From the NCBI GenBank assembly GCA_951802425.1, contig OX637798.1, positions 1,302,001 through 1,366,000 of the forward strand: a DNA stretch of 64,000 nt, written 5' to 3'. The notes beneath the pieces are model-generated. The model made no database searches. It saw only the letters and a program-made list of their open reading frames with translations, and was not told where the DNA came from. Below, piece by piece: positions 1 to 64,000 of this stretch. The stretch comes from Clavaria fumosa (Eukaryota > Basidiomycota > Agaricomycetes > Agaricales > Clavariaceae). Each line of letters begins with the position of its first letter. The stretch's first letter is position 1. The position numbers and the translations under genes are program-made.

Positions 1-2
1 AG

Positions 3-3000
3 TGGGACTTCGAGGACTACGGCCAGCCCGTCCAGTGGGCCTGCATCGGCTGGCTCGAGCAGGCGTCGGACCCGCACGGCCACGTCGCCGCCTATCACCA
101 CCACCACCGACAGGACTACGACGAGGTGCCCCTGCCCCCCCCGTCCGGCTCCAAGGAAAAGCCGACCTTCGGGCCGTTCGCGGAGGCGGATCACGACAAG
201 AGGATCGTGCCCGAGGACGACGAGTCCCCCGTGCGCGCGGTCTTCGTGTTTCTGCGGAGCATTGGCAAGATATTCTTGATGAATGGGGTGGATTACACGT
301 TTGGTCTGCCGTTTATCGTGCAGAAGGCTTGGCCTTTGCATCCCCACGGTGTGATGTTACAGAGAGTCCTGGAACCGAACGAGAAGGCCGAAGCGGAGCT
401 CTCTGGAGATATCACGCTGCCCACCATCTTCTCCATTACCAGCCCGTATTCTGAACCCTGCGCAGTCGCCGTGACGAGGGGAATCGTTCATGGTTTCAGC
501 GATATCCCTGCAGCGTTGGAGGATGAGGACGAAGATTTCAGCAAACCCTTGAATTCCGTTCCTGCTACCGAAATGGTCATCTCAGTGACTTCAAGAGATC
601 ACGGAGCGGACCACCACGACATCACTGTCACAATTGACGTGGATAAACGGCAACTGACAGTCTGGCGCTACGCTTACGTCAAACCAAAGGACCTCCCACT
701 TCCGCTGGCACGCAGCGGAGGTTCAAGCGAAGGTGGTTCGTCGAAGCCTCGCCCGCGCTCCTCGCTCATGGCTGATCTGGTTGGGTCGATTGAACGAATT
801 AATCCCGCAGCCTCATATTTGTCTCGGGAGGGCTCCCCGGCCGCTACACAGTTACCTCCCCGTCCGAGTTACCCTGGAATCATTCCCGCTCTTTCCACCG
901 CAACAACGATGGCGTCGCTCGTGAGCGGTGTCGCGCAACCACCCCCACCATTGACGCAAAAATCGAAAGGGCGCCGAAATTCCCTTGCTCGCAATGATTT
1001 AAGCGTCACCATGGACAGGATGGTTTTGGGCGGCAGGGCGGATATGGATTCGGCTCCCCCCATCGACCATGGGAGGATGAGATCTGCTCACTGGATGGAA
1101 ACATTATATTCTGAGCAAATCCCAGAACAAGAGTGCGTATTTGTGTCTTTCACTTGTACGGCCAAACTGACCTACGAAGCAGCGCAGATTCTTGGCAGAA
1201 TGTCACAGTTGCCTTGTTTGACCATCGTTTTGATGGGAAAGTAGAGCGTTCCTTGTTGGGGATATGCTTTCCTCGGAGCCAAAACGTGTTCATTTTCTCG
1301 CTGTCGCATGAGGATGACAAGGTCAAATTGAGTCAACAGAAAACCATCATCGGTGTTTCGATAACGGCTGTTCGCGCAACACGCGACACGATATACGACC
1401 TCCTCGTCGTCAAGCCTGACGGCAGTCTTGTCGCGCTCACTCACGGCTTGAACGAGCTACAAATTGGACTTGACTCCGTCGACGATGGTCCTACTATGGA
1501 AGTCGATGAGCCCAGCGTGCAGACCCTTTTTGGGAACGTCTCCCATCGAAAAATCGTGTCAGTGCAGGATGCAGTTGGCTCTTCTGTCACCCTTGTCTTT
1601 GAAGACAGTGCAAAGACGCGTTGTTGTTTGGATTTCGTGGCCCAAGATCCTTTGACGGCATTGGTTCTGCGTTGTTTTGCAAACGTGTTACCCGAAGATC
1701 TATTCTTCCAATTACATCGCTCCTTCATCGAGGAGTGGTCTGCTTGCCGCTTTCGAGTCTCAGATGGTGTGGAATTCGACTGCTTTGTCGCCGCGCTGTC
1801 TGAGATCTTTCAACTCCCCGACGACTCTAAGCCGCCTTCGTGGAAAACAGCATGGGATGCGCTCTCGGACTCTTCCTCGTCTGCTCGATTTCAGGACGAC
1901 AAATGCTTCAGAATGCTGCAATTCCCACCCCCATCCCCAACCCCTTTACAGCCTCCCGCACCCCTCCATTCCTCAGATCTATATACGCATCTCACTAACT
2001 GCCTATATGCCCTTCATTTGTTGGGGGAAGAGTTGCGCTTGCAAGTCCATCGCTACCAGTGCGTGCTGAGGCTGGCTCCCGTGATCTGCCGCGTGGCACA
2101 GATCGTCAAACCCGAGTGGTCGGATTACTGGAAACGACTTTGTCCGGACGCCATCCCCGGCTGGCCTTCCCATCGCAAAGCAAGTTAGTATCAATGATGT
2201 TTTGTGTCCCGAGAAAATAGTTAACTAATGATGATCTTATAGAAGTCACAATGGAGACTCGCTTACCTGTTTGGCCCCCGGACATGAGCGCTATGCTCTA
2301 CTGTCGGATGAGTGACAACGAATTGAAGGCGCCATTGGATGAGTTGATCCAGGTTGTCTCGCGTCTAAAGTCCTCGTCTTCCTATGCATTCGGCCACGAC
2401 GATGCAACACCTTACCTACGCAAACTCACCAATATCTACGATGAAATTGCGGACACTGAAGCGCGAGACATCCACCAACGAGCTCAAAATTCAATCCAGC
2501 TTATGTTGCAAGAAGATGGTGGTATGCAACTCGACAAGTTACCAATCGGAATAGCCATACCTCTTCACGAGGCCAGCAGAACCTGCCGTTTGTCTCCGCC
2601 GAAAAACTGGTCCGTCGCAGGTTATCGTGCCATCGGTAGGGACGACCTGGCTGCTAGCGCTCAAGATGTACAAGACATCCCCACCAACGATGGTTATTTT
2701 TCTGCAAAGGATCGCACAGTGAGCCTATTCTTGTTTACTTCGTGGAAATCGATTGACGTCTTTACAACGTAGGATGCCTCTCGTTCACGCAAAACATTGA
2801 ACAGCATAATAAAAGCAAGCACGGTTCTGGCAGCTGGAGAGCTGGACGTCGTCTCTGGCGTTGAGCTAGGTCTGGAAGATTTCACAAGGGTTCGCTTCGG
2901 TCAGGATCGCAGGCTCGAGGAAGTCGCCAGGATGCTCTGTTCGTCCAACGTTCCTACAATCAAAATCATGGAGCGTCCTGACCTAAAGTCCGTACTTTCT

Positions 3001-5781
3001 GCTTTAATGAGCTGCCTTCATCTGATGATTATTCTTGAAGCGAGCACGATCAGGCGAAGGAGCAGCAGCATCAAGTCCAGCGTATGGCCGAGCGGACCCT
3101 ATCACTTCCCTATGGCCGGGCTATATTCACTTTTGGTACTCTGCCCACCGTCACAAAAGAGGCTTACTCCATTCCCAAACTTGAGTACGCCGTTCGGATC
3201 CACCAGAACGTGATCGCAGCTCCAGAGCCCGGCAAGATTCCTCAGGATTGCTTGAATTGGGGAGAGTTCCATAATGGCGTGGCTGCTGGTTTACGAATCT
3301 CCTCCAAGTCCAGTGGTGTGGAGAGCTCTTGGATTGCGTTCAACAAACCGTCCGAATTGACACCTGAACACGCTGGTTTCTTGTATGGCTTAGGGCTGAC
3401 TGGACATCTTCGAGAGCTTTTGACATGGCATACGTTTGGCTACCTGACACCCAAGCACGACCTGACCTCCATTGCAGTGCTTCTAGGATTGTCTGCGGCT
3501 AACATTGGCAATGGGAACCGTCATGTGACGAAATTACTAGCTGTCCATACCCCTGCATTTCTGCCCACTCCCAGTGTCGATTTGAATGTCTCCCTCATGA
3601 CTCAGGCTGCAGGCTTGGCTGGAGTTGGTCTCTTGTATATGGGAACCAAAAATAGGCGCATGGCCGAGGTCTGCCTCAATCAAATTAGCCGGAAGGATTT
3701 GGTTCAGCCGGATCTCAGCAACGAACACCGCGAGGCGTATACCTACGCAGCTGGACTTGCATTTGGTATGATCATGCTTGGCAAAGGGTCTTCGGTACCT
3801 GCAGATCTAGCACTCACGTTGCGACTCCGTGTGCTCGTGCATGGCGATGCGCGCACTTTGCTCGGGACTAGTACCAGGCCTCCATTCGACATCAATCTGA
3901 CTTCACCAGCTGCTACAGTAGCTCTTGGTCTGATGTACTTGCGTACTGGGCGCCAGGACGTTGCTGACATGCTTATCATCCCTGACACGGATGCTGGCCT
4001 TCATCGAGTCCAGCCAAGCTTCCTCCTCGTGCGCACGATCGCGAAGTCTCTCATTATGTGGGATTCAATTGCTCCAACAAAAAACTTTATCAAGGCTCGA
4101 CTTCCCGTCTCCATAGCCAAAGCCGTCCGAGCCTGTTGGCAAGGCAAACCTGTGGACGACGCGTATGAACTGGCGTATTTCAACATCTTAGCAGGATGTT
4201 GCTTCGCCGTCGCTCTTAAATATGCTGGCACGGCAGACCAGCAGGCTTATATGATGCTCATCGCATACTTCGATATGTACAGCCGCTGGGCGTACTCGGC
4301 CAGTTCGTTCTTTATCTCTCGTTTCCAACCTTTGATTCACTTGTGAATTAGGTACAACCTTTGACCATAAAATCAAAAGATCTGCCGTCCGCGAAGGCCT
4401 GAACTTGATCTCAATCTCTTTGAGTATGGTGATGGCCGGCACCGGGGAAATCAATTGCTTTCGTCGGCTGCGCCACGCGTATGGGATGCAAAATCAAGCC
4501 TTCCGTTACGGCACACATGTAGCCACCCACCTTGCCTTGGGTCTTCTCTTTCTCGGTTGTGGGCGCTTCACCCTAGGTACCTCGGACGCAGCTATCGCGT
4601 GCATGGTCACGGCCTTCTTTCCACGGTCCCACCATGTCTCGTCGGACAACAAAAGCTATCTCCAGGCTCTGCGGCATCTGTGGGTCCTCGCGGTGGAACC
4701 TAGGTGCCTCATTGCTCGTGACGTGGATACGAACGAAGTCGTCTATCTTCCGGTCAAGGTGACAGCGAAAGAAGGAGCGGAGACAAAGACGACACAATTA
4801 ATATCACCAACCCTCATCCCTGAGCTTGACAAGCTGGTCTCTGTCCGAGTGGACACCCCTCGCTACTGGCCTTTCTATCTCGATATCGAACATAATCCGC
4901 GGCACAAAGAATGCTTGCTTCGCCACCAAACCCTTTACGTCAAGCGCCGGTCGGCGTATCTGAGCTATACTGAAGATCCCAGAGGAAGTCGGAGCTTGTT
5001 TGTTCGTTCAGGCTCTTCCTCTGGTGATGCAGCAACGCTCGATTTCCCGCAGTTCACAGATATCTCCGCTCATGCTGCGGGTAACCTGTCTCAGTTCATC
5101 TCATCTTTCTCAAATAATGTCTTGTTCCTTTCTTTTGCGGATCATTTCTCACGAGATAGTGGAGATACCCCTGAGGAACAGGTATTTCACAGATATTGCT
5201 ATGCAGCGCTACTCGATTGCCTCCTACACGACAAACCTCAGACTATGCAGCAGTACCTTACGCTGTTCCAATACCGCACTATGTCACCCCGGTCCCCATA
5301 CTTCCAACTGAGGTTGCAGGATTTGCGTTTCGCAGCCAACTTCTACAGCAAAGTCTATGAGCGACGATTCGGTAGCCGCATTTCTCTGGTCCGCGCAAAT
5401 TCCATTTCAGCGACCCTCCATACATTGGATACTCAATTGGATATCGTTCGACAACGACCGGACTTCATCAGGGCGCTTGGCCAGTATGCCCGCGGAGAGC
5501 TCCTGGACCTGCCTATCGAACTGGCGCGGGAGATGGCGTGGTACCTTATTCGGAATTCGGTCCCGTCGCCAACACTGCTTGTGATCTTACGGAACTTAGC
5601 GGCCGATTCACACATGCAGTGCCTTGGCGCTGCTCCGCCTGGAGGAACCACGGATGCGTCCTTGCTAGATCGAGGAATCAAGGAAGTATTGCATACGGCC
5701 GGAAGCAAAACAATTATTGCCATCGGAGCCGGATGGTCGGTGCGATCCGTGAACGAAATCATATCAGTCTGGAAGCAATAA
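3..5781 (+). CDS. APC1: Anaphase-promoting complex subunit 1 (5' end outside window)
   Basis: Scaffold subunit of the APC/C ubiquitin ligase, acting in the nucleus on mitotic substrates. The reading frame is open from base 3, so the start lies outside. I infer six exons: 3-1132, 1183-2183, 2243-2718, 2773-2991, 3054-4302 and 4352-5781. The introns are 49-62 nt with GT-AG ends, and together they give about 1834 residues. Typical APC1 stretches are FGLPFIVQKAWPLHPHGV near the N-terminus, FGQDRRLEEVARML in the middle, and the region after about residue 950 (LYGLGLTGHL, AANIGNGN, LAYFNILAGC) that forms the proteasome/cyclosome repeats. The stop at 5779 is 120 bp from the end of the convergent DAHP synthase gene. 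Family assignment is firm; exon borders are inferred from reading frame and splice consensus only. Confidence 0.93.
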
Positions 5782-5901
5782 CCACCAAATTGGTATCATT
5801 TTAGATATAAACTCTTCAAGGAGCGCCTGCGGGTACAAAATCTAAGAGCGGCGGTTTGAAGATATCCATCTCGCATTTTTTCATCCAACAAATACGCGAC
5901 T

Positions 5902-7525
<1,624 letters not shown>

Positions 7526-7618
7526 GGCTTGAGAAAGGAAACGGAATGAGGATTGAAGGAGGAAAAGCCAACGCCGTATTTGAATGGACCATGCATTTTT
7601 ATTATTATTATTATTGAC

Positions 7619-7624
7619 GAGTCA
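7619..7624 (-). promoter_or_regulatory. Possible Gcn4/CPC1-type site upstream of DAHP synthase
   Basis: On the minus strand the bases read TGACTC, the core of the general amino-acid control element, about 94 bp upstream of the DAHP synthase ATG. Fungal aro genes are commonly under this control. A single hexamer can occur by chance, so this is suggestive only. An (ATT)n run lies next to it at about 7599-7615. Confidence 0.35.
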
Positions 7625-7742
7625 TACTTCCAAACTGGTAACCCCTGGCTGGCGGCGAGCTGTGTGGAGCACCGTAAGGGTCATTGCCACTTGCCACTTA
7701 CAGAGAAATTCTTCAGTTTCGCAATTTATTTACAATCGCTAC

Positions 7743-7758
7743 TGTGGCAATTGCCACA
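7743..7758. promoter_or_regulatory. Perfect 16-bp palindrome
   Basis: TGTGGCAATTGCCACA is a perfect inverted repeat between the DAHP synthase start and the PIH1 3' end. Related half-sites (TTGCCACTTGCCAC) lie about 60 bp away at 7684-7697. It could bind a dimeric regulator or form part of a terminator; nothing further is visible. Confidence 0.3.
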
Positions 7759-7850
7759 CCTTCATGCTACATATAACACTGAAACCGCCTTGCGCCGGTA
7801 ATTGGTACACACGGTTAGATGAAATAACCAAGGTATAGCCATGCTGTGTG

Positions 7851-9199
7851 TCATCGGCGCTTGCATCTGACAGAAACTACGAGCACGTCATCGGCGAGGC
7901 GCCACTCGGCATCCGCACTGTCAACATCAAACTCGTCCATCCCTTTCAACGTGGCCATGCTTGCAGGGTCCGATCTTGTGGCAAGAGAAAGCTCTGCATC
8001 AGGAAGAGACAAGTCGATGTCCAAGGAATAGAGCGCAGGGACGAGGAACAAGAGGCGGCGAGGGCCGATGTCGAGCGTCGCTTCGGAGAACAGAGTACGC
8101 GTCTATATGTACATCCTTGAATTGAACCTTTGAACGGACATAATGAGAGGGCATTACCAAACCTGGGACCTGAATAGTGATTTCGATGGATGAATCAGAA
8201 TTTGACCAAGTCCAAGAGGGCGTTTGCAATCTCGAAGAAATAGCAGAAGACGGTAGACGCTCGATGCGGCCTTCTGTGTTTGATCCTTCCAGAAGGCGAC
8301 CTTTTGAAATGGACGTACCCGGGCTTGGGACGCTCGAGATGGCACTGCCAGGGCCGGATTTCTTCGGAGGGCTTTCGTCTACCAACACGGGCGACGGGAT
8401 TTCTTCGATCAGCTTTCTTGCTGGCGACGGGATTTCCTCGATCAGCTTTCTTGCTGGCGAAGGAGAGCTGCTCGACGACAAAGACGACAGCAATGGACTG
8501 GGAAAGGCATCGGCCGGGATCAGCACCGAGCGCACCTCAAGCGCGCCTTTGCTGAGCAGCCTTGGGATGGCGATCTCGCGCGAAAGTGAGAGTGTCGTCT
8601 GCTCCTCAATACGTTGCAAGGCGAGCTCTGCGTTCGGGATAAACAGAAAGGTGGCGCGACGCGTCGGTGGTACACGTAGTAAGGCGAGTAGATCCCAGGT
8701 TGTACGCTAACTTAAGACGCACCAAGGAGGAATAACTTGAAGGGTGTGTCCTTGAGGGCCCGGGATTTGAGGGACGCGCTGTAAACGGCGTCAAAAACGA
8801 GACAAGGTCTGGACGCTGGAGGAAAGGGCGTAGCATTTGAGAGGATTAAATAGACCAATGTCAGATAAAGTCACCTTTGTCAGTGTCCTGTCGTCCGTCA
8901 GAAATGACCACCGGAACGAGCGACGAGATTCGGTCATGCAGAAGCGACGGCTCTCCCAATACTGCGGCTGTTATGGCCTGTTCGCTTTCCTTGGGCGGTG
9001 GTGGTACGTTGCTATCCCAGGCGACGTTGACGAAGACCTTGAGACCCTGCGGTACGGGAACGCGGGGCCGCAAGGAGATGCTCGACGGATATTGGTCGCT
9101 AGCCCGAGCTGAAGGCGCATATGAGCCGGATTGCAAGGTTGTCGTCTTGATGCAAAACGCTGGTTTTGGCTGCAATGTAACAGGCACGTTGGAGGACAT
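7851..9199 (-). CDS. PIH1-domain protein, probable R2TP complex subunit
   Basis: R2TP (Pih1-Tah1-Rvb1-Rvb2) helps Hsp90 assemble snoRNPs, PIKK kinases and RNA polymerase. Four exons are inferred: 9199-8875, 8815-8723, 8627-8158 and 8102-7851, giving 379 residues. After splicing the PIH1 core is plain: SLRPRVPVPQGLKVFVNV, CLVFDAVYSASLKSRALKD, then KLFLLELALQRIEEQTTLSL. The C-terminal part, with runs such as IEITIQVPGL and EWRLADDVLVVSV, looks like the CS-type domain of Pih1. Between the two is a Ser/Pro-rich linker with a tandem 11-residue repeat. The gene is upstream of DAHP synthase on the same strand, with 325 bp between them. Confidence 0.88.
8390..8455 (-). repeat. 33-bp tandem duplication inside the PIH1 gene
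   Basis: Two adjacent 33-bp units differ by one base visible to me (TTCTTCG against TTCCTCG). They encode the repeated residues SPARKLIEEIP in the linker between the PIH1 and CS-type domains. The length keeps the frame. Confidence 0.9.
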
Positions 9200-9506
9200 G
9201 AAGTTCAGTGCGAACGTTCAACGTTCAGCAGGGAATTGGATGGAACAAGGAACTCCGAGTCCTTCAAGCTTGCGTCAGTAATGGTCAAGGCTGGTAGCTT
9301 ACAGTAAGGGCTGATTTCCAGACTTTGCTTTCTTGGCTCTATTGATCTGGCATTTTCTGTCTCTTCAGAACTGCTGGCCTGTTCCTCGACGTGAGACACC
9401 GAGGCAGCCCCAGTATAATTAAATGGTAGTCTAAACTACAGTACAATAAACGGATGGATACATTTCTGCCCGTAAAGCGATCTTACAAGGACCTACATCC
9501 ATAGCT

Positions 9507-10979
9507 TCAACCTCCTGCCTTCCCCAGTAATGCATATCCGTTGCCTTGCGGACCATGAAGCTGTAGATCACATCAGTAAAACAGCATCCATGTATGCATG
9601 TGTGACCATGGCAAGAACCTTGCTGTAACACCGTCGGCACAGTGGATTGCCGTCTTTCTCAGTCAGACGGTTAGAATCCAACGCCGTGTCGCATTCGGTG
9701 CATCTCAAGCAGCGCTTGTGATACGTCTTACCAACGGCCTTGACCTGTCAACCCAACATATGATTTGCAGATGGAGCGGAGCGGAGAAACAGAAAGCCAA
9801 GGCGCTGACCTGTTCGGCGAAATAGACGCTCTGTCCGCACCGCGGACAGCTTGGCGTCGTGCCACCCCATTTCCTCGGCGAAGGTGACGTATAGACTCCG
9901 CCTCCCGATAACGCAGCCCCGTACCTCGTCCCGGTACCGGTCCAAGCCGACGAAAGAGGAGTCATGTCCACGCTCCTCCGACCGACTACATCGGAGTCAG
10001 TAATCGATCGGCCCATCGCGACACTGCCTCCAGATGGGCGTATAGGGCTCAAAGGATAATCTGTGTTCGTCGTGCGACCGGTGTCCCAGCCGGAGTCGGG
10101 ACTGAGGTGGGGACGATTCAGAGAAGAGCCGCCAATTTCAAGACCATTGGATACAGCTTTCCTTCCGTCTAGCTCCTCATCTAGAGATGGTGATGGTATG
10201 GGAAAGGCACTATCATCCTTGGCTTCCTGCTGCGTGGTATCACGGCGTGCGGTGAATATTTTGTTAGGCCGAAGTATGGGACCGGGTGCAGGTGTGGTAT
10301 TGCTGCGTGTCCGCATGGGTGTGGGCATTGTCACACCGGAATGCGCTCTAGTAGGAGACGGCGATGGGGTAGGGAAGGAGGTGGGCGTATCGTAACGAGA
10401 AGAAAAGATGCTTCCATCCCCGGTTGCCAAAGCCTGAATTGAGCCGCTGGTAGAATCGGGTCTACGGGGTAGATTAGCCAGACGAAGATCACGCGTGCCA
10501 AAATTCCTGGTATGGCACATTTTGCTATACAAGACTGAGAGGTAAGATGTAGCGTGTTACACAAGTGACGGAGATGGATACCAGTAAGGCTGTAGGGCGG
10601 TAATGTGAGAGTATTATGCAAAGAGAGATAAATGATACTTACTTGTTGGTCGTGCTCTAGCAGAGTGAGAGAGTCAAGGCGCTTATTGCAGATGGTGCAC
10701 GCCAGACAGGGCTACACAACGAAAGACATATTAGGTTCATCGTCACAATACATAATATCAGACTGCCTTGTGATAGAGCTGTTCTCGATGGTTAATCTAT
10801 TTGATCTGGCGGATGTAACTCACGCGCTTACCTTCCTACCAGGACCCATGACCTGAATATCTCGACCTTGTTCGTACATGAGTAGCAGGAGAAGAAAGTG
10901 GATAGAATTGCACCTGTTCTGCAGCATACACTGCCTTGGCGCATGTTGGACATATATGCGTGCCTCCGAATGGGTGCAT
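9507..10979 (-). CDS. Two-LIM-domain protein with long linker
   Basis: A cysteine-rich LIM protein, likely an adaptor in actin or transcription complexes. Eight exons are inferred: 10979-10914, 10852-10832, 10778-10767, 10711-10643, 10589-10582, 10524-9810, 9744-9619 and 9560-9507. They make exactly 357 codons. LIM1 begins CPTCAKAVYAAEQ and continues CLACTICNKRLDS. LIM2 begins CPRCGQSVYFAEQ and continues YHKRCLRCTECD and CRRCYSK. The protein ends LHGPQGNGYALLGKAGG, a tail I recognise from fungal relatives. The 12-nt exon gives LYHK, supplying the LIM1 zinc-binding His. The 8-nt exon gives PYC, supplying another LIM1 ligand. The intron after the 12-nt exon has a GC donor. The linker of about 200 residues is Ser/Pro/Thr-rich and probably disordered. 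Confidence 0.88.
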
Positions 10980-11181
10980 CTCGTTAAACGTTCCAGACTG
11001 GTGAAGCACTTGGGTGGTGAGGCTTACATAAGACCTATTAGCTGAGATAGAAGCGGAGATTGTAAACCAACAGGTGAGTGAAAAGAACCTGTTGATCTTC
11101 TCTGCTCCTGCTCCTTTCATCGACAAGGTCGCTCCCCATCCAGCGTGGCGCCCAAGCCGTGCAATTACTCATCTTTACATC
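10980..11181. promoter_or_regulatory. Divergent promoter region, LIM gene and eIF5A
   Basis: Only 202 bp separate the two start codons, so both promoters must lie here or overlap. I see no clear TATA box. Pyrimidine-rich stretches precede the eIF5A ATG. Confidence 0.5.
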
Positions 11182-11991
11182 ATGTCTGACGACGAGACCC
11201 ACAATAACTTTGAGCAGGTGGAAGCCCACGCTCACCTTTCTATTTTGTCTCTGACCTCGGTGTGCAGGGGCAGGCCGACAGCGCGGACGCTTTCCCGGTG
11301 CAATGTTCTGCTCTCCGGAAGGGCGGTCATGTCGTGATCAAAGGTTAGCTACCTTCAGCTTTTATAAACTAGCTTGTTCTTAGTATTTTCGAGGCCGCCC
11401 CTGCAAGATTGTGGAGATGACCACTTCTAAGACCGGAAAACACGGTCACGCTAAGGTCCACATCGTCGCCATCGACGTTAGTGTTACCTTTTCTGGCCAC
11501 CACGCATCTATTGACGCTGAGCATATAGATCTTCACTGGCAAGAAATATGTGCGTCATGTCTTGGCGAGGTTGGCCTCGTCGCTCATGTCTGCTTCAGGA
11601 AGAGATCTGTCCTTCCACTCATAATATGATGGTGCCTAAGGTCGAGAGGTCTGAACATCAGCTTGTATTTACGGCCACCTTGTCTTTCTTTTGTTGTTCT
11701 GATTCAATTGCCCGTCTTTTATTAGCTCAATATTGATGACGATGGTTTCGTCAGCATTTCAATGCCAGTTTCAAAGGGGGGGAACTCTACGGGTACGAAG
11801 GATGACGTTAGGCTCCCTGAGGGCGAACTGGGAGATAAAATAAAGCAAGAATTCGAGGACGGAGCTACTCTTGCACTCCTCGTGGTCTCGAGTATGGGGG
11901 ATGAATCGGTATTTGTTTCACAATTTGTTGTATGTGTGTTCTACACTCACGCTAATTTCTCTAGATTCAAGGCTACAAGCCCTCGACCTAG
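11182..11991 (+). CDS. Translation factor eIF5A
   Basis: Hypusine-containing factor that helps ribosomes through difficult peptide bonds and termination. Seven exons are inferred: 11182-11217, 11268-11343, 11394-11476, 11529-11549, 11599-11664, 11726-11908 and 11965-11991. They make 164 codons. The hypusine loop [10 protein letters not shown] is intact, with the modified lysine at about residue 53, and [20 protein letters not shown] precedes it. The C-terminal OB fold contains [17 protein letters not shown] few extra residues ([10 protein letters not shown]) sit before that motif, where most fungal proteins are shorter. The exon of 21 nt (IFTGKKY) is supported by perfect family agreement. Confidence 0.95.
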
Positions 11992-12305
11992 TCTCGAGGA
12001 TGACCCATCCAGGAGTCAGTACGGGTCGTTTTCCTCGCACTCCCTGTGTTAATCTGTTACGTTTTAGCCACCCGCTGTCTCTGGTCCTGGTCTCTCAACA
12101 GTACGAATAGTCTCAGAGGCGTAGTTCATGTCAAATATTGTGTATTGCCTCATCGTAACGTGCAAGCAAAAATGTATTGAAGTGACCTGCCTTGAGCTGA
12201 TTATAGCACATTCAGAGTGGAGTCGTCGTAGAGAACAAAGTATACAAAAATTGACTCCAACTTTCAATCCTACAGAACAGGTATACACAAATTTTGGCTC
12301 CGGCA
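11992..12305. other. Convergent spacer eIF5A / rvt, also present in the duplicated units
   Basis: No gene is visible. The stretch from about 12000 (GACCCATCCAGGAGTCAGT, later CTGTCTCTGGTCCT and GTGCAAGCAAAAATGT) recurs at about 32460, 40915 and 53940 beside the decayed rvt copies. This shows that rvt was copied with its downstream flank as DNA, not as a spliced or processed RNA. Confidence 0.75.
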
Positions 12306-14927
12306 TTACTGATCCCACTTGGTCCTTGTATTTTTGAACAACTGGACCATTCCCAAGGGAATCAAAGATGGGTCTACGGCCTCTAACCCTCCAAACTTCT
12401 GCGCCATCTCCTCTCCAAACATGCATACAACCGACTTTTGATAGTGGCTCAGCATGTGCCATGCGGTCTTGTCACCGTCTAGGATTGCTTTGACGGCGGG
12501 AGGCAGGGCCACAACTCGGGGGATCATGATCTCGATCAAATCACGGTAAATGTTGTGCCAATTCGGCATCCTCGTCTCGCGTCCCAGGATATACTCGTCA
12601 AAGGTCATGAACTTGGTCCGCTCGCGCGGGATGTACCGATCTGCGGTCGTCTCCCACTTTTCCTTCGCCTCGCGATAGTCGAGCTCGTCCCGTTCCTCAG
12701 TCTTCTTGAGCGTCCGCTCTTCCATGATCTCCTCGATTTTGGGTCGCACGGCGAAGAGCCCAATGAACGGGTCATACACCTCGAGCGACCCACTGGCGAG
12801 CGCAAAGTAGAAGAACCCTTGCGGAATATCCACAATGCCAAACTGGCTCGCAAGCCGCTCCCTCAAATATCCAATAGCCCCGCCGCCGCGGGGGAACAGC
12901 TCCCTCTGAATCCGTGCAAACGTGTCAATCATCTCATCCACGCGTTCCACGCCATAATACACCGCGGGCGTCCCGCCGCAATTCCTGAGCAAAAACCGCA
13001 TGTACCGATTGTACGCGTTGACCCACCCCAGGACCGACTTCGTCGCCGCGAGCTGCCGGCGGAGCTCCTCGATGTGCGCGGAAACCATCTCCTGGTCGAT
13101 CACGAAGCGCGCCTTCTCCGCATCGAAGCGTAGGAAGTTCCAGCAGACATCCCCCGTGGGCAGCCCGGGCGGTCGCGCCTCTCCTCCCACGCACACCGCA
13201 CCCGTCTTAGACTCATTAAACGTGAGTCCAACCAGCGACGCATAGAGCTGCAGCTCCCTCCACGCCTTAGCGCACCTCTCCGGATCCGCGTCCCACATCC
13301 ACAGGTCGTCATGTATGCGATACAGATACAAGCCGTCCGCGCGTTGGTTCACCGCGAGGTCCATCACGAACAGCACGATCTCGCCCAACACGTTGCTGAG
13401 CGCGTAGCCGATGGGTGTCCCGCGCTGGCGCACACGGATCTCGTGCAGCGGGTCGTCGCCGAAGCGAAGCGGCGCGCACAGCCACGTGCTGAAGAACCCG
13501 AGCCACTTCTCGGACACGCCGAAGAACTTGAGCAGAGTTAAGATCGAGCCGTGCGAGAGGGACGGCCCAAACCACTCGAGGTCCGTGCAGAGGATCGCGT
13601 GCCGGCCCTTGAGAAGCTTGTTCAGCTCGCAGTCCATTGACAGGAGATGTAGGAGATGCTCGTTCGTGCCCAGCTTCTCAGCACTCGTAGTGGGCTCTTC
13701 GTCATCCGGGTTATAATCATTTTGTGCCAAGTTTCTCAGGAAAAACGCAGACATGCGACGTTCTTGTCGGAACCCTTCGATGCTTTTCACGTCATTAGTT
13801 TCTTGTAGGAACAGGACTCGGAGGTAGAGCTGCTCCGCCGTGAGTGGAGGAACACTCGGCTTCCAAACCTTCTTGTTTCCTGCCAGTGCGCGGAAGACCT
13901 CGAGGAACTTCTTTTGCCAACCGACTCCAACGTATTCCAGGAGGAGCGCGTCAATGATTTCCGGATTTGTGAACATGCGATATTTTCCATTGAGATGCCG
14001 GCGCGCCTCGACACAGAGCCCGCTCTCGGGCCACGACCACTGCGACAAATTTGCCAGACGCATATTCAACACGCTCGCGACTTCGTCGAGGACAAGCGGG
14101 CTGTCCTGGAACTGTCGGAGGCTCTCGACTTCCTCCTCTCCCATGAGTTTCGACGCGATGAGGGAGCGGATGGTTTGTGACACGTCTTGCGAGGTGAGCG
14201 GCTTCCACTCTAGGTAGGAGCTGAACTCCTCAATGTTCTCGCGCAGGCCTTTAAGAGCCTCGCTCGCCGCCTTCTCCGAAAACAGTTCCGACAAATAGGC
14301 CGTCAACGCGTCAGTGTCGACGTCCTTGGGCTCAAAAACAACCGAGGCAAACTTCTCCTTCTGTTCATGCATTTCCTTCCTACCAATCTCGATGAACTCG
14401 GGGGCGGTTGTCTTTCCCCCCTCCTCGGATCCCTTCGTGATCCCGCAATCTTCACTCGAGAACCACTCGTCGAGCAGCTTACCGCACAGCTTCGCGTGCT
14501 CAAATTTGACACAGCTGTGGTGGATGTGGGTTTCCAGGACGGACGCCCAGTGTTTGAGGATTTCTGGGCTGAAGGAGGCGTCCTTCTTTGACTGCGCGAG
14601 CCAGACTTCGAGGTCGGCGAGCTGGAGTTTACCGCCCACCACGGTCGTGTCGTCGACTGCACCAGAGCCAGTCCAGGTGCGCACACCCTTGAGAAGGATG
14701 TCTACCTTCTTGGACAGATCTTGAGCCGCATTAGCCGCGTCGAGGACCATGGCGTATTCGTTGTAGGCAGCAGTTTGTTTTTCCAGCTCTTGCAGCTTCA
14801 TGCCAGTGATGAATTGCATGGTCTGACTGAATGTGGACGACTGCGGGATCGACGAGCTGAGGGGGTAGAGCCTTGTAAGAAACATGAACCGGGCAGAAGA
14901 GAATCCACCTCTCGCAAGAAAAAACAT
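12306..14927 (-). CDS. Cellular reverse-transcriptase-related protein (rvt family), intact
   Basis: A single uninterrupted exon of 873 residues. The RT palm motifs are visible: motif A CTDLEWFGPSL (Asp 449), motif B QRGTPIGYALSN (501-512) and motif C YRIHDDLWMW (Asp 540-541). Together with KFFGVSEKWLGFF (468-479) and FNESKTGAVCV (570-580) these match the rvt genes. That family consists of single-copy, host-kept RT relatives found in fungi and a few other groups and not flanked by transposon ends. No integrase, RNase H, gag, LTR or target duplication is present. The N-terminal 240 residues and C-terminal 230 residues lie outside the RT core, as is usual for rvt. Family members are known to polymerise nucleotides in vitro; the cell role is unknown. 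Met 37 or Met 43 is an alternative start. Three decayed copies lie at 32.4, 40.9 and 53.9 kb. Confidence 0.88.
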   Translation of the reverse strand: MFFLARGGFSSARFMFLTRLYPLSSSIPQSSTFSQTMQFITGMKLQELEKQTAAYNEYAMVLDAANAAQDLSKKVDILLKGVRTWTGSGAVDDTTVVGGKLQLADLEVWLAQSKKDASFSPEILKHWASVLETHIHHSCVKFEHAKLCGKLLDEWFSSEDCGITKGSEEGGKTTAPEFIEIGRKEMHEQKEKFASVVFEPKDVDTDALTAYLSELFSEKAASEALKGLRENIEEFSSYLEWKPLTSQDVSQTIRSLIASKLMGEEEVESLRQFQDSPLVLDEVASVLNMRLANLSQWSWPESGLCVEARRHLNGKYRMFTNPEIIDALLLEYVGVGWQKKFLEVFRALAGNKKVWKPSVPPLTAEQLYLRVLFLQETNDVKSIEGFRQERRMSAFFLRNLAQNDYNPDDEEPTTSAEKLGTNEHLLHLLSMDCELNKLLKGRHAILCTDLEWFGPSLSHGSILTLLKFFGVSEKWLGFFSTWLCAPLRFGDDPLHEIRVRQRGTPIGYALSNVLGEIVLFVMDLAVNQRADGLYLYRIHDDLWMWDADPERCAKAWRELQLYASLVGLTFNESKTGAVCVGGEARPPGLPTGDVCWNFLRFDAEKARFVIDQEMVSAHIEELRRQLAATKSVLGWVNAYNRYMRFLLRNCGGTPAVYYGVERVDEMIDTFARIQRELFPRGGGAIGYLRERLASQFGIVDIPQGFFYFALASGSLEVYDPFIGLFAVRPKIEEIMEERTLKKTEERDELDYREAKEKWETTADRYIPRERTKFMTFDEYILGRETRMPNWHNIYRDLIEIMIPRVVALPPAVKAILDGDKTAWHMLSHYQKSVVCMFGEEMAQKFGGLEAVDPSLIPLGMVQLFKNTRTKWDQ

Positions 14928-15792
14928 GCCTCTTGGTCAAGCCCCCGAAGATGCGTGGTACGGTCGTTTTACCGCCCTTCGCTCGTTCTCGACCACGGGC
15001 TGCGAGGCGTTCGCTACGTCTTTCTTGTGGCATTGCGCTTCTTGAATGAGACCAACGAGTCAACTGTAAGAAGGGCAACAGAGGACAACTGGCACTGGGC
15101 GGTGCAGTCGTTTGATTATGAGTCGGATTCGGTTCCGTTGAGGCATTGGTCCATTTTGTTGTTACAAGTGAGGTTAGAGGCTCTTGTAAACAACCATTTC
15201 ATTTCTGGAAGAAGGTGTTGCGGCTCGGCGATTTAGCCGCTTAGCCGCTTAGCCGAGCCGGTTGTGAGCCGACCCAGCTCCCCTTTAGGCAGACAACCAT
15301 CTCCCAAACAGGCATTCCCAAAGTGTGGTGTAAAGGCACACATAGTTCATTTGATCCTCCTTTTCCCAACATTGTAGCATAGTAAAGTAAATGTAACCTG
15401 TATAGTACAGACAGAGGAACATTAAAATAGGCATTATTTAAGCAACCTACATGGTGAGGGGGTTAAAAACAGATTGAGGTATGCCTCACCAGCACCTCAT
15501 TTGAGCCTCTGGTCATTAAGGAATAACATGGGTATGGGTAATTTGCATGGGTTAATGGGTGGGTGTGGGTACAGGTTGGGTGTGGGTCAGCATCCCACTA
15601 CCCATGCACTTTCAAATGAGCCCTAGAAGTTCTGGGGATGGGCAATGCCTGCCAAACTGGCTTTGTTTGTACCTGTTGCTGCTGTCTGCTAGAGCAGTGA
15701 TATAGAAAATGCAACTGAAATTCTGCCTTCCACACACATTTCTGAGCTTTAGTGAGAAGAATTGCTCAAAACAATGTTTTAGACAAAATTGT
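14928..15792. other. rvt upstream region and non-coding spacer
   Basis: The first 130 bp upstream of rvt also occur upstream of decayed copies 2 and 3 (motif TTCGCTCGTTCTCGACC), so the promoter was duplicated with the gene. No credible gene follows. A short GCCGCTTA repeat lies at about 15234-15260, and a G-rich tract at 15530-15597 has eight GGG runs. CpG density falls towards the repeats on the right. Confidence 0.6.
15530..15597 (+). other. G-rich tract able to form a G-quadruplex
   Basis: Eight GGG runs within 68 bp (GGGTATGGGTA, then TGGGTTAATGGGTGGGTGTG and onward). Spacing between runs is mostly 1-9 bases. It lies just left of the nested retroelements. Confidence 0.55.
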
Positions 15793-15831
15793 CAGGATCC
15801 ACCCATTTTTCCTACCCAATTTGAGTCTATC

Positions 15832-16189
15832 TGTTAAGGGGATGTCTGACGAGCCTAGATGGCTATGACAAAGAGTAACAAGCCTAGAAGGCTGGTACAA
15901 TGGAGTATGGACTCCAGGGGAAGTTTCACTACTCCTTGTTTTACTTATGTTTCACATTATCATTACTATAGCTACCACAGGCTGGTATAAGCCTTAGTAT
16001 AGTCGTCCACACTCCTTAGCTTCGTCCAGAACTAAGGAGTGAGTACTTACTGTTCTGCTCTTCATTACTTTACTGATAGAGTTGCTAGTCTTACTCTATT
16101 CAGGTATTTATTGAATATAACTTGTAGCTTCGTCCAGAACTAAGGATCTTACTCTATTCAGACTAATATCTACTCTATTGCTGCTAATA
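15832..16189 (+). repeat. copia 5' LTR
   Basis: Runs from TGTTAAGGGG to GCTGCTAATA. Reading it against the 3' LTR (20473-20830) I found no difference. It holds an internal repeat, AGCTTCGTCCAGAACTAAGG, at about 16018 and 16127. The end TA instead of the usual CA is slightly atypical. Confidence 0.93.
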
Positions 16190-16210
16190 GATCATGAGAC
16201 CCGGCGCCTT
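16190..16210 (+). other. Probable primer-binding site, overlapping the gag start codon
   Basis: Directly after the LTR the sequence reads GATCATGAGACCCGGCGCC. Its complement contains GGGTCTCATGATC, which resembles a tRNA anticodon arm with a CAT (Met) anticodon. Some copia elements prime from an internally cut tRNA half, so this is a plausible site of that kind. The ATG of the gag frame (16194) falls inside it. The primer identity is inferred. Confidence 0.5.
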
Positions 16211-19200
16211 AACCAACTCTGCCCTCCCCGGTTCGAATTCCATCTCTATTCCCAAGTTAGCCAATGATGGCTCCAATTGGGTTGACTACAAGACCAAGGT
16301 CTTGATTGCAATGGGATCCCGAGGTCTGATGGGCCATGTCGAAGGCAGGGTGAATAGGCCGAACCCATATGCTGTTGTGGATGGCATAGTAGTCTCTGGA
16401 GATGGCAAGACACCTGCCACAGAAGACCAAATCGAAGCTAGGGAGAAACAGATTGAGGAATTTGACATGAAGGAGTACCTGGCTTGTCATATCATCATCA
16501 ATTCTGTTTCCCTCAGCCTTGCTCAGAGCATAGGACGACTCACCTCTGCAAAGGACATGTGGGAAGCTGTTGCCAATGAGTGTGAAGGGAAGACTCTTCT
16601 CTATCAGGTCGATATGCGACAACAGCTTCAGGAAATGAAGTGCTCAGAGGGTGAGGACATCAAAACCCACCTTTCTGAGATGTGGAGGTGTCGTGAGGGA
16701 CTAGCAGGCATGGGAGCAGCGATTAAAGACGAGGATTTCACCGCTATGATGGTTGGATCACTTCCAGAATCGTTTCGACCACTCCTTTCATCCCTCATAG
16801 TCATGGCAAAGGCTACCAAGACGAATCTAGACCCCAATGACCTCAAACAATACCTTCTTGAGGAGTATGAACACCGCATCATTTGTCAGCAAGCTGCCAA
16901 GGGTGACAGTGCGTTATTCTCAAAGCCTCAGAGAGGACAGAAGGGGAAATGGAAGCCCAAATCGATTTCCAAGTCAAATGTCGAATGCTGGAACTGCCAT
17001 AAGATAGGACATACAAAGGAGGACTGTTGGCGACCTGGAGGAGGTGCTGAAGGTCAGGGACCTCACCAGAACAAAGGATCGAAGGGTTCTAGGCAGGGAC
17101 CATCAGCAAACATTGCCGATTCGATCCCAGACTCCTCAGACAAGGAGTTTGCATTCACAGTAACCTGCACATCAACATTTGAAGATGTAGCAACTGCACT
17201 ACACACAGTCCCAGCGATTCGATGAGGTGCAATCATCGATTCTGGAGCCTCCAGCCACTTCTGTGCAGACAGAAACAAGTTCAGTTCCTTCAGACCAATC
17301 TCCCAGGCAATAAATGCAGCAGATGGACGCACTTTCCAAGCTCTTGGGATAGGAAACGTTGCCATTGAGCTACCCAACAGTTCAAAAATTACCAAAGTCA
17401 CTCTCCGTGATGTCCTCTATGCTCCTGACGTTGCCTTCACTCTAATTTCGATGAGCCGCATCGTCAAAGCTGGATTTGCAGTTCAGTTTAAAGGCCCATG
17501 GTGCGAAATCTCGACAACGTCACCTATTTGCCAAGTCATTGCCAGGATCCCTGAAGTGAACGGGTTGTACAAGCTCACAGGGACCTCTTCTGCTGGTGCT
17601 ACTGCGAATATTGCAACTGTGAAGATGTCTGTTGATGAATTGCATAGGAAAATGGGTCATATCTCACCAAAGGCTGTGGAGACGATGGTAAAGGATGGAC
17701 ATGTTGAGGGAATTGAGCTGGAGAAAGGTTCAGCAACTCCCTTCTGTGTCGCATGCACAAAGGCAAAGCTCACCAAAGCACCAATCCCAAAGACAAGGTC
17801 AAACGAGCGAATAGTGACTGGACTGGGTGATCGCATCCATTCTGACATCTGGGGGCCTGCGCAGGTGCAAGCATTGACAGGAGAGAGCTATTTTGTGACG
17901 TTTACAGATGAGGCAAAGGCATGGAGCGAGGTTGAAGCACTAAAGACAAAGGATCAGACCTTCCAGGCATACAAGAATTTCGAGGCCTGGCTGGAGACGC
18001 AGTTTGGGGTGTCTGTAAAAGAGTTTCACTGTGATGGAGGTGGAGAATTCATTAATGGACCTTTCAACACTCACCTGAAGGCGAAGGGAACCAAGAGGAC
18101 GATCACCATCCATGATACACCTCAGCAGAACGGCATTTCTGAACGCCTGAACCGCACTATCCTTGAACATGCTCGTGCTATGCTAATAGCGGCTGAATTA
18201 CCTCGATTCCTGTGGGTAGAAGCTGTCTACCATGCTATATGGTTGAAGAACCGATCTCCTACTCGTGCTCTTGGTGGTAGGACTCCATTTGAAGTGATGG
18301 GCTTTGGAAAGCCTAACCTAGCGAACCTCCACGAATGGGGCTGCAATATATGGGTCAGGATTGAAGCAGGGAAGCTTGATGCGAAGGCAGTTAAGCTCAG
18401 GTTTGTTGGATATGATGCTGAGAGGAAGGGATTTCGAGTGTATTGGCCAGAGAAGCGAAGAGTGTCTGTTGAGAGGAATGTCAGGTTTGAGCCAGTTGAA
18501 TTGACGACCACAGAAGTCATTTGGGACAAGGGGGAGTGACAGGAGGTGACTTGGGATGAGGGGGAGCAGCAGAGACTCACCATTCCAGCTTTTCCAACTG
18601 TTCCAACCGCTCCTTCCACACTTCCAGATATTCCCTCTGCAGATATCATCCCAAGCACACCTGGCGAGGCAAGACACACTGAAGACGAACCTCAGGAACC
18701 CACTAATCCAAATAATACTCAGCCTACACCTACCCGACCACCTGATGGCCTCGACCCAATAGTCCCTGGGACAGGATGCGGCCTGAGACCTAGGAAGGCT
18801 CCTGGAGACTATGCAAGGATGAATTCTGGTATGTCAGCATATATGGTGACAAAGACTGAACCAGAATTCGCACTTGCTCTGGGTAGCAATGATGATCCAA
18901 AGACAGTTGAAGAAGCCCTTGCTGGAGGAGAGTCTGAACAGTGGACTCAGGCGATGAAGACAGAGATTGAGCAATTAGAGTGGTTGAAGACATGGGAGCT
19001 GGTCCATGCACCCCCTGATGCCAATATTATCAATTCAGGTTTCGTCTTAACTTGGAAACGCGATGCATCTGGTCAAGTCTCATCCTACAAGGCAAGATTC
19101 GTTGGGAAGGGCTATTCCCAAGTCTATGGAATCGATTACTACAAGACCTTTGCCCCAAGCGTCAAGATGTCGTCCCAGAGGCTTGTCCTAAGCCATGCAG

Positions 19201-20459
19201 CTCGAGAGGACTGGGAATTACACCAAATAGATGTGAAGGGAGCTTACCTGAATGCAAGGCTGAATGAGACGATCTATATCAAGCCACCACACGGTTATTT
19301 GAAACCAGGAGATGAAGGAAAGGTTTGCAGGTTATTAAAGGGGCTATATGGGATCAAGCAAGCAGGACGACAGTGGTACATCGAATTATGCAACACTTTC
19401 GCCCAACTCGACCTCCTATGATCCCACGCAGACCATAGTGTCTTCTACAGGCATGGAAACGATCCTATCATTGTGACTGTGTCTACTGATGACATGACAC
19501 TTGCTGCAAAGTCTCTCAGGACGATTGAGAAGCTGAAGAATGACCTGCAACAGCGATACAAGATTTCTGACTTGGGGGAGCTTCATTGGCTCCTAGGGGT
19601 CGAAGTGAAGTGAGACAGGACAGCTCGAATCATTTCCTTGTCTCAGAGAGCTTACATTGAGACAGTACTCAAGGAATTCCATCTTGAGGATGCCAGCACA
19701 CTTTCTATTCCTGCAGAACCTGGGATGGTTCTAGGAGCGCATCAATGCCCCAAGACTGTCGCCGAATTCAAGAACATGGAGAATGTCCCTTATGCTCGTG
19801 GTGTGGGGAAGTTGATGTACTACTATGTCGCAACAGGTCCCCAGATTGGCTACATCATTCGCATTCTTGCTCAGTTCATGTCAAACCCTGGCAGAGCACA
19901 TTGGGAAGCATTGAAGCGGGTTATGAGGTATATGAAGGGTGTAAAGGACGCATGGTTGGTATTGGGAAGTTCAGACGAGGGGCTAGAAGGGTTTACCGAC
20001 TCAGATTTCGCATCCCAGATCGATAGGCACTCAATTTCGGGCTATGCCTTTCGATTCCATGGAGGAGCCATATCCTGGTCATCTAAACGACAGCCTCTCA
20101 TTGCTCTCTCGACTACTGAAGCAGAATACATCGCTGGAACGCATGCAGCAAAGGAGGCGATCTGGCTTCGACTTCTAGTCACTGAAATCATCTCTCCTAT
20201 CCTCCTTCCATTGCCCATCTTCTGTGACAACAATGGAGCGATCTCTCTTGCGAAGGACAACACTACATTCCATCCAAGGACTAAACACATTGATATCCAG
20301 TACCATTTCATTCGGGAGAAGGTCCAGAATCGAAATATCACGGTTATTCGAGTTGGGACTCATGAGAACATTGCCGATATCTTTACGAAGGCCCTCCCTC
20401 GCTTGAAATTCGAAGGACTGTGCTGTTTGTTGGGAATTGGTATGTTGGGAGGCCATTAG
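16194..20459 (+). pseudogene. copia gag-pol polyprotein, single frame with four TGA codons
   Basis: 1422 codons in one frame with no frameshift. Gag (16194-17222) has a CCHC knuckle, CWNCHKIGHTKEDCW. Protease follows with IIDSGASSHFC. Integrase runs about 17640-18400 with the HCDGGGEF and TPQQNGISERLN motifs. RT (about 18900-19600) has SYKARFVGKGYSQ, GAYLNARL and VSTDDM. RNase H ends the chain with DSDFASQ, LSTTEAEYIA and HIDIQYHFIREK. TGA stops sit at 17223, 18537, 19419 and 19611. At least three are where an Arg codon (CGA) would fit, so C-to-T change is the simplest cause. The first two fall between domains (gag/protease and integrase/RT). I call it non-functional unless TGA is read through. 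Confidence 0.85.
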
Positions 20460-20472
20460 GCTCGAGGGGGAG

Positions 20473-20830
20473 TGTTAAGGGGATGTCTGACGAGCCTAGA
20501 TGGCTATGACAAAGAGTAACAAGCCTAGAAGGCTGGTACAATGGAGTATGGACTCCAGGGGAAGTTTCACTACTCCTTGTTTTACTTATGTTTCACATTA
20601 TCATTACTATAGCTACCACAGGCTGGTATAAGCCTTAGTATAGTCGTCCACACTCCTTAGCTTCGTCCAGAACTAAGGAGTGAGTACTTACTGTTCTGCT
20701 CTTCATTACTTTACTGATAGAGTTGCTAGTCTTACTCTATTCAGGTATTTATTGAATATAACTTGTAGCTTCGTCCAGAACTAAGGATCTTACTCTATTC
20801 AGACTAATATCTACTCTATTGCTGCTAATA
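20473..20830 (+). repeat. copia 3' LTR
   Basis: Same 358 bp as the 5' LTR, preceded by a purine-rich tract (GGCTCGAGGGGGAG) that can serve as polypurine primer. Followed by the target duplication CTATC. Confidence 0.93.
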
Positions 20831-21531
20831 CTATCAGCACCTACAAACCTCCAGAGACCCTCTCACAACCTCACAGACTACCCATGCATCTCTGTCACTT
20901 GCTGTCTCCTTCTGGAACTCCCTCTGACCTCCCATGCCTTCCTGTGATACATGTGACTACAACACTACACTCATGCAACTCCCTGCAAAGTCACCTGTCA
21001 TGCATCTGCCATCCAAACTGCTACTATTAGTGCATGACATGCCATTGCACAATCTCTTCATTCCACATGTGACATGCTGCACAGCACCACCCATGCTGCA
21101 CAGCACCACCCATGCTACCAGCATTACCCATGTTACCAGCATTACTCACATGACCTCCCACCCAAGGTCACCCACATCAGTGACATCACTAGTGTCACCC
21201 ACATGACCTACCTCATGGCACCATGACCTTAACACCCAAATGCACCACCAACAGTCAGCTGTGTATGTACTTTCAAATATTTCCCTTCTCTGTCTACAGT
21301 AGTTCATAGCTATGTTATCTATGATCCAATGATCCCCTGTAGGCTGTAGTTATAGCTATGTATATGATTATTTACTAGGTCATGACCTGTGACCAGTCAT
21401 GCTTGTGACCTTACCTATGATTCCCTAACCCCTTGCAACCTTAGTAGAACATGCATCCAGTCACTTTATGACAAAACATACTGCATACTACTATAGTCCT
21501 GTTGCTAGGAGACCTTTGTACTTTCCCAAAG

Positions 21532-22248
21532 TACTGTACCATTTAACTCAATTCACCAGTAACGCATAACGCAGCTCTCAAAATCAGTGAAAAGTAACAC
21601 ATGTAATGCATAACAGTCCAAATTGGTGAATTGATTCAACTAGTTACCAAATTGGGTTACTCAGCATCTGAGGCCTCATTGTCCCAGTGCCGTGCAAAGC
21701 TCACAAGGCTGTAGAGCTGATTTGCTGTCCTCTTTCGCTTGCCTCAGCCCATCTCTCCCTCCTCTTTTTCCTCATCTCCCACTGGCTGCAGGTGATGATC
21801 CACAGGGGGAGAAAAGTTTCCTCTGTTGATTGACTTCCTACACATTTTAAAGACTTGATTTCAGGAGATGCCAATTGTAAGCCTTGATGCAAATTTTGGA
21901 TCACTGTGGGAGAGGGTGCCATGCTGCGAAGGAGGGCTTTTATGTTGGGCGAGATATTAGGAGGTTTGCTAGAAAATGTTAAACTTTTGAAGGTTTTGCC
22001 TGTCGCTTGAGGGATATCAAAAGCCAGGAGATCAGTTATGGGTAGTTTTTGGCTTGGGAGATACTCTTTCAGGATATCTGGAGGTATCTTCATACTATCT
22101 TGAGTGCAGACATGGCTGAGAGGGATTTTTTCAAGGGTGGTGAATGTTACTCCTTGTCACACATAACACTCATTTTTGGTGAAACCCCCAATTCACCAGA
22201 TGCGTAACACATAACACATAGCGGTGAATTGAGTTAAATGGTACAGTA
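21532..22248. mobile_element. Non-autonomous DNA element with 26-bp perfect terminal inverted repeats
   Basis: The ends TACTGTACCATTTAACTCAA... and its exact complement at 22223-22248 match over 26 bp, including the outer TA, which may be the target duplication. It interrupts repeat R1; R2 lacks it. Sub-terminal copies of a TAACGCATAACGC / GTAACACATAACA motif lie at both ends, as expected for transposase binding. A minus-strand frame of 130 codons (22093-21701) inside may be a transposase remnant, but I do not recognise it. Confidence 0.8.
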
Positions 22249-22968
22249 GTTACACACTTATAATGCACATATATAAGTCTCACATGTACTTATGGTATGG
22301 TAGACTTGATATTGATGCACTTTGGTTTAAGCTTGAGGCTAGTATGCCCTTTGAGCTTGGAACCACTGTGATTGATAGGTTTTGTCTCACTTGGTGACAA
22401 CACCAAGGCACACTCTGCTTTCTTCCAAATCATCCTCCATGCTCATACAAACTTGTGCACCTAAGTATTCTCTTTCTGTCATCTTGGTACTAACTTTCTG
22501 GAACCCCCCAGGTTCTCCCCTCTTCCAGCAAAGTCATCACCTTCACCGAACACACCTTTCTCACTCATTGCAACTACTCATGACCTTCTCTGCAGCATTC
22601 TTTCTCTCTTAACATTGTCTTTCCTCTTTCTACATTTCATCTACCATCTCCACAACCTTCTGGGACTGAGTATTCTTGATTGTACTCAACAGTTGATTGG
22701 TCTTAGCAAGTTTACAGAATTGGTCACCAACAAATCAACTTCTGGCATTATGTCACAACCCAACACACCCAGTTATGGGTCACCTGATGCATCCTCATAC
22801 TCGACAACTGCTCCCAACTCAATTCCGCTGCCCAATGGTCACCCCAACTGACAATTGGCAATTCTGCACACAGGTCATAATTCTGACAAATGCTGCATGC
22901 TTCACTGTCATTTGGCTGACATTGGGGAGCCTTGGGAAATGAGTGGAATCAGTTTAGGACTTGCAGGT

Positions 22969-24268
22969 GTCAGGACCCATTCATTTTTCCCTTGCCCAAG
23001 TCAACTCTACCAACACCTATGAACCTATGAACCTCCTGACAGCCCTCTACAACCTTGCAAGCCCCTCTACACACTTCTGGAACCCACCGTCCTCTTCTGG
23101 AAGCCTCCCCAACCTCCTCCACCCTCACATGACACTCGCAACCACCATGCCATACTCACAACACCTCTCTACACTTCACCCCATGCATACACTTCATCCG
23201 AACCCATCATCTCAACATGTGACATGCCGTTGCACATCCTCTTCAGCCAGCATGTGACTTGCCACATGGCACCCCTGGTGCTACCACTACCAGTGTTACG
23301 GCCATTATCTGCATTACCAGCATTACCCACCTCCTGCCCAAAGTCACCTGTGCCACTAGCGTCACCCATGTGACCACTCTTATGACCTCATGACCTTAAT
23401 GCTCAAATGTGCCACCAATGGTCAGCTGTAATTCTACTTCAAATATGTTTCCTTTCCTTGCCACAGTCATCTATAACTACATTAGTTATGATCCGAGAAT
23501 CTCCCTGTAGTTATAATTATGTATATGATTATTTATCCAGGTTGCGACCTGTGACAAGTCATGTTCATGACCTTACCTATGCTTTCTCAACCCCTCATGA
23601 CCTTAGTAGAGCATGCACATAGTTACTATATGACTAAACATACCCCACACTACTATAGTTCCATCACTTGGCAACCTCTGTACTTTTCCTGATTGGTTAT
23701 ACTCTCTGTATGCACATATATAAGTCTCACATGTACATATGGTACTGTAGACTTGATATTGATGCACTTTGGTTTAAGCTTGAGGCTATTATGCCCTTTG
23801 AGCTTGGGACCACCACAATTGATAGGTCTTGTCTCACTTGGTGACCTCGACAACACCAAGACACACTCTGCTTTCTTCTAATTCATCCTCTGTGCTTGTA
23901 TCAACTCATGCACCTAAGTATTTCATCTTGGTACTGATCTTTGGAACCCTACAGGTTCTCCCATTGGTTGGCAAAGTCATCACCTTCACCAACACATCTC
24001 TCGACCCTCTCAATAACACCCCTTTCTCCCAATTTGTCTATTTCTCTTTCTATGCTGCATCTGTCGACTCTGCGACCTACTTGACAACATTATTCCTCTC
24101 TCAACTCATCCTTCTCTCTCTCTACACCCTGTCAAATGTTTTTGTGACCTGCCAGGACTGAGCATTCTCAACTGTGCTCAACAGTTGACTGGTCTTAGCA
24201 AGTTTCCAGGATCAGTCACCAACAAGTCAACCTTCAGTACTACTTATGAGACAGGACAGGCCCTAACA
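22969..24268 (+). repeat. Old LTR-like repeat R2
   Basis: About 1.3 kb, beginning TGTCAGGACCC and ending GGCCCTAACA, the inverted TG...CA ends of an LTR. Diverged from R1 but collinear with it. Either strand could be the sense strand. No internal region with recognisable proteins joins R1 and R2 (204 bp apart), so they may be remains of solo LTRs. Confidence 0.6.
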
Positions 24269-24519
24269 GCAGGGTGGCCTCTAGGCAAGCTAGCAAAGGT
24301 CCCTCAATGATATTAGACTTTGGGGCTTGGATACGGTGGCTGAAACATGTTTCTGGGCAATTCCTTAGTATTTGTTTTATAACTTCTTCTTTGTAGACTT
24401 TCTTCAATACCATCCCATTTTAGATACTTACTTACCATATAATCCTCAAAGCTGTAGTAGATACTACAGCATACAACATAAACTCAATTGCCCACTTATG
24501 TGCAAGGATCACTGTTGAG

Positions 24520-25024
24520 AGCCGCCTAGGGATCTGCATGGGTAATCCATGGATACTTTTGGGCATATCTGTACTTGTACTCAAAAAAATCCATACTCAT
24601 GTATCCATGGGTCTGGATCCATTCCCACAGATCCACAATCCATGAGTATGGATTTCACATGGATTTACTCATGATTTACCCATGGATCTACTTCAAATTG
24701 TGCTACAAGGCATTCCACCTGTCCCCTAAGAAATCCTCACCATCCACAACATCAGGCATCTTCACTGCTGCATTCAGATCTTCATTCCTGACAAGGTTAA
24801 GCTTACTCCAATACCCAAGACACAACAGAGCATGAGTCAATTGAGCAGAGAGGTGACTGTGCATGTGGCTCAGCAAGAGCCTGCCTCTGCTGAATCCATG
24901 GATCCATGGATTTTGTACATGAGTACATGGATACCAAATTTGGTATCTGTACTCGTATCCGTGGGTATCCATATCCATGATCCGCATGGATTACCCATAT
25001 CCGTGCAGATGCCTAGAGCTGCCT
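24520..25024. repeat. Inverted-repeat element rich in ATCCATGG
   Basis: Left arm GCCGCCTAGGGATCTGCATG..., right arm complementary with mismatches (...GTGCAGATGCCTAGAGCTGCC). Both arms carry repeated CATGGAT / ATCCATG motifs, so the element can fold on itself in several registers. No coding frame is recognised. It resembles a palindromic MITE. Confidence 0.55.
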
Positions 25025-25281
25025 TAGGTACTTGACTGGGCATCACATAGTGGCCACCCTCTCATGCAGTCTCCAGGTTAAAACCTCCCCTTGTGTTGTC
25101 CCACTATCTCTTGTCCCCTCCTGCCATGCCTGTGCTCCTTCCCATTGATGTGGCCTGCATGTGGAATTCTGCCCACCATCAGAATTGCCACTATGCCCCT
25201 CCTTGCTGTTGTTTATACTTGTATTTAGGCAGAATTGACCTACTCTTGACACATTACTTACAGGACAGGACAGGCCCTAAC

Positions 25282-25395
25282 AAAAATGTTGAAGATCTTT
25301 TTTTTAAAAAAAAGGCCTTGTTTTTGAGATAATATTACTATCTCAAGAATAAATAAATAAATTTAAAAATTGGTCTTCAACATTCTTTTCTAAAT
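25282..25395. repeat. Small AT-rich inverted-repeat element
   Basis: About 110 bp, with ends AAAAATGTTGAAGAT and TCTTCAACATTCTTTT and a central palindrome (GAGATAATATTACTATCTC). It lies directly after CAGGACAGGCCCTAAC, which also ends R2. Possibly a tiny MITE. Confidence 0.45.
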
Positions 25396-27540
25396 AAATT
25401 CAGAGACATTTTGTCTCACTAAAGTAAAGCCTCAAAATGTGTGTGGAAGCTGGAAAAGTCATTGCAACATCTGGCAGTCAAGTGTGATGCAGTGATGAAG
25501 TCACACATGTGACATTGTCTGCAGATTGTTACTGCCTTCTCACAACTTCTCCTACCAAAATTTAGCTCTGTCCTGGCTCACAAATTGTGCTGCAGCCTTG
25601 TGGTATGTCACAAAACTCATTTACATGTTACTTGTTATGACCCCATCCGATCACATAAGCACAATCCCTGCTCCAGACTCTGGACTCTGCACCAACTCTG
25701 GCCATCTCCAATCCACTCCTCTGCAACTCTGCATCCTCTGCTCCATGCTTTCCTCAGACTCTGTTCTGCCATACTTTGGACCTTTTGGACTTCATTCTAG
25801 AAGCTTCTCCCTCCATCCCCTCATTCTGTTTACCATTGGGAGGATGCCCTTGACCCATGGGAGTCGTTTCTGTTGTCGTTTCTTTGTTCCATGAAAATTG
25901 CACAGGCACTTGTGGTGAAACTCTCCTAGTAATTTGATATATACTATGTTTCAAGTACTCCTATACTCCTGTCCTTGCAGTATAAAATCCCACCTGTATT
26001 TCCCTGTTCTGCAGTTGGAATATTAATGTCTCTTGATCCTAAAACATCTCTGAGCTTTCGTCCTCATTGTTCTTGACATTCTCCACATCATCTGATCAAC
26101 TCCAACCAACTCCAGCGGACTCTGAAGAACTTCAGAGTTTGACTTCCATTCTGATTCTCTTCAGGGTATTGTTTCTGTCTGATAAATTGGGACATGTACA
26201 GTATACTTTGTTTCATATCCTGTCCTTACAGTATATAAACCTGTGGGTGTCTCCATGACCTGCAGTTTGAATATTAATCCTTAACCCTCATCTGGATGTT
26301 GCTCAGCCTGTGTCCTCATTGTCCTTGACATCCTCAATACTCTCCAACAGACTCCAGAGTTATCCTCCATCTCTGATCCTTGCCACAAGGCATTGGTTGT
26401 ACTTGGTAAATACATGACACATATATGTGGTGGCACAACACATACATTGAGCCCACTGTTACCTGTATCACTTCTCTGAGACCATACTCTGACTGGACTC
26501 TGCTCCTATCTCTGTTCTGCCTGACTTTGACCTTGTTTGACCAGACCTTGACAGGGTCACATGAGTGATGACATGGATGATGCAGGTGACCTTGGGTGGG
26601 ATGTCACATGAGTAACACTGGTAATGCAGGTAATGCTACTCAGTTACCCACACTTTGACTGCCCCTGCCATCATACCTATCAAATTTTAAATAACACTCA
26701 TTGGCAGCACAAAGCAGAGACTGTAATACAACTTATTCCTCAGCAGAACTGGACTCAGCAGTATATTGAGTATGTAGTTCAGTTAAGAGGGATCTGCCTT
26801 CTGGTACAGTCACAGCCCAGGATATATATGCAAGCAGTCCCCTCCAGGGGACCACTGACATAAGCACAGCCAAGCAGCTGTGCTAGATAGATTAAATATG
26901 GTATATATGCCATGTAATGAATAGAAACAGAAGGCCCCTGGCCTTACAGAGACCCTTGATGAAGAAATGGCTTACCTTATAGAGACCTCAAATCTCTATG
27001 AGGCTTTGGTACAACTAACAGATGGACTTTGTGTGAACCTGCAGAACCAGTTGTATGAGGCACAGTGCCAGTATCCAGTATCATCCAAATGTGGAGTTCT
27101 GACTCCTCCTGACCTGGATACCCCCTCATGACCCTCACAATCAGCTCTACCTGCTAGAGGGCCTCCAAGTTGCAGCACAATCTCTGGAGAACTTTGCAAA
27201 TCCTGCTGCACCTGATGAGTGACCTGCAATTATTTTGAGAATCCCTAGGTACACAGCACCTTGCAGCTGCCACTACTCCTAGTAGGGCACCTCTCCATGA
27301 CCCTGTAGAAATTGAGTCAAGCCCCTTGCATGGAGATTCTGGTCAAACCTTTTCAAATTCCACAACCAGAACCCCAACTGGTACCTCCTGTGGAATGATG
27401 ATTGGCATCTCATGCTCCATCTCAGGTTGAGGCCTCTCAGGTCCTGCTGGTTTCTCCCATGCCTCCACATGTTGCTGCCATGCTTCAAGAAGAGGCCCCT
27501 GCCACTATTACCATCACCAGGCACTCCCTCTGAAGGATTG
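25396..27540. other. Decayed repeat DNA, no gene
   Basis: No frame can be supported. The sequence is rich in CA/TG and nearly free of CpG; from about 26161 onward I see none. It probably continues the old retroelement whose gag relic follows. Confidence 0.6.
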
Positions 27541-27559
27541 TCTGTTTGAGACACTCTCA

Positions 27560-28220
27560 CCCAAGAATTGAAGCTCAACACTCAGTGTCCTGAGCTCTTC
27601 AATGGCCATGACTGGCACAAATGGAAGCCCTTCATCATGGGACATTCTTTGCAAAGCCTGTTACCTTCCAAAGGAATCACAAGAAAGTGACCTTTGCAGC
27701 CTCTTACCTTACAGAAACTATTCAGAGTCATTACATCTCACTCCTCCAGTTCAACCTAGACCATCCTGCCCTACACCTTTGGGAAGGGCTCATATGGTAT
27801 GAAAGTTCAGAGGAATGTTTGGAGTAGTAAACATGTAGATTGAAGTGGACCAGAACTTGTGCATGTTACAGATGACCAAATCTGAATGGTTCTTGAACCA
27901 CATCATGTCTCTTTCACCTTATCATACTTTGGCAATACCTAGACTCCAAACTGGCTGGCCTCATGGTTCCTATCACCATTTGGCTTAGTGTCTACATTGC
28001 CCTGTCCCTTGGATGGTTATATCCTACCTTGGAACAGGAACATCAGTGTCTCAACTTCTTGTGCAACTGCTTGATCCATCACATGCATGGGAGTTGCATG
28101 AGACTTGGGATCAACCATCCCAAAGAATATCCATTGAATCCCCTATTGTTGTGGTAGTCAACAACTTAAACTGCCAACTCTTCAATGCTCATGAAGAATA
28201 GTACTCCATTTGTATCCTGT
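27560..28220 (+). pseudogene. Ty3/gypsy-type gag relic
   Basis: Broken frames give LFNGHDWHKWKPFIMGHS, then after a frameshift KKVTFAASYLTETIQSHY and LQFNLDHPALHLWEGLI. The pattern (…KVTFAASYL…) is that of the retrotransposon gag domain found in agaricomycete gypsy elements. Stops and frameshifts are frequent and CpG is absent. The strand is +. No protease or RT follows. Confidence 0.6.
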
Positions 28221-28786
28221 AGGAACTAAAGCCTCCCCAGAATCAGAGTATCAAACTGTATTAGGACCTCTGCTGACCATCTGAATACAGACTCCATTCA
28301 GAGGTAGCACTCCCTCAGCTCAAACATCAGCAAAACCTGAAATTGCTTTATAGCACTCTGGAGCACTGTAAAGAGGGGACCTTGCTAGGAGTGCTATGGG
28401 ACACTATGGATTACTCTATAGTGCTATATAGTTCTCCATAGCTAGCCATAGCAGGCAGAAAACCAAGGTTTTACTGATGAACACCATCAAGACCCCCCCC
28501 TGACATATTCTCACCTGGCTGGCATGGGTTGTCAGCAACAAACACAACCAAAGCTAGCTCTAAGATAGCAAGAGTTTTTCCCGATGCAGGTCTAACCATC
28601 TAAGCCAATGCCTGTGATATGATGGTTATGAGCGATGCACACATTATCACAAAAAGTTCATAAAGAATTCAGACAGAGATTGAAGGTTACTATAACTATA
28701 ATGTAGTAGACAGTATACCTTACAGGCTCTGCTACTGCCACGACAAAATGTCAGAGTACCCGAATTGGAGGGTCATTTCTTGTGAT
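28221..28786. other. Non-coding, downstream of the antiporter gene
   Basis: No gene is seen. CpG-free until about 28580, then CpG returns sharply at the antiporter 3' end, marking the edge of the decayed block. A C-run lies at about 28492. Confidence 0.6.
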
Positions 28787-31539
28787 CTAAGTCCGAACAA
28801 AGCCTGCCTTAGTCCTGTTGTCTCCTTTCCCATAGTCCAGTATGACCGAACCCTCGCGTGAGGATGACGCCGAGTCGCCCCGCGGCGTGCTGCATCCGGT
28901 CCTGCTTCTCTCTCGTTCATCTGCGAAGCGCACAGAGCGCGAGGGCGACGCGTCGCGAGAATGCGCCGTCCGTAGCGATTCCAGACGCTGATTACGTGCG
29001 TAACTTTCAAGCGACGTCGATCCTGTGTCCGGACGCGACTGTGATCCATGGTGTCGTTCCTTTCCTTTGTTTGGCATCCCCACTGTAGAGGGAAGAGCAA
29101 GCGCACCAACATCCACGCTGTTCTTGTCTTCATCCGCAACCATATGTAGTGCTTCGCCTTGATCAGAGGATTCGACCGGCGTCTGACGCAACTGTCCGTG
29201 TACTGCATAGCCAGAAAGGCGGTTCCTGAAGGAGAGTCTACGCCGGCTCCGATTGAGCGATTTTGGCTTCGTGCCCTGGGATTGTTTTTGTTTAGCGGCC
29301 TTTGGCCGTTTCTTGCGATCTGCTGCTCGAAACGTCGAGGACTCCGAACATGGTTGTACGTTCATCTCAGAAACCCATCCATCGCCCAAGTCGCCTCCTG
29401 GCCCAGCTTCTTTGCTTTCGCTTCTCTGACGATGTGAGCCCATTTTCTCAGATATACTCTGCTTTCTCAGGACGTTGATAGATTCGACAGAGCTGCTTGG
29501 TGATTGAGCATCCTTGAGCATCTCTACTTCAGCCTATAAAGACACAGATGAGAGACTGCAACCACACCTGAACTCAGATGACTTTGCACTCACCTCTTCT
29601 GCCGGACCGCACCTTCGCTCAATAACCACGCAATCTCCCTCCTTCCATTCCAAGACATTCTCAGTCCCGTCTGCAAGGATCTCCTCCTTTACTGACTCGC
29701 TTGACACCCGACTCTCCCCAAGGCGCGTCGCTGACTCCGACATGCATTCTCCTGTAGACGTAGCCACAGCGTCAGACTTCTTCTCGTTGTTCTCTCCTGG
29801 AACCAGCTCGCCGCGTTCCATGATATCGTCATCACGGTTAATCACGATCGCCTCTCCAGGCTGTACAACACGTGTCTGGTTGGTCCAGTCCGGTAGCGCA
29901 TGCCGCGACCACGTCCGCGAGACTGTGTGCACCCTCTTTCCCAAACTGAATGATGGCACGCTCAGTCCATGTACTGCCACAGAGCACAAGACCATAAATG
30001 CCACGATCGGCTGGATCGTGCCTGCCAGGAGCTCGCGCTGGTTTGCAGGAGGGGTACCCCTTTCGTAGCGTGGCAGGTACTCTGCGGCCAATGTTGAGAT
30101 GGAGACTGCACCTGAAAATTGAGTTCGAGGAACGCATGTAAGCACAGGTGACACGTGGGCGGGTGCGCAGACATAGAAAATTATCTCACCTATCCCTATG
30201 GGCCCAAAATGTCCGCTGAAAAGCGCTTCGCGGAATGTCCTGATATCTGGTATCCACTTATACAGTGCTATTATGATGGGCAGTCTTTTCAATAGCAGCA
30301 CCAATATGGCGATGACAAGCAGCCTCCACACTTTCAGTGCCAGATGCCTGTCTTGAAACTGCTCGAACGGCATCCAGGCCCCAACATAGACGAAGGCTGC
30401 AACGTTGAAGAGCAAATCGATCACGGATGAAAACACGGCTTCCTCCGTTTGTCGATTGAAGAACCCATCCCAAGCGAAAGCAGTACCACAAGAGAACGTG
30501 GCGAGCAGATCGTCTGATCCAAGCAAAGTGGTAATACCTAGGGTGAGCAGTGCGAGTGCAACGTATTGGGCGACATAGGACTGCCTATCAATTAATTCTT
30601 TCCGTTGACAGAACTTCATGAGATGCCGGAAGCTGAAACCAAGGCTAGAGCCAATAGCAATACCAAGCGCAACCTGATCTGGAGGATGTGGACGATTTTC
30701 AGAATTCGCAGAGGGTATATAAAGAAGAAAAGGGGCTCACACAGCCAAAGAAAAATGAACCAATCTCGGATTGCATGGCCTTTGTTGGGTTCTAGAATGA
30801 GATAGAGGGCAATATAAAGGAATGGAAACGCTGCGCCGTCGTTGCATCCGCTTTCAGCTGCGAGTAAGTGCCGCAAATGAGCAGGAACATGTCTGTCCGC
30901 GTACTTCCCCCCGATAACGGCTGCGGCTAATATGGGATCAGTCGGTGTGAGACATGCAGCGACGGCGAGGCAAGAAACGAAGTTGAGTGTAGGAATGAAC
31001 GCGTATATGAGCGCCGCAGAGACCAGCCATCCCTGCATCACCGTCAATCACTCAACCTTTGCTCAAAGCTAGACTTGTATCTTACCCATGACATTACAGG
31101 CAATAACAAGAAGAAAATGCTTCTCCAATGTCGTGCTATGTAGGCCTTTGGCAATTCAACACCTATGGCAAACACACCCACAGCGAGGATGACACGGGTG
31201 ATTTCCAAGGTGATGGCATTGATTTCGGCATCAGAACGGTCTCCCCAGCTGCGGGGATTGAAGACGTTTGCGCCATAGGGTCCAATGACGACACCAAACA
31301 AAAAAGCCCAGCAGGCTTCGCCAATGTAGAGCTGGAAATGTGAATTAGTGCCTCAAATGGGAAAAAAATTGACATCAGACATACCTGCTCTCGGAGAAAC
31401 AAAGAAAACATGCCAAACTTCACAAGACAGTGGTCAAATTGTTAACGATGGCAGATAAAGTCAAACAAGCACTAACGAGCACGGTGAAGCCGCCGAGGCT
31501 TGCATAGATAATATGAGGTATTGTAACTTCAAACTGCAT
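28787..31539 (-). CDS. Plasma-membrane Na+/H+ antiporter, NHA1/SOD2 type
   Basis: Exports Na+, Li+ or K+ in exchange for protons. Seven exons are inferred: 31539-31477, 31417-31385, 31331-31086, 31032-30741, 30678-30190, 30111-29594 and 29533-28787. They make 796 codons. The membrane part carries the family signatures: GVVIGPYGANVFNP, VFAIGVELPKAY, LTPTDPILAA (about residue 143), AESGCNDGAAFPF (about 176, the ion-binding Asn-Asp) and FSGHFGPIGIGAV. About a dozen hydrophobic segments are seen. The long hydrophilic tail, rich in Ser/Arg/Lys, is typical of fungal Nha1 and usually regulatory. The ATG at 31539 is preceded by an overlapping out-of-frame ATG at 31543 that opens a four-codon frame (ATGAATGCAGTTTGA), so leaky scanning may matter. 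Confidence 0.92.
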
Positions 31540-32100
31540 TCATTCCGTTCAGTACTCCACAGACGAGAGAAGGTGGAATGACTGACAGGCTGGAATCCGG
31601 ACATCGTCTGTAGCATCGTATATGTTGATGGGTCTGTGTCTGTCCGTCACGTTCCTTTCGTTGTCGTGTCGGTGTAATGCAGGAGAGGCGAATGGCTTTG
31701 GAATATGAAGCTGACCTTTATAATCGTCACCAATTCACAGTTGGTTTAAGAAAGGCGAATAGAAAGTGTCAGCGAGCAGTTAGGGTGGTACACTGTTGGG
31801 ATGTTTGGCTAAATGGATTGAGCGGTCGGGGACTGTTTCCAGGCTTCCAAGTCTTCTCTCCTCCAACAAACATGCAAAACAATGCGTCTCGAGCTGCAAC
31901 AGGAAGGGAGAAGAAGGGGACGGGAGTTGTGAGCACGAAATGAACCGCAACGGCGGGAGCGTGTTTTTCTCTAAATGAAAAGAAAAGATTGGTTCATTAC
32001 GAAAAAAAGATAGGGGGAAGGTGTTACATACTAATTCGTCAGGGTTGCGTTACGGCATCAGTCACACTGCTGCACCTCAAGGTCACATGACTCATTGAAA
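31540..32100. other. Antiporter upstream region
   Basis: No gene is supported. Some short purine-rich frames occur but lack any recognised content. The repeated unit begins to the right at about 32100. Confidence 0.55.
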
Positions 32101-32103
32101 TAA

Positions 32104-32440
32104 ATGACTCATTGCTCAACGCTGTGCTTGAATATTTTTGGTGAATTTCATGTCTTTTTCGTTTCGTTACATCGAATACTCCGTCTCAAATACGACCACC
32201 GTCGTCTATCTCTTGTCAACGTGCATTCCCTGAAGAGGGACGGGGAGAGCCGTGCATCAGCAAGCCGGAGCCGTCTTCGGCCGGGGCAAATCCGTGGTTT
32301 TGAGGCTAAGCCGGGCCGGAACATCACCAAATTAAGCCATAATAGTCATACGCTAGTAGGACAGTCACATCATCACGTGTGCTCTGAACTCCAGGTTGTA
32401 GGCGTCGTCTTTGTTTGCTTCCTTATTCTCGTACTCACGG
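32104..32440 (-). pseudogene. pan3 3'-end relic and junction sequence, unit 1
   Basis: CAACGCTGTGCTTGAATATT and the following 120 bp align with 40420-40560 and 53540-53680, which resemble the 3' end and downstream flank of the decayed pan3 genes. Then comes a GC-rich piece (CTTCGGCCGGGGCAAA) shared with 40800 and 53830. Confidence 0.45.
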
Positions 32441-33950
32441 CGATTCTTAGTAGGATAACTCATCCAAGTCAGTGCGGACTTTTCCTTGCACTCTCTGCCT
32501 TGATTCGTCCCGTTTTACAGTTGCTAGTTATCCACTGTCTCTGGTCCTCGTCTCTCAACTGTACAAATGGAGCAAATGAATACGTCTCAACATCGTTCGT
32601 GTACTGCCCCTCACCGTAGCGTGCAAGCAAAAATGTGCATGTGACGTGCCTTGCGTGAGTGAGTTGCTTTTCAATCGTGAAGAACAGGTAATTATTGGCT
32701 ACAGTGTTACTGATCCCACTTGGTCCTTGTATTGTTGAACAACTGGACAATTCCTTAAGAATCAAAGATGGATCTACGACTTCCAATTCATGGTAAATCT
32801 TGTGCCAATTCAGCATCCTCGTCTCGTGTCCCAAGATATACTCGTCAAAGGTCGTGAACTCGGTTGGTGCGCCCGGCGTGTACCGATCCGCAGTCGTCTT
32901 CTCCTTCGCCTCGCGATAGTTGAGCTCGTCCCGCTCCTCCGTCTTTCCGAGCGTCTGCTCCTCCATGATTTCCTCAATCTTGGGCCGCACGGCGAACAGC
33001 TCAATGAATGGGTCATACACCTCGAGCGACCCACTCGCGAGCGCAACGTAGAAGAAACCCTGCGGTTACATCCTTGACGCCAAACTGGTCCTTGAGCCGC
33101 TCCCCCAAACAGCCAATAGCCCCGCCGCCACAGAGGAGCAACTCCTTTTGTATCCTTGCAAACGTGTCAATCATCTCGTCCACGCGCGCCACGCCATAAT
33201 ACACCACGGGCTTCCCACCGCAGTTCCTGAGCAGGAAGTGCATTTACTGGTTGTATGCGTTGACCCACCCCAGCACCGACCTCGTCGCTGCCGGCGCAGC
33301 TCCTCGATGTGCGCAGACACCATGTCTTGATCGATCACAAAGCGCGCCTCCTTCTCCGCGTCAAACCACAGGAAGTTCCAGCAGACGTCCCCCTTGTGCA
33401 GGTTGGGCGGGTGCGCTATCCCGATGCACACCGCGCCCGTCTCCTCGTTAAACATGAGCCCGACAAGCTGCGCATAGCGATGTGGCTCGCGCCACGCCCT
33501 AGCGTACCGTTTCGGATCCTTGTCTCACATCCCCAGGTCATGTATGCGGTACAAATACAAGCAGTCCACGCGCCGGTTCACCGCCGAATTCCTGGACGTC
33601 CTCGCGCAGATCTTTAAGCACCTCGCTCGCCGCCTTGTCCAAAAACAGCTCTGACAAATATGCATTCAGCACATCAGTGTCGACATCCTTGGGCTCGAAA
33701 ACAATAGACGCAAATTCCTCCTTCTGTTCATGCATTTCCTTCCTGCCCAATCTCGATGAACTCGGCGGTTGCCGTTTTTTCCTCCCTCCTTCCCGATCCC
33801 GCAGTCTTCGCTTGAGAACCACTCATCAAGCAGCTTGCCGCACAGCTTCGTGTGCTCGAATTTTTCACGCGGCTGTGGCGGATATGGGTTTTGAGGACGG
33901 GCGCCCGGTGCTTGGGGATTTTTCAAGAGTCCTTTTTTGACTGTGAGGGA
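32440..33950 (-). pseudogene. Decayed rvt copy 1
   Basis: Alignable to the intact rvt gene from its 3' flank to about codon 115. Reading pieces include YDPFIELFAVRPKIEEIMEE, NWHKIYHELE and RKEMHEQKEEFASIVFEPKD. Codons of about 235-525 are missing, removing RT motifs A and B; the junction is at about 33587. Motif C reads HDLGM followed by a stop, one Asp short. Several frameshifts and stops are present. At the left side of the gene body about 50 codons are also lost. The 5' end is fused at about 33950 to a pan3 relic by a further deletion. Confidence 0.88.
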
Positions 33951-34530
33951 GGGACAAACGCAGAGAACGCACGATCATCGTTGAATATCCGGGTAGTAAA
34001 GGCTTCCTTGGACAGACACGATGCTGGGGTGTCGAATGGCCACCCACGTCTCGATAGCCCTAAAAGCAGCCTGGTGCATCAAGCTATAGTCTGAGGGGAA
34101 AAAAGGAATTGATCTCACACTGGAAAAAAGCCAGCACTCTAAATCCGCCTCAACATGTTCGTCCCACCGTCCGCTATGTTGACCGCGTGTAAACCGTCGA
34201 ACACCAGCTCCAGAGCTTCCGCTTCTCTCTCGTGACCCTTTCCAGAGGGACCAAAAAGTAGTATCCTCGCGGCTCCTCCGGCAACCCAGAGGGACGTCTC
34301 CGCGATTGCCGTTGGTAGCCTCCGACCGCGCGAACCTCTCTTCCTGCAGGTTGTCCACGACGAAGTGGGCGGGGACAAGCACAGAAAGCAGCTTAGCCGC
34401 GTGTAGATGGTAAGACAGTGAATGTCGCATGTACACAAAGGCTTTGTGTACATGCGAAGGGACGGGCAACGTAGTGGCTGGCTGGCTGTAAAGAGACGTG
34501 AGAAAGTAAGTGTCCTAGAGACCATGATAG
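33950..34530 (-). pseudogene. Decayed pan3 copy 1, 5' half only
   Basis: Contains PAHFVVDNLQEERF, NIADGGTNMLRRI and RLMHQAAFRAIETWVAIRHP, which match the pseudokinase N-lobe of Pan3, the subunit of the Pan2-Pan3 poly(A) nuclease. The 3' half present in copies 2 and 3 is deleted. It shares the two frameshifts of the other copies. Confidence 0.75.
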
Positions 34531-34649
34531 ACTATGCCACTTGACCTTCTGGACCTTCTTTCTCTCTCACTTTCGTTTATTCAACATTGTTTTCACATTC
34601 CCGTCTTACTTTCGTGCCATGTCTGCTTTACCAACTCGTCATCACGATG

Positions 34650-35437
34650 CTGTGATGTAGACAACCATGAGCAATTGATCTATACTTCAGAACAGATGAT
34701 GATATGCTGGTGAATGCGGTAAAGTGAACAACATGATTTTATTATCTTTCTGAAGTACGTGCAAGACCCAAAAAACCAACAACAAAGAAGCTGACAGCGA
34801 TAAATGGTCATATATGTATATTGATGTCGCAGATGTTCCGAAAGGTGCATACAGGAGATAGTAAAGCAGGCAGAAGAGTTGCAAGATAGACAGGCCCATC
34901 ATGAGCATGGCATAAGGTAACGCGCGTCAGAGTGGATGTGGATGGGCGGGCGAGATACATCACAGTGGTACAAAAGTACACAGACCAGAGATGTATACGC
35001 CTGCGGAACCCCGGACATGTGCATAGCGGGTATGGGTATGGCGGCATAATTTGGGTCGGGACTTAAGGGCAGATGGGAATAGAGTTGCGGATTGAGTGTG
35101 GCACCGAGGATGCCTACAAGGAGCCGTGCGGCCGAGGGCACAGGAGGTCTCGCCACTGGTATGTTAGGTGGTGCGTCACTAGCTGAGGCAGACAGCGGCT
35201 GGGCGGTGACACGGTGACAGCGCAGAGTGCTGAAAGGAGGAGCACGGTGAGGACGAGCATGTGCGGATTGGGCTGCATCGCAAGGCTGCGTTGTGGGCTG
35301 AGAGCATACGGTGGGTTGTCTGTGCACATTCCTGCCATGAGCGTAGCACTTCTCGAATTGGCACACAAGTCACTAAAACCGGAATTGCTGCACGTACCTA
35401 GACTCGCCAAATGACTAGCTCCCTTGTTGCTCGTGTG
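34650..35437. other. Conserved unassigned segment, unit 1
   Basis: About 790 bp between the NACHT-WD40 stop and the pan3 relic, present in all three units with few changes. Several minus-strand frames are open. One starts MQPNPHMLVLTVLLLSALCA, like a signal peptide; another begins MLMMGLSILQLFCLLYYLLY, like a membrane segment. They are in different frames and I could not join them into one convincing gene. It may simply be the 3' flank of the NACHT-WD40 gene. Confidence 0.5.
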
Positions 35438-38400
35438 TCATTGTAGTGCATGTAATGAGGGTGTGAGGTCGAGGATAATGACGCGGCCATCCTGATATCC
35501 GAAGCATACTCTGGACTGCCAGCAGGCAACGGATGTGAAATCACGGTATCGCGGAGGTATCCAACAGCTTCGTGGAACCTCGATAGTGGAGATCCATGTA
35601 CGGTCATGAGAGATGAAGCAAGGAGTGTGCTGTAGTGTCGAGCTCAGATCAGGCTGGGGGTGGACTCGGCGTGTGTTCAAAATGTGCCAAATGGGTATAT
35701 CGCCTGTCCACCCGTCAATCCCGAGTGTGTGATCAAATGCGACGCGACTCCAATCAATCGAAGAGATGGTGATAGTGTGCACCCAATCCCACCCGAACAT
35801 GACCTCTGAGTCGCTGCCCCAGATCCAGACTGTAGATGATTCAAAGCCGGTGGACGTGAGCACGATATGATGCCCGTCTTTCGAGAAGGTTGCGGAGGTC
35901 ACATCTCGCCAATATCCCTCAAGCACACTCTCCAACTCGCCAGTCACTGAGTTCCATACCCGTACTGTCGCGTTGCCATGCGTGGAAATATCGTCACCAA
36001 GATCAATGAGCTCACCACCATCACAAGACACAACACGACTTCCATCACTCGAGAAGGCCAATGACGTCACCGGACCTGAATGTCCTTTGAGCACGTGCAT
36101 CAACTTGCCAGTCACCGAGTCCCACATCTGTATTAACCCGTTGTAATAGCCAACCATGACACGGCTTCCATCATTTGTGAGGGCCACGGTATTGATGGTC
36201 ATAGGGTGTGATTCATCAACCACGAGTGTCAACTTGTGCTTCAACCCAGTCACCACATTGCGGACCCATACTATGGTGTGGCCTTCCACCCAAGACATGA
36301 CACTTCCGCCAATCAACAAGGCCACGGAGGTCACAGCTTCCGCACCTTGTCCAATGAGCGTGTCTTCCAACTCACCCGTCACTGCGTCCCAGATTCGTAC
36401 CTCCCCGTCCAATGACCCAGACACGACATGCCTTCCATCACTTGAGAAGGCCAAAGACATCACATGTGATGAATGATGTGATGAATGCCCTTGGATTAAG
36501 CTCCCTGACTTGCCTGTCACCGAGTTGGAGATCGGTATGTCAGACCTAGATATGTCAGACCTAGATATGACATGGCTTCCACTGTTCAGGGAGGCCATAG
36601 GGGTCACCCAATCTGAATGTCCCAGGGACATACCCTCCAACTCGCTAGTCACCACATTCCAGATCCGGAATGTCTTATCAATTGACCCAGATATAACATA
36701 GCTTCCATCGCTCGAAAATGCAACACAAGTCACTTCATCTAAATGCCCCTTGAGCACACCCTCTGACTGGCACGTTATGGAGTTCCAGATCCGAACTGTT
36801 GCATCGACTGACCCAGACACGACACGACTTCCACCGCTTGAAAAGGCGACACAGCTCACCCGACCTGAATGCCCCTTGAGCACACTCTTTGACTTGCCCA
36901 TCATTAAGTTCCAGATCAGGACTGTCCCATCTTCCAACCCAGACATGACATGACTTCCATCGCTTGAGAAAGCCACGGGGGTGAACCCTTGCTCACCAGT
37001 CTGGAGCACATACTCCAGCACACCAGTTACGGCATTCGAGGTCCGAACCGTTCCATCATATGAACGAGAAATGACATGACTTCCATCGCTTGAGAATGCC
37101 ACAGAGGTCACATCCTGTCCACTGAGAACGCATTCCAACTCGCCAGTTACCGCATTCCAGATCCGGACTGTTTTGTCATTTGACCCAGACACGACACGAC
37201 TTCCATCGCTTGAGAACGCCACACAGGTCACATGCACCATGAGCATGCACTCCAACTTGCCAGACATCACATTCCAGATCTGGATTGTCGCATTGTCAGA
37301 GCCACTCAGGATGCGACTCCCATCGCTCGAAAGGGCTATGGGGGTCACTGGGTTGAAATGTCCCTCGAGCTTGCCGTCTAGTTCGCCTGTCACCACATTC
37401 CAGATCCAGATTACATCAAAGTCAGTCGTCACAATGCGGCGGCCATCCTTCGATAATGCCATGCGGTATATGAAATGGCCGCAATGGATGACCTTCTCGC
37501 ATTTGTCCCGGAAGGTGTTTCGCAGCCCTAGGACAATGTTGGGTAGGCAAGACCTCCGAGGAGCATAGTGACCACAAAACACTGATTGCATCGGTATCCA
37601 TACTAATGCTGAATGATATGTTTCAAGACAATAGTGTTTGATGACATCGAAGTTATCAAGGACAAATCGGCGGGCATCCGAAATCATGATCACCATACTG
37701 GGGTAAAGATCCTGAGGCCAATGGATCAATATTAATCATTCAAAGATTGGAAATCACAAACCAGTTGATGTTCCTCCATCATTTTTAATGACCCAATTGC
37801 AATATCCAATTTACACAGAAGACTAAGACATTCAAGCCAATGCAACAGATGGCTATTCAGAAAGCCATCCAATAGAGAGCGAATGTCTTCTATATCAATA
37901 TCCTTAGTTTGAATATGTGAAACCCAATGTTGGCAGGCATAAGCCAGACCATTTGAGATGTGCCGAGTGATTGTGTCCGACATCAGTGTCTTGTTTGCAG
38001 GTCGACCATCCAGGCGACAGATATTCTCTCGAAGAGAAGAGTTCATGAGTCGGAGACATTGGATTGTGAGGGTCTGATGCGACATCGAGTGATCAAGGTA
38101 CAGATCAGGACGACAACGTTTAGGATCTGTGAGAAAATCGGGGAAAGATGCATGGAATACAGACACGGTGTCATCGGATGTCGGCGGTACGGAGATTACA
38201 GAGTGCAACGAAATTAGGGCTGTCTTGACACTCTCAATGTCCAATTCCAGCAGAGTTGCAAGGCCACAGACAGTCAATGGATTTCTGACATTGATGATTG
38301 TCCCGAGGACACAGCGAACATTGCACCTCTCAGAGGGCTCCAAGTCGTCATATGCACGATCCAGTATCGTCGTGTACAAGTCGTCAAGATTCCTTGTCCT

Positions 38401-40319
38401 TGCAGTGGATTCTGGTGTGGGGAGCGAACTGATAATACGACTGAGCCGCATCCGGGGACTGGCATTACGCTGCCCAATATACCGAATACTAGTTGCAGCA
38501 TAGATGAATAATCCACTCGCTCGCTCTACAAGTATCTTGACCTCATGGTCCGGGGGCCAACCTTGCTTGTATTTGAAAATTCCTGCAATACGAGACAGCT
38601 TGTCATCTATGTATAGTCGGATATCAGCTTGCACAATATCCATGTTGATATTATGAAGGTGTAAGGCAGAGCGCAAATCGGGAGGCCAAGACATGATAGT
38701 CTCGAAGATCAATGGCTCCGGTCGGCTGGTGATGAAGATTTTGAGAGGGAGATGGCGTGCATGATCGAAGAGAATCCCGAGGACATTTTCAATAGCATCG
38801 TCGTCCCTGCATTCATCCAAGGCATCAATGACAATAACAAGTGTTTTGTCAATCCTTTCCATCGCCATTCGAACGGGCTCCAGTATGAGTTCTGTGAACT
38901 GCCGAGTAAGAGAGACTGATGGATCTCTCTTCAAAACCTCCAAGAGCGCGACAGCAACAGCTTCGCGAGATCGAGCAAGCTCATAAGCAATGGTTGGGAA
39001 AATGCATCCGACATCGTTGCAATCAGATCGTGAACGAGAGCAGAAGAAACTGGCTCCGAGGATACCATCATCGTGTAGCTGCTCGCAGAAGCTATAAGCG
39101 ATAGTCGTTTTTCCGGTTCCAGCCATGCCATTCATCCAGTAGATGTTCGGGCTTGTGGTATCATGGGCCCATGTCCTGAGACCCTCCAGGACATCTTTAC
39201 GAGTTCCTGCCGTGCACGCGCCGCGTTGAAGAAATTCAGGTGTTCCAGAGAATACTGTATCCGAGTCGTATTTGGCGGCTTCAGCTCGTCGTAATTTTTG
39301 AAATAGAACACTCTGTATATCACACTTTAGAGACAAATACATCCTTTGAGAAGAACGTAAGACGTACCGAGAGTATGTCTTCGGTATTACGTTCTGTGCT
39401 TAAGCCCACATCGGTCTAGAGCTAATTTCAGTCTGTGCATTTGGTCTTCACTTAGTTTTCTCACCTGGAAACTATCAAAGAGGTTGGCAATCGTACGAAA
39501 CGAGGCTTCAATATACCCAGCATCCCTCGATCCCTCAGCAAGGCGTCTTATAAGTCCATGGCCTGCTCTACTCTGAATATCCTTCGTTTGCTGATTGATC
39601 GCTCTGCACGACCCAGAATCAATAAAGCATGTACAAGAACCCAATCGCCTCTACGCACCTCACGAAATTGTCAAGGCGGCGACGAAATCGAGATGAGTTT
39701 GATTCACTGCTATGCTGCTCGATCATGATGATGAAAGCCTGAAGCTTGCGATCCATTTCGGCGAATTCTTCCTTGTTTTGAATCGCTTGCTGTGTAATTA
39801 ACAATGTCAGAGAACACTGTTTCGATCAGAAGTTGGGGGCTTGCGTACGTCCACGACCTCCATACAAGCGAGCAATCCGCCAACAGCTACTCTCAAGGGA
39901 GGAAACGCACCCGCGCATTCCTTGAGAGTTTTCAGAGCAGTCTTGAACCCTTCAAATGCCATCGTACTCGCCTCCTTGACCGTTTGGAGGCTCTTCGGGG
40001 CTGCGGGTGACTTAGTCGAGCCAACTATTGTCGCATAGTAATTTGAACCAGTCGACTCAGAAGTTAGGTTGACGTCCGACGTGAGCACAGGGAGGGCGTT
40101 TGCTGGGGTGTCAGCAGCGACAGATGGGTGTCGAGTTGTGGGCGCTGCAGGAGATGTGACGATTGCATCGATGGAGTGTGGGCCAGGCGGAATAGCAGGG
40201 AATGTCTGCGTAGACTCAGACGGCAGAGAACGTTCCTGCGATGAATTTGCGATTCCCCTGGCCCGTTTAAAAACCGTGTTGAAGTTGAAACGTTTAAATA
40301 TCTCTGGTCGCTTCGACAT
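35438..40319 (-). CDS. NACHT-WD40 STAND protein (fungal NLR-like), copy 1
   Basis: A signal-transducing NTPase of the kind linked to fungal non-self recognition. Five exons are inferred: 40319-39849, 39789-39659, 39603-39391, 39343-37762 and 37711-35438, giving 1556 residues with no stop. Order: N-terminal helical region (about 1-270), NACHT with P-loop NGMAGTGKTT (about 343-352) and Walker B LVIVIDALDEC (about 440-450), then about a dozen WD40 repeats (about 850-1450; typical unit VAFSSDGSRVVSGS...VRIWN). What looks like a frameshift before the NACHT exon is removed by a 47-nt intron (39344-39390). Its neighbours on both sides are pseudogenes, yet this frame is intact. Ligand and partners are unknown. 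Confidence 0.92.
36537..36566 (-). repeat. 15-bp tandem duplication in the WD40 region of copy 1
   Basis: TCAGACCTAGATATG occurs twice in a row in copy 1 and once in copy 2 (about 49648). It adds five residues (ISRSD) between blades and keeps the frame. Confidence 0.85.
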
Positions 40320-40419
40320 CGAGGTTCGGGTGAATGCTGGTAAGACCGGCGCTTGTCATGTTGTCCATGGTTGATGCACTCGCACAGCCCTACGGGCGTC
40401 AGCGTCACATGGCGGCGAC

Positions 40420-40912
40420 AAAGTTCAACGCTGTGCTTGAATATTTTCGTGAAATTTCAAGTCATTTTCGTTACAAAATCTCCTACCATCATACCCCGTC
40501 ACAAATACGCTGCACGACCGTCGCCTGTCTCTCACTGTCAACGTGCGTTCCCTGCAGACCCTGGGCCCTTGGCCAACTCCCTAAATACCGCCTCTGCAGG
40601 AACACTTGCGAGACATGAATGTGGTCAAGGAATATGGGCAGAAGTGAAAACAGAATCGGACCGGTCAGCGGCACTGGAAGAGGGACGGGGAGAGTAGGTC
40701 AAGCAGGCGAATTCCGAGTTTTCGCATTCGCAATTTCGCATTCGAAACTCAAGTGAGATGCGCTGAAGCCACGGCTTAAGTCAGCGTTGCCGGAGCTGTC
40801 TTCGGCCGGGCAAAGCCGTGGTTTTGAGGCCAAGCCGGGCCGGAACATCACCAAATCAGGCTGGTACGACGTTTGTGGCCTGACAGTCACGTGTGCTCCA
40901 GGGATAACTCAT
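40420..40912 (-). pseudogene. pan3 3'-end relic and junction, unit 1/2 border
   Basis: Directly upstream of the NACHT-WD40 start. CCCTGCAGACCCTGGGCCCT followed by CCAACTCCCTAAATACCGCC matches the last codons of pan3 copy 3 (about 56258-56295). So a second short pan3 tail precedes each rvt relic. The GC-rich piece at 40785-40860 is shared with 32270 and 53825. Confidence 0.5.
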
Positions 40913-42960
40913 CCAAGTCAGTGCAGACCGTTTTCCTTGCACTCTCTGTCTTGATTCATCCCGTTTTACAGTTGCTAGCTATCCACCGTTTCTGGTCCTC
41001 GTCTCTCGACTGTACAAATGGAGCTTTAAGTTTCAAATGAGTACGTCTCAACATCGTTCGTGTACTGCCCCTCACCGTTACGTGCAAGCAAAAATGTGCA
41101 TGTGACGTGCCCTGCGTGAGTGCGTTGCTTTCAATCGTACAGAACAGGTAATGATTGGCTACAGTGTTACTGACACTTGGTCCTTGTATTTTTAAACAAC
41201 TGGACAATTCCCAAGGGAATCAAAGATGGGTCTACGACTTCTAATCCTCCAAACTTCTGTGTCATTTCCTCTCCAAACATGTATACAACCGACTACTGAT
41301 AGTGGCTCAATCTGTGCTATGTACGCTTGTCCCCTTCCAGGATCGCTTCGATGGCGGGTGGCAGGGCCACATCCTGTCGGGTCACAATTGCGCGCCAGTC
41401 ATGGTAAATAATTAGGCATCCTCGTCTCGCGTCCAAAGATATACTCGTCAAAGGTCATAAACTCCCTGGTGCGCCCGGCGTGTATCGATCCGCAGTCGTC
41501 TTCTCCTTCGCCTCGCGATAGTTGAGCTCGTCCCGCTCCTCCATCTTTCCGAGTGTCTGTTCCCCAATGGTTTCCTCGATCTTGGGCCGCACGGCGAACA
41601 GCTCAATGGATGGGCCATACACCTCGAGCGACCCACTCGCGAGCGCAACGTAGAAGAAACCCTGCTATACATCCTGGACGCCAAACTGGCCCTTGAGGCA
41701 CTCCCTCAAATAGCCAATAGCCCCGCCGCCACAGGGGAGCAACTCCTTTTGTATCCTTGCAAACGTGTCAATCATCTCGTCCACGCGCGCCACGCCATAA
41801 TACACCGCGGGCTTCCCACTGCAGTTCCTGAGCAGGAAGCGCATTTACTGGTTGTACGCGTTGACCCACCCCAGCACCGACTTCGTCGCCACGAGCTGCC
41901 GGCGCAGCTCCTCGATGTGCGCAGACACCATGTCTTGATCGATCATGAAGCGCGCCTCCTTCTCCGCGTCAAACCACAGGAAGTTCCAGCAGACGTCCCC
42001 CTTGGGCAGGTCGCTATCCCGATGCACACCGCGCCCGTCTTGGCCTCGTTAAACATGAGCCCGACAAGCTGCGCATAGCGATGCAGCTCGCGCCACGCCC
42101 TAGCGCACCGTTCCGGATCCTTGTCCCACATCCCCAGGTCATGTATGCGGTACAGATACAAGCAGTCTACGCGCTGGTTCACCACCGAATTCCTGGACGT
42201 CCTCGCGCAGATCTTTAAGCACCTCGCTCGCCGCCTTGTCCGAAAAAAGCTCTGACAAATATGCATTCAGCACATCAGTGTTGACGTCCTTGGGCTCGAA
42301 AACAATGGACACAAATCTCCTTCTGTTCATGCATTTCCTTCCTGCCCAATCTCGGTGAACTCGGTGGTTGCCATTTTTTCCCTCCCTCCTTCCGGACCCC
42401 GCAGTCTTCGCTGGAGAACCACTCATCAAGCAGCTTGCCGCACAGCTTCGTTGTCTCGAATTTTCCATGCGGCTGTGGTGGATGTGGGTTTTGAGGATGG
42501 ACGCCCAATGCTTAGGGATTTTTGGGCTGAAGCAAGAGTCCTTTTTTGACTGCGCGAGCCAGACTTCGAGGTCGGCAAGGAGTCTGCCGCCCACCCATGG
42601 TCGCATCATCGACCGCACCCGAGCCAGTCCAAGCGCGTACACCCTCGAGAAGGATGTCCACTTCTGTAGGCAAGTCTTTGGCAGCGTTAGCCGCGTCGAG
42701 GACCATGGCGTATTCGTTGTAGGCAGCCGTCTGTTTTTCCGGCCCCTGTAGCTTCATGGTCGGTGATGAATTTTTGCATGGTCTGGCTGAACGTGGATGA
42801 CTGCGGCTGAGGGATAGAGCCTCGTAAGAAACACGAGAAGAATAGCGGGAATAAAACCACATCTTGGTCAAGCCTCCAAAGATACGTGGTACGCGCCCTT
42901 CGCTCGTTCTCGACCCAGGACTGTGAGACGCTGCTACGCCTTTCTTAGGGATGTGAGTTT
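40913..42960 (-). pseudogene. Decayed rvt copy 2
   Basis: Spans the downstream flank, both ends of the gene and the promoter (match to 15000 at about 42890-42940). Codons of about 235-525 are missing, with the same junction as copies 1 and 3 (at about 42187). Motif C is HDLGMWD, one Asp missing. Pieces such as AAYNEYAMVLDAANAAKDLP, CWNFLWFDAEKEARF and QLVATKSVLGWVNAYNQ are in shifting frames. Confidence 0.9.
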
Positions 42961-43210
42961 GCAGGGCTGGGCTGGCAATCGCATTGACATGACCGTGAGA
43001 GCCTTACAGCAGTGATACTTTGCACCCATTCAACCTTGTCTGACGTTAAGGACGACATGCCTTTGACAATAGTTCGATATCAATACATTTGCTGAAACTT
43101 GGATGCTTATTGTATTTTTGGTGAATTTCAATGTCTTTTTTGTTACAAAAAATCTACCATGATCCCCGCCGTCCCAGACCCGTCGCAAACGACTGTCGTC
43201 TGTCTCACCA

Positions 43211-45100
43211 TCAGCGGGTGTTGGCCAGCTCCCCAAATGCCGCCTCTACACAGTTCTTGACTTCCTTGTAGCTCACGACTAGACAGCTCTGCTCGTCCCG
43301 CGGGACGAGCATAATCCGTTCGTCCGTGCCCGCATCGAGCTACACTCATCGCGGGATTTTAAAAAAACAACGTCAGCACTGATGACCGGCCAAGTTTTTG
43401 CGTTATTACCTTGATGAGGCACGTGAGAACGTGCGACAAGTTGACGACCGGCTTCCCGCTCTCGCCATTCTGGTGGAATACGTAGTCGCGGAACAGTTTG
43501 AGGATGTATCGGTCCCCCGTCTCGGACCAGCGCGGGTCACGAGCGAACCTGGGGATACAGGTAAGTACAAGCGTCAAGTAGGGACGACGGTGGAAACGTT
43601 GGCAAGAGAACTCACTCCGGCCGTTCGTTGATGAAGCCGAATTTGCACAGCAGCCGGACAAGACGCGCGTTTTCTAGTTCGCTCATGAGTTCTCCTTCCA
43701 ATCGGTCCACCGCTCTACAATCACCCAACAACACACATCAACCTCAGAAGAAGAGACGCAAGAGTCAGGTAACTCACAACTGAGCCTCATCCAACTCAGT
43801 CAGCAATCGGCTGCCTATCATGTCCAGAAGTTGGGCAATCGTCTACCGTCCCGGCGCGATCAGCGACTGAAGCTCAAGAAAAGGGAAGGGGGAAAGAAGG
43901 AAGGAACCTTATGTGGGCCTGGCTTCGTGATCAACCACATCGCAACGTTCTTTAAATCTTGCGAATACAGCCTCCCAATGGTCTCCAGGGACTTGGGCAG
44001 GTTGCCCACGGCACCGACGTTATTGCAGCACAGAGCGAACAGTAGACGGCCAAACATCGTGAGGTCTTCCTGCTGTAGGAAAAGTACGACCTGTCGCGTG
44101 TCGTGCATGAGCACGTCCAGCACGCCGCAGGACGATATGCGGAGCCTGTGTGACACAGTGGGAGGAGGGGCCAGGGCAAGTATTGTGTTGAACCGCGCCA
44201 AATAAAAAAGCGAATGAGATCAGCAAATGGAGGTCAGAGAGCCGGGGTTTCCTCCCGTACCGATTCTTCCCTGTGACGAGCACCTTGGTGACGTCGATCA
44301 TCCTGACTGCTAGTCCAGCGTCGTGCACCCTCTCTACGGCGCTGGCAATCTACACGATGTGCGGCCAGAGGGTCCGTTCCGGGATCGCCATTGGGTTCCC
44401 TTGTAGTCGGCCTTTGTGAAGGGTTCGCATCTTGGATGACAGGTGTACGCCATCACCGGAGCTGTACGGCGAAGGAAGTTCAGCTGGTGCACGAAGAGGG
44501 GAGGGACAAACGCAGAAAACGCACGATCATCGCCGAATATCCGGGTGGTAAAGGCTTCCTTGGACAGACACGATGCTGGGGTGTCGAATGGCCACCCACG
44601 TCTCGATAGCCCTAAAAGCAGCCTGGTGCATCAACCTATAGTCTGAGGGAAAAAAAAGAATTGATAGCCGATCTCACACTGGAAAACAAAAACGCACTCT
44701 CGATCCGCCTCAACATGTTCGTCCCGCCGTCCGCTATGTTGACCGCGTGTAAACCGTCGAATACCAGCTCCAGAGCTTCCGCTTCTCTCCCATGACCCTT
44801 TCCAGAGGGACCAAAAAGTAGTATCCCCGCGGCTCCTCCGGCAACCCAGAGGGACGTCTCCGCGAATGCCAAGAGGTAGCCTCCGACCGCGCGAACATCT
44901 CTTCCTGCAGGTTGTCCACGACGAAGTGGGCGGGGACAAACACAGAAGGCAGCTTAGCCGCGTGTAGATGGTAAGACAGTGAATGTCACATGTACACAAA
45001 GGCTTTGTGTACATGCCAAGGGAGGGGCAACGTAGTGGCTGGCTGGGCGAAGCAAAGGAAGACTGTAAAGAGGCGTGAGAAAGCAAGTGCCCTAGAGACC
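43211..45100 (-). pseudogene. Decayed pan3 copy 2
   Basis: Covers the Pan3 pseudokinase and C-terminal domain: [102 protein letters not shown] and the end EVKNCVEAAFGELANTR. Introns still look normal. The N-terminal zinc finger and PABP-binding part are absent. A one-base loss after STVY and a one-base gain at VSVQ break the frame, and both occur in all copies. The end lacks 18 nt that copy 3 has. Confidence 0.8.
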
Positions 45101-45544
45101 ATGATCGTGTTTGCACCTATGCCACTTGACCTTCTGGACTCTCTTTCTCTCTCATTTTCGTTTATTCAACATTGTTTTCACATTCCCGTCTTACTTTCGT
45201 GCCATGTCTGCTTTACCAACTCGTCATCACGATGCTGCATCAGGAAAAGGGGAAATCTCTGAATCTGTCTTATTATTACTTAAACTGTCTTAAAATGGTG
45301 AATAAGACACATTCAGACACAAGAGATTAAGACACACTTGACTTAGATTAAGACTATCCAATTTATGGATTAGCCTTAGGCTTGTCTTAGGCATGTACTC
45401 AAGACAAACCAAGTCACATCAAGTCACTAAGCAGACCATGTAGTTTCAGCAAACCTCAGGTCAGATGGACCCATCATCTTGCATAGACACAGGTTTAATA
45501 CTACAGCAGGCTGGCAGTGCTATGTAGATCTACACTCATAGAAC

Positions 45545-46890
45545 CTGCCACCGCCGCTGCCATCCGCCGCCGCCGCCACTGCCACCGCCATCGTCGTCCG
45601 CCGCTGTTGCTGCCGCTGCCGTCGTCGTCGTTGTCCACCACTGTTGCTGCCGCCGCTGCCGCCGCTGCCGTTGTCGTCATCGTCTGCCGCCGTTGCTGCC
45701 GCCGCCGCCGTCGTCGTCATCCACTGCTGTTGCTGCCGCCGCCGCCGTCGTCGTCATCCACTGCTGTTGCTGCCGCCGCCGCCGTCGTCGTCATCCACTG
45801 CTGTTGCTGCCGCCGCCGCCATCGTCGTCATCCACTGCTGTTGCTGCCGCTGCTGCCATCGTCGTCCGCCGCTGTTGCTGCCGCTGCCGCCGTTGTCGTC
45901 CGCCGCTGTTGCTGCTGCCGTCGTCGTCATCTGCCACTGTTGCTGCTGCCGTCGTCGTCGTCCACTGCTGTTGCTGCTGCCGTCGTCGTCGTCCGCCGCT
46001 GTTGCTGCCGCCACCATCTTTGTCGTCGGCCGCTGCGTCGTGCTGTTGCTGCTGCTGCCGCCGCCGCCGCCGCCGTCTGCTGCTGTTGCTGCCGCCGCCG
46101 CCGCCGCCGCCGTCTGCTGCTGTTGCTGCCGCCGCCGCCGCCGTCTGCTGCTGTTGCTGCCGCCACCGTCTGCTGCTGTTGCTGCCGCCGCCGTCTGCTG
46201 CTGTTGCTGCCGCCGCCGCCGCCGTCTGCTGCTGTTGCTGCCGCCGCCGCCGCCATCTGCTGCTGTTGCTGCCGCCGCCGCCGCCATCTGCTGCTGTTGC
46301 CGCCGCTGCCGCCGCCGTTGCTGCCGCCGCCGCCGTCGTCCGTCGTCGTCCGCCGCCGTTGCTGCCGCCATCGTCGTCGTCCGCCTCCATTGCTGCCGCC
46401 GCCATCGTCGTCGTCCGCCTCCATTGCTGCCGCCGCCGCCGTCGTCATCCGCCGCTGTTGCTGCCGCCGCCACCGTCGTCATCGTCATCCACCGCTGTTG
46501 CTGCTGCCGCTGCCGCCGTCATCGTCGTCCACCGCTGTTGCTGCCGCCGTCGTCGTCCACCGCTGTTGCTGCCGCCGCCGCCGTCATCCGCCGCTGTTGC
46601 TGCCGCCGTCATCGTCGTCTGCCGCCGCTGTCGTCATCCGCCACTGTTGCTGCTGCCGCCGCCGTCGTCGTCATCGTCCGCTGCGTCGTGCTGTTGCTGC
46701 TGCGGCTGTCGTCGTGCTATTGCTGCTGCTGCCGCCGCCGCCGCCGTCGTCGTGCTGTTGCTGCCGCCGCCGCCGCAGCCTTCGTCGTGCTGTTGCTGCT
46801 GCCGCTGCCGCCGTCGTCATGCTGTTGCTACTGCTGCCGCCACCACCGTCACATCTGTTGTCGCCGTCGCAGCTGTCACTGTCGCAGTCA
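45545..46890 (+). repeat. GYY-type triplet array (GCC/GCT/GTT/GTC)
   Basis: About 1.35 kb of imperfect triplets, nearly without A on the + strand. Higher-order units of 34 nt (ATCCACTGCTGTTGCTGCCG...) repeat several times at about 45717-45850. Because 34 is not a multiple of three, all three + frames stay open over hundreds of codons. I do not treat these frames as genes. Confidence 0.9.
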
Positions 46891-46975
46891 CCGTCGCAGC
46901 TCAATGGCGATAGAGAGGGACTTACGGTTCGATGGGGTGGAAGGGTGAAGGTGAAGGTGCGAGAAGAACAGGCAG

Positions 46976-47045
46976 CGGACTTAGAAAAACTTCAACATCA
47001 GATCAGATCATGTGATCTGATGTTGATGTTTTTCTTCCAAGTCCG
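46976..47045. other. Long hairpin between the two triplet arrays
   Basis: AACATCAGATCA (46994-47005) pairs perfectly with TGATCTGATGTT (47013-47024) around a 7-nt loop. Pairing continues outward through CTT/GAT, AAAAAC/GTTTTT and CGGACTT/AAGTCCG with one mismatch and a 3-nt bulge, giving over 30 pairs. Confidence 0.85.
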
Positions 47046-47112
47046 TGTCAAGTCATGTGTCATGTCCGTGCCACGCATCCCCACTGGCACTCAGCCAACA
47101 ACTTGCAGCAGG

Positions 47113-47570
47113 AGCGATGACCATGACGGACCATGACAGCAACAACCACAACCACGACCGCGACGACCACGACCACGACCGTGACGACCACGACCAGAGT
47201 CACCAGACCACGACCATGGCCACAACCATGACCACGACGGTGACGACGATGGTGATGACCACGACCACGATGGCAATGGCGATGACCACGACCATGACAG
47301 CGACGATGATGGCGACGATGATGGCGATGACCACGACCACGACGGCAACGACAATGGTGATGACCACGACGGCGACGGTGATGACCACGGTGACAGCGAC
47401 GGCAACGACCACGACAGCGATGACAGCGACGACCGCGATGACAGTGATGACAGCGACGGCGACGACAGCAATGGTGACAACTGTGACAGCGACAACTGCG
47501 ACAGCGACAACAGCAACGGCGAAAACAGCAACAGCGACGACAGCGACGGCAACAACAGCAACGATGATGA
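47113..47570 (+). repeat. RRY-type triplet array (GAC/GGC/AGC/GAT)
   Basis: About 450 bp of imperfect triplets dominated by GAC, CAC, GAT, GGC and AGC. The complement of RRY is RYY, so this array is roughly complementary in pattern to the one on the left of the hairpin. Confidence 0.85.
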
Positions 47571-47786
47571 AGGTATGTCTTTGTCTCCTTTGGGTGAACT
47601 TAGAATTACTTTATGTACTTTGTGTTGGACTTGGACTTACGACCCTTATTCAGTACTTTACAAAATGTTTACTAAGACGTAGTAAGGACAACCGGAGTGT
47701 CTTAGATGACTTAATTGCCTTAGACTCAATTCTAAGTCTACTAAGTCACCCTCAGTAACCCTCAGAGATTTCCCCTTTTCCTGATG

Positions 47787-48575
47787 TGTGATGTAGACAA
47801 CCACGAGCAATTAATCTATACTTCAGAACAGATGATGATATGCTGGTGAATGCAAGTGATACAACATGATATTATTATCTTTCTGATATACGTGTAAGAC
47901 CCAAAAAACCAACAACAAAGAAGCTGACAGCGATAAACGGTCATATATGTATATTGATGTCGCAGATGTTCCGAAAGGTGCATACAGGAGATAGTAAAGC
48001 AGGCAGAAGAGTTGCAAGATAGACAGGCCCATCATGAGCATGACATAAGGTAACGCGCGTCAGAGTGGATGTGGATGGGCGGGCGAGATACATCACATTG
48101 GTACAAAAGCACACAGACCAGAGATGTATACGCCTGCGGAACCCCGGACATGTGAATAGTGGGTATGGGTATGGCGGCATAATTTGGGTCGGGACTTGAG
48201 GGCAGATGGGAATAGAGTTGCGGATTGAGCGTGGCACCGAGGATGCCTACAAGGAGCCGTGCGGGCGAGGGCACAGGAGGTCTCGCCACTGGTATGTTAG
48301 GTGGTGTGTCACTAGCTGAGGCAGACAGCGGCTGGGCGGTGACACGGTGACGGCGCAGAGTGCTGAAAGGAGGAGCATGGTGAGGAGCACGAGCATATGC
48401 GGATTGGGTTGCATCGCAAGCCTGCTTTGTGGACTGAGAGCATATGGTGGGTTGTCTGTGCACATTCCTGCCATGAGCGTAGCACAGTTCTCAAATTGGC
48501 ACACAGGTCACTAAAATCGGAATTGCTGCACGTACCTAGACTCGCCAAATGACTAGCTCCCTTGTTGCTCGTGTG
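47787..48575. other. Conserved unassigned segment, unit 2
   Basis: Same segment as 34650-35437, with small indels. The frame starting MQPNPHMLVL in unit 1 is shifted here, which argues against that frame being a conserved protein. The frame with PPNIPVARPPVPS is kept in all three units. Confidence 0.5.
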
Positions 48576-51500
48576 TCATTGTAGTGCATGTAATGAGGGT
48601 GTGAGGTCGAGGATAATGACATGGCCATCTATATATCCGAAGCATACTCTGGACTGCCAGAAGGCAACGGATGTGCAATCACGGTATCGCGGAGGTATCC
48701 AACAGCATCGTGGAACCTCGATAGTGGAGATCCATGTACGGTCACGAGAGATGAAGCAAGGCATGTGCTGTAGTATCGAGCTCAAATCAGGATGGGGGTG
48801 GACTCGGCGTGTGTTCAAAATCCTCAAAATGGGTATATCGCCTGTCCACCTGTCAATCTTGAGTGTGTGGTCGAATGCGACGCGACTCCAATCCTTTAAA
48901 GAGATGGTGATAGAGTGCACCCAATCCTCCTTGAACATGACCTCTGAGTCGCTGCCCCAGATCCAGACTGTAGATGATTCAAGGCTGTTGGTGGACGTGA
49001 GCACGACATGATGCCCGTCTTTCGAGAAGGTCGCAGAGGTCACATCTCGCCAATCTCCCTCGAGCACACTCTCCAACTTGCCAGTCACTGAGTTCCATAC
49101 CCGTACTGTCGTGTTGTCATACCTGAAAAAGCCTCCACCATCACAAGACACGACACGACTTCCATCACTCGAGAAGGCAAATGACGTCACCCTCTTTGAA
49201 TGTCCTTTGAGCATGTGCATCAACTCGCCAGTCACTGAGTCCCACATCTGTATTGACCCGTTGGTAAAGCCAGCCATGACGCAGCTTCCATCATTTGAGA
49301 GGGCCGCGGTAGAGATGTAGATATGGTATGATTCATCAACCCCAAGTGTCAACTTGTGCTCCAACCCAGTCACCACATTGCGGACCCATACTGTGCTTGA
49401 AGATTCCACCCAAGACACGACAGTTCCGCCAATAGACAAGGCCACAGAGCTCATGGGCTCCACGCATCGTCCCATGAACGTGTCTTCCAACTTGCCTGTC
49501 AATGCATCCCAGATTCGTACCTCCCCGTCCAATGACACAGATGCAACATGCCTTCCATCACTCGAGAAGGCCAAACAGAACACACATGATGAATGCCCTT
49601 GGATTAAGCTCCCTGACTTGCCTGTCACCGAGTTGGAGATCGGTATGTCAGACCTAGATATGACACGGCTTCCACTGCTCAAGGAGGCCATAGGGGTCAC
49701 CCAATCTGAATGTCCCAGGGACATACCCTCCAACTCGCTAGACACCACATTCCAGATCCGAACAGTCCTATCAATTGACCCAGATATAACATAGCTTCCA
49801 TCGCTCGAAAAGGCGACACAAGTCACTTTATCTGAATGCCCCTTGAGCACACCCTCTGACTGGCACGTTATGGAGTTCCAGATCCGAACTGTTGCATCGA
49901 CTGACCCGGACACGACACGACTTCCATCGCTCGAAAAGGCGACGCAGGTCACAAAACTTGAATGCCCCTTGAGCACACCAGTTGACTTGCCCGTCATTGA
50001 GTTCCGGATCAGGACTGTCCCGTCTTCCAAGCCAGACATGACATGACTTCCATCACTTGAGAAAGCCACGGGGCTGAACTCTCGCTCACCAGTCTGGAGC
50101 ACATACTCCAGCACACCAGTTACGGCATTCGAGGTCCGAACCGTTCCATCATATGAACGAGACATGACACGACTTCCATCGCTTGAGAATGCCACAGAGG
50201 TAATATGACCCCATCCCCTGAGTATGCACCCCAACTCGCCAGTTGCCGCATCCCAGATCCGGACTGTTTCGTCATCCGACGCAGACACGACACGACTTCC
50301 ATCGCTTGAGAACGCCACACAGGTCACACGCTTTTCATGTCCCTTGAGCACGCGCTCCAACTCGCCAGTCATCACATTCCAGATCCCGATCGTCGCATTG
50401 TCGAAGCCACTCAGGATGCGACTTCCATCACTCGACAGGGCAATGGAGGTCACCTTGTTTAAATGTCCCTTGAGCATGCCCTCTAGTTCGCCTGTCACCG
50501 CATTCCAGATCCGAATTACATCGTAGTCACTTGTCACAATGCAGCGGCCATCCTTTGATAATGCCATGCAGCTTACGAAATAGCCACAATGTATGACTTT
50601 CTCGCATTTGTCCCGGAAGGTATTTCGCAGCCCTAGGACAATGTTGGGTAGGCAAGACCTCCGAGGAGCGTAGTGACCATGAAATACTAATTGCGTCGGT
50701 ATCCATACTAATGCTGAATGATATGTTTCAAGACAATAGTCTTTGATGACATCAAAGTTATCAAGGACAAATCGGCGGGCATCCGAAATCATGATCACCA
50801 TACTGGGGTAAAGATCCTGAGGCCAATTGATCAATATTGATCATTCAAAGATTGGAAATCACAAACCAGTTGATGATCCTCCATCATTTTTAATGACCCA
50901 ATTGCTATATCCAATTTACACAGAAGACTAAGACATTCAAGCCAATGCAACAAATGGCTATTCAGAAAGCCATCCAATAGAGAGCGAATGTCTTCTATAT
51001 CAACATCCTTAGTTTGGATATGCGAGGCCCAGTATTGGCAGGCATAAGCCAGACCATTTGAGATGCGCCGAGTGATTGTGTCTGACTTCAGTGTCTTGTT
51101 TGCAGGTCGACCATCCAGGTGACAAATATTCTCTCGGAGAGAAGAGTTCATGAGTCGGAGACATTGGATTGTGAGGGTCTGATGCGACGTCGAGCGATCA
51201 AGGTACAGATCAGGACAACAACGTCTAGGATCTGTGAGAAAGTCGGGGAAAGATGCATGGAATACAGACACAATGCCATCGGATGTTGGCGGTACGGAGA
51301 TTATGGAGTGCAACGAAATTAGGGCTGTCTTGACACTCTCTATGTCTAATTCCAGCAGAGTTGCAAGGCCACAGACAGTCAACGGATTTTTGACATTGAT
51401 GATTGTCTCGAGGACACAGCGAACATTGCACCCCTCAGAGGGCTCCAAATTGTCATATGCACGGTCCAGTATTGTCGTGTACAAGTCGTCAAGATTCTTG

Positions 51501-53436
51501 GTCCTTGCAGTAGATTCTGGTGCAGGGTGCGAATTGATAATACGAGTGAGCCGTGTCCGGGGACTAGCATTAAGCTGTCCAATGTAACGAACACTTGTTG
51601 CAGCAAAGATGAACAGTCCATCCGCTAGCTGTACAAGCTTGCTGACCTCATCCTCTGGCGGCCAACCTTGCTCATAATCGAAATTCCTAGCAATACAAGA
51701 TAGACTATCTTCCATGTACAATCGAATGTCGGTTTGTACGAGATCCTTGTTGATGTCATGGAGGTATAAGGTAGAGCGTAATTCGGGAGCCCAAGACATG
51801 ATAGTCTTGAGAATTAGTGGCTCTGGTCGGCTAGTAATGAAGATTTTGAGAGGGAGATGGCGTGCGTGATCGAAGAGAATCCCGAGGACACTTCGAATAG
51901 CGCCGTCATCCTTGCATTCATCTAGAGCATCAATGATAACAACAAGCACTTTGTCAATCCTTTCCATCGCCATTCGAACGGGGCCTAGGATGAGCTCCAT
52001 GAACTGCCGAGCAAGAGATGCTGACGGATCTCTCTTCAATACCTCCAAGAGCGCAACAGCGATGGCGTCGTGGGATCGAGCAAGCTCATAAGCAATGGTT
52101 GGGAAAATGCGTCCGACATCATTGCAATCAGATCGTGAACGAGAGCAGAAGAAACTGGCTCCGAGGATACCATCATCGTGTAGCTGTTCGCAGAAGCTAT
52201 AGGCGATAGTCGTTTTTCCGGTTCCAGCCATGCCATTCATCCAGTAGATTTTTGGACCTGTAGTATTATGGGCCCATGACCTGAGACCCTCCAGGACAGC
52301 TATACGAGTCCCTGCCGTGCACGCGCCGCGTTGAAGAAATTCAGATGTTCCAGAGAATACTGTATCTGAGTCGTATTTGGCGGCATCAGCTCGTCGTAAT
52401 TTTTGAAATAGAACACTCTGTATATCACGCTTTAGAGACAAATACACCCTTTGAGAGGAACGTAAGACGTACCGAGAGTATGTCTTCGGTATTACGTTCT
52501 GTGCTTAAGCCCACATCGGTCTAGAGCTAATTTCAGTCTGTGCATTTGGTCTCCGCTCAGTTTTCTTACCTGGAAACTATCAAAAAGGTTGGTAATCGTA
52601 CGAAACGAGGCTTCAATGTACCCAGCATCCCTCGATCCCTCAGCAAGACGTCTTATAAGTCCATGGCCTGCTCTACTCTGAATAGCCTTCGTTTGCTGAT
52701 TGATCGCTCTGCACGACCCAGAATCAATAAAGCATGTACAAGAACCTGATCGCCTCTACATACCTCACGAAATTGTCAAGGCGATGACGAAATCGAGATG
52801 AGTTTGATTCGCTGCTATGCTGCTCGATCATGATGACGAAAGCCTGAAGCTTGCGATCCATTTCGGCGAATTCTTCCTTGTTTTGAATCGCTTGCTGTAT
52901 AATTAACAATGTCAGAGAACACTGTTTCAATCAGAGATTGGGGGCTTGCGTACGTCCACGACCTCCATACAAGCGAGCAATCCGCCAACAGCTGCTCTCA
53001 AGGGAGGAAACGCACCCGCGCATTCCTTGAGAGTTTTCAAAGCAGTCTTGAACCCTTCAAACGCCACCGCACTCGCCTCCTTGGCTGTTTGGAGGCTCTT
53101 CGGGGCTGCGGGTGACTTAGTCGAGCCAACGATTGTCGCATAGTAATTCGAGGCTGCAACTGAATCAGTCGACTCAGAAGTTAGGTTGACGTCCGACGTG
53201 AGCGAAGAGAAGGCGTTTACTGGGGTGTCAGCAGCGACAGATGGGTGTCGAGTTGTGGGCGCTGCAGGAGATGTGACGATTGCATTGATAGAGTGTGGGC
53301 CAGGCGGAATAGCAGGGAATGTCTGCGTAGACTCGGACGGCAGAGAACGTTCCTGCGATGAATTTGCGTTTCCCCTGGACCGTTTAAAAATGGTGTTGAA
53401 GTTGAAACGTTTAGGTATCTCTGGTCGCTTCGACAT
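48576..53436 (-). CDS. NACHT-WD40 STAND protein (fungal NLR-like), copy 2
   Basis: Same exon plan as copy 1: 53436-52954, 52894-52764, 52708-52496, 52448-50867 and 50816-48576, giving 1549 residues without a stop. P-loop NGMAGTGKTT and Walker B LVVIIDALDEC are intact. The residue after the fourth splice is Val (GTG) where copy 1 has Met, so the ATG there in copy 1 is not a start. The WD40 part differs from copy 1 mostly at scattered residues and in a few blades. The N-terminus has four extra residues near the DSVAAS stretch. Confidence 0.92.
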
Positions 53437-53539
53437 CGAGGTTCGGGTGAATGCTGGTAAGACCAGCGCTTGTCATGTTGTCCATGGTTGATGCACTCGC
53501 ACAGCCCTACGGGCGTCAGCGTCACATGGCGGCGACAAA

Positions 53540-53930
53540 GTTCAACGCTGTGCTTGAATATTTTCGTGAAATTTCAAGTCATTTTCGTTACAAAATCTCC
53601 TACCATCATACTCCGTCACAAATACGTTGCACGACCGTCGCCTGTCTCTCACTGTCAACGTGCGTTCCCTGCAGACCCTGGGCCCTTGGCCAACTCCCTA
53701 AATACCGCCTCTGCAGGAACACTTGCGAGACTTGAAAGGAATATGGGCACACAAGTGAAAACAGAATCGGACCGGACCGGTCAGCGGCACCGGAAGAGGG
53801 AAGGCGAGGGTCTGATCAGCGTTGCCGGAGCCGTCTTCGGCCGGGCCAAAGCCGTAGTTTTGAGGCCAAGCCGGGCCGGAACATCACCAAATCAGGCTGG
53901 TACGACGCTTGTGGCCTGAAGTCACGTGTG
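53540..53930 (-). pseudogene. pan3 3'-end relic and junction, unit 2/3 border
   Basis: Same sequence as 40420-40912 with a few indels, directly upstream of NACHT-WD40 copy 2. It contains GCAGACCCTGGGCCCTTGG. Confidence 0.5.
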
Positions 53931-56000
53931 CTCTAGGGATAACTCATCCTAGGACCGTTTTCCTTGCACTCTCTGTCTTGATTCATCCCGTTTTACAGTT
54001 GCTAGCTATCCACTGTTTCTGGTCCTCGTCTCTCAACTGTACAAATGGAGCTTTAAGTTTCAAATGAGTACGTCTCAGCATCGTTCGTGTACTGCCCCTC
54101 ACCGTAACGTGCAAGCAAAAATGTGCATGTGACGTGCCCTGCGTGAGTGCGTTGCTTTCAATCGTGAAGAACAGGTAATTATTGGCTACAGTGTGTTATT
54201 GATCCCACTTCGTCCTTGTATTTTTGAACAACTGGACAATTCCCAAGGGAATCAAAGATGGGTCTACGACTTCTAATCCTCCAAACTTCTGTGCCATTTC
54301 CTCTCCAAACATGCATACAATGGACTTCTGATTAGTGACTCGATCCGTATCATGCGCTCGTCTCCGTCCAGGATTGCTTCGATCGCGGGTGGCAGGGCCA
54401 CATCCTGTCGGGTCACAATCGCGCGCAAGTCATGGTAAATAATTAGGCATCCTCGTCTCGCGTCCAAAGATATACTCGTCAAAGGTCATGAACTCGGTTG
54501 GTGCGCCCGGCGTGTACCGATCCGCAGTCGTCTTCTCCTTCGCCTCGCGATAGTTGAGCTTGTCCCGCTCCTCCGTCTTTCCGAGCGTCTGCTCCTCCAT
54601 GATCTCCTCGATGTAGGCCGCACAGCGAACAGCTCAATGAATGGGTCATACACCTCGAGCGACCCACTCGCGAATGCACAGTAGAAGAAACCCTGCGGTA
54701 CATCCTTGACGCCAAACTGGTCCTTGAGCCACTCCCTCAAATGGCCAATAGCCCCGCCGCCGCAGGGGAACAACTCCTTTGGTATCCTTACAAACTTGTC
54801 AATCATCTTATCCACTCGCGCCACGCCATAATACACCGCGGGCTTCCCGCTGCAGTTCCTGAGCGGGAAGCGCATTTACTGGTTGTGCGCGTTGACCCAC
54901 CCCAGCACTGACTTCGTCGCTGCGAGCTGCCAGCGCAGCTTCTCGATGTGCGCAGACACCATGTCTTGATCGATCACGAAGCGCGCCTCCTTCTCCACGT
55001 CAAACCACAGGAAGTTCCAGCGGACGTCCCCCTTGTGCAGGTCGGGCGGGTGCGCTATCCCGATGCACACCGTGCCCGTCTTGGCCTTGTTAAACGCGAG
55101 CCCGACAAACTGCGCATAGCAATGCAGCTCGCACCACGCCCTAGCGCACCGTCCCGGATCCTTGTCCCACATCCCCAGGTCATCATGTATGCAGTACAGA
55201 TACAAGCCGTCTACGTGCTGGTTCACCACCGAATTCCTGGATGTCCTCGCGCAGATCTTTAAGCACCTTGCTCGCCGCCTTGTCCGAAAACAGCTCCGAC
55301 AAATATGCATTTAGCACATCAGTGTCGACATCCTTGGGCTCGAAAACAATAGACACAAATTCCTCCTTCTGTTCATGCAGTTCCTTCCTCGATGAACTCG
55401 GTGGTTGCCATTTTTTCCTCCCTCCTTCCCGACCCCGCAGTCTTCGCTTGAGAACCACTTATCAAGCAGCTTGCCGTACAGCTTCATGCGCTCGAATTTT
55501 TTCATGCGGCTGTGATGGATGTGAGTTTTGAGGACGGACACCCAGTGCTTGGGGATTTTGGGCTGAAGCAAGAGTCCTCTTTTTGACTGTGCAAGCCAGA
55601 CTTCAAGGTCGGCAAGATGGAGTCTGCCGCCTGCCCATGATCGCATCATTGACCGCACCTGAGCCAGTCCAGGTGCGTACACCCTTGAGAAGGATGTCCA
55701 CTTTTGTAGGCAAGTCTTTGGCAGCGTTAGCCGCGTTGAGGACCATGGCGTATTCGTTGTAGGCAGCCGTCTGTTTTTCCGGCCCCTGTAGCTTCATGGT
55801 CGGTGATGAATTGCATGGTCTGGCTGAACGTGGATGACTGCGGCTGAGGGATAGAGCCTCGTAAGAACATGAGAAGAATAGCGGGAATGAAACCACATCT
55901 TGGTCAAGCCTCCAAAGATACGTGGTACGCGCCCTTCGCTCGTTCTCGACCCAGGACTGCGAGACGCTGCTACGCCTTTCTTACGGATGTGAGTTTGCAG
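53931..56000 (-). pseudogene. Decayed rvt copy 3
   Basis: Same extent and same internal deletion (junction at about 55230) as copies 1 and 2, with promoter flank to about 56000. Motif C keeps both Asp residues (IHDDLGMWD), but Trp is already Gly. Frameshifts break the gene, for example near 54615 and 54880. Pieces include EVYDPFIELFAVRP and YCAFASGSLEV. Confidence 0.9.
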
Positions 56001-56244
56001 GGCAGGGCAGGCAATCGCATTGACATGACCTTGAGAGCCTTACAGTAGTGATACTTTGCACCCATTCAACTTTGTCTGGCATTAACGACGACATGCCTTT
56101 TACAATAGTTCAATATCAATACATTTGCTGAAACTTGGATGCTTAATGCATTTTTGGTGAATTTCAACGTCTTTCTTGTTACAAAAATCTACCATGATCC
56201 CTGTCATCCCAGACCTGTCGCAACGACTGTCGTCTGTCTTACCA

Positions 56245-58160
56245 TCAGCGGGTGTTGGCTGCAGACCCTGGGCCCTTAGCCAGCTCCCCAAATGCCGCCT
56301 CTACACAGTTCTTGACTTCCTTGTAGCTCACGACTAGACAGCTCTGCTCGTCCCGCGAGACGAGCATAATCCGTTCGTCCGTGCCCGCATCGAGCTGCAC
56401 TCATCGCGGGATCAAAAGGAACAATGTCAGGACTGACGACCGGCCAAGTTTTTACGTTATTACCTTGTTGAGGCACGCGAGAACGTGCGACAGGTTGACG
56501 ACCGGCTTCCCGTTCTCGCCAACCTGGTGGAATACGTAGTCGCGGAACAGTTTGAGGATGTATCGGTCCCCCGTCTCGGACCAGCGCGGGTCACGAGCGA
56601 ACCTGGGGATACAGGTAAGCACAAGCGTTAAGTAAGGATGAGGGTGAAAACGTTGGCAAGAGGACTCACTCCGGTCGTTCGTTGATGAAGCCGAATTTGC
56701 ACGGCAGCCGGACAAGACGCGCGTTTTCTAGTTCGCTCATGAGTTCTCCTTCCAATCAGTCCACCGCTCTACAATCACCCAACCACACACATCAACCTCA
56801 GAAGAAGTGATGCAAGAGTCAGGTAACTCACATCTGGGCCTCGTCCAACTCAGTCAGCAATCGGCTGCCCATCATGTCCAGGAGTTGGGCAATCGTCTAC
56901 CGTCCCGGTGCGATCAGCAACTGAAGCTCAAGAAAAGGGAAAGGGGAAAGAAAGAAAGAACCTTATGAGGGCCTGGCTTCGTGATCAACCACATCGCAAC
57001 GTTATTTAAATCTTGCATATACAACCTCCCAATGGTCTCCAGGGACTTGGGCAGATTGCCCACAGTAGCGACGTTATTGCAGCACAGAGCGAACAGTAGA
57101 CGGCCAAATATCGTGAGGTTTTCCTGCTGCAGGAAAAGCACGTCTTGTCGCGTGTCGTGCATGAGCACGTCCAGCACGCCGCAAGACGATATGCGGAGCC
57201 TGTGTGACGCGGTGGGAAGAGGGGCAGGCCAGGACAAGTATTGTGTTGAACCGCGCCAAATAAAAAAGCGAATGAGATCAGCAAACGGAGGTCAGAGAGC
57301 CAGGGTTCCCTCCCGTACCGATTCTTACCTGTGACGAGCACCTTGGTGACGTCGATCATCCTGACTGCTAGTCCAGCATCGTGCACCCTCTTTACGGCGC
57401 TGGCAATCTGCACGATGTGCGGCCAGAGGGTCCGTTCCGGGATCGCCATTGGGTTCCCTTGTAGTCGGCCTTTGTGAAGGGTTCGCATCTTGGATGACAG
57501 GTGTACGCCATCACCGGAGCTGTACGGCGAAGGAAGTTCAGCTAGTGCACGAAGAGGGGAGGGACAAACGCAGAGAACGCACGATCATCGTTGAATATCC
57601 GGGTAGTAAAGGCTTCCTTGGACAGACACGATGCTGGGGTGTCGAATGGCCACCCACGTCTCGATAGCCCTAAAAGCAGCCTGGTGCATCAACCTATAGT
57701 CTGAGGGAAAAAAAGGAATTGATAGCCGATCTCACACTGGAAAAAAGCCCGCACTCCAAATCCGCCTCAACATGTTCGTCCCGCCGTCCGCTATGTTGAC
57801 CGCGTGTAAACCGTCGAATACCAGCTCCAGAGCTTCCGCTTCTCTCCCGTGTCCCTTTCCAGAGGGACCAAAAAGTAGCATCCTCGCAACTCCTCCGGCA
57901 ATCCAGAGTGACGTCTCCGCGATTGCCAAGAGGTAGCCTCCGACCGCGCGAACCTCTCTTCCTGCAGGTTGTCCACGACGAAGTGGGCGGGGACAAACAC
58001 AGAAGGCAGCTTAGCCGCGTGTAGATGGTAAGACAGTGGATGCCGCATGTACACAAAGCCTTTGTGTACATGCGAAGGGAGGGGCAACGTAGTGGCTAGC
58101 TGGGCGAAGCAAAGGAAGACTGTAAAGAGACGTGAGAAAGTAAGTGCCCCGAGACCATGA
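56245..58160 (-). pseudogene. Decayed pan3 copy 3
   Basis: As copy 2, including both shared frameshifts. It ends GELAKGPGSAANTR with 18 more nt than copy 2. C-terminal pieces [20 protein letters not shown] and the [14 protein letters not shown] stretch are well kept. No intact pan3 gene lies in this window. Confidence 0.8.
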
Positions 58161-58173
58161 TTGTGTTTGCGCC

Positions 58174-58622
58174 TAAGATAGGCCGCATCCACTCACCGCT
58201 ACATCACGTGATCTAAATGAGAAAGCGTGACATTTGGACCGAAAACCTATCTCCTCTACTAAAAAGAACTTATTGATGAAAGTAAGACCTAGGATCATTG
58301 CAAAAATCAATTCCCCTGAGATCCTAGGTTCAATTTTGGGCAAAAAAGGGCAAATGCCTGACAAGATACATTTTTTGTCCGAGTGCCAATATACAGTACC
58401 CCTAAGCAGACTAGGTCCAATTAGATTATTATTTTTCTCTCTCCGCACCATGCCAAAGCAAGCTGCATGGGCAGCTAAGAAATTTTGAGGCCATTGCATA
58501 CTTCCCGAGTGCATAATGCAAGACCTTGACAAAGCTCAAATTGCGTAGCATACAGTAAATTTACTTGTCACAATGTGTCACACTGCACGTGATGTAGCGG
58601 CGAATGGATGCGGCCTATCTTA
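58174..58622. mobile_element. MITE with about 37-bp terminal inverted repeats
   Basis: 449 bp. Ends TAAGATAGGCCGCATCCA... and a near-perfect complement (two mismatches seen), finishing CACGTG. Units 1 and 2 lack it. An inner inverted repeat (GACCTAGGATC / GATCCTAGGTT) lies at 58286-58330. No coding capacity. The target duplication is short or absent. Confidence 0.78.
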
Positions 58623-58639
58623 CTAGTGGTAGACTATGC

Positions 58640-59283
58640 CACTCGACCTTCTGGACCCTCTTTCTCTTTCATTTTCGTTTATTCAACGTTGTTTTCACAT
58701 TCCCGTCTTACTTTCGTGCCATGTCTGCTTTACCAACTCGTCATCACGATGCTGTGATGTAGACATGAACAATTGATCTATACTTCAGAGCAGATGATGA
58801 TATGCTGGTGAATGCGGTGAAGTGAACAACATGATTTTATTATTTTCCTGAAGTACGTGCAAAAAACCAACAACAAAGAAGCTGACAGCGATAAACCGTC
58901 ATATACGTATATTGATGTCGCAGATATTCCGAAAGGTGCATACAAGAGATACAAGATAGACAGGCCCATCATGAGCATGGCATAAGGTAACGCGCGTCAG
59001 AGTGGATGTGGATGGGCGGGCGAGATACATCACATTGGTGCAAAAGCACACAGACCAGAGATGTATACGCCTGCGGAACCCCGGACATGTGAATAGTGGG
59101 TATGGGTATGGCGGCATAATTTGGGTCGGGACTTGAGGGCAGATGGGAATAGAGTTGCGGATTGAGCGTGGCACCGAGGATGCCTACAAGGAGCCGTGCG
59201 GGCGAGGGCACAGGAGGTCTCGCCACTGGTATGTTAGGTGGTGTGTCACTAGCTGAGGCAGACAGCGGCTGGGCGGTGACACG
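58640..59283. other. Conserved unassigned segment, unit 3, truncated
   Basis: Follows units 1 and 2 until GGCGGTGACACGGTGAC, then stops abruptly at the satellite-related DNA. About 120 bp of the segment and the whole NACHT-WD40 gene are missing. Confidence 0.7.
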
Positions 59284-59429
59284 GTGACGCACATAGTTCA
59301 GTCGGATATTCCAGTATACAACGGGATACCGGACACTGCAAATCCCCTGTATATAACGGGGTACCGGATTCCGCCGGAGATATCTGATTTTCTAGTAATA
59401 TATGTGGCCGGCGGAGGATATCCTTGCCA

Positions 59430-61800
59430 GGATAACCATGGGTTCAGCGAATTAAATAGGATATTCTTGACCAGATAACCTCAGGTCCAGCAAAATTGGA
59501 TAGGGTATCCGTGACTGGATTGAATCCAGGCCACCAAATTAAATAGGATATCCTTAACTGGATTGAATCCAAGCAACCATAATAAATAGGATATCCATGA
59601 CTGAAGAAAATCCAGGCCACCAAGTTAAATGGGATATCCTTGACTAGTTTGAATCCAGTACCAAAGTAAATAGGATATCCTTGACTAGTTCCAATCTAGG
59701 CTACCAAAGGAAATAGGATATCCTTGACTAGTTTGGATCCAGGCTACCAAAATAAATGGGATATTCTTGACTAGTTCCAATCTAGGCTACCAAAGTAAAT
59801 AGGATATCCTTGCCTAGTTTGAATCGAGGCTACCAAAATAAATGGGATATCCTTGACTAGTTTGAATCCAGGCTACCAAAATAAATAGGATATCCTTGAC
59901 TAGTTCCAATCCAGGCTACCAAAAAAAATAGGATATCCTTGCCTAGTTTGAATCAAGGTACCAAAATAAATAGGATATCCTTGACTAGTAAATAGGATAT
60001 CCTTGCCTAGTTTGAATCAAGGCTACCAAAATAAATAGGATATCCTTGACTAGTTCCAATCTAGGCTACCAAAATAAATAGGATATCCTTGACTAGTTTG
60101 AATCAAGGCTACCATAATAAATAGGATATCCTTGCCTAGTTTGAATCAAGGCTACCAAAATAAATAGGATATCCTTGACTAGTTTGAATCCAGGCTACCA
60201 AAATAAATGGGATATCCTTGACTAGTTTGAATCCAGGCTACCAAAGTAAATAGGATATCCTTGCCTAGTTTGAATCAAGGTACCAAAATAAATGGGATAT
60301 CCTTGACTAGTTCCAATCCAGGCTACCAAAGTAAATAGGATATCCTTGATTAGTTTGAATCCAGGTTACCAAAGTAAATAGGATATCCTTACCTAGTTTG
60401 AATCAAGGCTACCAAAATAAATGGGATATCCTTGACTAGTTTGAATCCAGGCTACCAAAATAAATAGGATATCCTTGACTAGTTCCAATCTAGGCTACCA
60501 AAATAAATAGGATATCCTTGCCTAGTTTGAATCAAGGTACCAAAATAAATAAGATATCCTTGCCTAGTTTGAATCAAGGCTACCATAATAAATAGGATAT
60601 CCTTGCCTAGTTTGAATCAAGGCTACCATAATAAATAGGATATCCTTGCCTAGTTTGAATCAAGGCTACCAAAATAGATAGGATATCCTTGCCTAGTTTG
60701 AATCAAGGTACCAAAATAAATGGGATATCCTTGACTAGTTTGAATCAAGGCTACCAAAATAAATAGGATATCCTTGACTAGTTCCAATCTAGGCTACCAA
60801 AGTAAATAGGATATCCTTGATTAGTTTGAATCCAGGCTACCAAAGTAAATAGGATATCCTTACCTAGTTTGAATCAAGGCTACCAAAATAAATGGGATAT
60901 CCTTGATTAGTTTGAATCCAGGCTACCAAAATAAATAGGATATCCTTGACTAGTTCCAATCTAGGCTACCAAAGTAAATAGGATATCCTTGACTGGTTGT
61001 AATCCAAGCCGCCAAAGTCAATAGGATATCCGTGACTGGTTTGAATCAAGGCTACCAAAATAAATAGGATATCCTTGCCTAGTTTGAATCAAGGTACCAA
61101 AATAAATGGGATATCCTTGACTAGTTTGAATCAAGGCTACCAAAATAAATAGGATATCCTTGACTAGTTCCAATCCAGGCTACCAAAGTAAATAGGATAT
61201 CCTTGCCTAGTTTGAATCAAGGCTACCAAAATAAATGGGATATCCTTGATTAGTTTGAATCCAGGCTACCAAAATAAATAGGATATCCTTGACTAGTTCC
61301 AATCTAGGCTACCAAAGTAAATAGGATATCCTTGACTGGTTGTAATCCAAGCCGCCAAAGTCAATAGGATATCCGTGACTGGTTTGAATCGAGGCTACCA
61401 AAGTAAATAGGATATCCTTGACTAGTTTGAATCAAGGCTACCAAAGTAAATAGGATATCCTTGACTAGTTTCAATCCAGGCTACCAGATTAAATAGGATA
61501 TCCTTGACTAGTTTCAATCCAGACCACCAAATTAAATAGGATATCCTTGACTGGTTTGAATCCAAGCCGCCACAGTAAATAGGATATCCTTGACTTGTGC
61601 GAATCAAGGCTACCAAAATTCATAGGATATCCTTGACCTGTGTCAATCCAGACCACCAAATTAAATATGATATCCTTGACTAGTTTCAATCCAGACCACC
61701 AAAATAAATAGGATATCCTTGAACGGTTGTAATCCAAGCTGCCAAAGTCAATAGGATATCCGTGACTGGTTTGAATCCAAGCCACTACATTAAATAGGAT
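59430..61800 (+). repeat. 43-bp satellite with GGATATCC in nearly every unit
   Basis: About 55 head-to-tail units. A consensus reads GGATATCCTTGACTAGTTTG, then AATCCAGGCTACCAAAATAA, then ATA. Sub-types differ at GACTAG/GCCTAG, TTTGAA/TTCCAA and CCAGG/CAAGG and appear in recurring order, suggesting higher-order repeats of several units. The first 150 bp (59290-59430) are more diverged. The palindromic GGATATCC core is almost invariant. Confidence 0.92.
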
Positions 61801-61905
61801 ATCATTAGAGATATTGGGATATCCATGTCCTGTATGACACCAGTCCAGCAGAGATATTCCTGCACTTCACAGTAGACCTATCAACTGCTCTATGAAGAAG
61901 GCTCA

Positions 61906-64000
61906 TTAGATTGGCTCCAGTTGACAACTACTTCTAAAAATCTTCCTTGCATGTCCTTCAAATCTTTCCCATACCACCTCCTGCTTGTGAGCATAACATG
62001 CCAGCCCACTCCTTACATTTCTTTCATTCATTGCTATTTGCTCCCATTGATCTTTCTTGTGCTTGAAAAATGCGGCTGTCCACTTCATTTCCTGCTGAAG
62101 CAAAGTGACTTCCTCATCCCAGCGATTGAACCTTGCACTTGCTCTCAACCAAACCACTCTGTAGACTAATCATTTGTCAATTTTTCATTCATGACATACC
62201 ACACCATCCACTCACATTCCTTCATTCTCTCACTGCATTCTCCTTTGTTCATCCCACTATCCAACCTCCACAACCAGGATAGTTTCTCTGATCGCTGACC
62301 AATCCTGTTTTCTTCGATCACGTCCCCAGGCATTTTCAAGTCATCTTTTGAGATGTCCTGATACTTTGGATCCAGGGACCCCAGTCTCTGGGCTGCAGCT
62401 CGAGCCCTTTTATATTCCCTGACTGCCTGCTGTACCCGTGACTCCATGGAGTGCACTTGACTCCAAGCTCTGGTAGCAAGTTGTTGACTCTTGCACTTCT
62501 GGACCTGAACAATTGATATCTCAGTGCTGGTATTAAAATGATCAATGAGCCCACCTTTTCTCTGAATATAAGAGACTTCTCCCCCAAGGCAATCCTAAGT
62601 TTTTCAAGGGCATCATTCATTTGTCCAACCCGGAGTTTCGCTTCACATGCAGCCATGTCTTCCAAACCACTTTCCATGTGATTCTCGCCACCCATGTTTG
62701 ATGGAAGGAATATAGTCATCGCCTCGGGGTGAAGCCCATTGCTGTCATCCTCCCACTCATCAGCTGTGCCTAGATCATTGTCCTCGATCTCGCTTTCATT
62801 CTCCTGGTACAATAGATGGTTTTCTCCCAAGTCAATAGCCTTGCCCATGAAGAGAGTCGAGTCAGACCAGCATTTCTCATATTTTGTAATCCTGATTTGA
62901 AGGCGCCTTCTTTTCTCCTCAAGCTCTCTTCGCTGGGATGTTGAAGGTTTTCTCAGTGTCTTTGTATATGCTGCTAATGATGCTCTAGTGGTATGTGAAT
63001 GTAAATTGCAAAGAAATACACGTCATAATGAGAACTTACTGTTCATTTTCCAACTGTATGCCTAAAGCTAGAAGACTGGCACCACCAGATAAATCACCTG
63101 CGTTCCGTTCCTTCTGTGATAGCTCTAGTTCAATTTCTGCACAGCTAGGGGCTTCAAAGCACTTCAATCAAAAGCAAAAAGGGGTAAGAAATGGCCGACC
63201 ATTTGTTTTTGCAACATCATATATTCTGAGCAAATCTCCTCGCTCAGTCATTGCTCTTTCCTCCAATTGCCTCCACTCTGATACCCATGTATGGCTGATT
63301 CTAGCTGTCAATTCATCCAGAGCTGATTTAGTTTCTGCCTGTTGCTGTTGCGCATTCTTCCACTTCGTAAGGATTGAATGTGCTTTGTTTTAAACACATC
63401 AAAAAAATATCTATGACCATAAGAACACATACTTACATGCTTTGATCATCTTCTTCCAGTTAGAATCATTCATGTGGTTGTCGAGAACCTCCTGTCGATG
63501 AGCTTGAGACATTCCTCTGGTATGGCTGGCTGCTTTGCCAAGGGTTGACCAGAGACTTTCCAAAATCTCGCCATCCAATTGCCCCACACCTTGAACAAAG
63601 TTCAAGGAGAAAAGTGCAAAGCACTCCTTGATATGTGCTCCCAAGTGAAATTTCCCTACTGTTGTGATAATCTTCAGGCCATCATCGAGATGCAGGTATT
63701 TGCTTGCTTCAACTCGGTCCCGAAAGTGTCTTCCCCATTCACATCCTATGTCATAGACAAAAAGCACCTTCTTGATGACATTTACTCTCTGAAGGGCTTG
63801 GCAAAGTGAATAATCAATGTTTGCCTGCCTGAAAAAACAAAACTTAGCCCAGACACCTTGAAGATTATAAGTCTTACCTCTCTCCCTTCTGAAAATCAAC
63901 GAAGCTGTGTGGATAAAAGCATCCATGACGTGCACAAGCACATACTCCGCCTCCAGTTGCTCGTAGGTGATCTCGTTTTCGTCCACTGTGACCGTTCACC
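61906..64000 (-). mobile_element. KDZ-type transposase gene, 3' part (continues beyond window)
   Basis: Exons inferred from right to left: up to about 63986, then 63836-63437 (approximate start), 63382-63200, 63151-63040, 62984-62555, 62504-62216 and 62156-61906. Introns are about 48-60 nt. Signatures of the Kyakuja-Dileera-Zisupton group are ANIDYSLCQAL, VLFVYDIGCEWGRHF, KFHLGAHIKECFALFSLNFV and GVGQLDGEILESLWS; near the end come MNDALEKLRIALGEKSL and ARFNRWDEEVTLLQQEM. Except for the window edge I found no unavoidable stop, so the copy may be recent or active. The transposon ends are not identified. Confidence 0.83.

Follow-up and report, generated by a model that had tools for sequence, protein, structure and literature searches.

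Inverted triplet arrays in a probable non-autonomous PlavakaB-type foldback transposon of the basidiomycete Clavaria fumosa

Introduction

What kind of element carries two long triplet arrays, one inverted relative to the other, between perfect terminal repeats, and what are such arrays to the element that bears them? The question is raised by a locus in the window analysed here, a stretch of 64,000 nucleotides from contig OX637798.1 of Clavaria fumosa, in which an earlier note, made from the letters alone, had recognized a foldback-like transposable element built from two complementary triplet arrays. The sequence supports that description. The Mutator superfamily has received most foldback elements, although some, among them Galileo of the P superfamily, belong elsewhere (PMC4079207, PMC3573991). 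PlavakaB is a fungal lineage of the CMCT/CACTA clade in Agaricomycotina, grouped with CACTA/EnSpm, Mirage, Chapaev and Transib, and is defined by CATCA..TGATG termini together with a target-site duplication (TSD) of 2 or 3 bp (PMC12730594).

Results

Anatomy of the element

The layout of the element is given in Table 1. The inverted repeat at both ends, CATCAGGAAAAGGGGAAATCTCTGA (CATCAGG..CCTGATG), is perfect over 25 bp as first claimed, and the TAAGAC/GTCTTA motifs described as sub-terminal are indeed confined to the terminal parts of the element, where eight occur (45267-45384, 47673 and 47699) and the rate in the remainder of the window would predict about 0.25 per 540 bp. The hairpin between the arrays was also located. 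The right array, noted as 0.45 kb of RRY, has such runs over 64% of its length, against 0.4% after shuffling, and 285 of their 297 bases fall in one phase. The left array, noted as 1.35 kb of GYY, is likewise present, with GYY runs of at least four triplets over 70% of its 1.35 kb (0.3% after shuffling), but it is not one unbroken triplet run. Because the GYY runs use the three phases equally (309, 309 and 324 bases), the left array is a minisatellite of triplet-built units, which tandem-repeat analysis puts at about 25-50 bp. A periodicity test in a single phase overlooked most of this array and only phase-tolerant methods, lag-3 autocorrelation and phase-free runs, detected it, so that one long triplet run would be the wrong description.

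Table 1. Coordinates of the element, its parts and the corresponding empty sites in the window
Feature	Position	Strand	Remarks
Whole element, probably a non-autonomous PlavakaB-type foldback transposon	45238..47786	+	2549 bp; ends, TSD, 17 genomic copies including itself, two empty sites
Target-site duplication TG, left copy	45236..45237	.	Same TG at 47787-47788; single TG in empty sites
Left terminal inverted repeat, 25 bp	45238..45262	+	25/25 identical to reverse complement of right end
Left subterminal region	45263..45546	+	TAAGAC at 45303, 45328, 45349; GTCTTA at 45267, 45287, 45384
Left triplet array, purine-poor, GYY on + strand, three phases mixed	45547..46887	+	Limits approximate
Central hairpin	46983..47035	+	Core GATCATGTGATC at 47006-47017, common to family 2
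Right triplet array, purine-rich, RRY on + strand	47110..47569	+	Inverted relative to left array; limits approximate
Right subterminal region	47570..47761	+	TAAGAC at 47673; GTCTTA at 47699
Right terminal inverted repeat, 25 bp	47762..47786	-	End comparison
Target-site duplication TG, right copy	47787..47788	.	Matches left TG; empty sites
Empty target site, paralogous unit 1, single TG	34651..34652	.	Joined-flank alignment
Empty target site, paralogous unit 3, single TG	58753..58754	.	Joined-flank alignment

Empty sites and genomic copies

The window holds three paralogous units (33947-39342, 43238-52447 and 56293-59289), and the flanks of the element were joined and stripped of one TG for comparison with its sister units. 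The joined sequence aligns in a single piece to unit 1 (34178-35155, 93.4%), and its alignment to unit 3 (58634-59225, 91.0%) also spans the junction. Both empty sites read GATGCTGTGATG, the occupied site GATGCTG-element-TGTGATG. Presence in one unit only, with an exactly known empty site, was thus correctly recognized within the window, the site being intact in both sister units; genome-wide, by contrast, the element is multicopy. A search for its 25-bp end, which might have returned no other copy, gave 39 ends without mismatch in the 48.8-Mb genome (pattern with two ambiguous positions; reversed-pattern control, 0). Thirty-four of these pair to form 17 complete elements, the window copy included, on 11 contigs, and the other five count as apparently single ends.

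All 17 complete copies have CATCA..TGATG termini and all except L019 are flanked by a 2-bp TSD, that is, 16 matching dinucleotides where shuffling the pairing of these flanks 10,000 times gave a mean of 2.9 and a maximum of 9; none has a 3-bp TSD. The first 163 bp of the window element have 18 matches in the family, its own among them; identity is 98-100% in 17 of these and 85% in the remaining one, L022. Its right end (47560-47786) has matches at 24 genomic places, again counting itself. Window 45238-47786 is a discrete mobile element.

Two of the three paralogous units contain genes that by eye resemble the NACHT/WD40 type, and the units provide natural empty sites. The third unit alone bears a further insertion (58176-58633), to which two more places in the genome are related; its ends, inverted over about 35 bp (AGATAGGCCGCATCC..), are not of Plavaka type. 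Elsewhere in the window, a 43-bp tandem array of about 54 copies occupies 59500-61803 within an A+T-rich stretch.

Family assignment and transposase

Termini in all 17 copies, and the TSD in 16, agree with the definition of PlavakaB; the CAT..ATG ends do not agree with strict CACTA/EnSpm (5'-CAC..GTG-3', 3-bp TSD). The profile of the Plavaka transposase (PF18759) has 41 matching stretches in the genome, several per gene copy, of which 39 are above the cut-off and the best reaches E 1.5e-125; there was none in 14 control genomes, a weak control in that those named are prokaryotes. All 41 fall outside the 17 complete copies, for which reason the element is filed solely as a non-autonomous PlavakaB derivative, and no transposase-coding copy with its exact terminal inverted repeat (TIR) was found among them. 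With 8961 bp on C1 and 11127 bp on C11, two long copies were considered as autonomous and rejected, as they are enlarged by what by eye look like nested Copia- and Gypsy-like retroelement frames. In L049 and L050, 5.4-kb elements whose ends are nearly identical, the frames again look Copia-like by eye, and neither has a Plavaka match.

The search for autonomous relatives that the earlier note had proposed succeeded in part. A Plavaka transposase stretch at C3:2492134-2493138, with one in-frame stop when read without an intron model, lies in a repeat with the terminus CATCAGGAAAA, which has only its first 11 bp in common with the TIR of the window element. The boundary of homology of this repeat falls exactly at L066:2114, reading CATCAGGAAAACTG, and is common to the C8 and C5 matches; a triplet array lies inside, at about L066:3489-3810. 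Collinear matches on C8 lead us to infer a single repeat holding both this end and the transposase; known by its left end (C3:2488747), it is a candidate relative and not a proven partner of the window element.

A captured host-gene fragment

Five of the 17 copies, and these alone, contain a fragment of a host gene in the manner of Pack-type elements (L016-L019 and the long C11 copy, where the fragment lies at C11:1194031-1194273). In L017, the copy tested, the captured stretch is open and matches cytochrome b5 (PF00173, E 3.4e-19); it covers query residues 1-142 there, while the other four copies have the portion beyond cytochrome b5, residues 62-142. The likely source is C10:555210-555635, 95% identical and about 1.3 kb downstream of molybdopterin-domain matches on the same strand (C10:553264-553901). 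From this order of domains, we take the source gene to be probably the host nitrate reductase. The fragment was not found in the window copy.

Other end types with the same design

Besides that of the window element (family 1), four further end types, families 2-5, carry triplet arrays. The family-2 end, CATCAGCAAAACGTC, occurs 26 times at up to three mismatches, and triplet arrays were present at five of the six loci read; at the sixth, L036, there was none within the 2 kb examined. The sole family-2 element with both ends, L037, has no 2-bp TSD. An apparent empty site for a family-2 insertion beside the Plavaka repeat on C8 was rejected, since the left junction fits but 250 bases at the right junction (L078) are not visibly homologous to the expected flank. 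Eight extra loci were chosen for having the strongest array matches beyond those two families. In seven of them a CATCAG start adjoins a purine-poor array, and their ends are of three types, which make up families 3, 4 and 5; L075 has no CATCAG end. In family 4, all three elements with both ends visible (L071, L072, L076) are flanked by a 2-bp duplication.

The order of the arrays, purine-poor first and purine-rich last, is the same in 25 of 27 stretches across the five end types. This order is independent of the strand read; eight of the stretches are incomplete, among them both exceptions (L035 and L068), and the long C1 and C11 copies were left out of the count. Near-palindromic elements of about 630 bp (among L051-L059), with related ends and the TIR CATCAGGAAAAGGGGAAATTACTGA, have inconsistent flanking duplications (2 bp, 3 bp or none) and were rejected as array carriers, there being no triplet arrays in L051, L052, L054 or the full-length relatives of L052 among L053-L059.

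In families 3-5 (L068, L071, L072, L074, L076, L077), triplet or GA-rich arrays are separated by stretches that by eye look like introns, of the form GTGCGY...ACAG or its complement. On contig C7, four ends CATGAGGAAGAGGGGAAATTACTGA stand 15-21 kb apart (1573950, 1589267, 1604480 and 1625143), a spacing that suggests a tandem duplication bearing a related element.

Folding and the central hairpin

That the whole element can fold back on itself was borne out by its folding energy as RNA: the predicted structure reached -998.5 kcal/mol, with 365 of 852 pairs linking left and right arrays, against -849.2 kcal/mol and 38 such pairs when the left array was flipped. Three dinucleotide shuffles gave -916.3, -941.2 and -928.4 kcal/mol, and the other two copies folded, L010 and L015, behaved similarly to the window element. 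Its long inverted arms, tandemly repeated inside and predicted in silico to pair with each other, are those of a foldback element.

The core of the central hairpin, GATCATGTGATC, has 132 matches in the genome against two for the reversed control. Among the matches listed, on contigs C1-C9, it was found in nine of ten family-1 copies, where the genome average would give 0.083 matches in all ten, and for 18 of 21 family-2 ends it lay no more than 7 kb further inward. The hairpin stems read CAG/CTG in family 1 (L011, L014) and GGG/CCC in family 2 (L033, L037), so that pairing is retained. On the simplest reading of these sequences, the two families would descend from a common ancestor that already had both arms and centre.

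Variation in array length

Three copies with practically the same ends differ in the left array, which measures 1405 bp in the window copy, 1430 bp in L009 and 1060 bp in L010 (limits approximate, from the assembly); their first 163 bp are identical and their last 227 bp practically so. Eight copies have perfect 25-bp TIRs, and among them the left array spans 415-1430 bp. Gap lengths, compared in eight pairs, are multiples of three in some cases and not in others.

Discussion

Since its ends and TSD fit PlavakaB and transposases were found only elsewhere in the genome, the window element is in our view very probably a non-autonomous cut-and-paste transposon of PlavakaB type, related to CACTA/EnSpm, with a foldback architecture in which the arrays are inherited arms prone to slippage. 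Acting in trans from another locus, a Plavaka transposase would bind the TIR and the subterminal motifs, the TAAGAC-type motifs serving as putative binding sites; it would then excise the element and reinsert it, duplicating 2 bp of the target. In the arrays we see, most probably, the inherited arms of an ancestral foldback. Such arms may expand and shrink by slippage, during replication or when the excision gap is repaired, and outpace mutation of the ends; we propose slippage from the differences in length seen in the assembly.

It could instead be that the arrays are functional and kept for that reason. The hairpin of a transcript, as double-stranded RNA, might set off RNA silencing or help to escape it; alternatively, transposition might require the arrays and the central hairpin, as spacing or for protein binding. 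The opposite polarity of the outer arrays throughout nearly all stretches and all five end types would be expected from such a role, as would the strong pairing of one array with the other, which flipping removes and which recurs in all three copies folded, and the central core retained in two end types with paired differences in the stem; in addition, the arm repeats of Galileo reportedly bear secondary transposase-binding sites (PMC3573991). We nevertheless regard a functional role as rather unlikely: common descent alone could explain both polarity and core, the left array varies more than threefold in length among copies with perfect TIRs, the subterminal motifs already resemble binding sites, and the palindromic family has related ends and no triplet arrays (L051, L052, L054 and the full-length relatives of L052). 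The more specific proposal that a whole group of fungal PlavakaB elements makes use of inverted triplet arms, resized at each transposition and held in polarity because their transcripts or single strands form long hairpins of use to element or host, strikes us as distinctly doubtful; were it true, these elements would be a natural system for studying triplet-repeat instability coupled to transposition.

A different origin would make the arrays exonic, parts of a gene that was captured or is transposon-borne and encodes a low-complexity protein. The near-single phase of the RRY runs, whose translation is rich in D, S, N, G and H, is in keeping with this, as are the intron-like GTATGT..CAG that by eye follows the right array, the intron-like spacers seen by eye beside arrays in other families, and the captured nitrate-reductase piece in five copies. 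A coding role is nonetheless unlikely, because the left array uses all three phases and the frame from the start MTMTDHD to the end of the right array is open, by eye, in only one of the eight perfect-TIR copies (L013); two translations from the window had no Pfam match, and we hold the exon reading to be quite improbable. An assembly artefact or plain satellite DNA, as might be suspected of low-complexity tandem arrays, which assemble poorly, is scarcely credible given exact ends at 17 places, TSDs at 16 of them, two empty sites for the window copy and arrays that differ among the copies compared. Placing the element with classical Foldback, with Galileo or with Mutator would account for tandem repeats in long inverted arms like those of Tetris and Galileo, yet it too is exceedingly improbable, as the ends agree with PlavakaB and the duplication is of 2 bp, compared with 8-10 bp in Tetris and 7-bp bounding sequences in Galileo (PMC4079207, PMC3573991).

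For a non-autonomous PlavakaB-type element with inherited arms, this genome offers a direct route to asking whether arrays resize during transposition, because it combines near-identical ends and differing arrays with known empty sites for the window copy. It also lets one ask whether such long inverted repeats feed fungal small-RNA silencing.

Foldback elements with tandem-repeat arms are already known from the published accounts of Tetris and Galileo. Tetris of Drosophila virilis is likewise a non-autonomous foldback element with both arms tandem-repeated and with variable repeat number and middle domain, but its units are of about 220 bp, its TSD is 8-10 bp, its suggested superfamily is Mutator and its host an insect (PMC4079207). 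Galileo, of the P superfamily in Drosophila, resembles the window element in its long, internally repetitive arms with repeat numbers that are unequal between arms, the longest arms being found in non-autonomous copies; it differs in its units of about 210 bp, its 7-bp bounding sequences and the existence of copies that bear a transposase (PMC3573991). Plant Pack-TYPE and Pack-CACTA elements are comparable as non-autonomous TIR elements with a host-gene fragment, here seen in five of 17 copies, whereas the present elements are fungal, have PlavakaB ends and hold the fragment between triplet arrays (PMC8903248).

With PlavakaB itself the likeness lies in the CATCA..TGATG termini, the 2-bp TSD and a host genome rich in Plavaka transposase matches; the window element differs in having no transposase and an interior of inverted triplet arrays around a central hairpin (PMC12730594). 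The sections available of that account do not mention tandem or triplet arrays in PlavakaB, and we found Plavaka elements nowhere described as carrying triplet or microsatellite arrays in the open-licence literature (including PMC12730594, PMC9674265 and PMC7473861, as far as their accessible parts extend), which is weak evidence of absence. The author of the earlier note had not seen triplet expansions of this scale described in a transposable element, and G+C-rich triplet arms were not found in the open-licence literature searched, with the same weakness as evidence. What appears new is a foldback architecture with triplet arms in PlavakaB-type elements, in several families of one genome, and beside the arms of Tetris and Galileo its presence in the PlavakaB lineage would constitute an independent origin.
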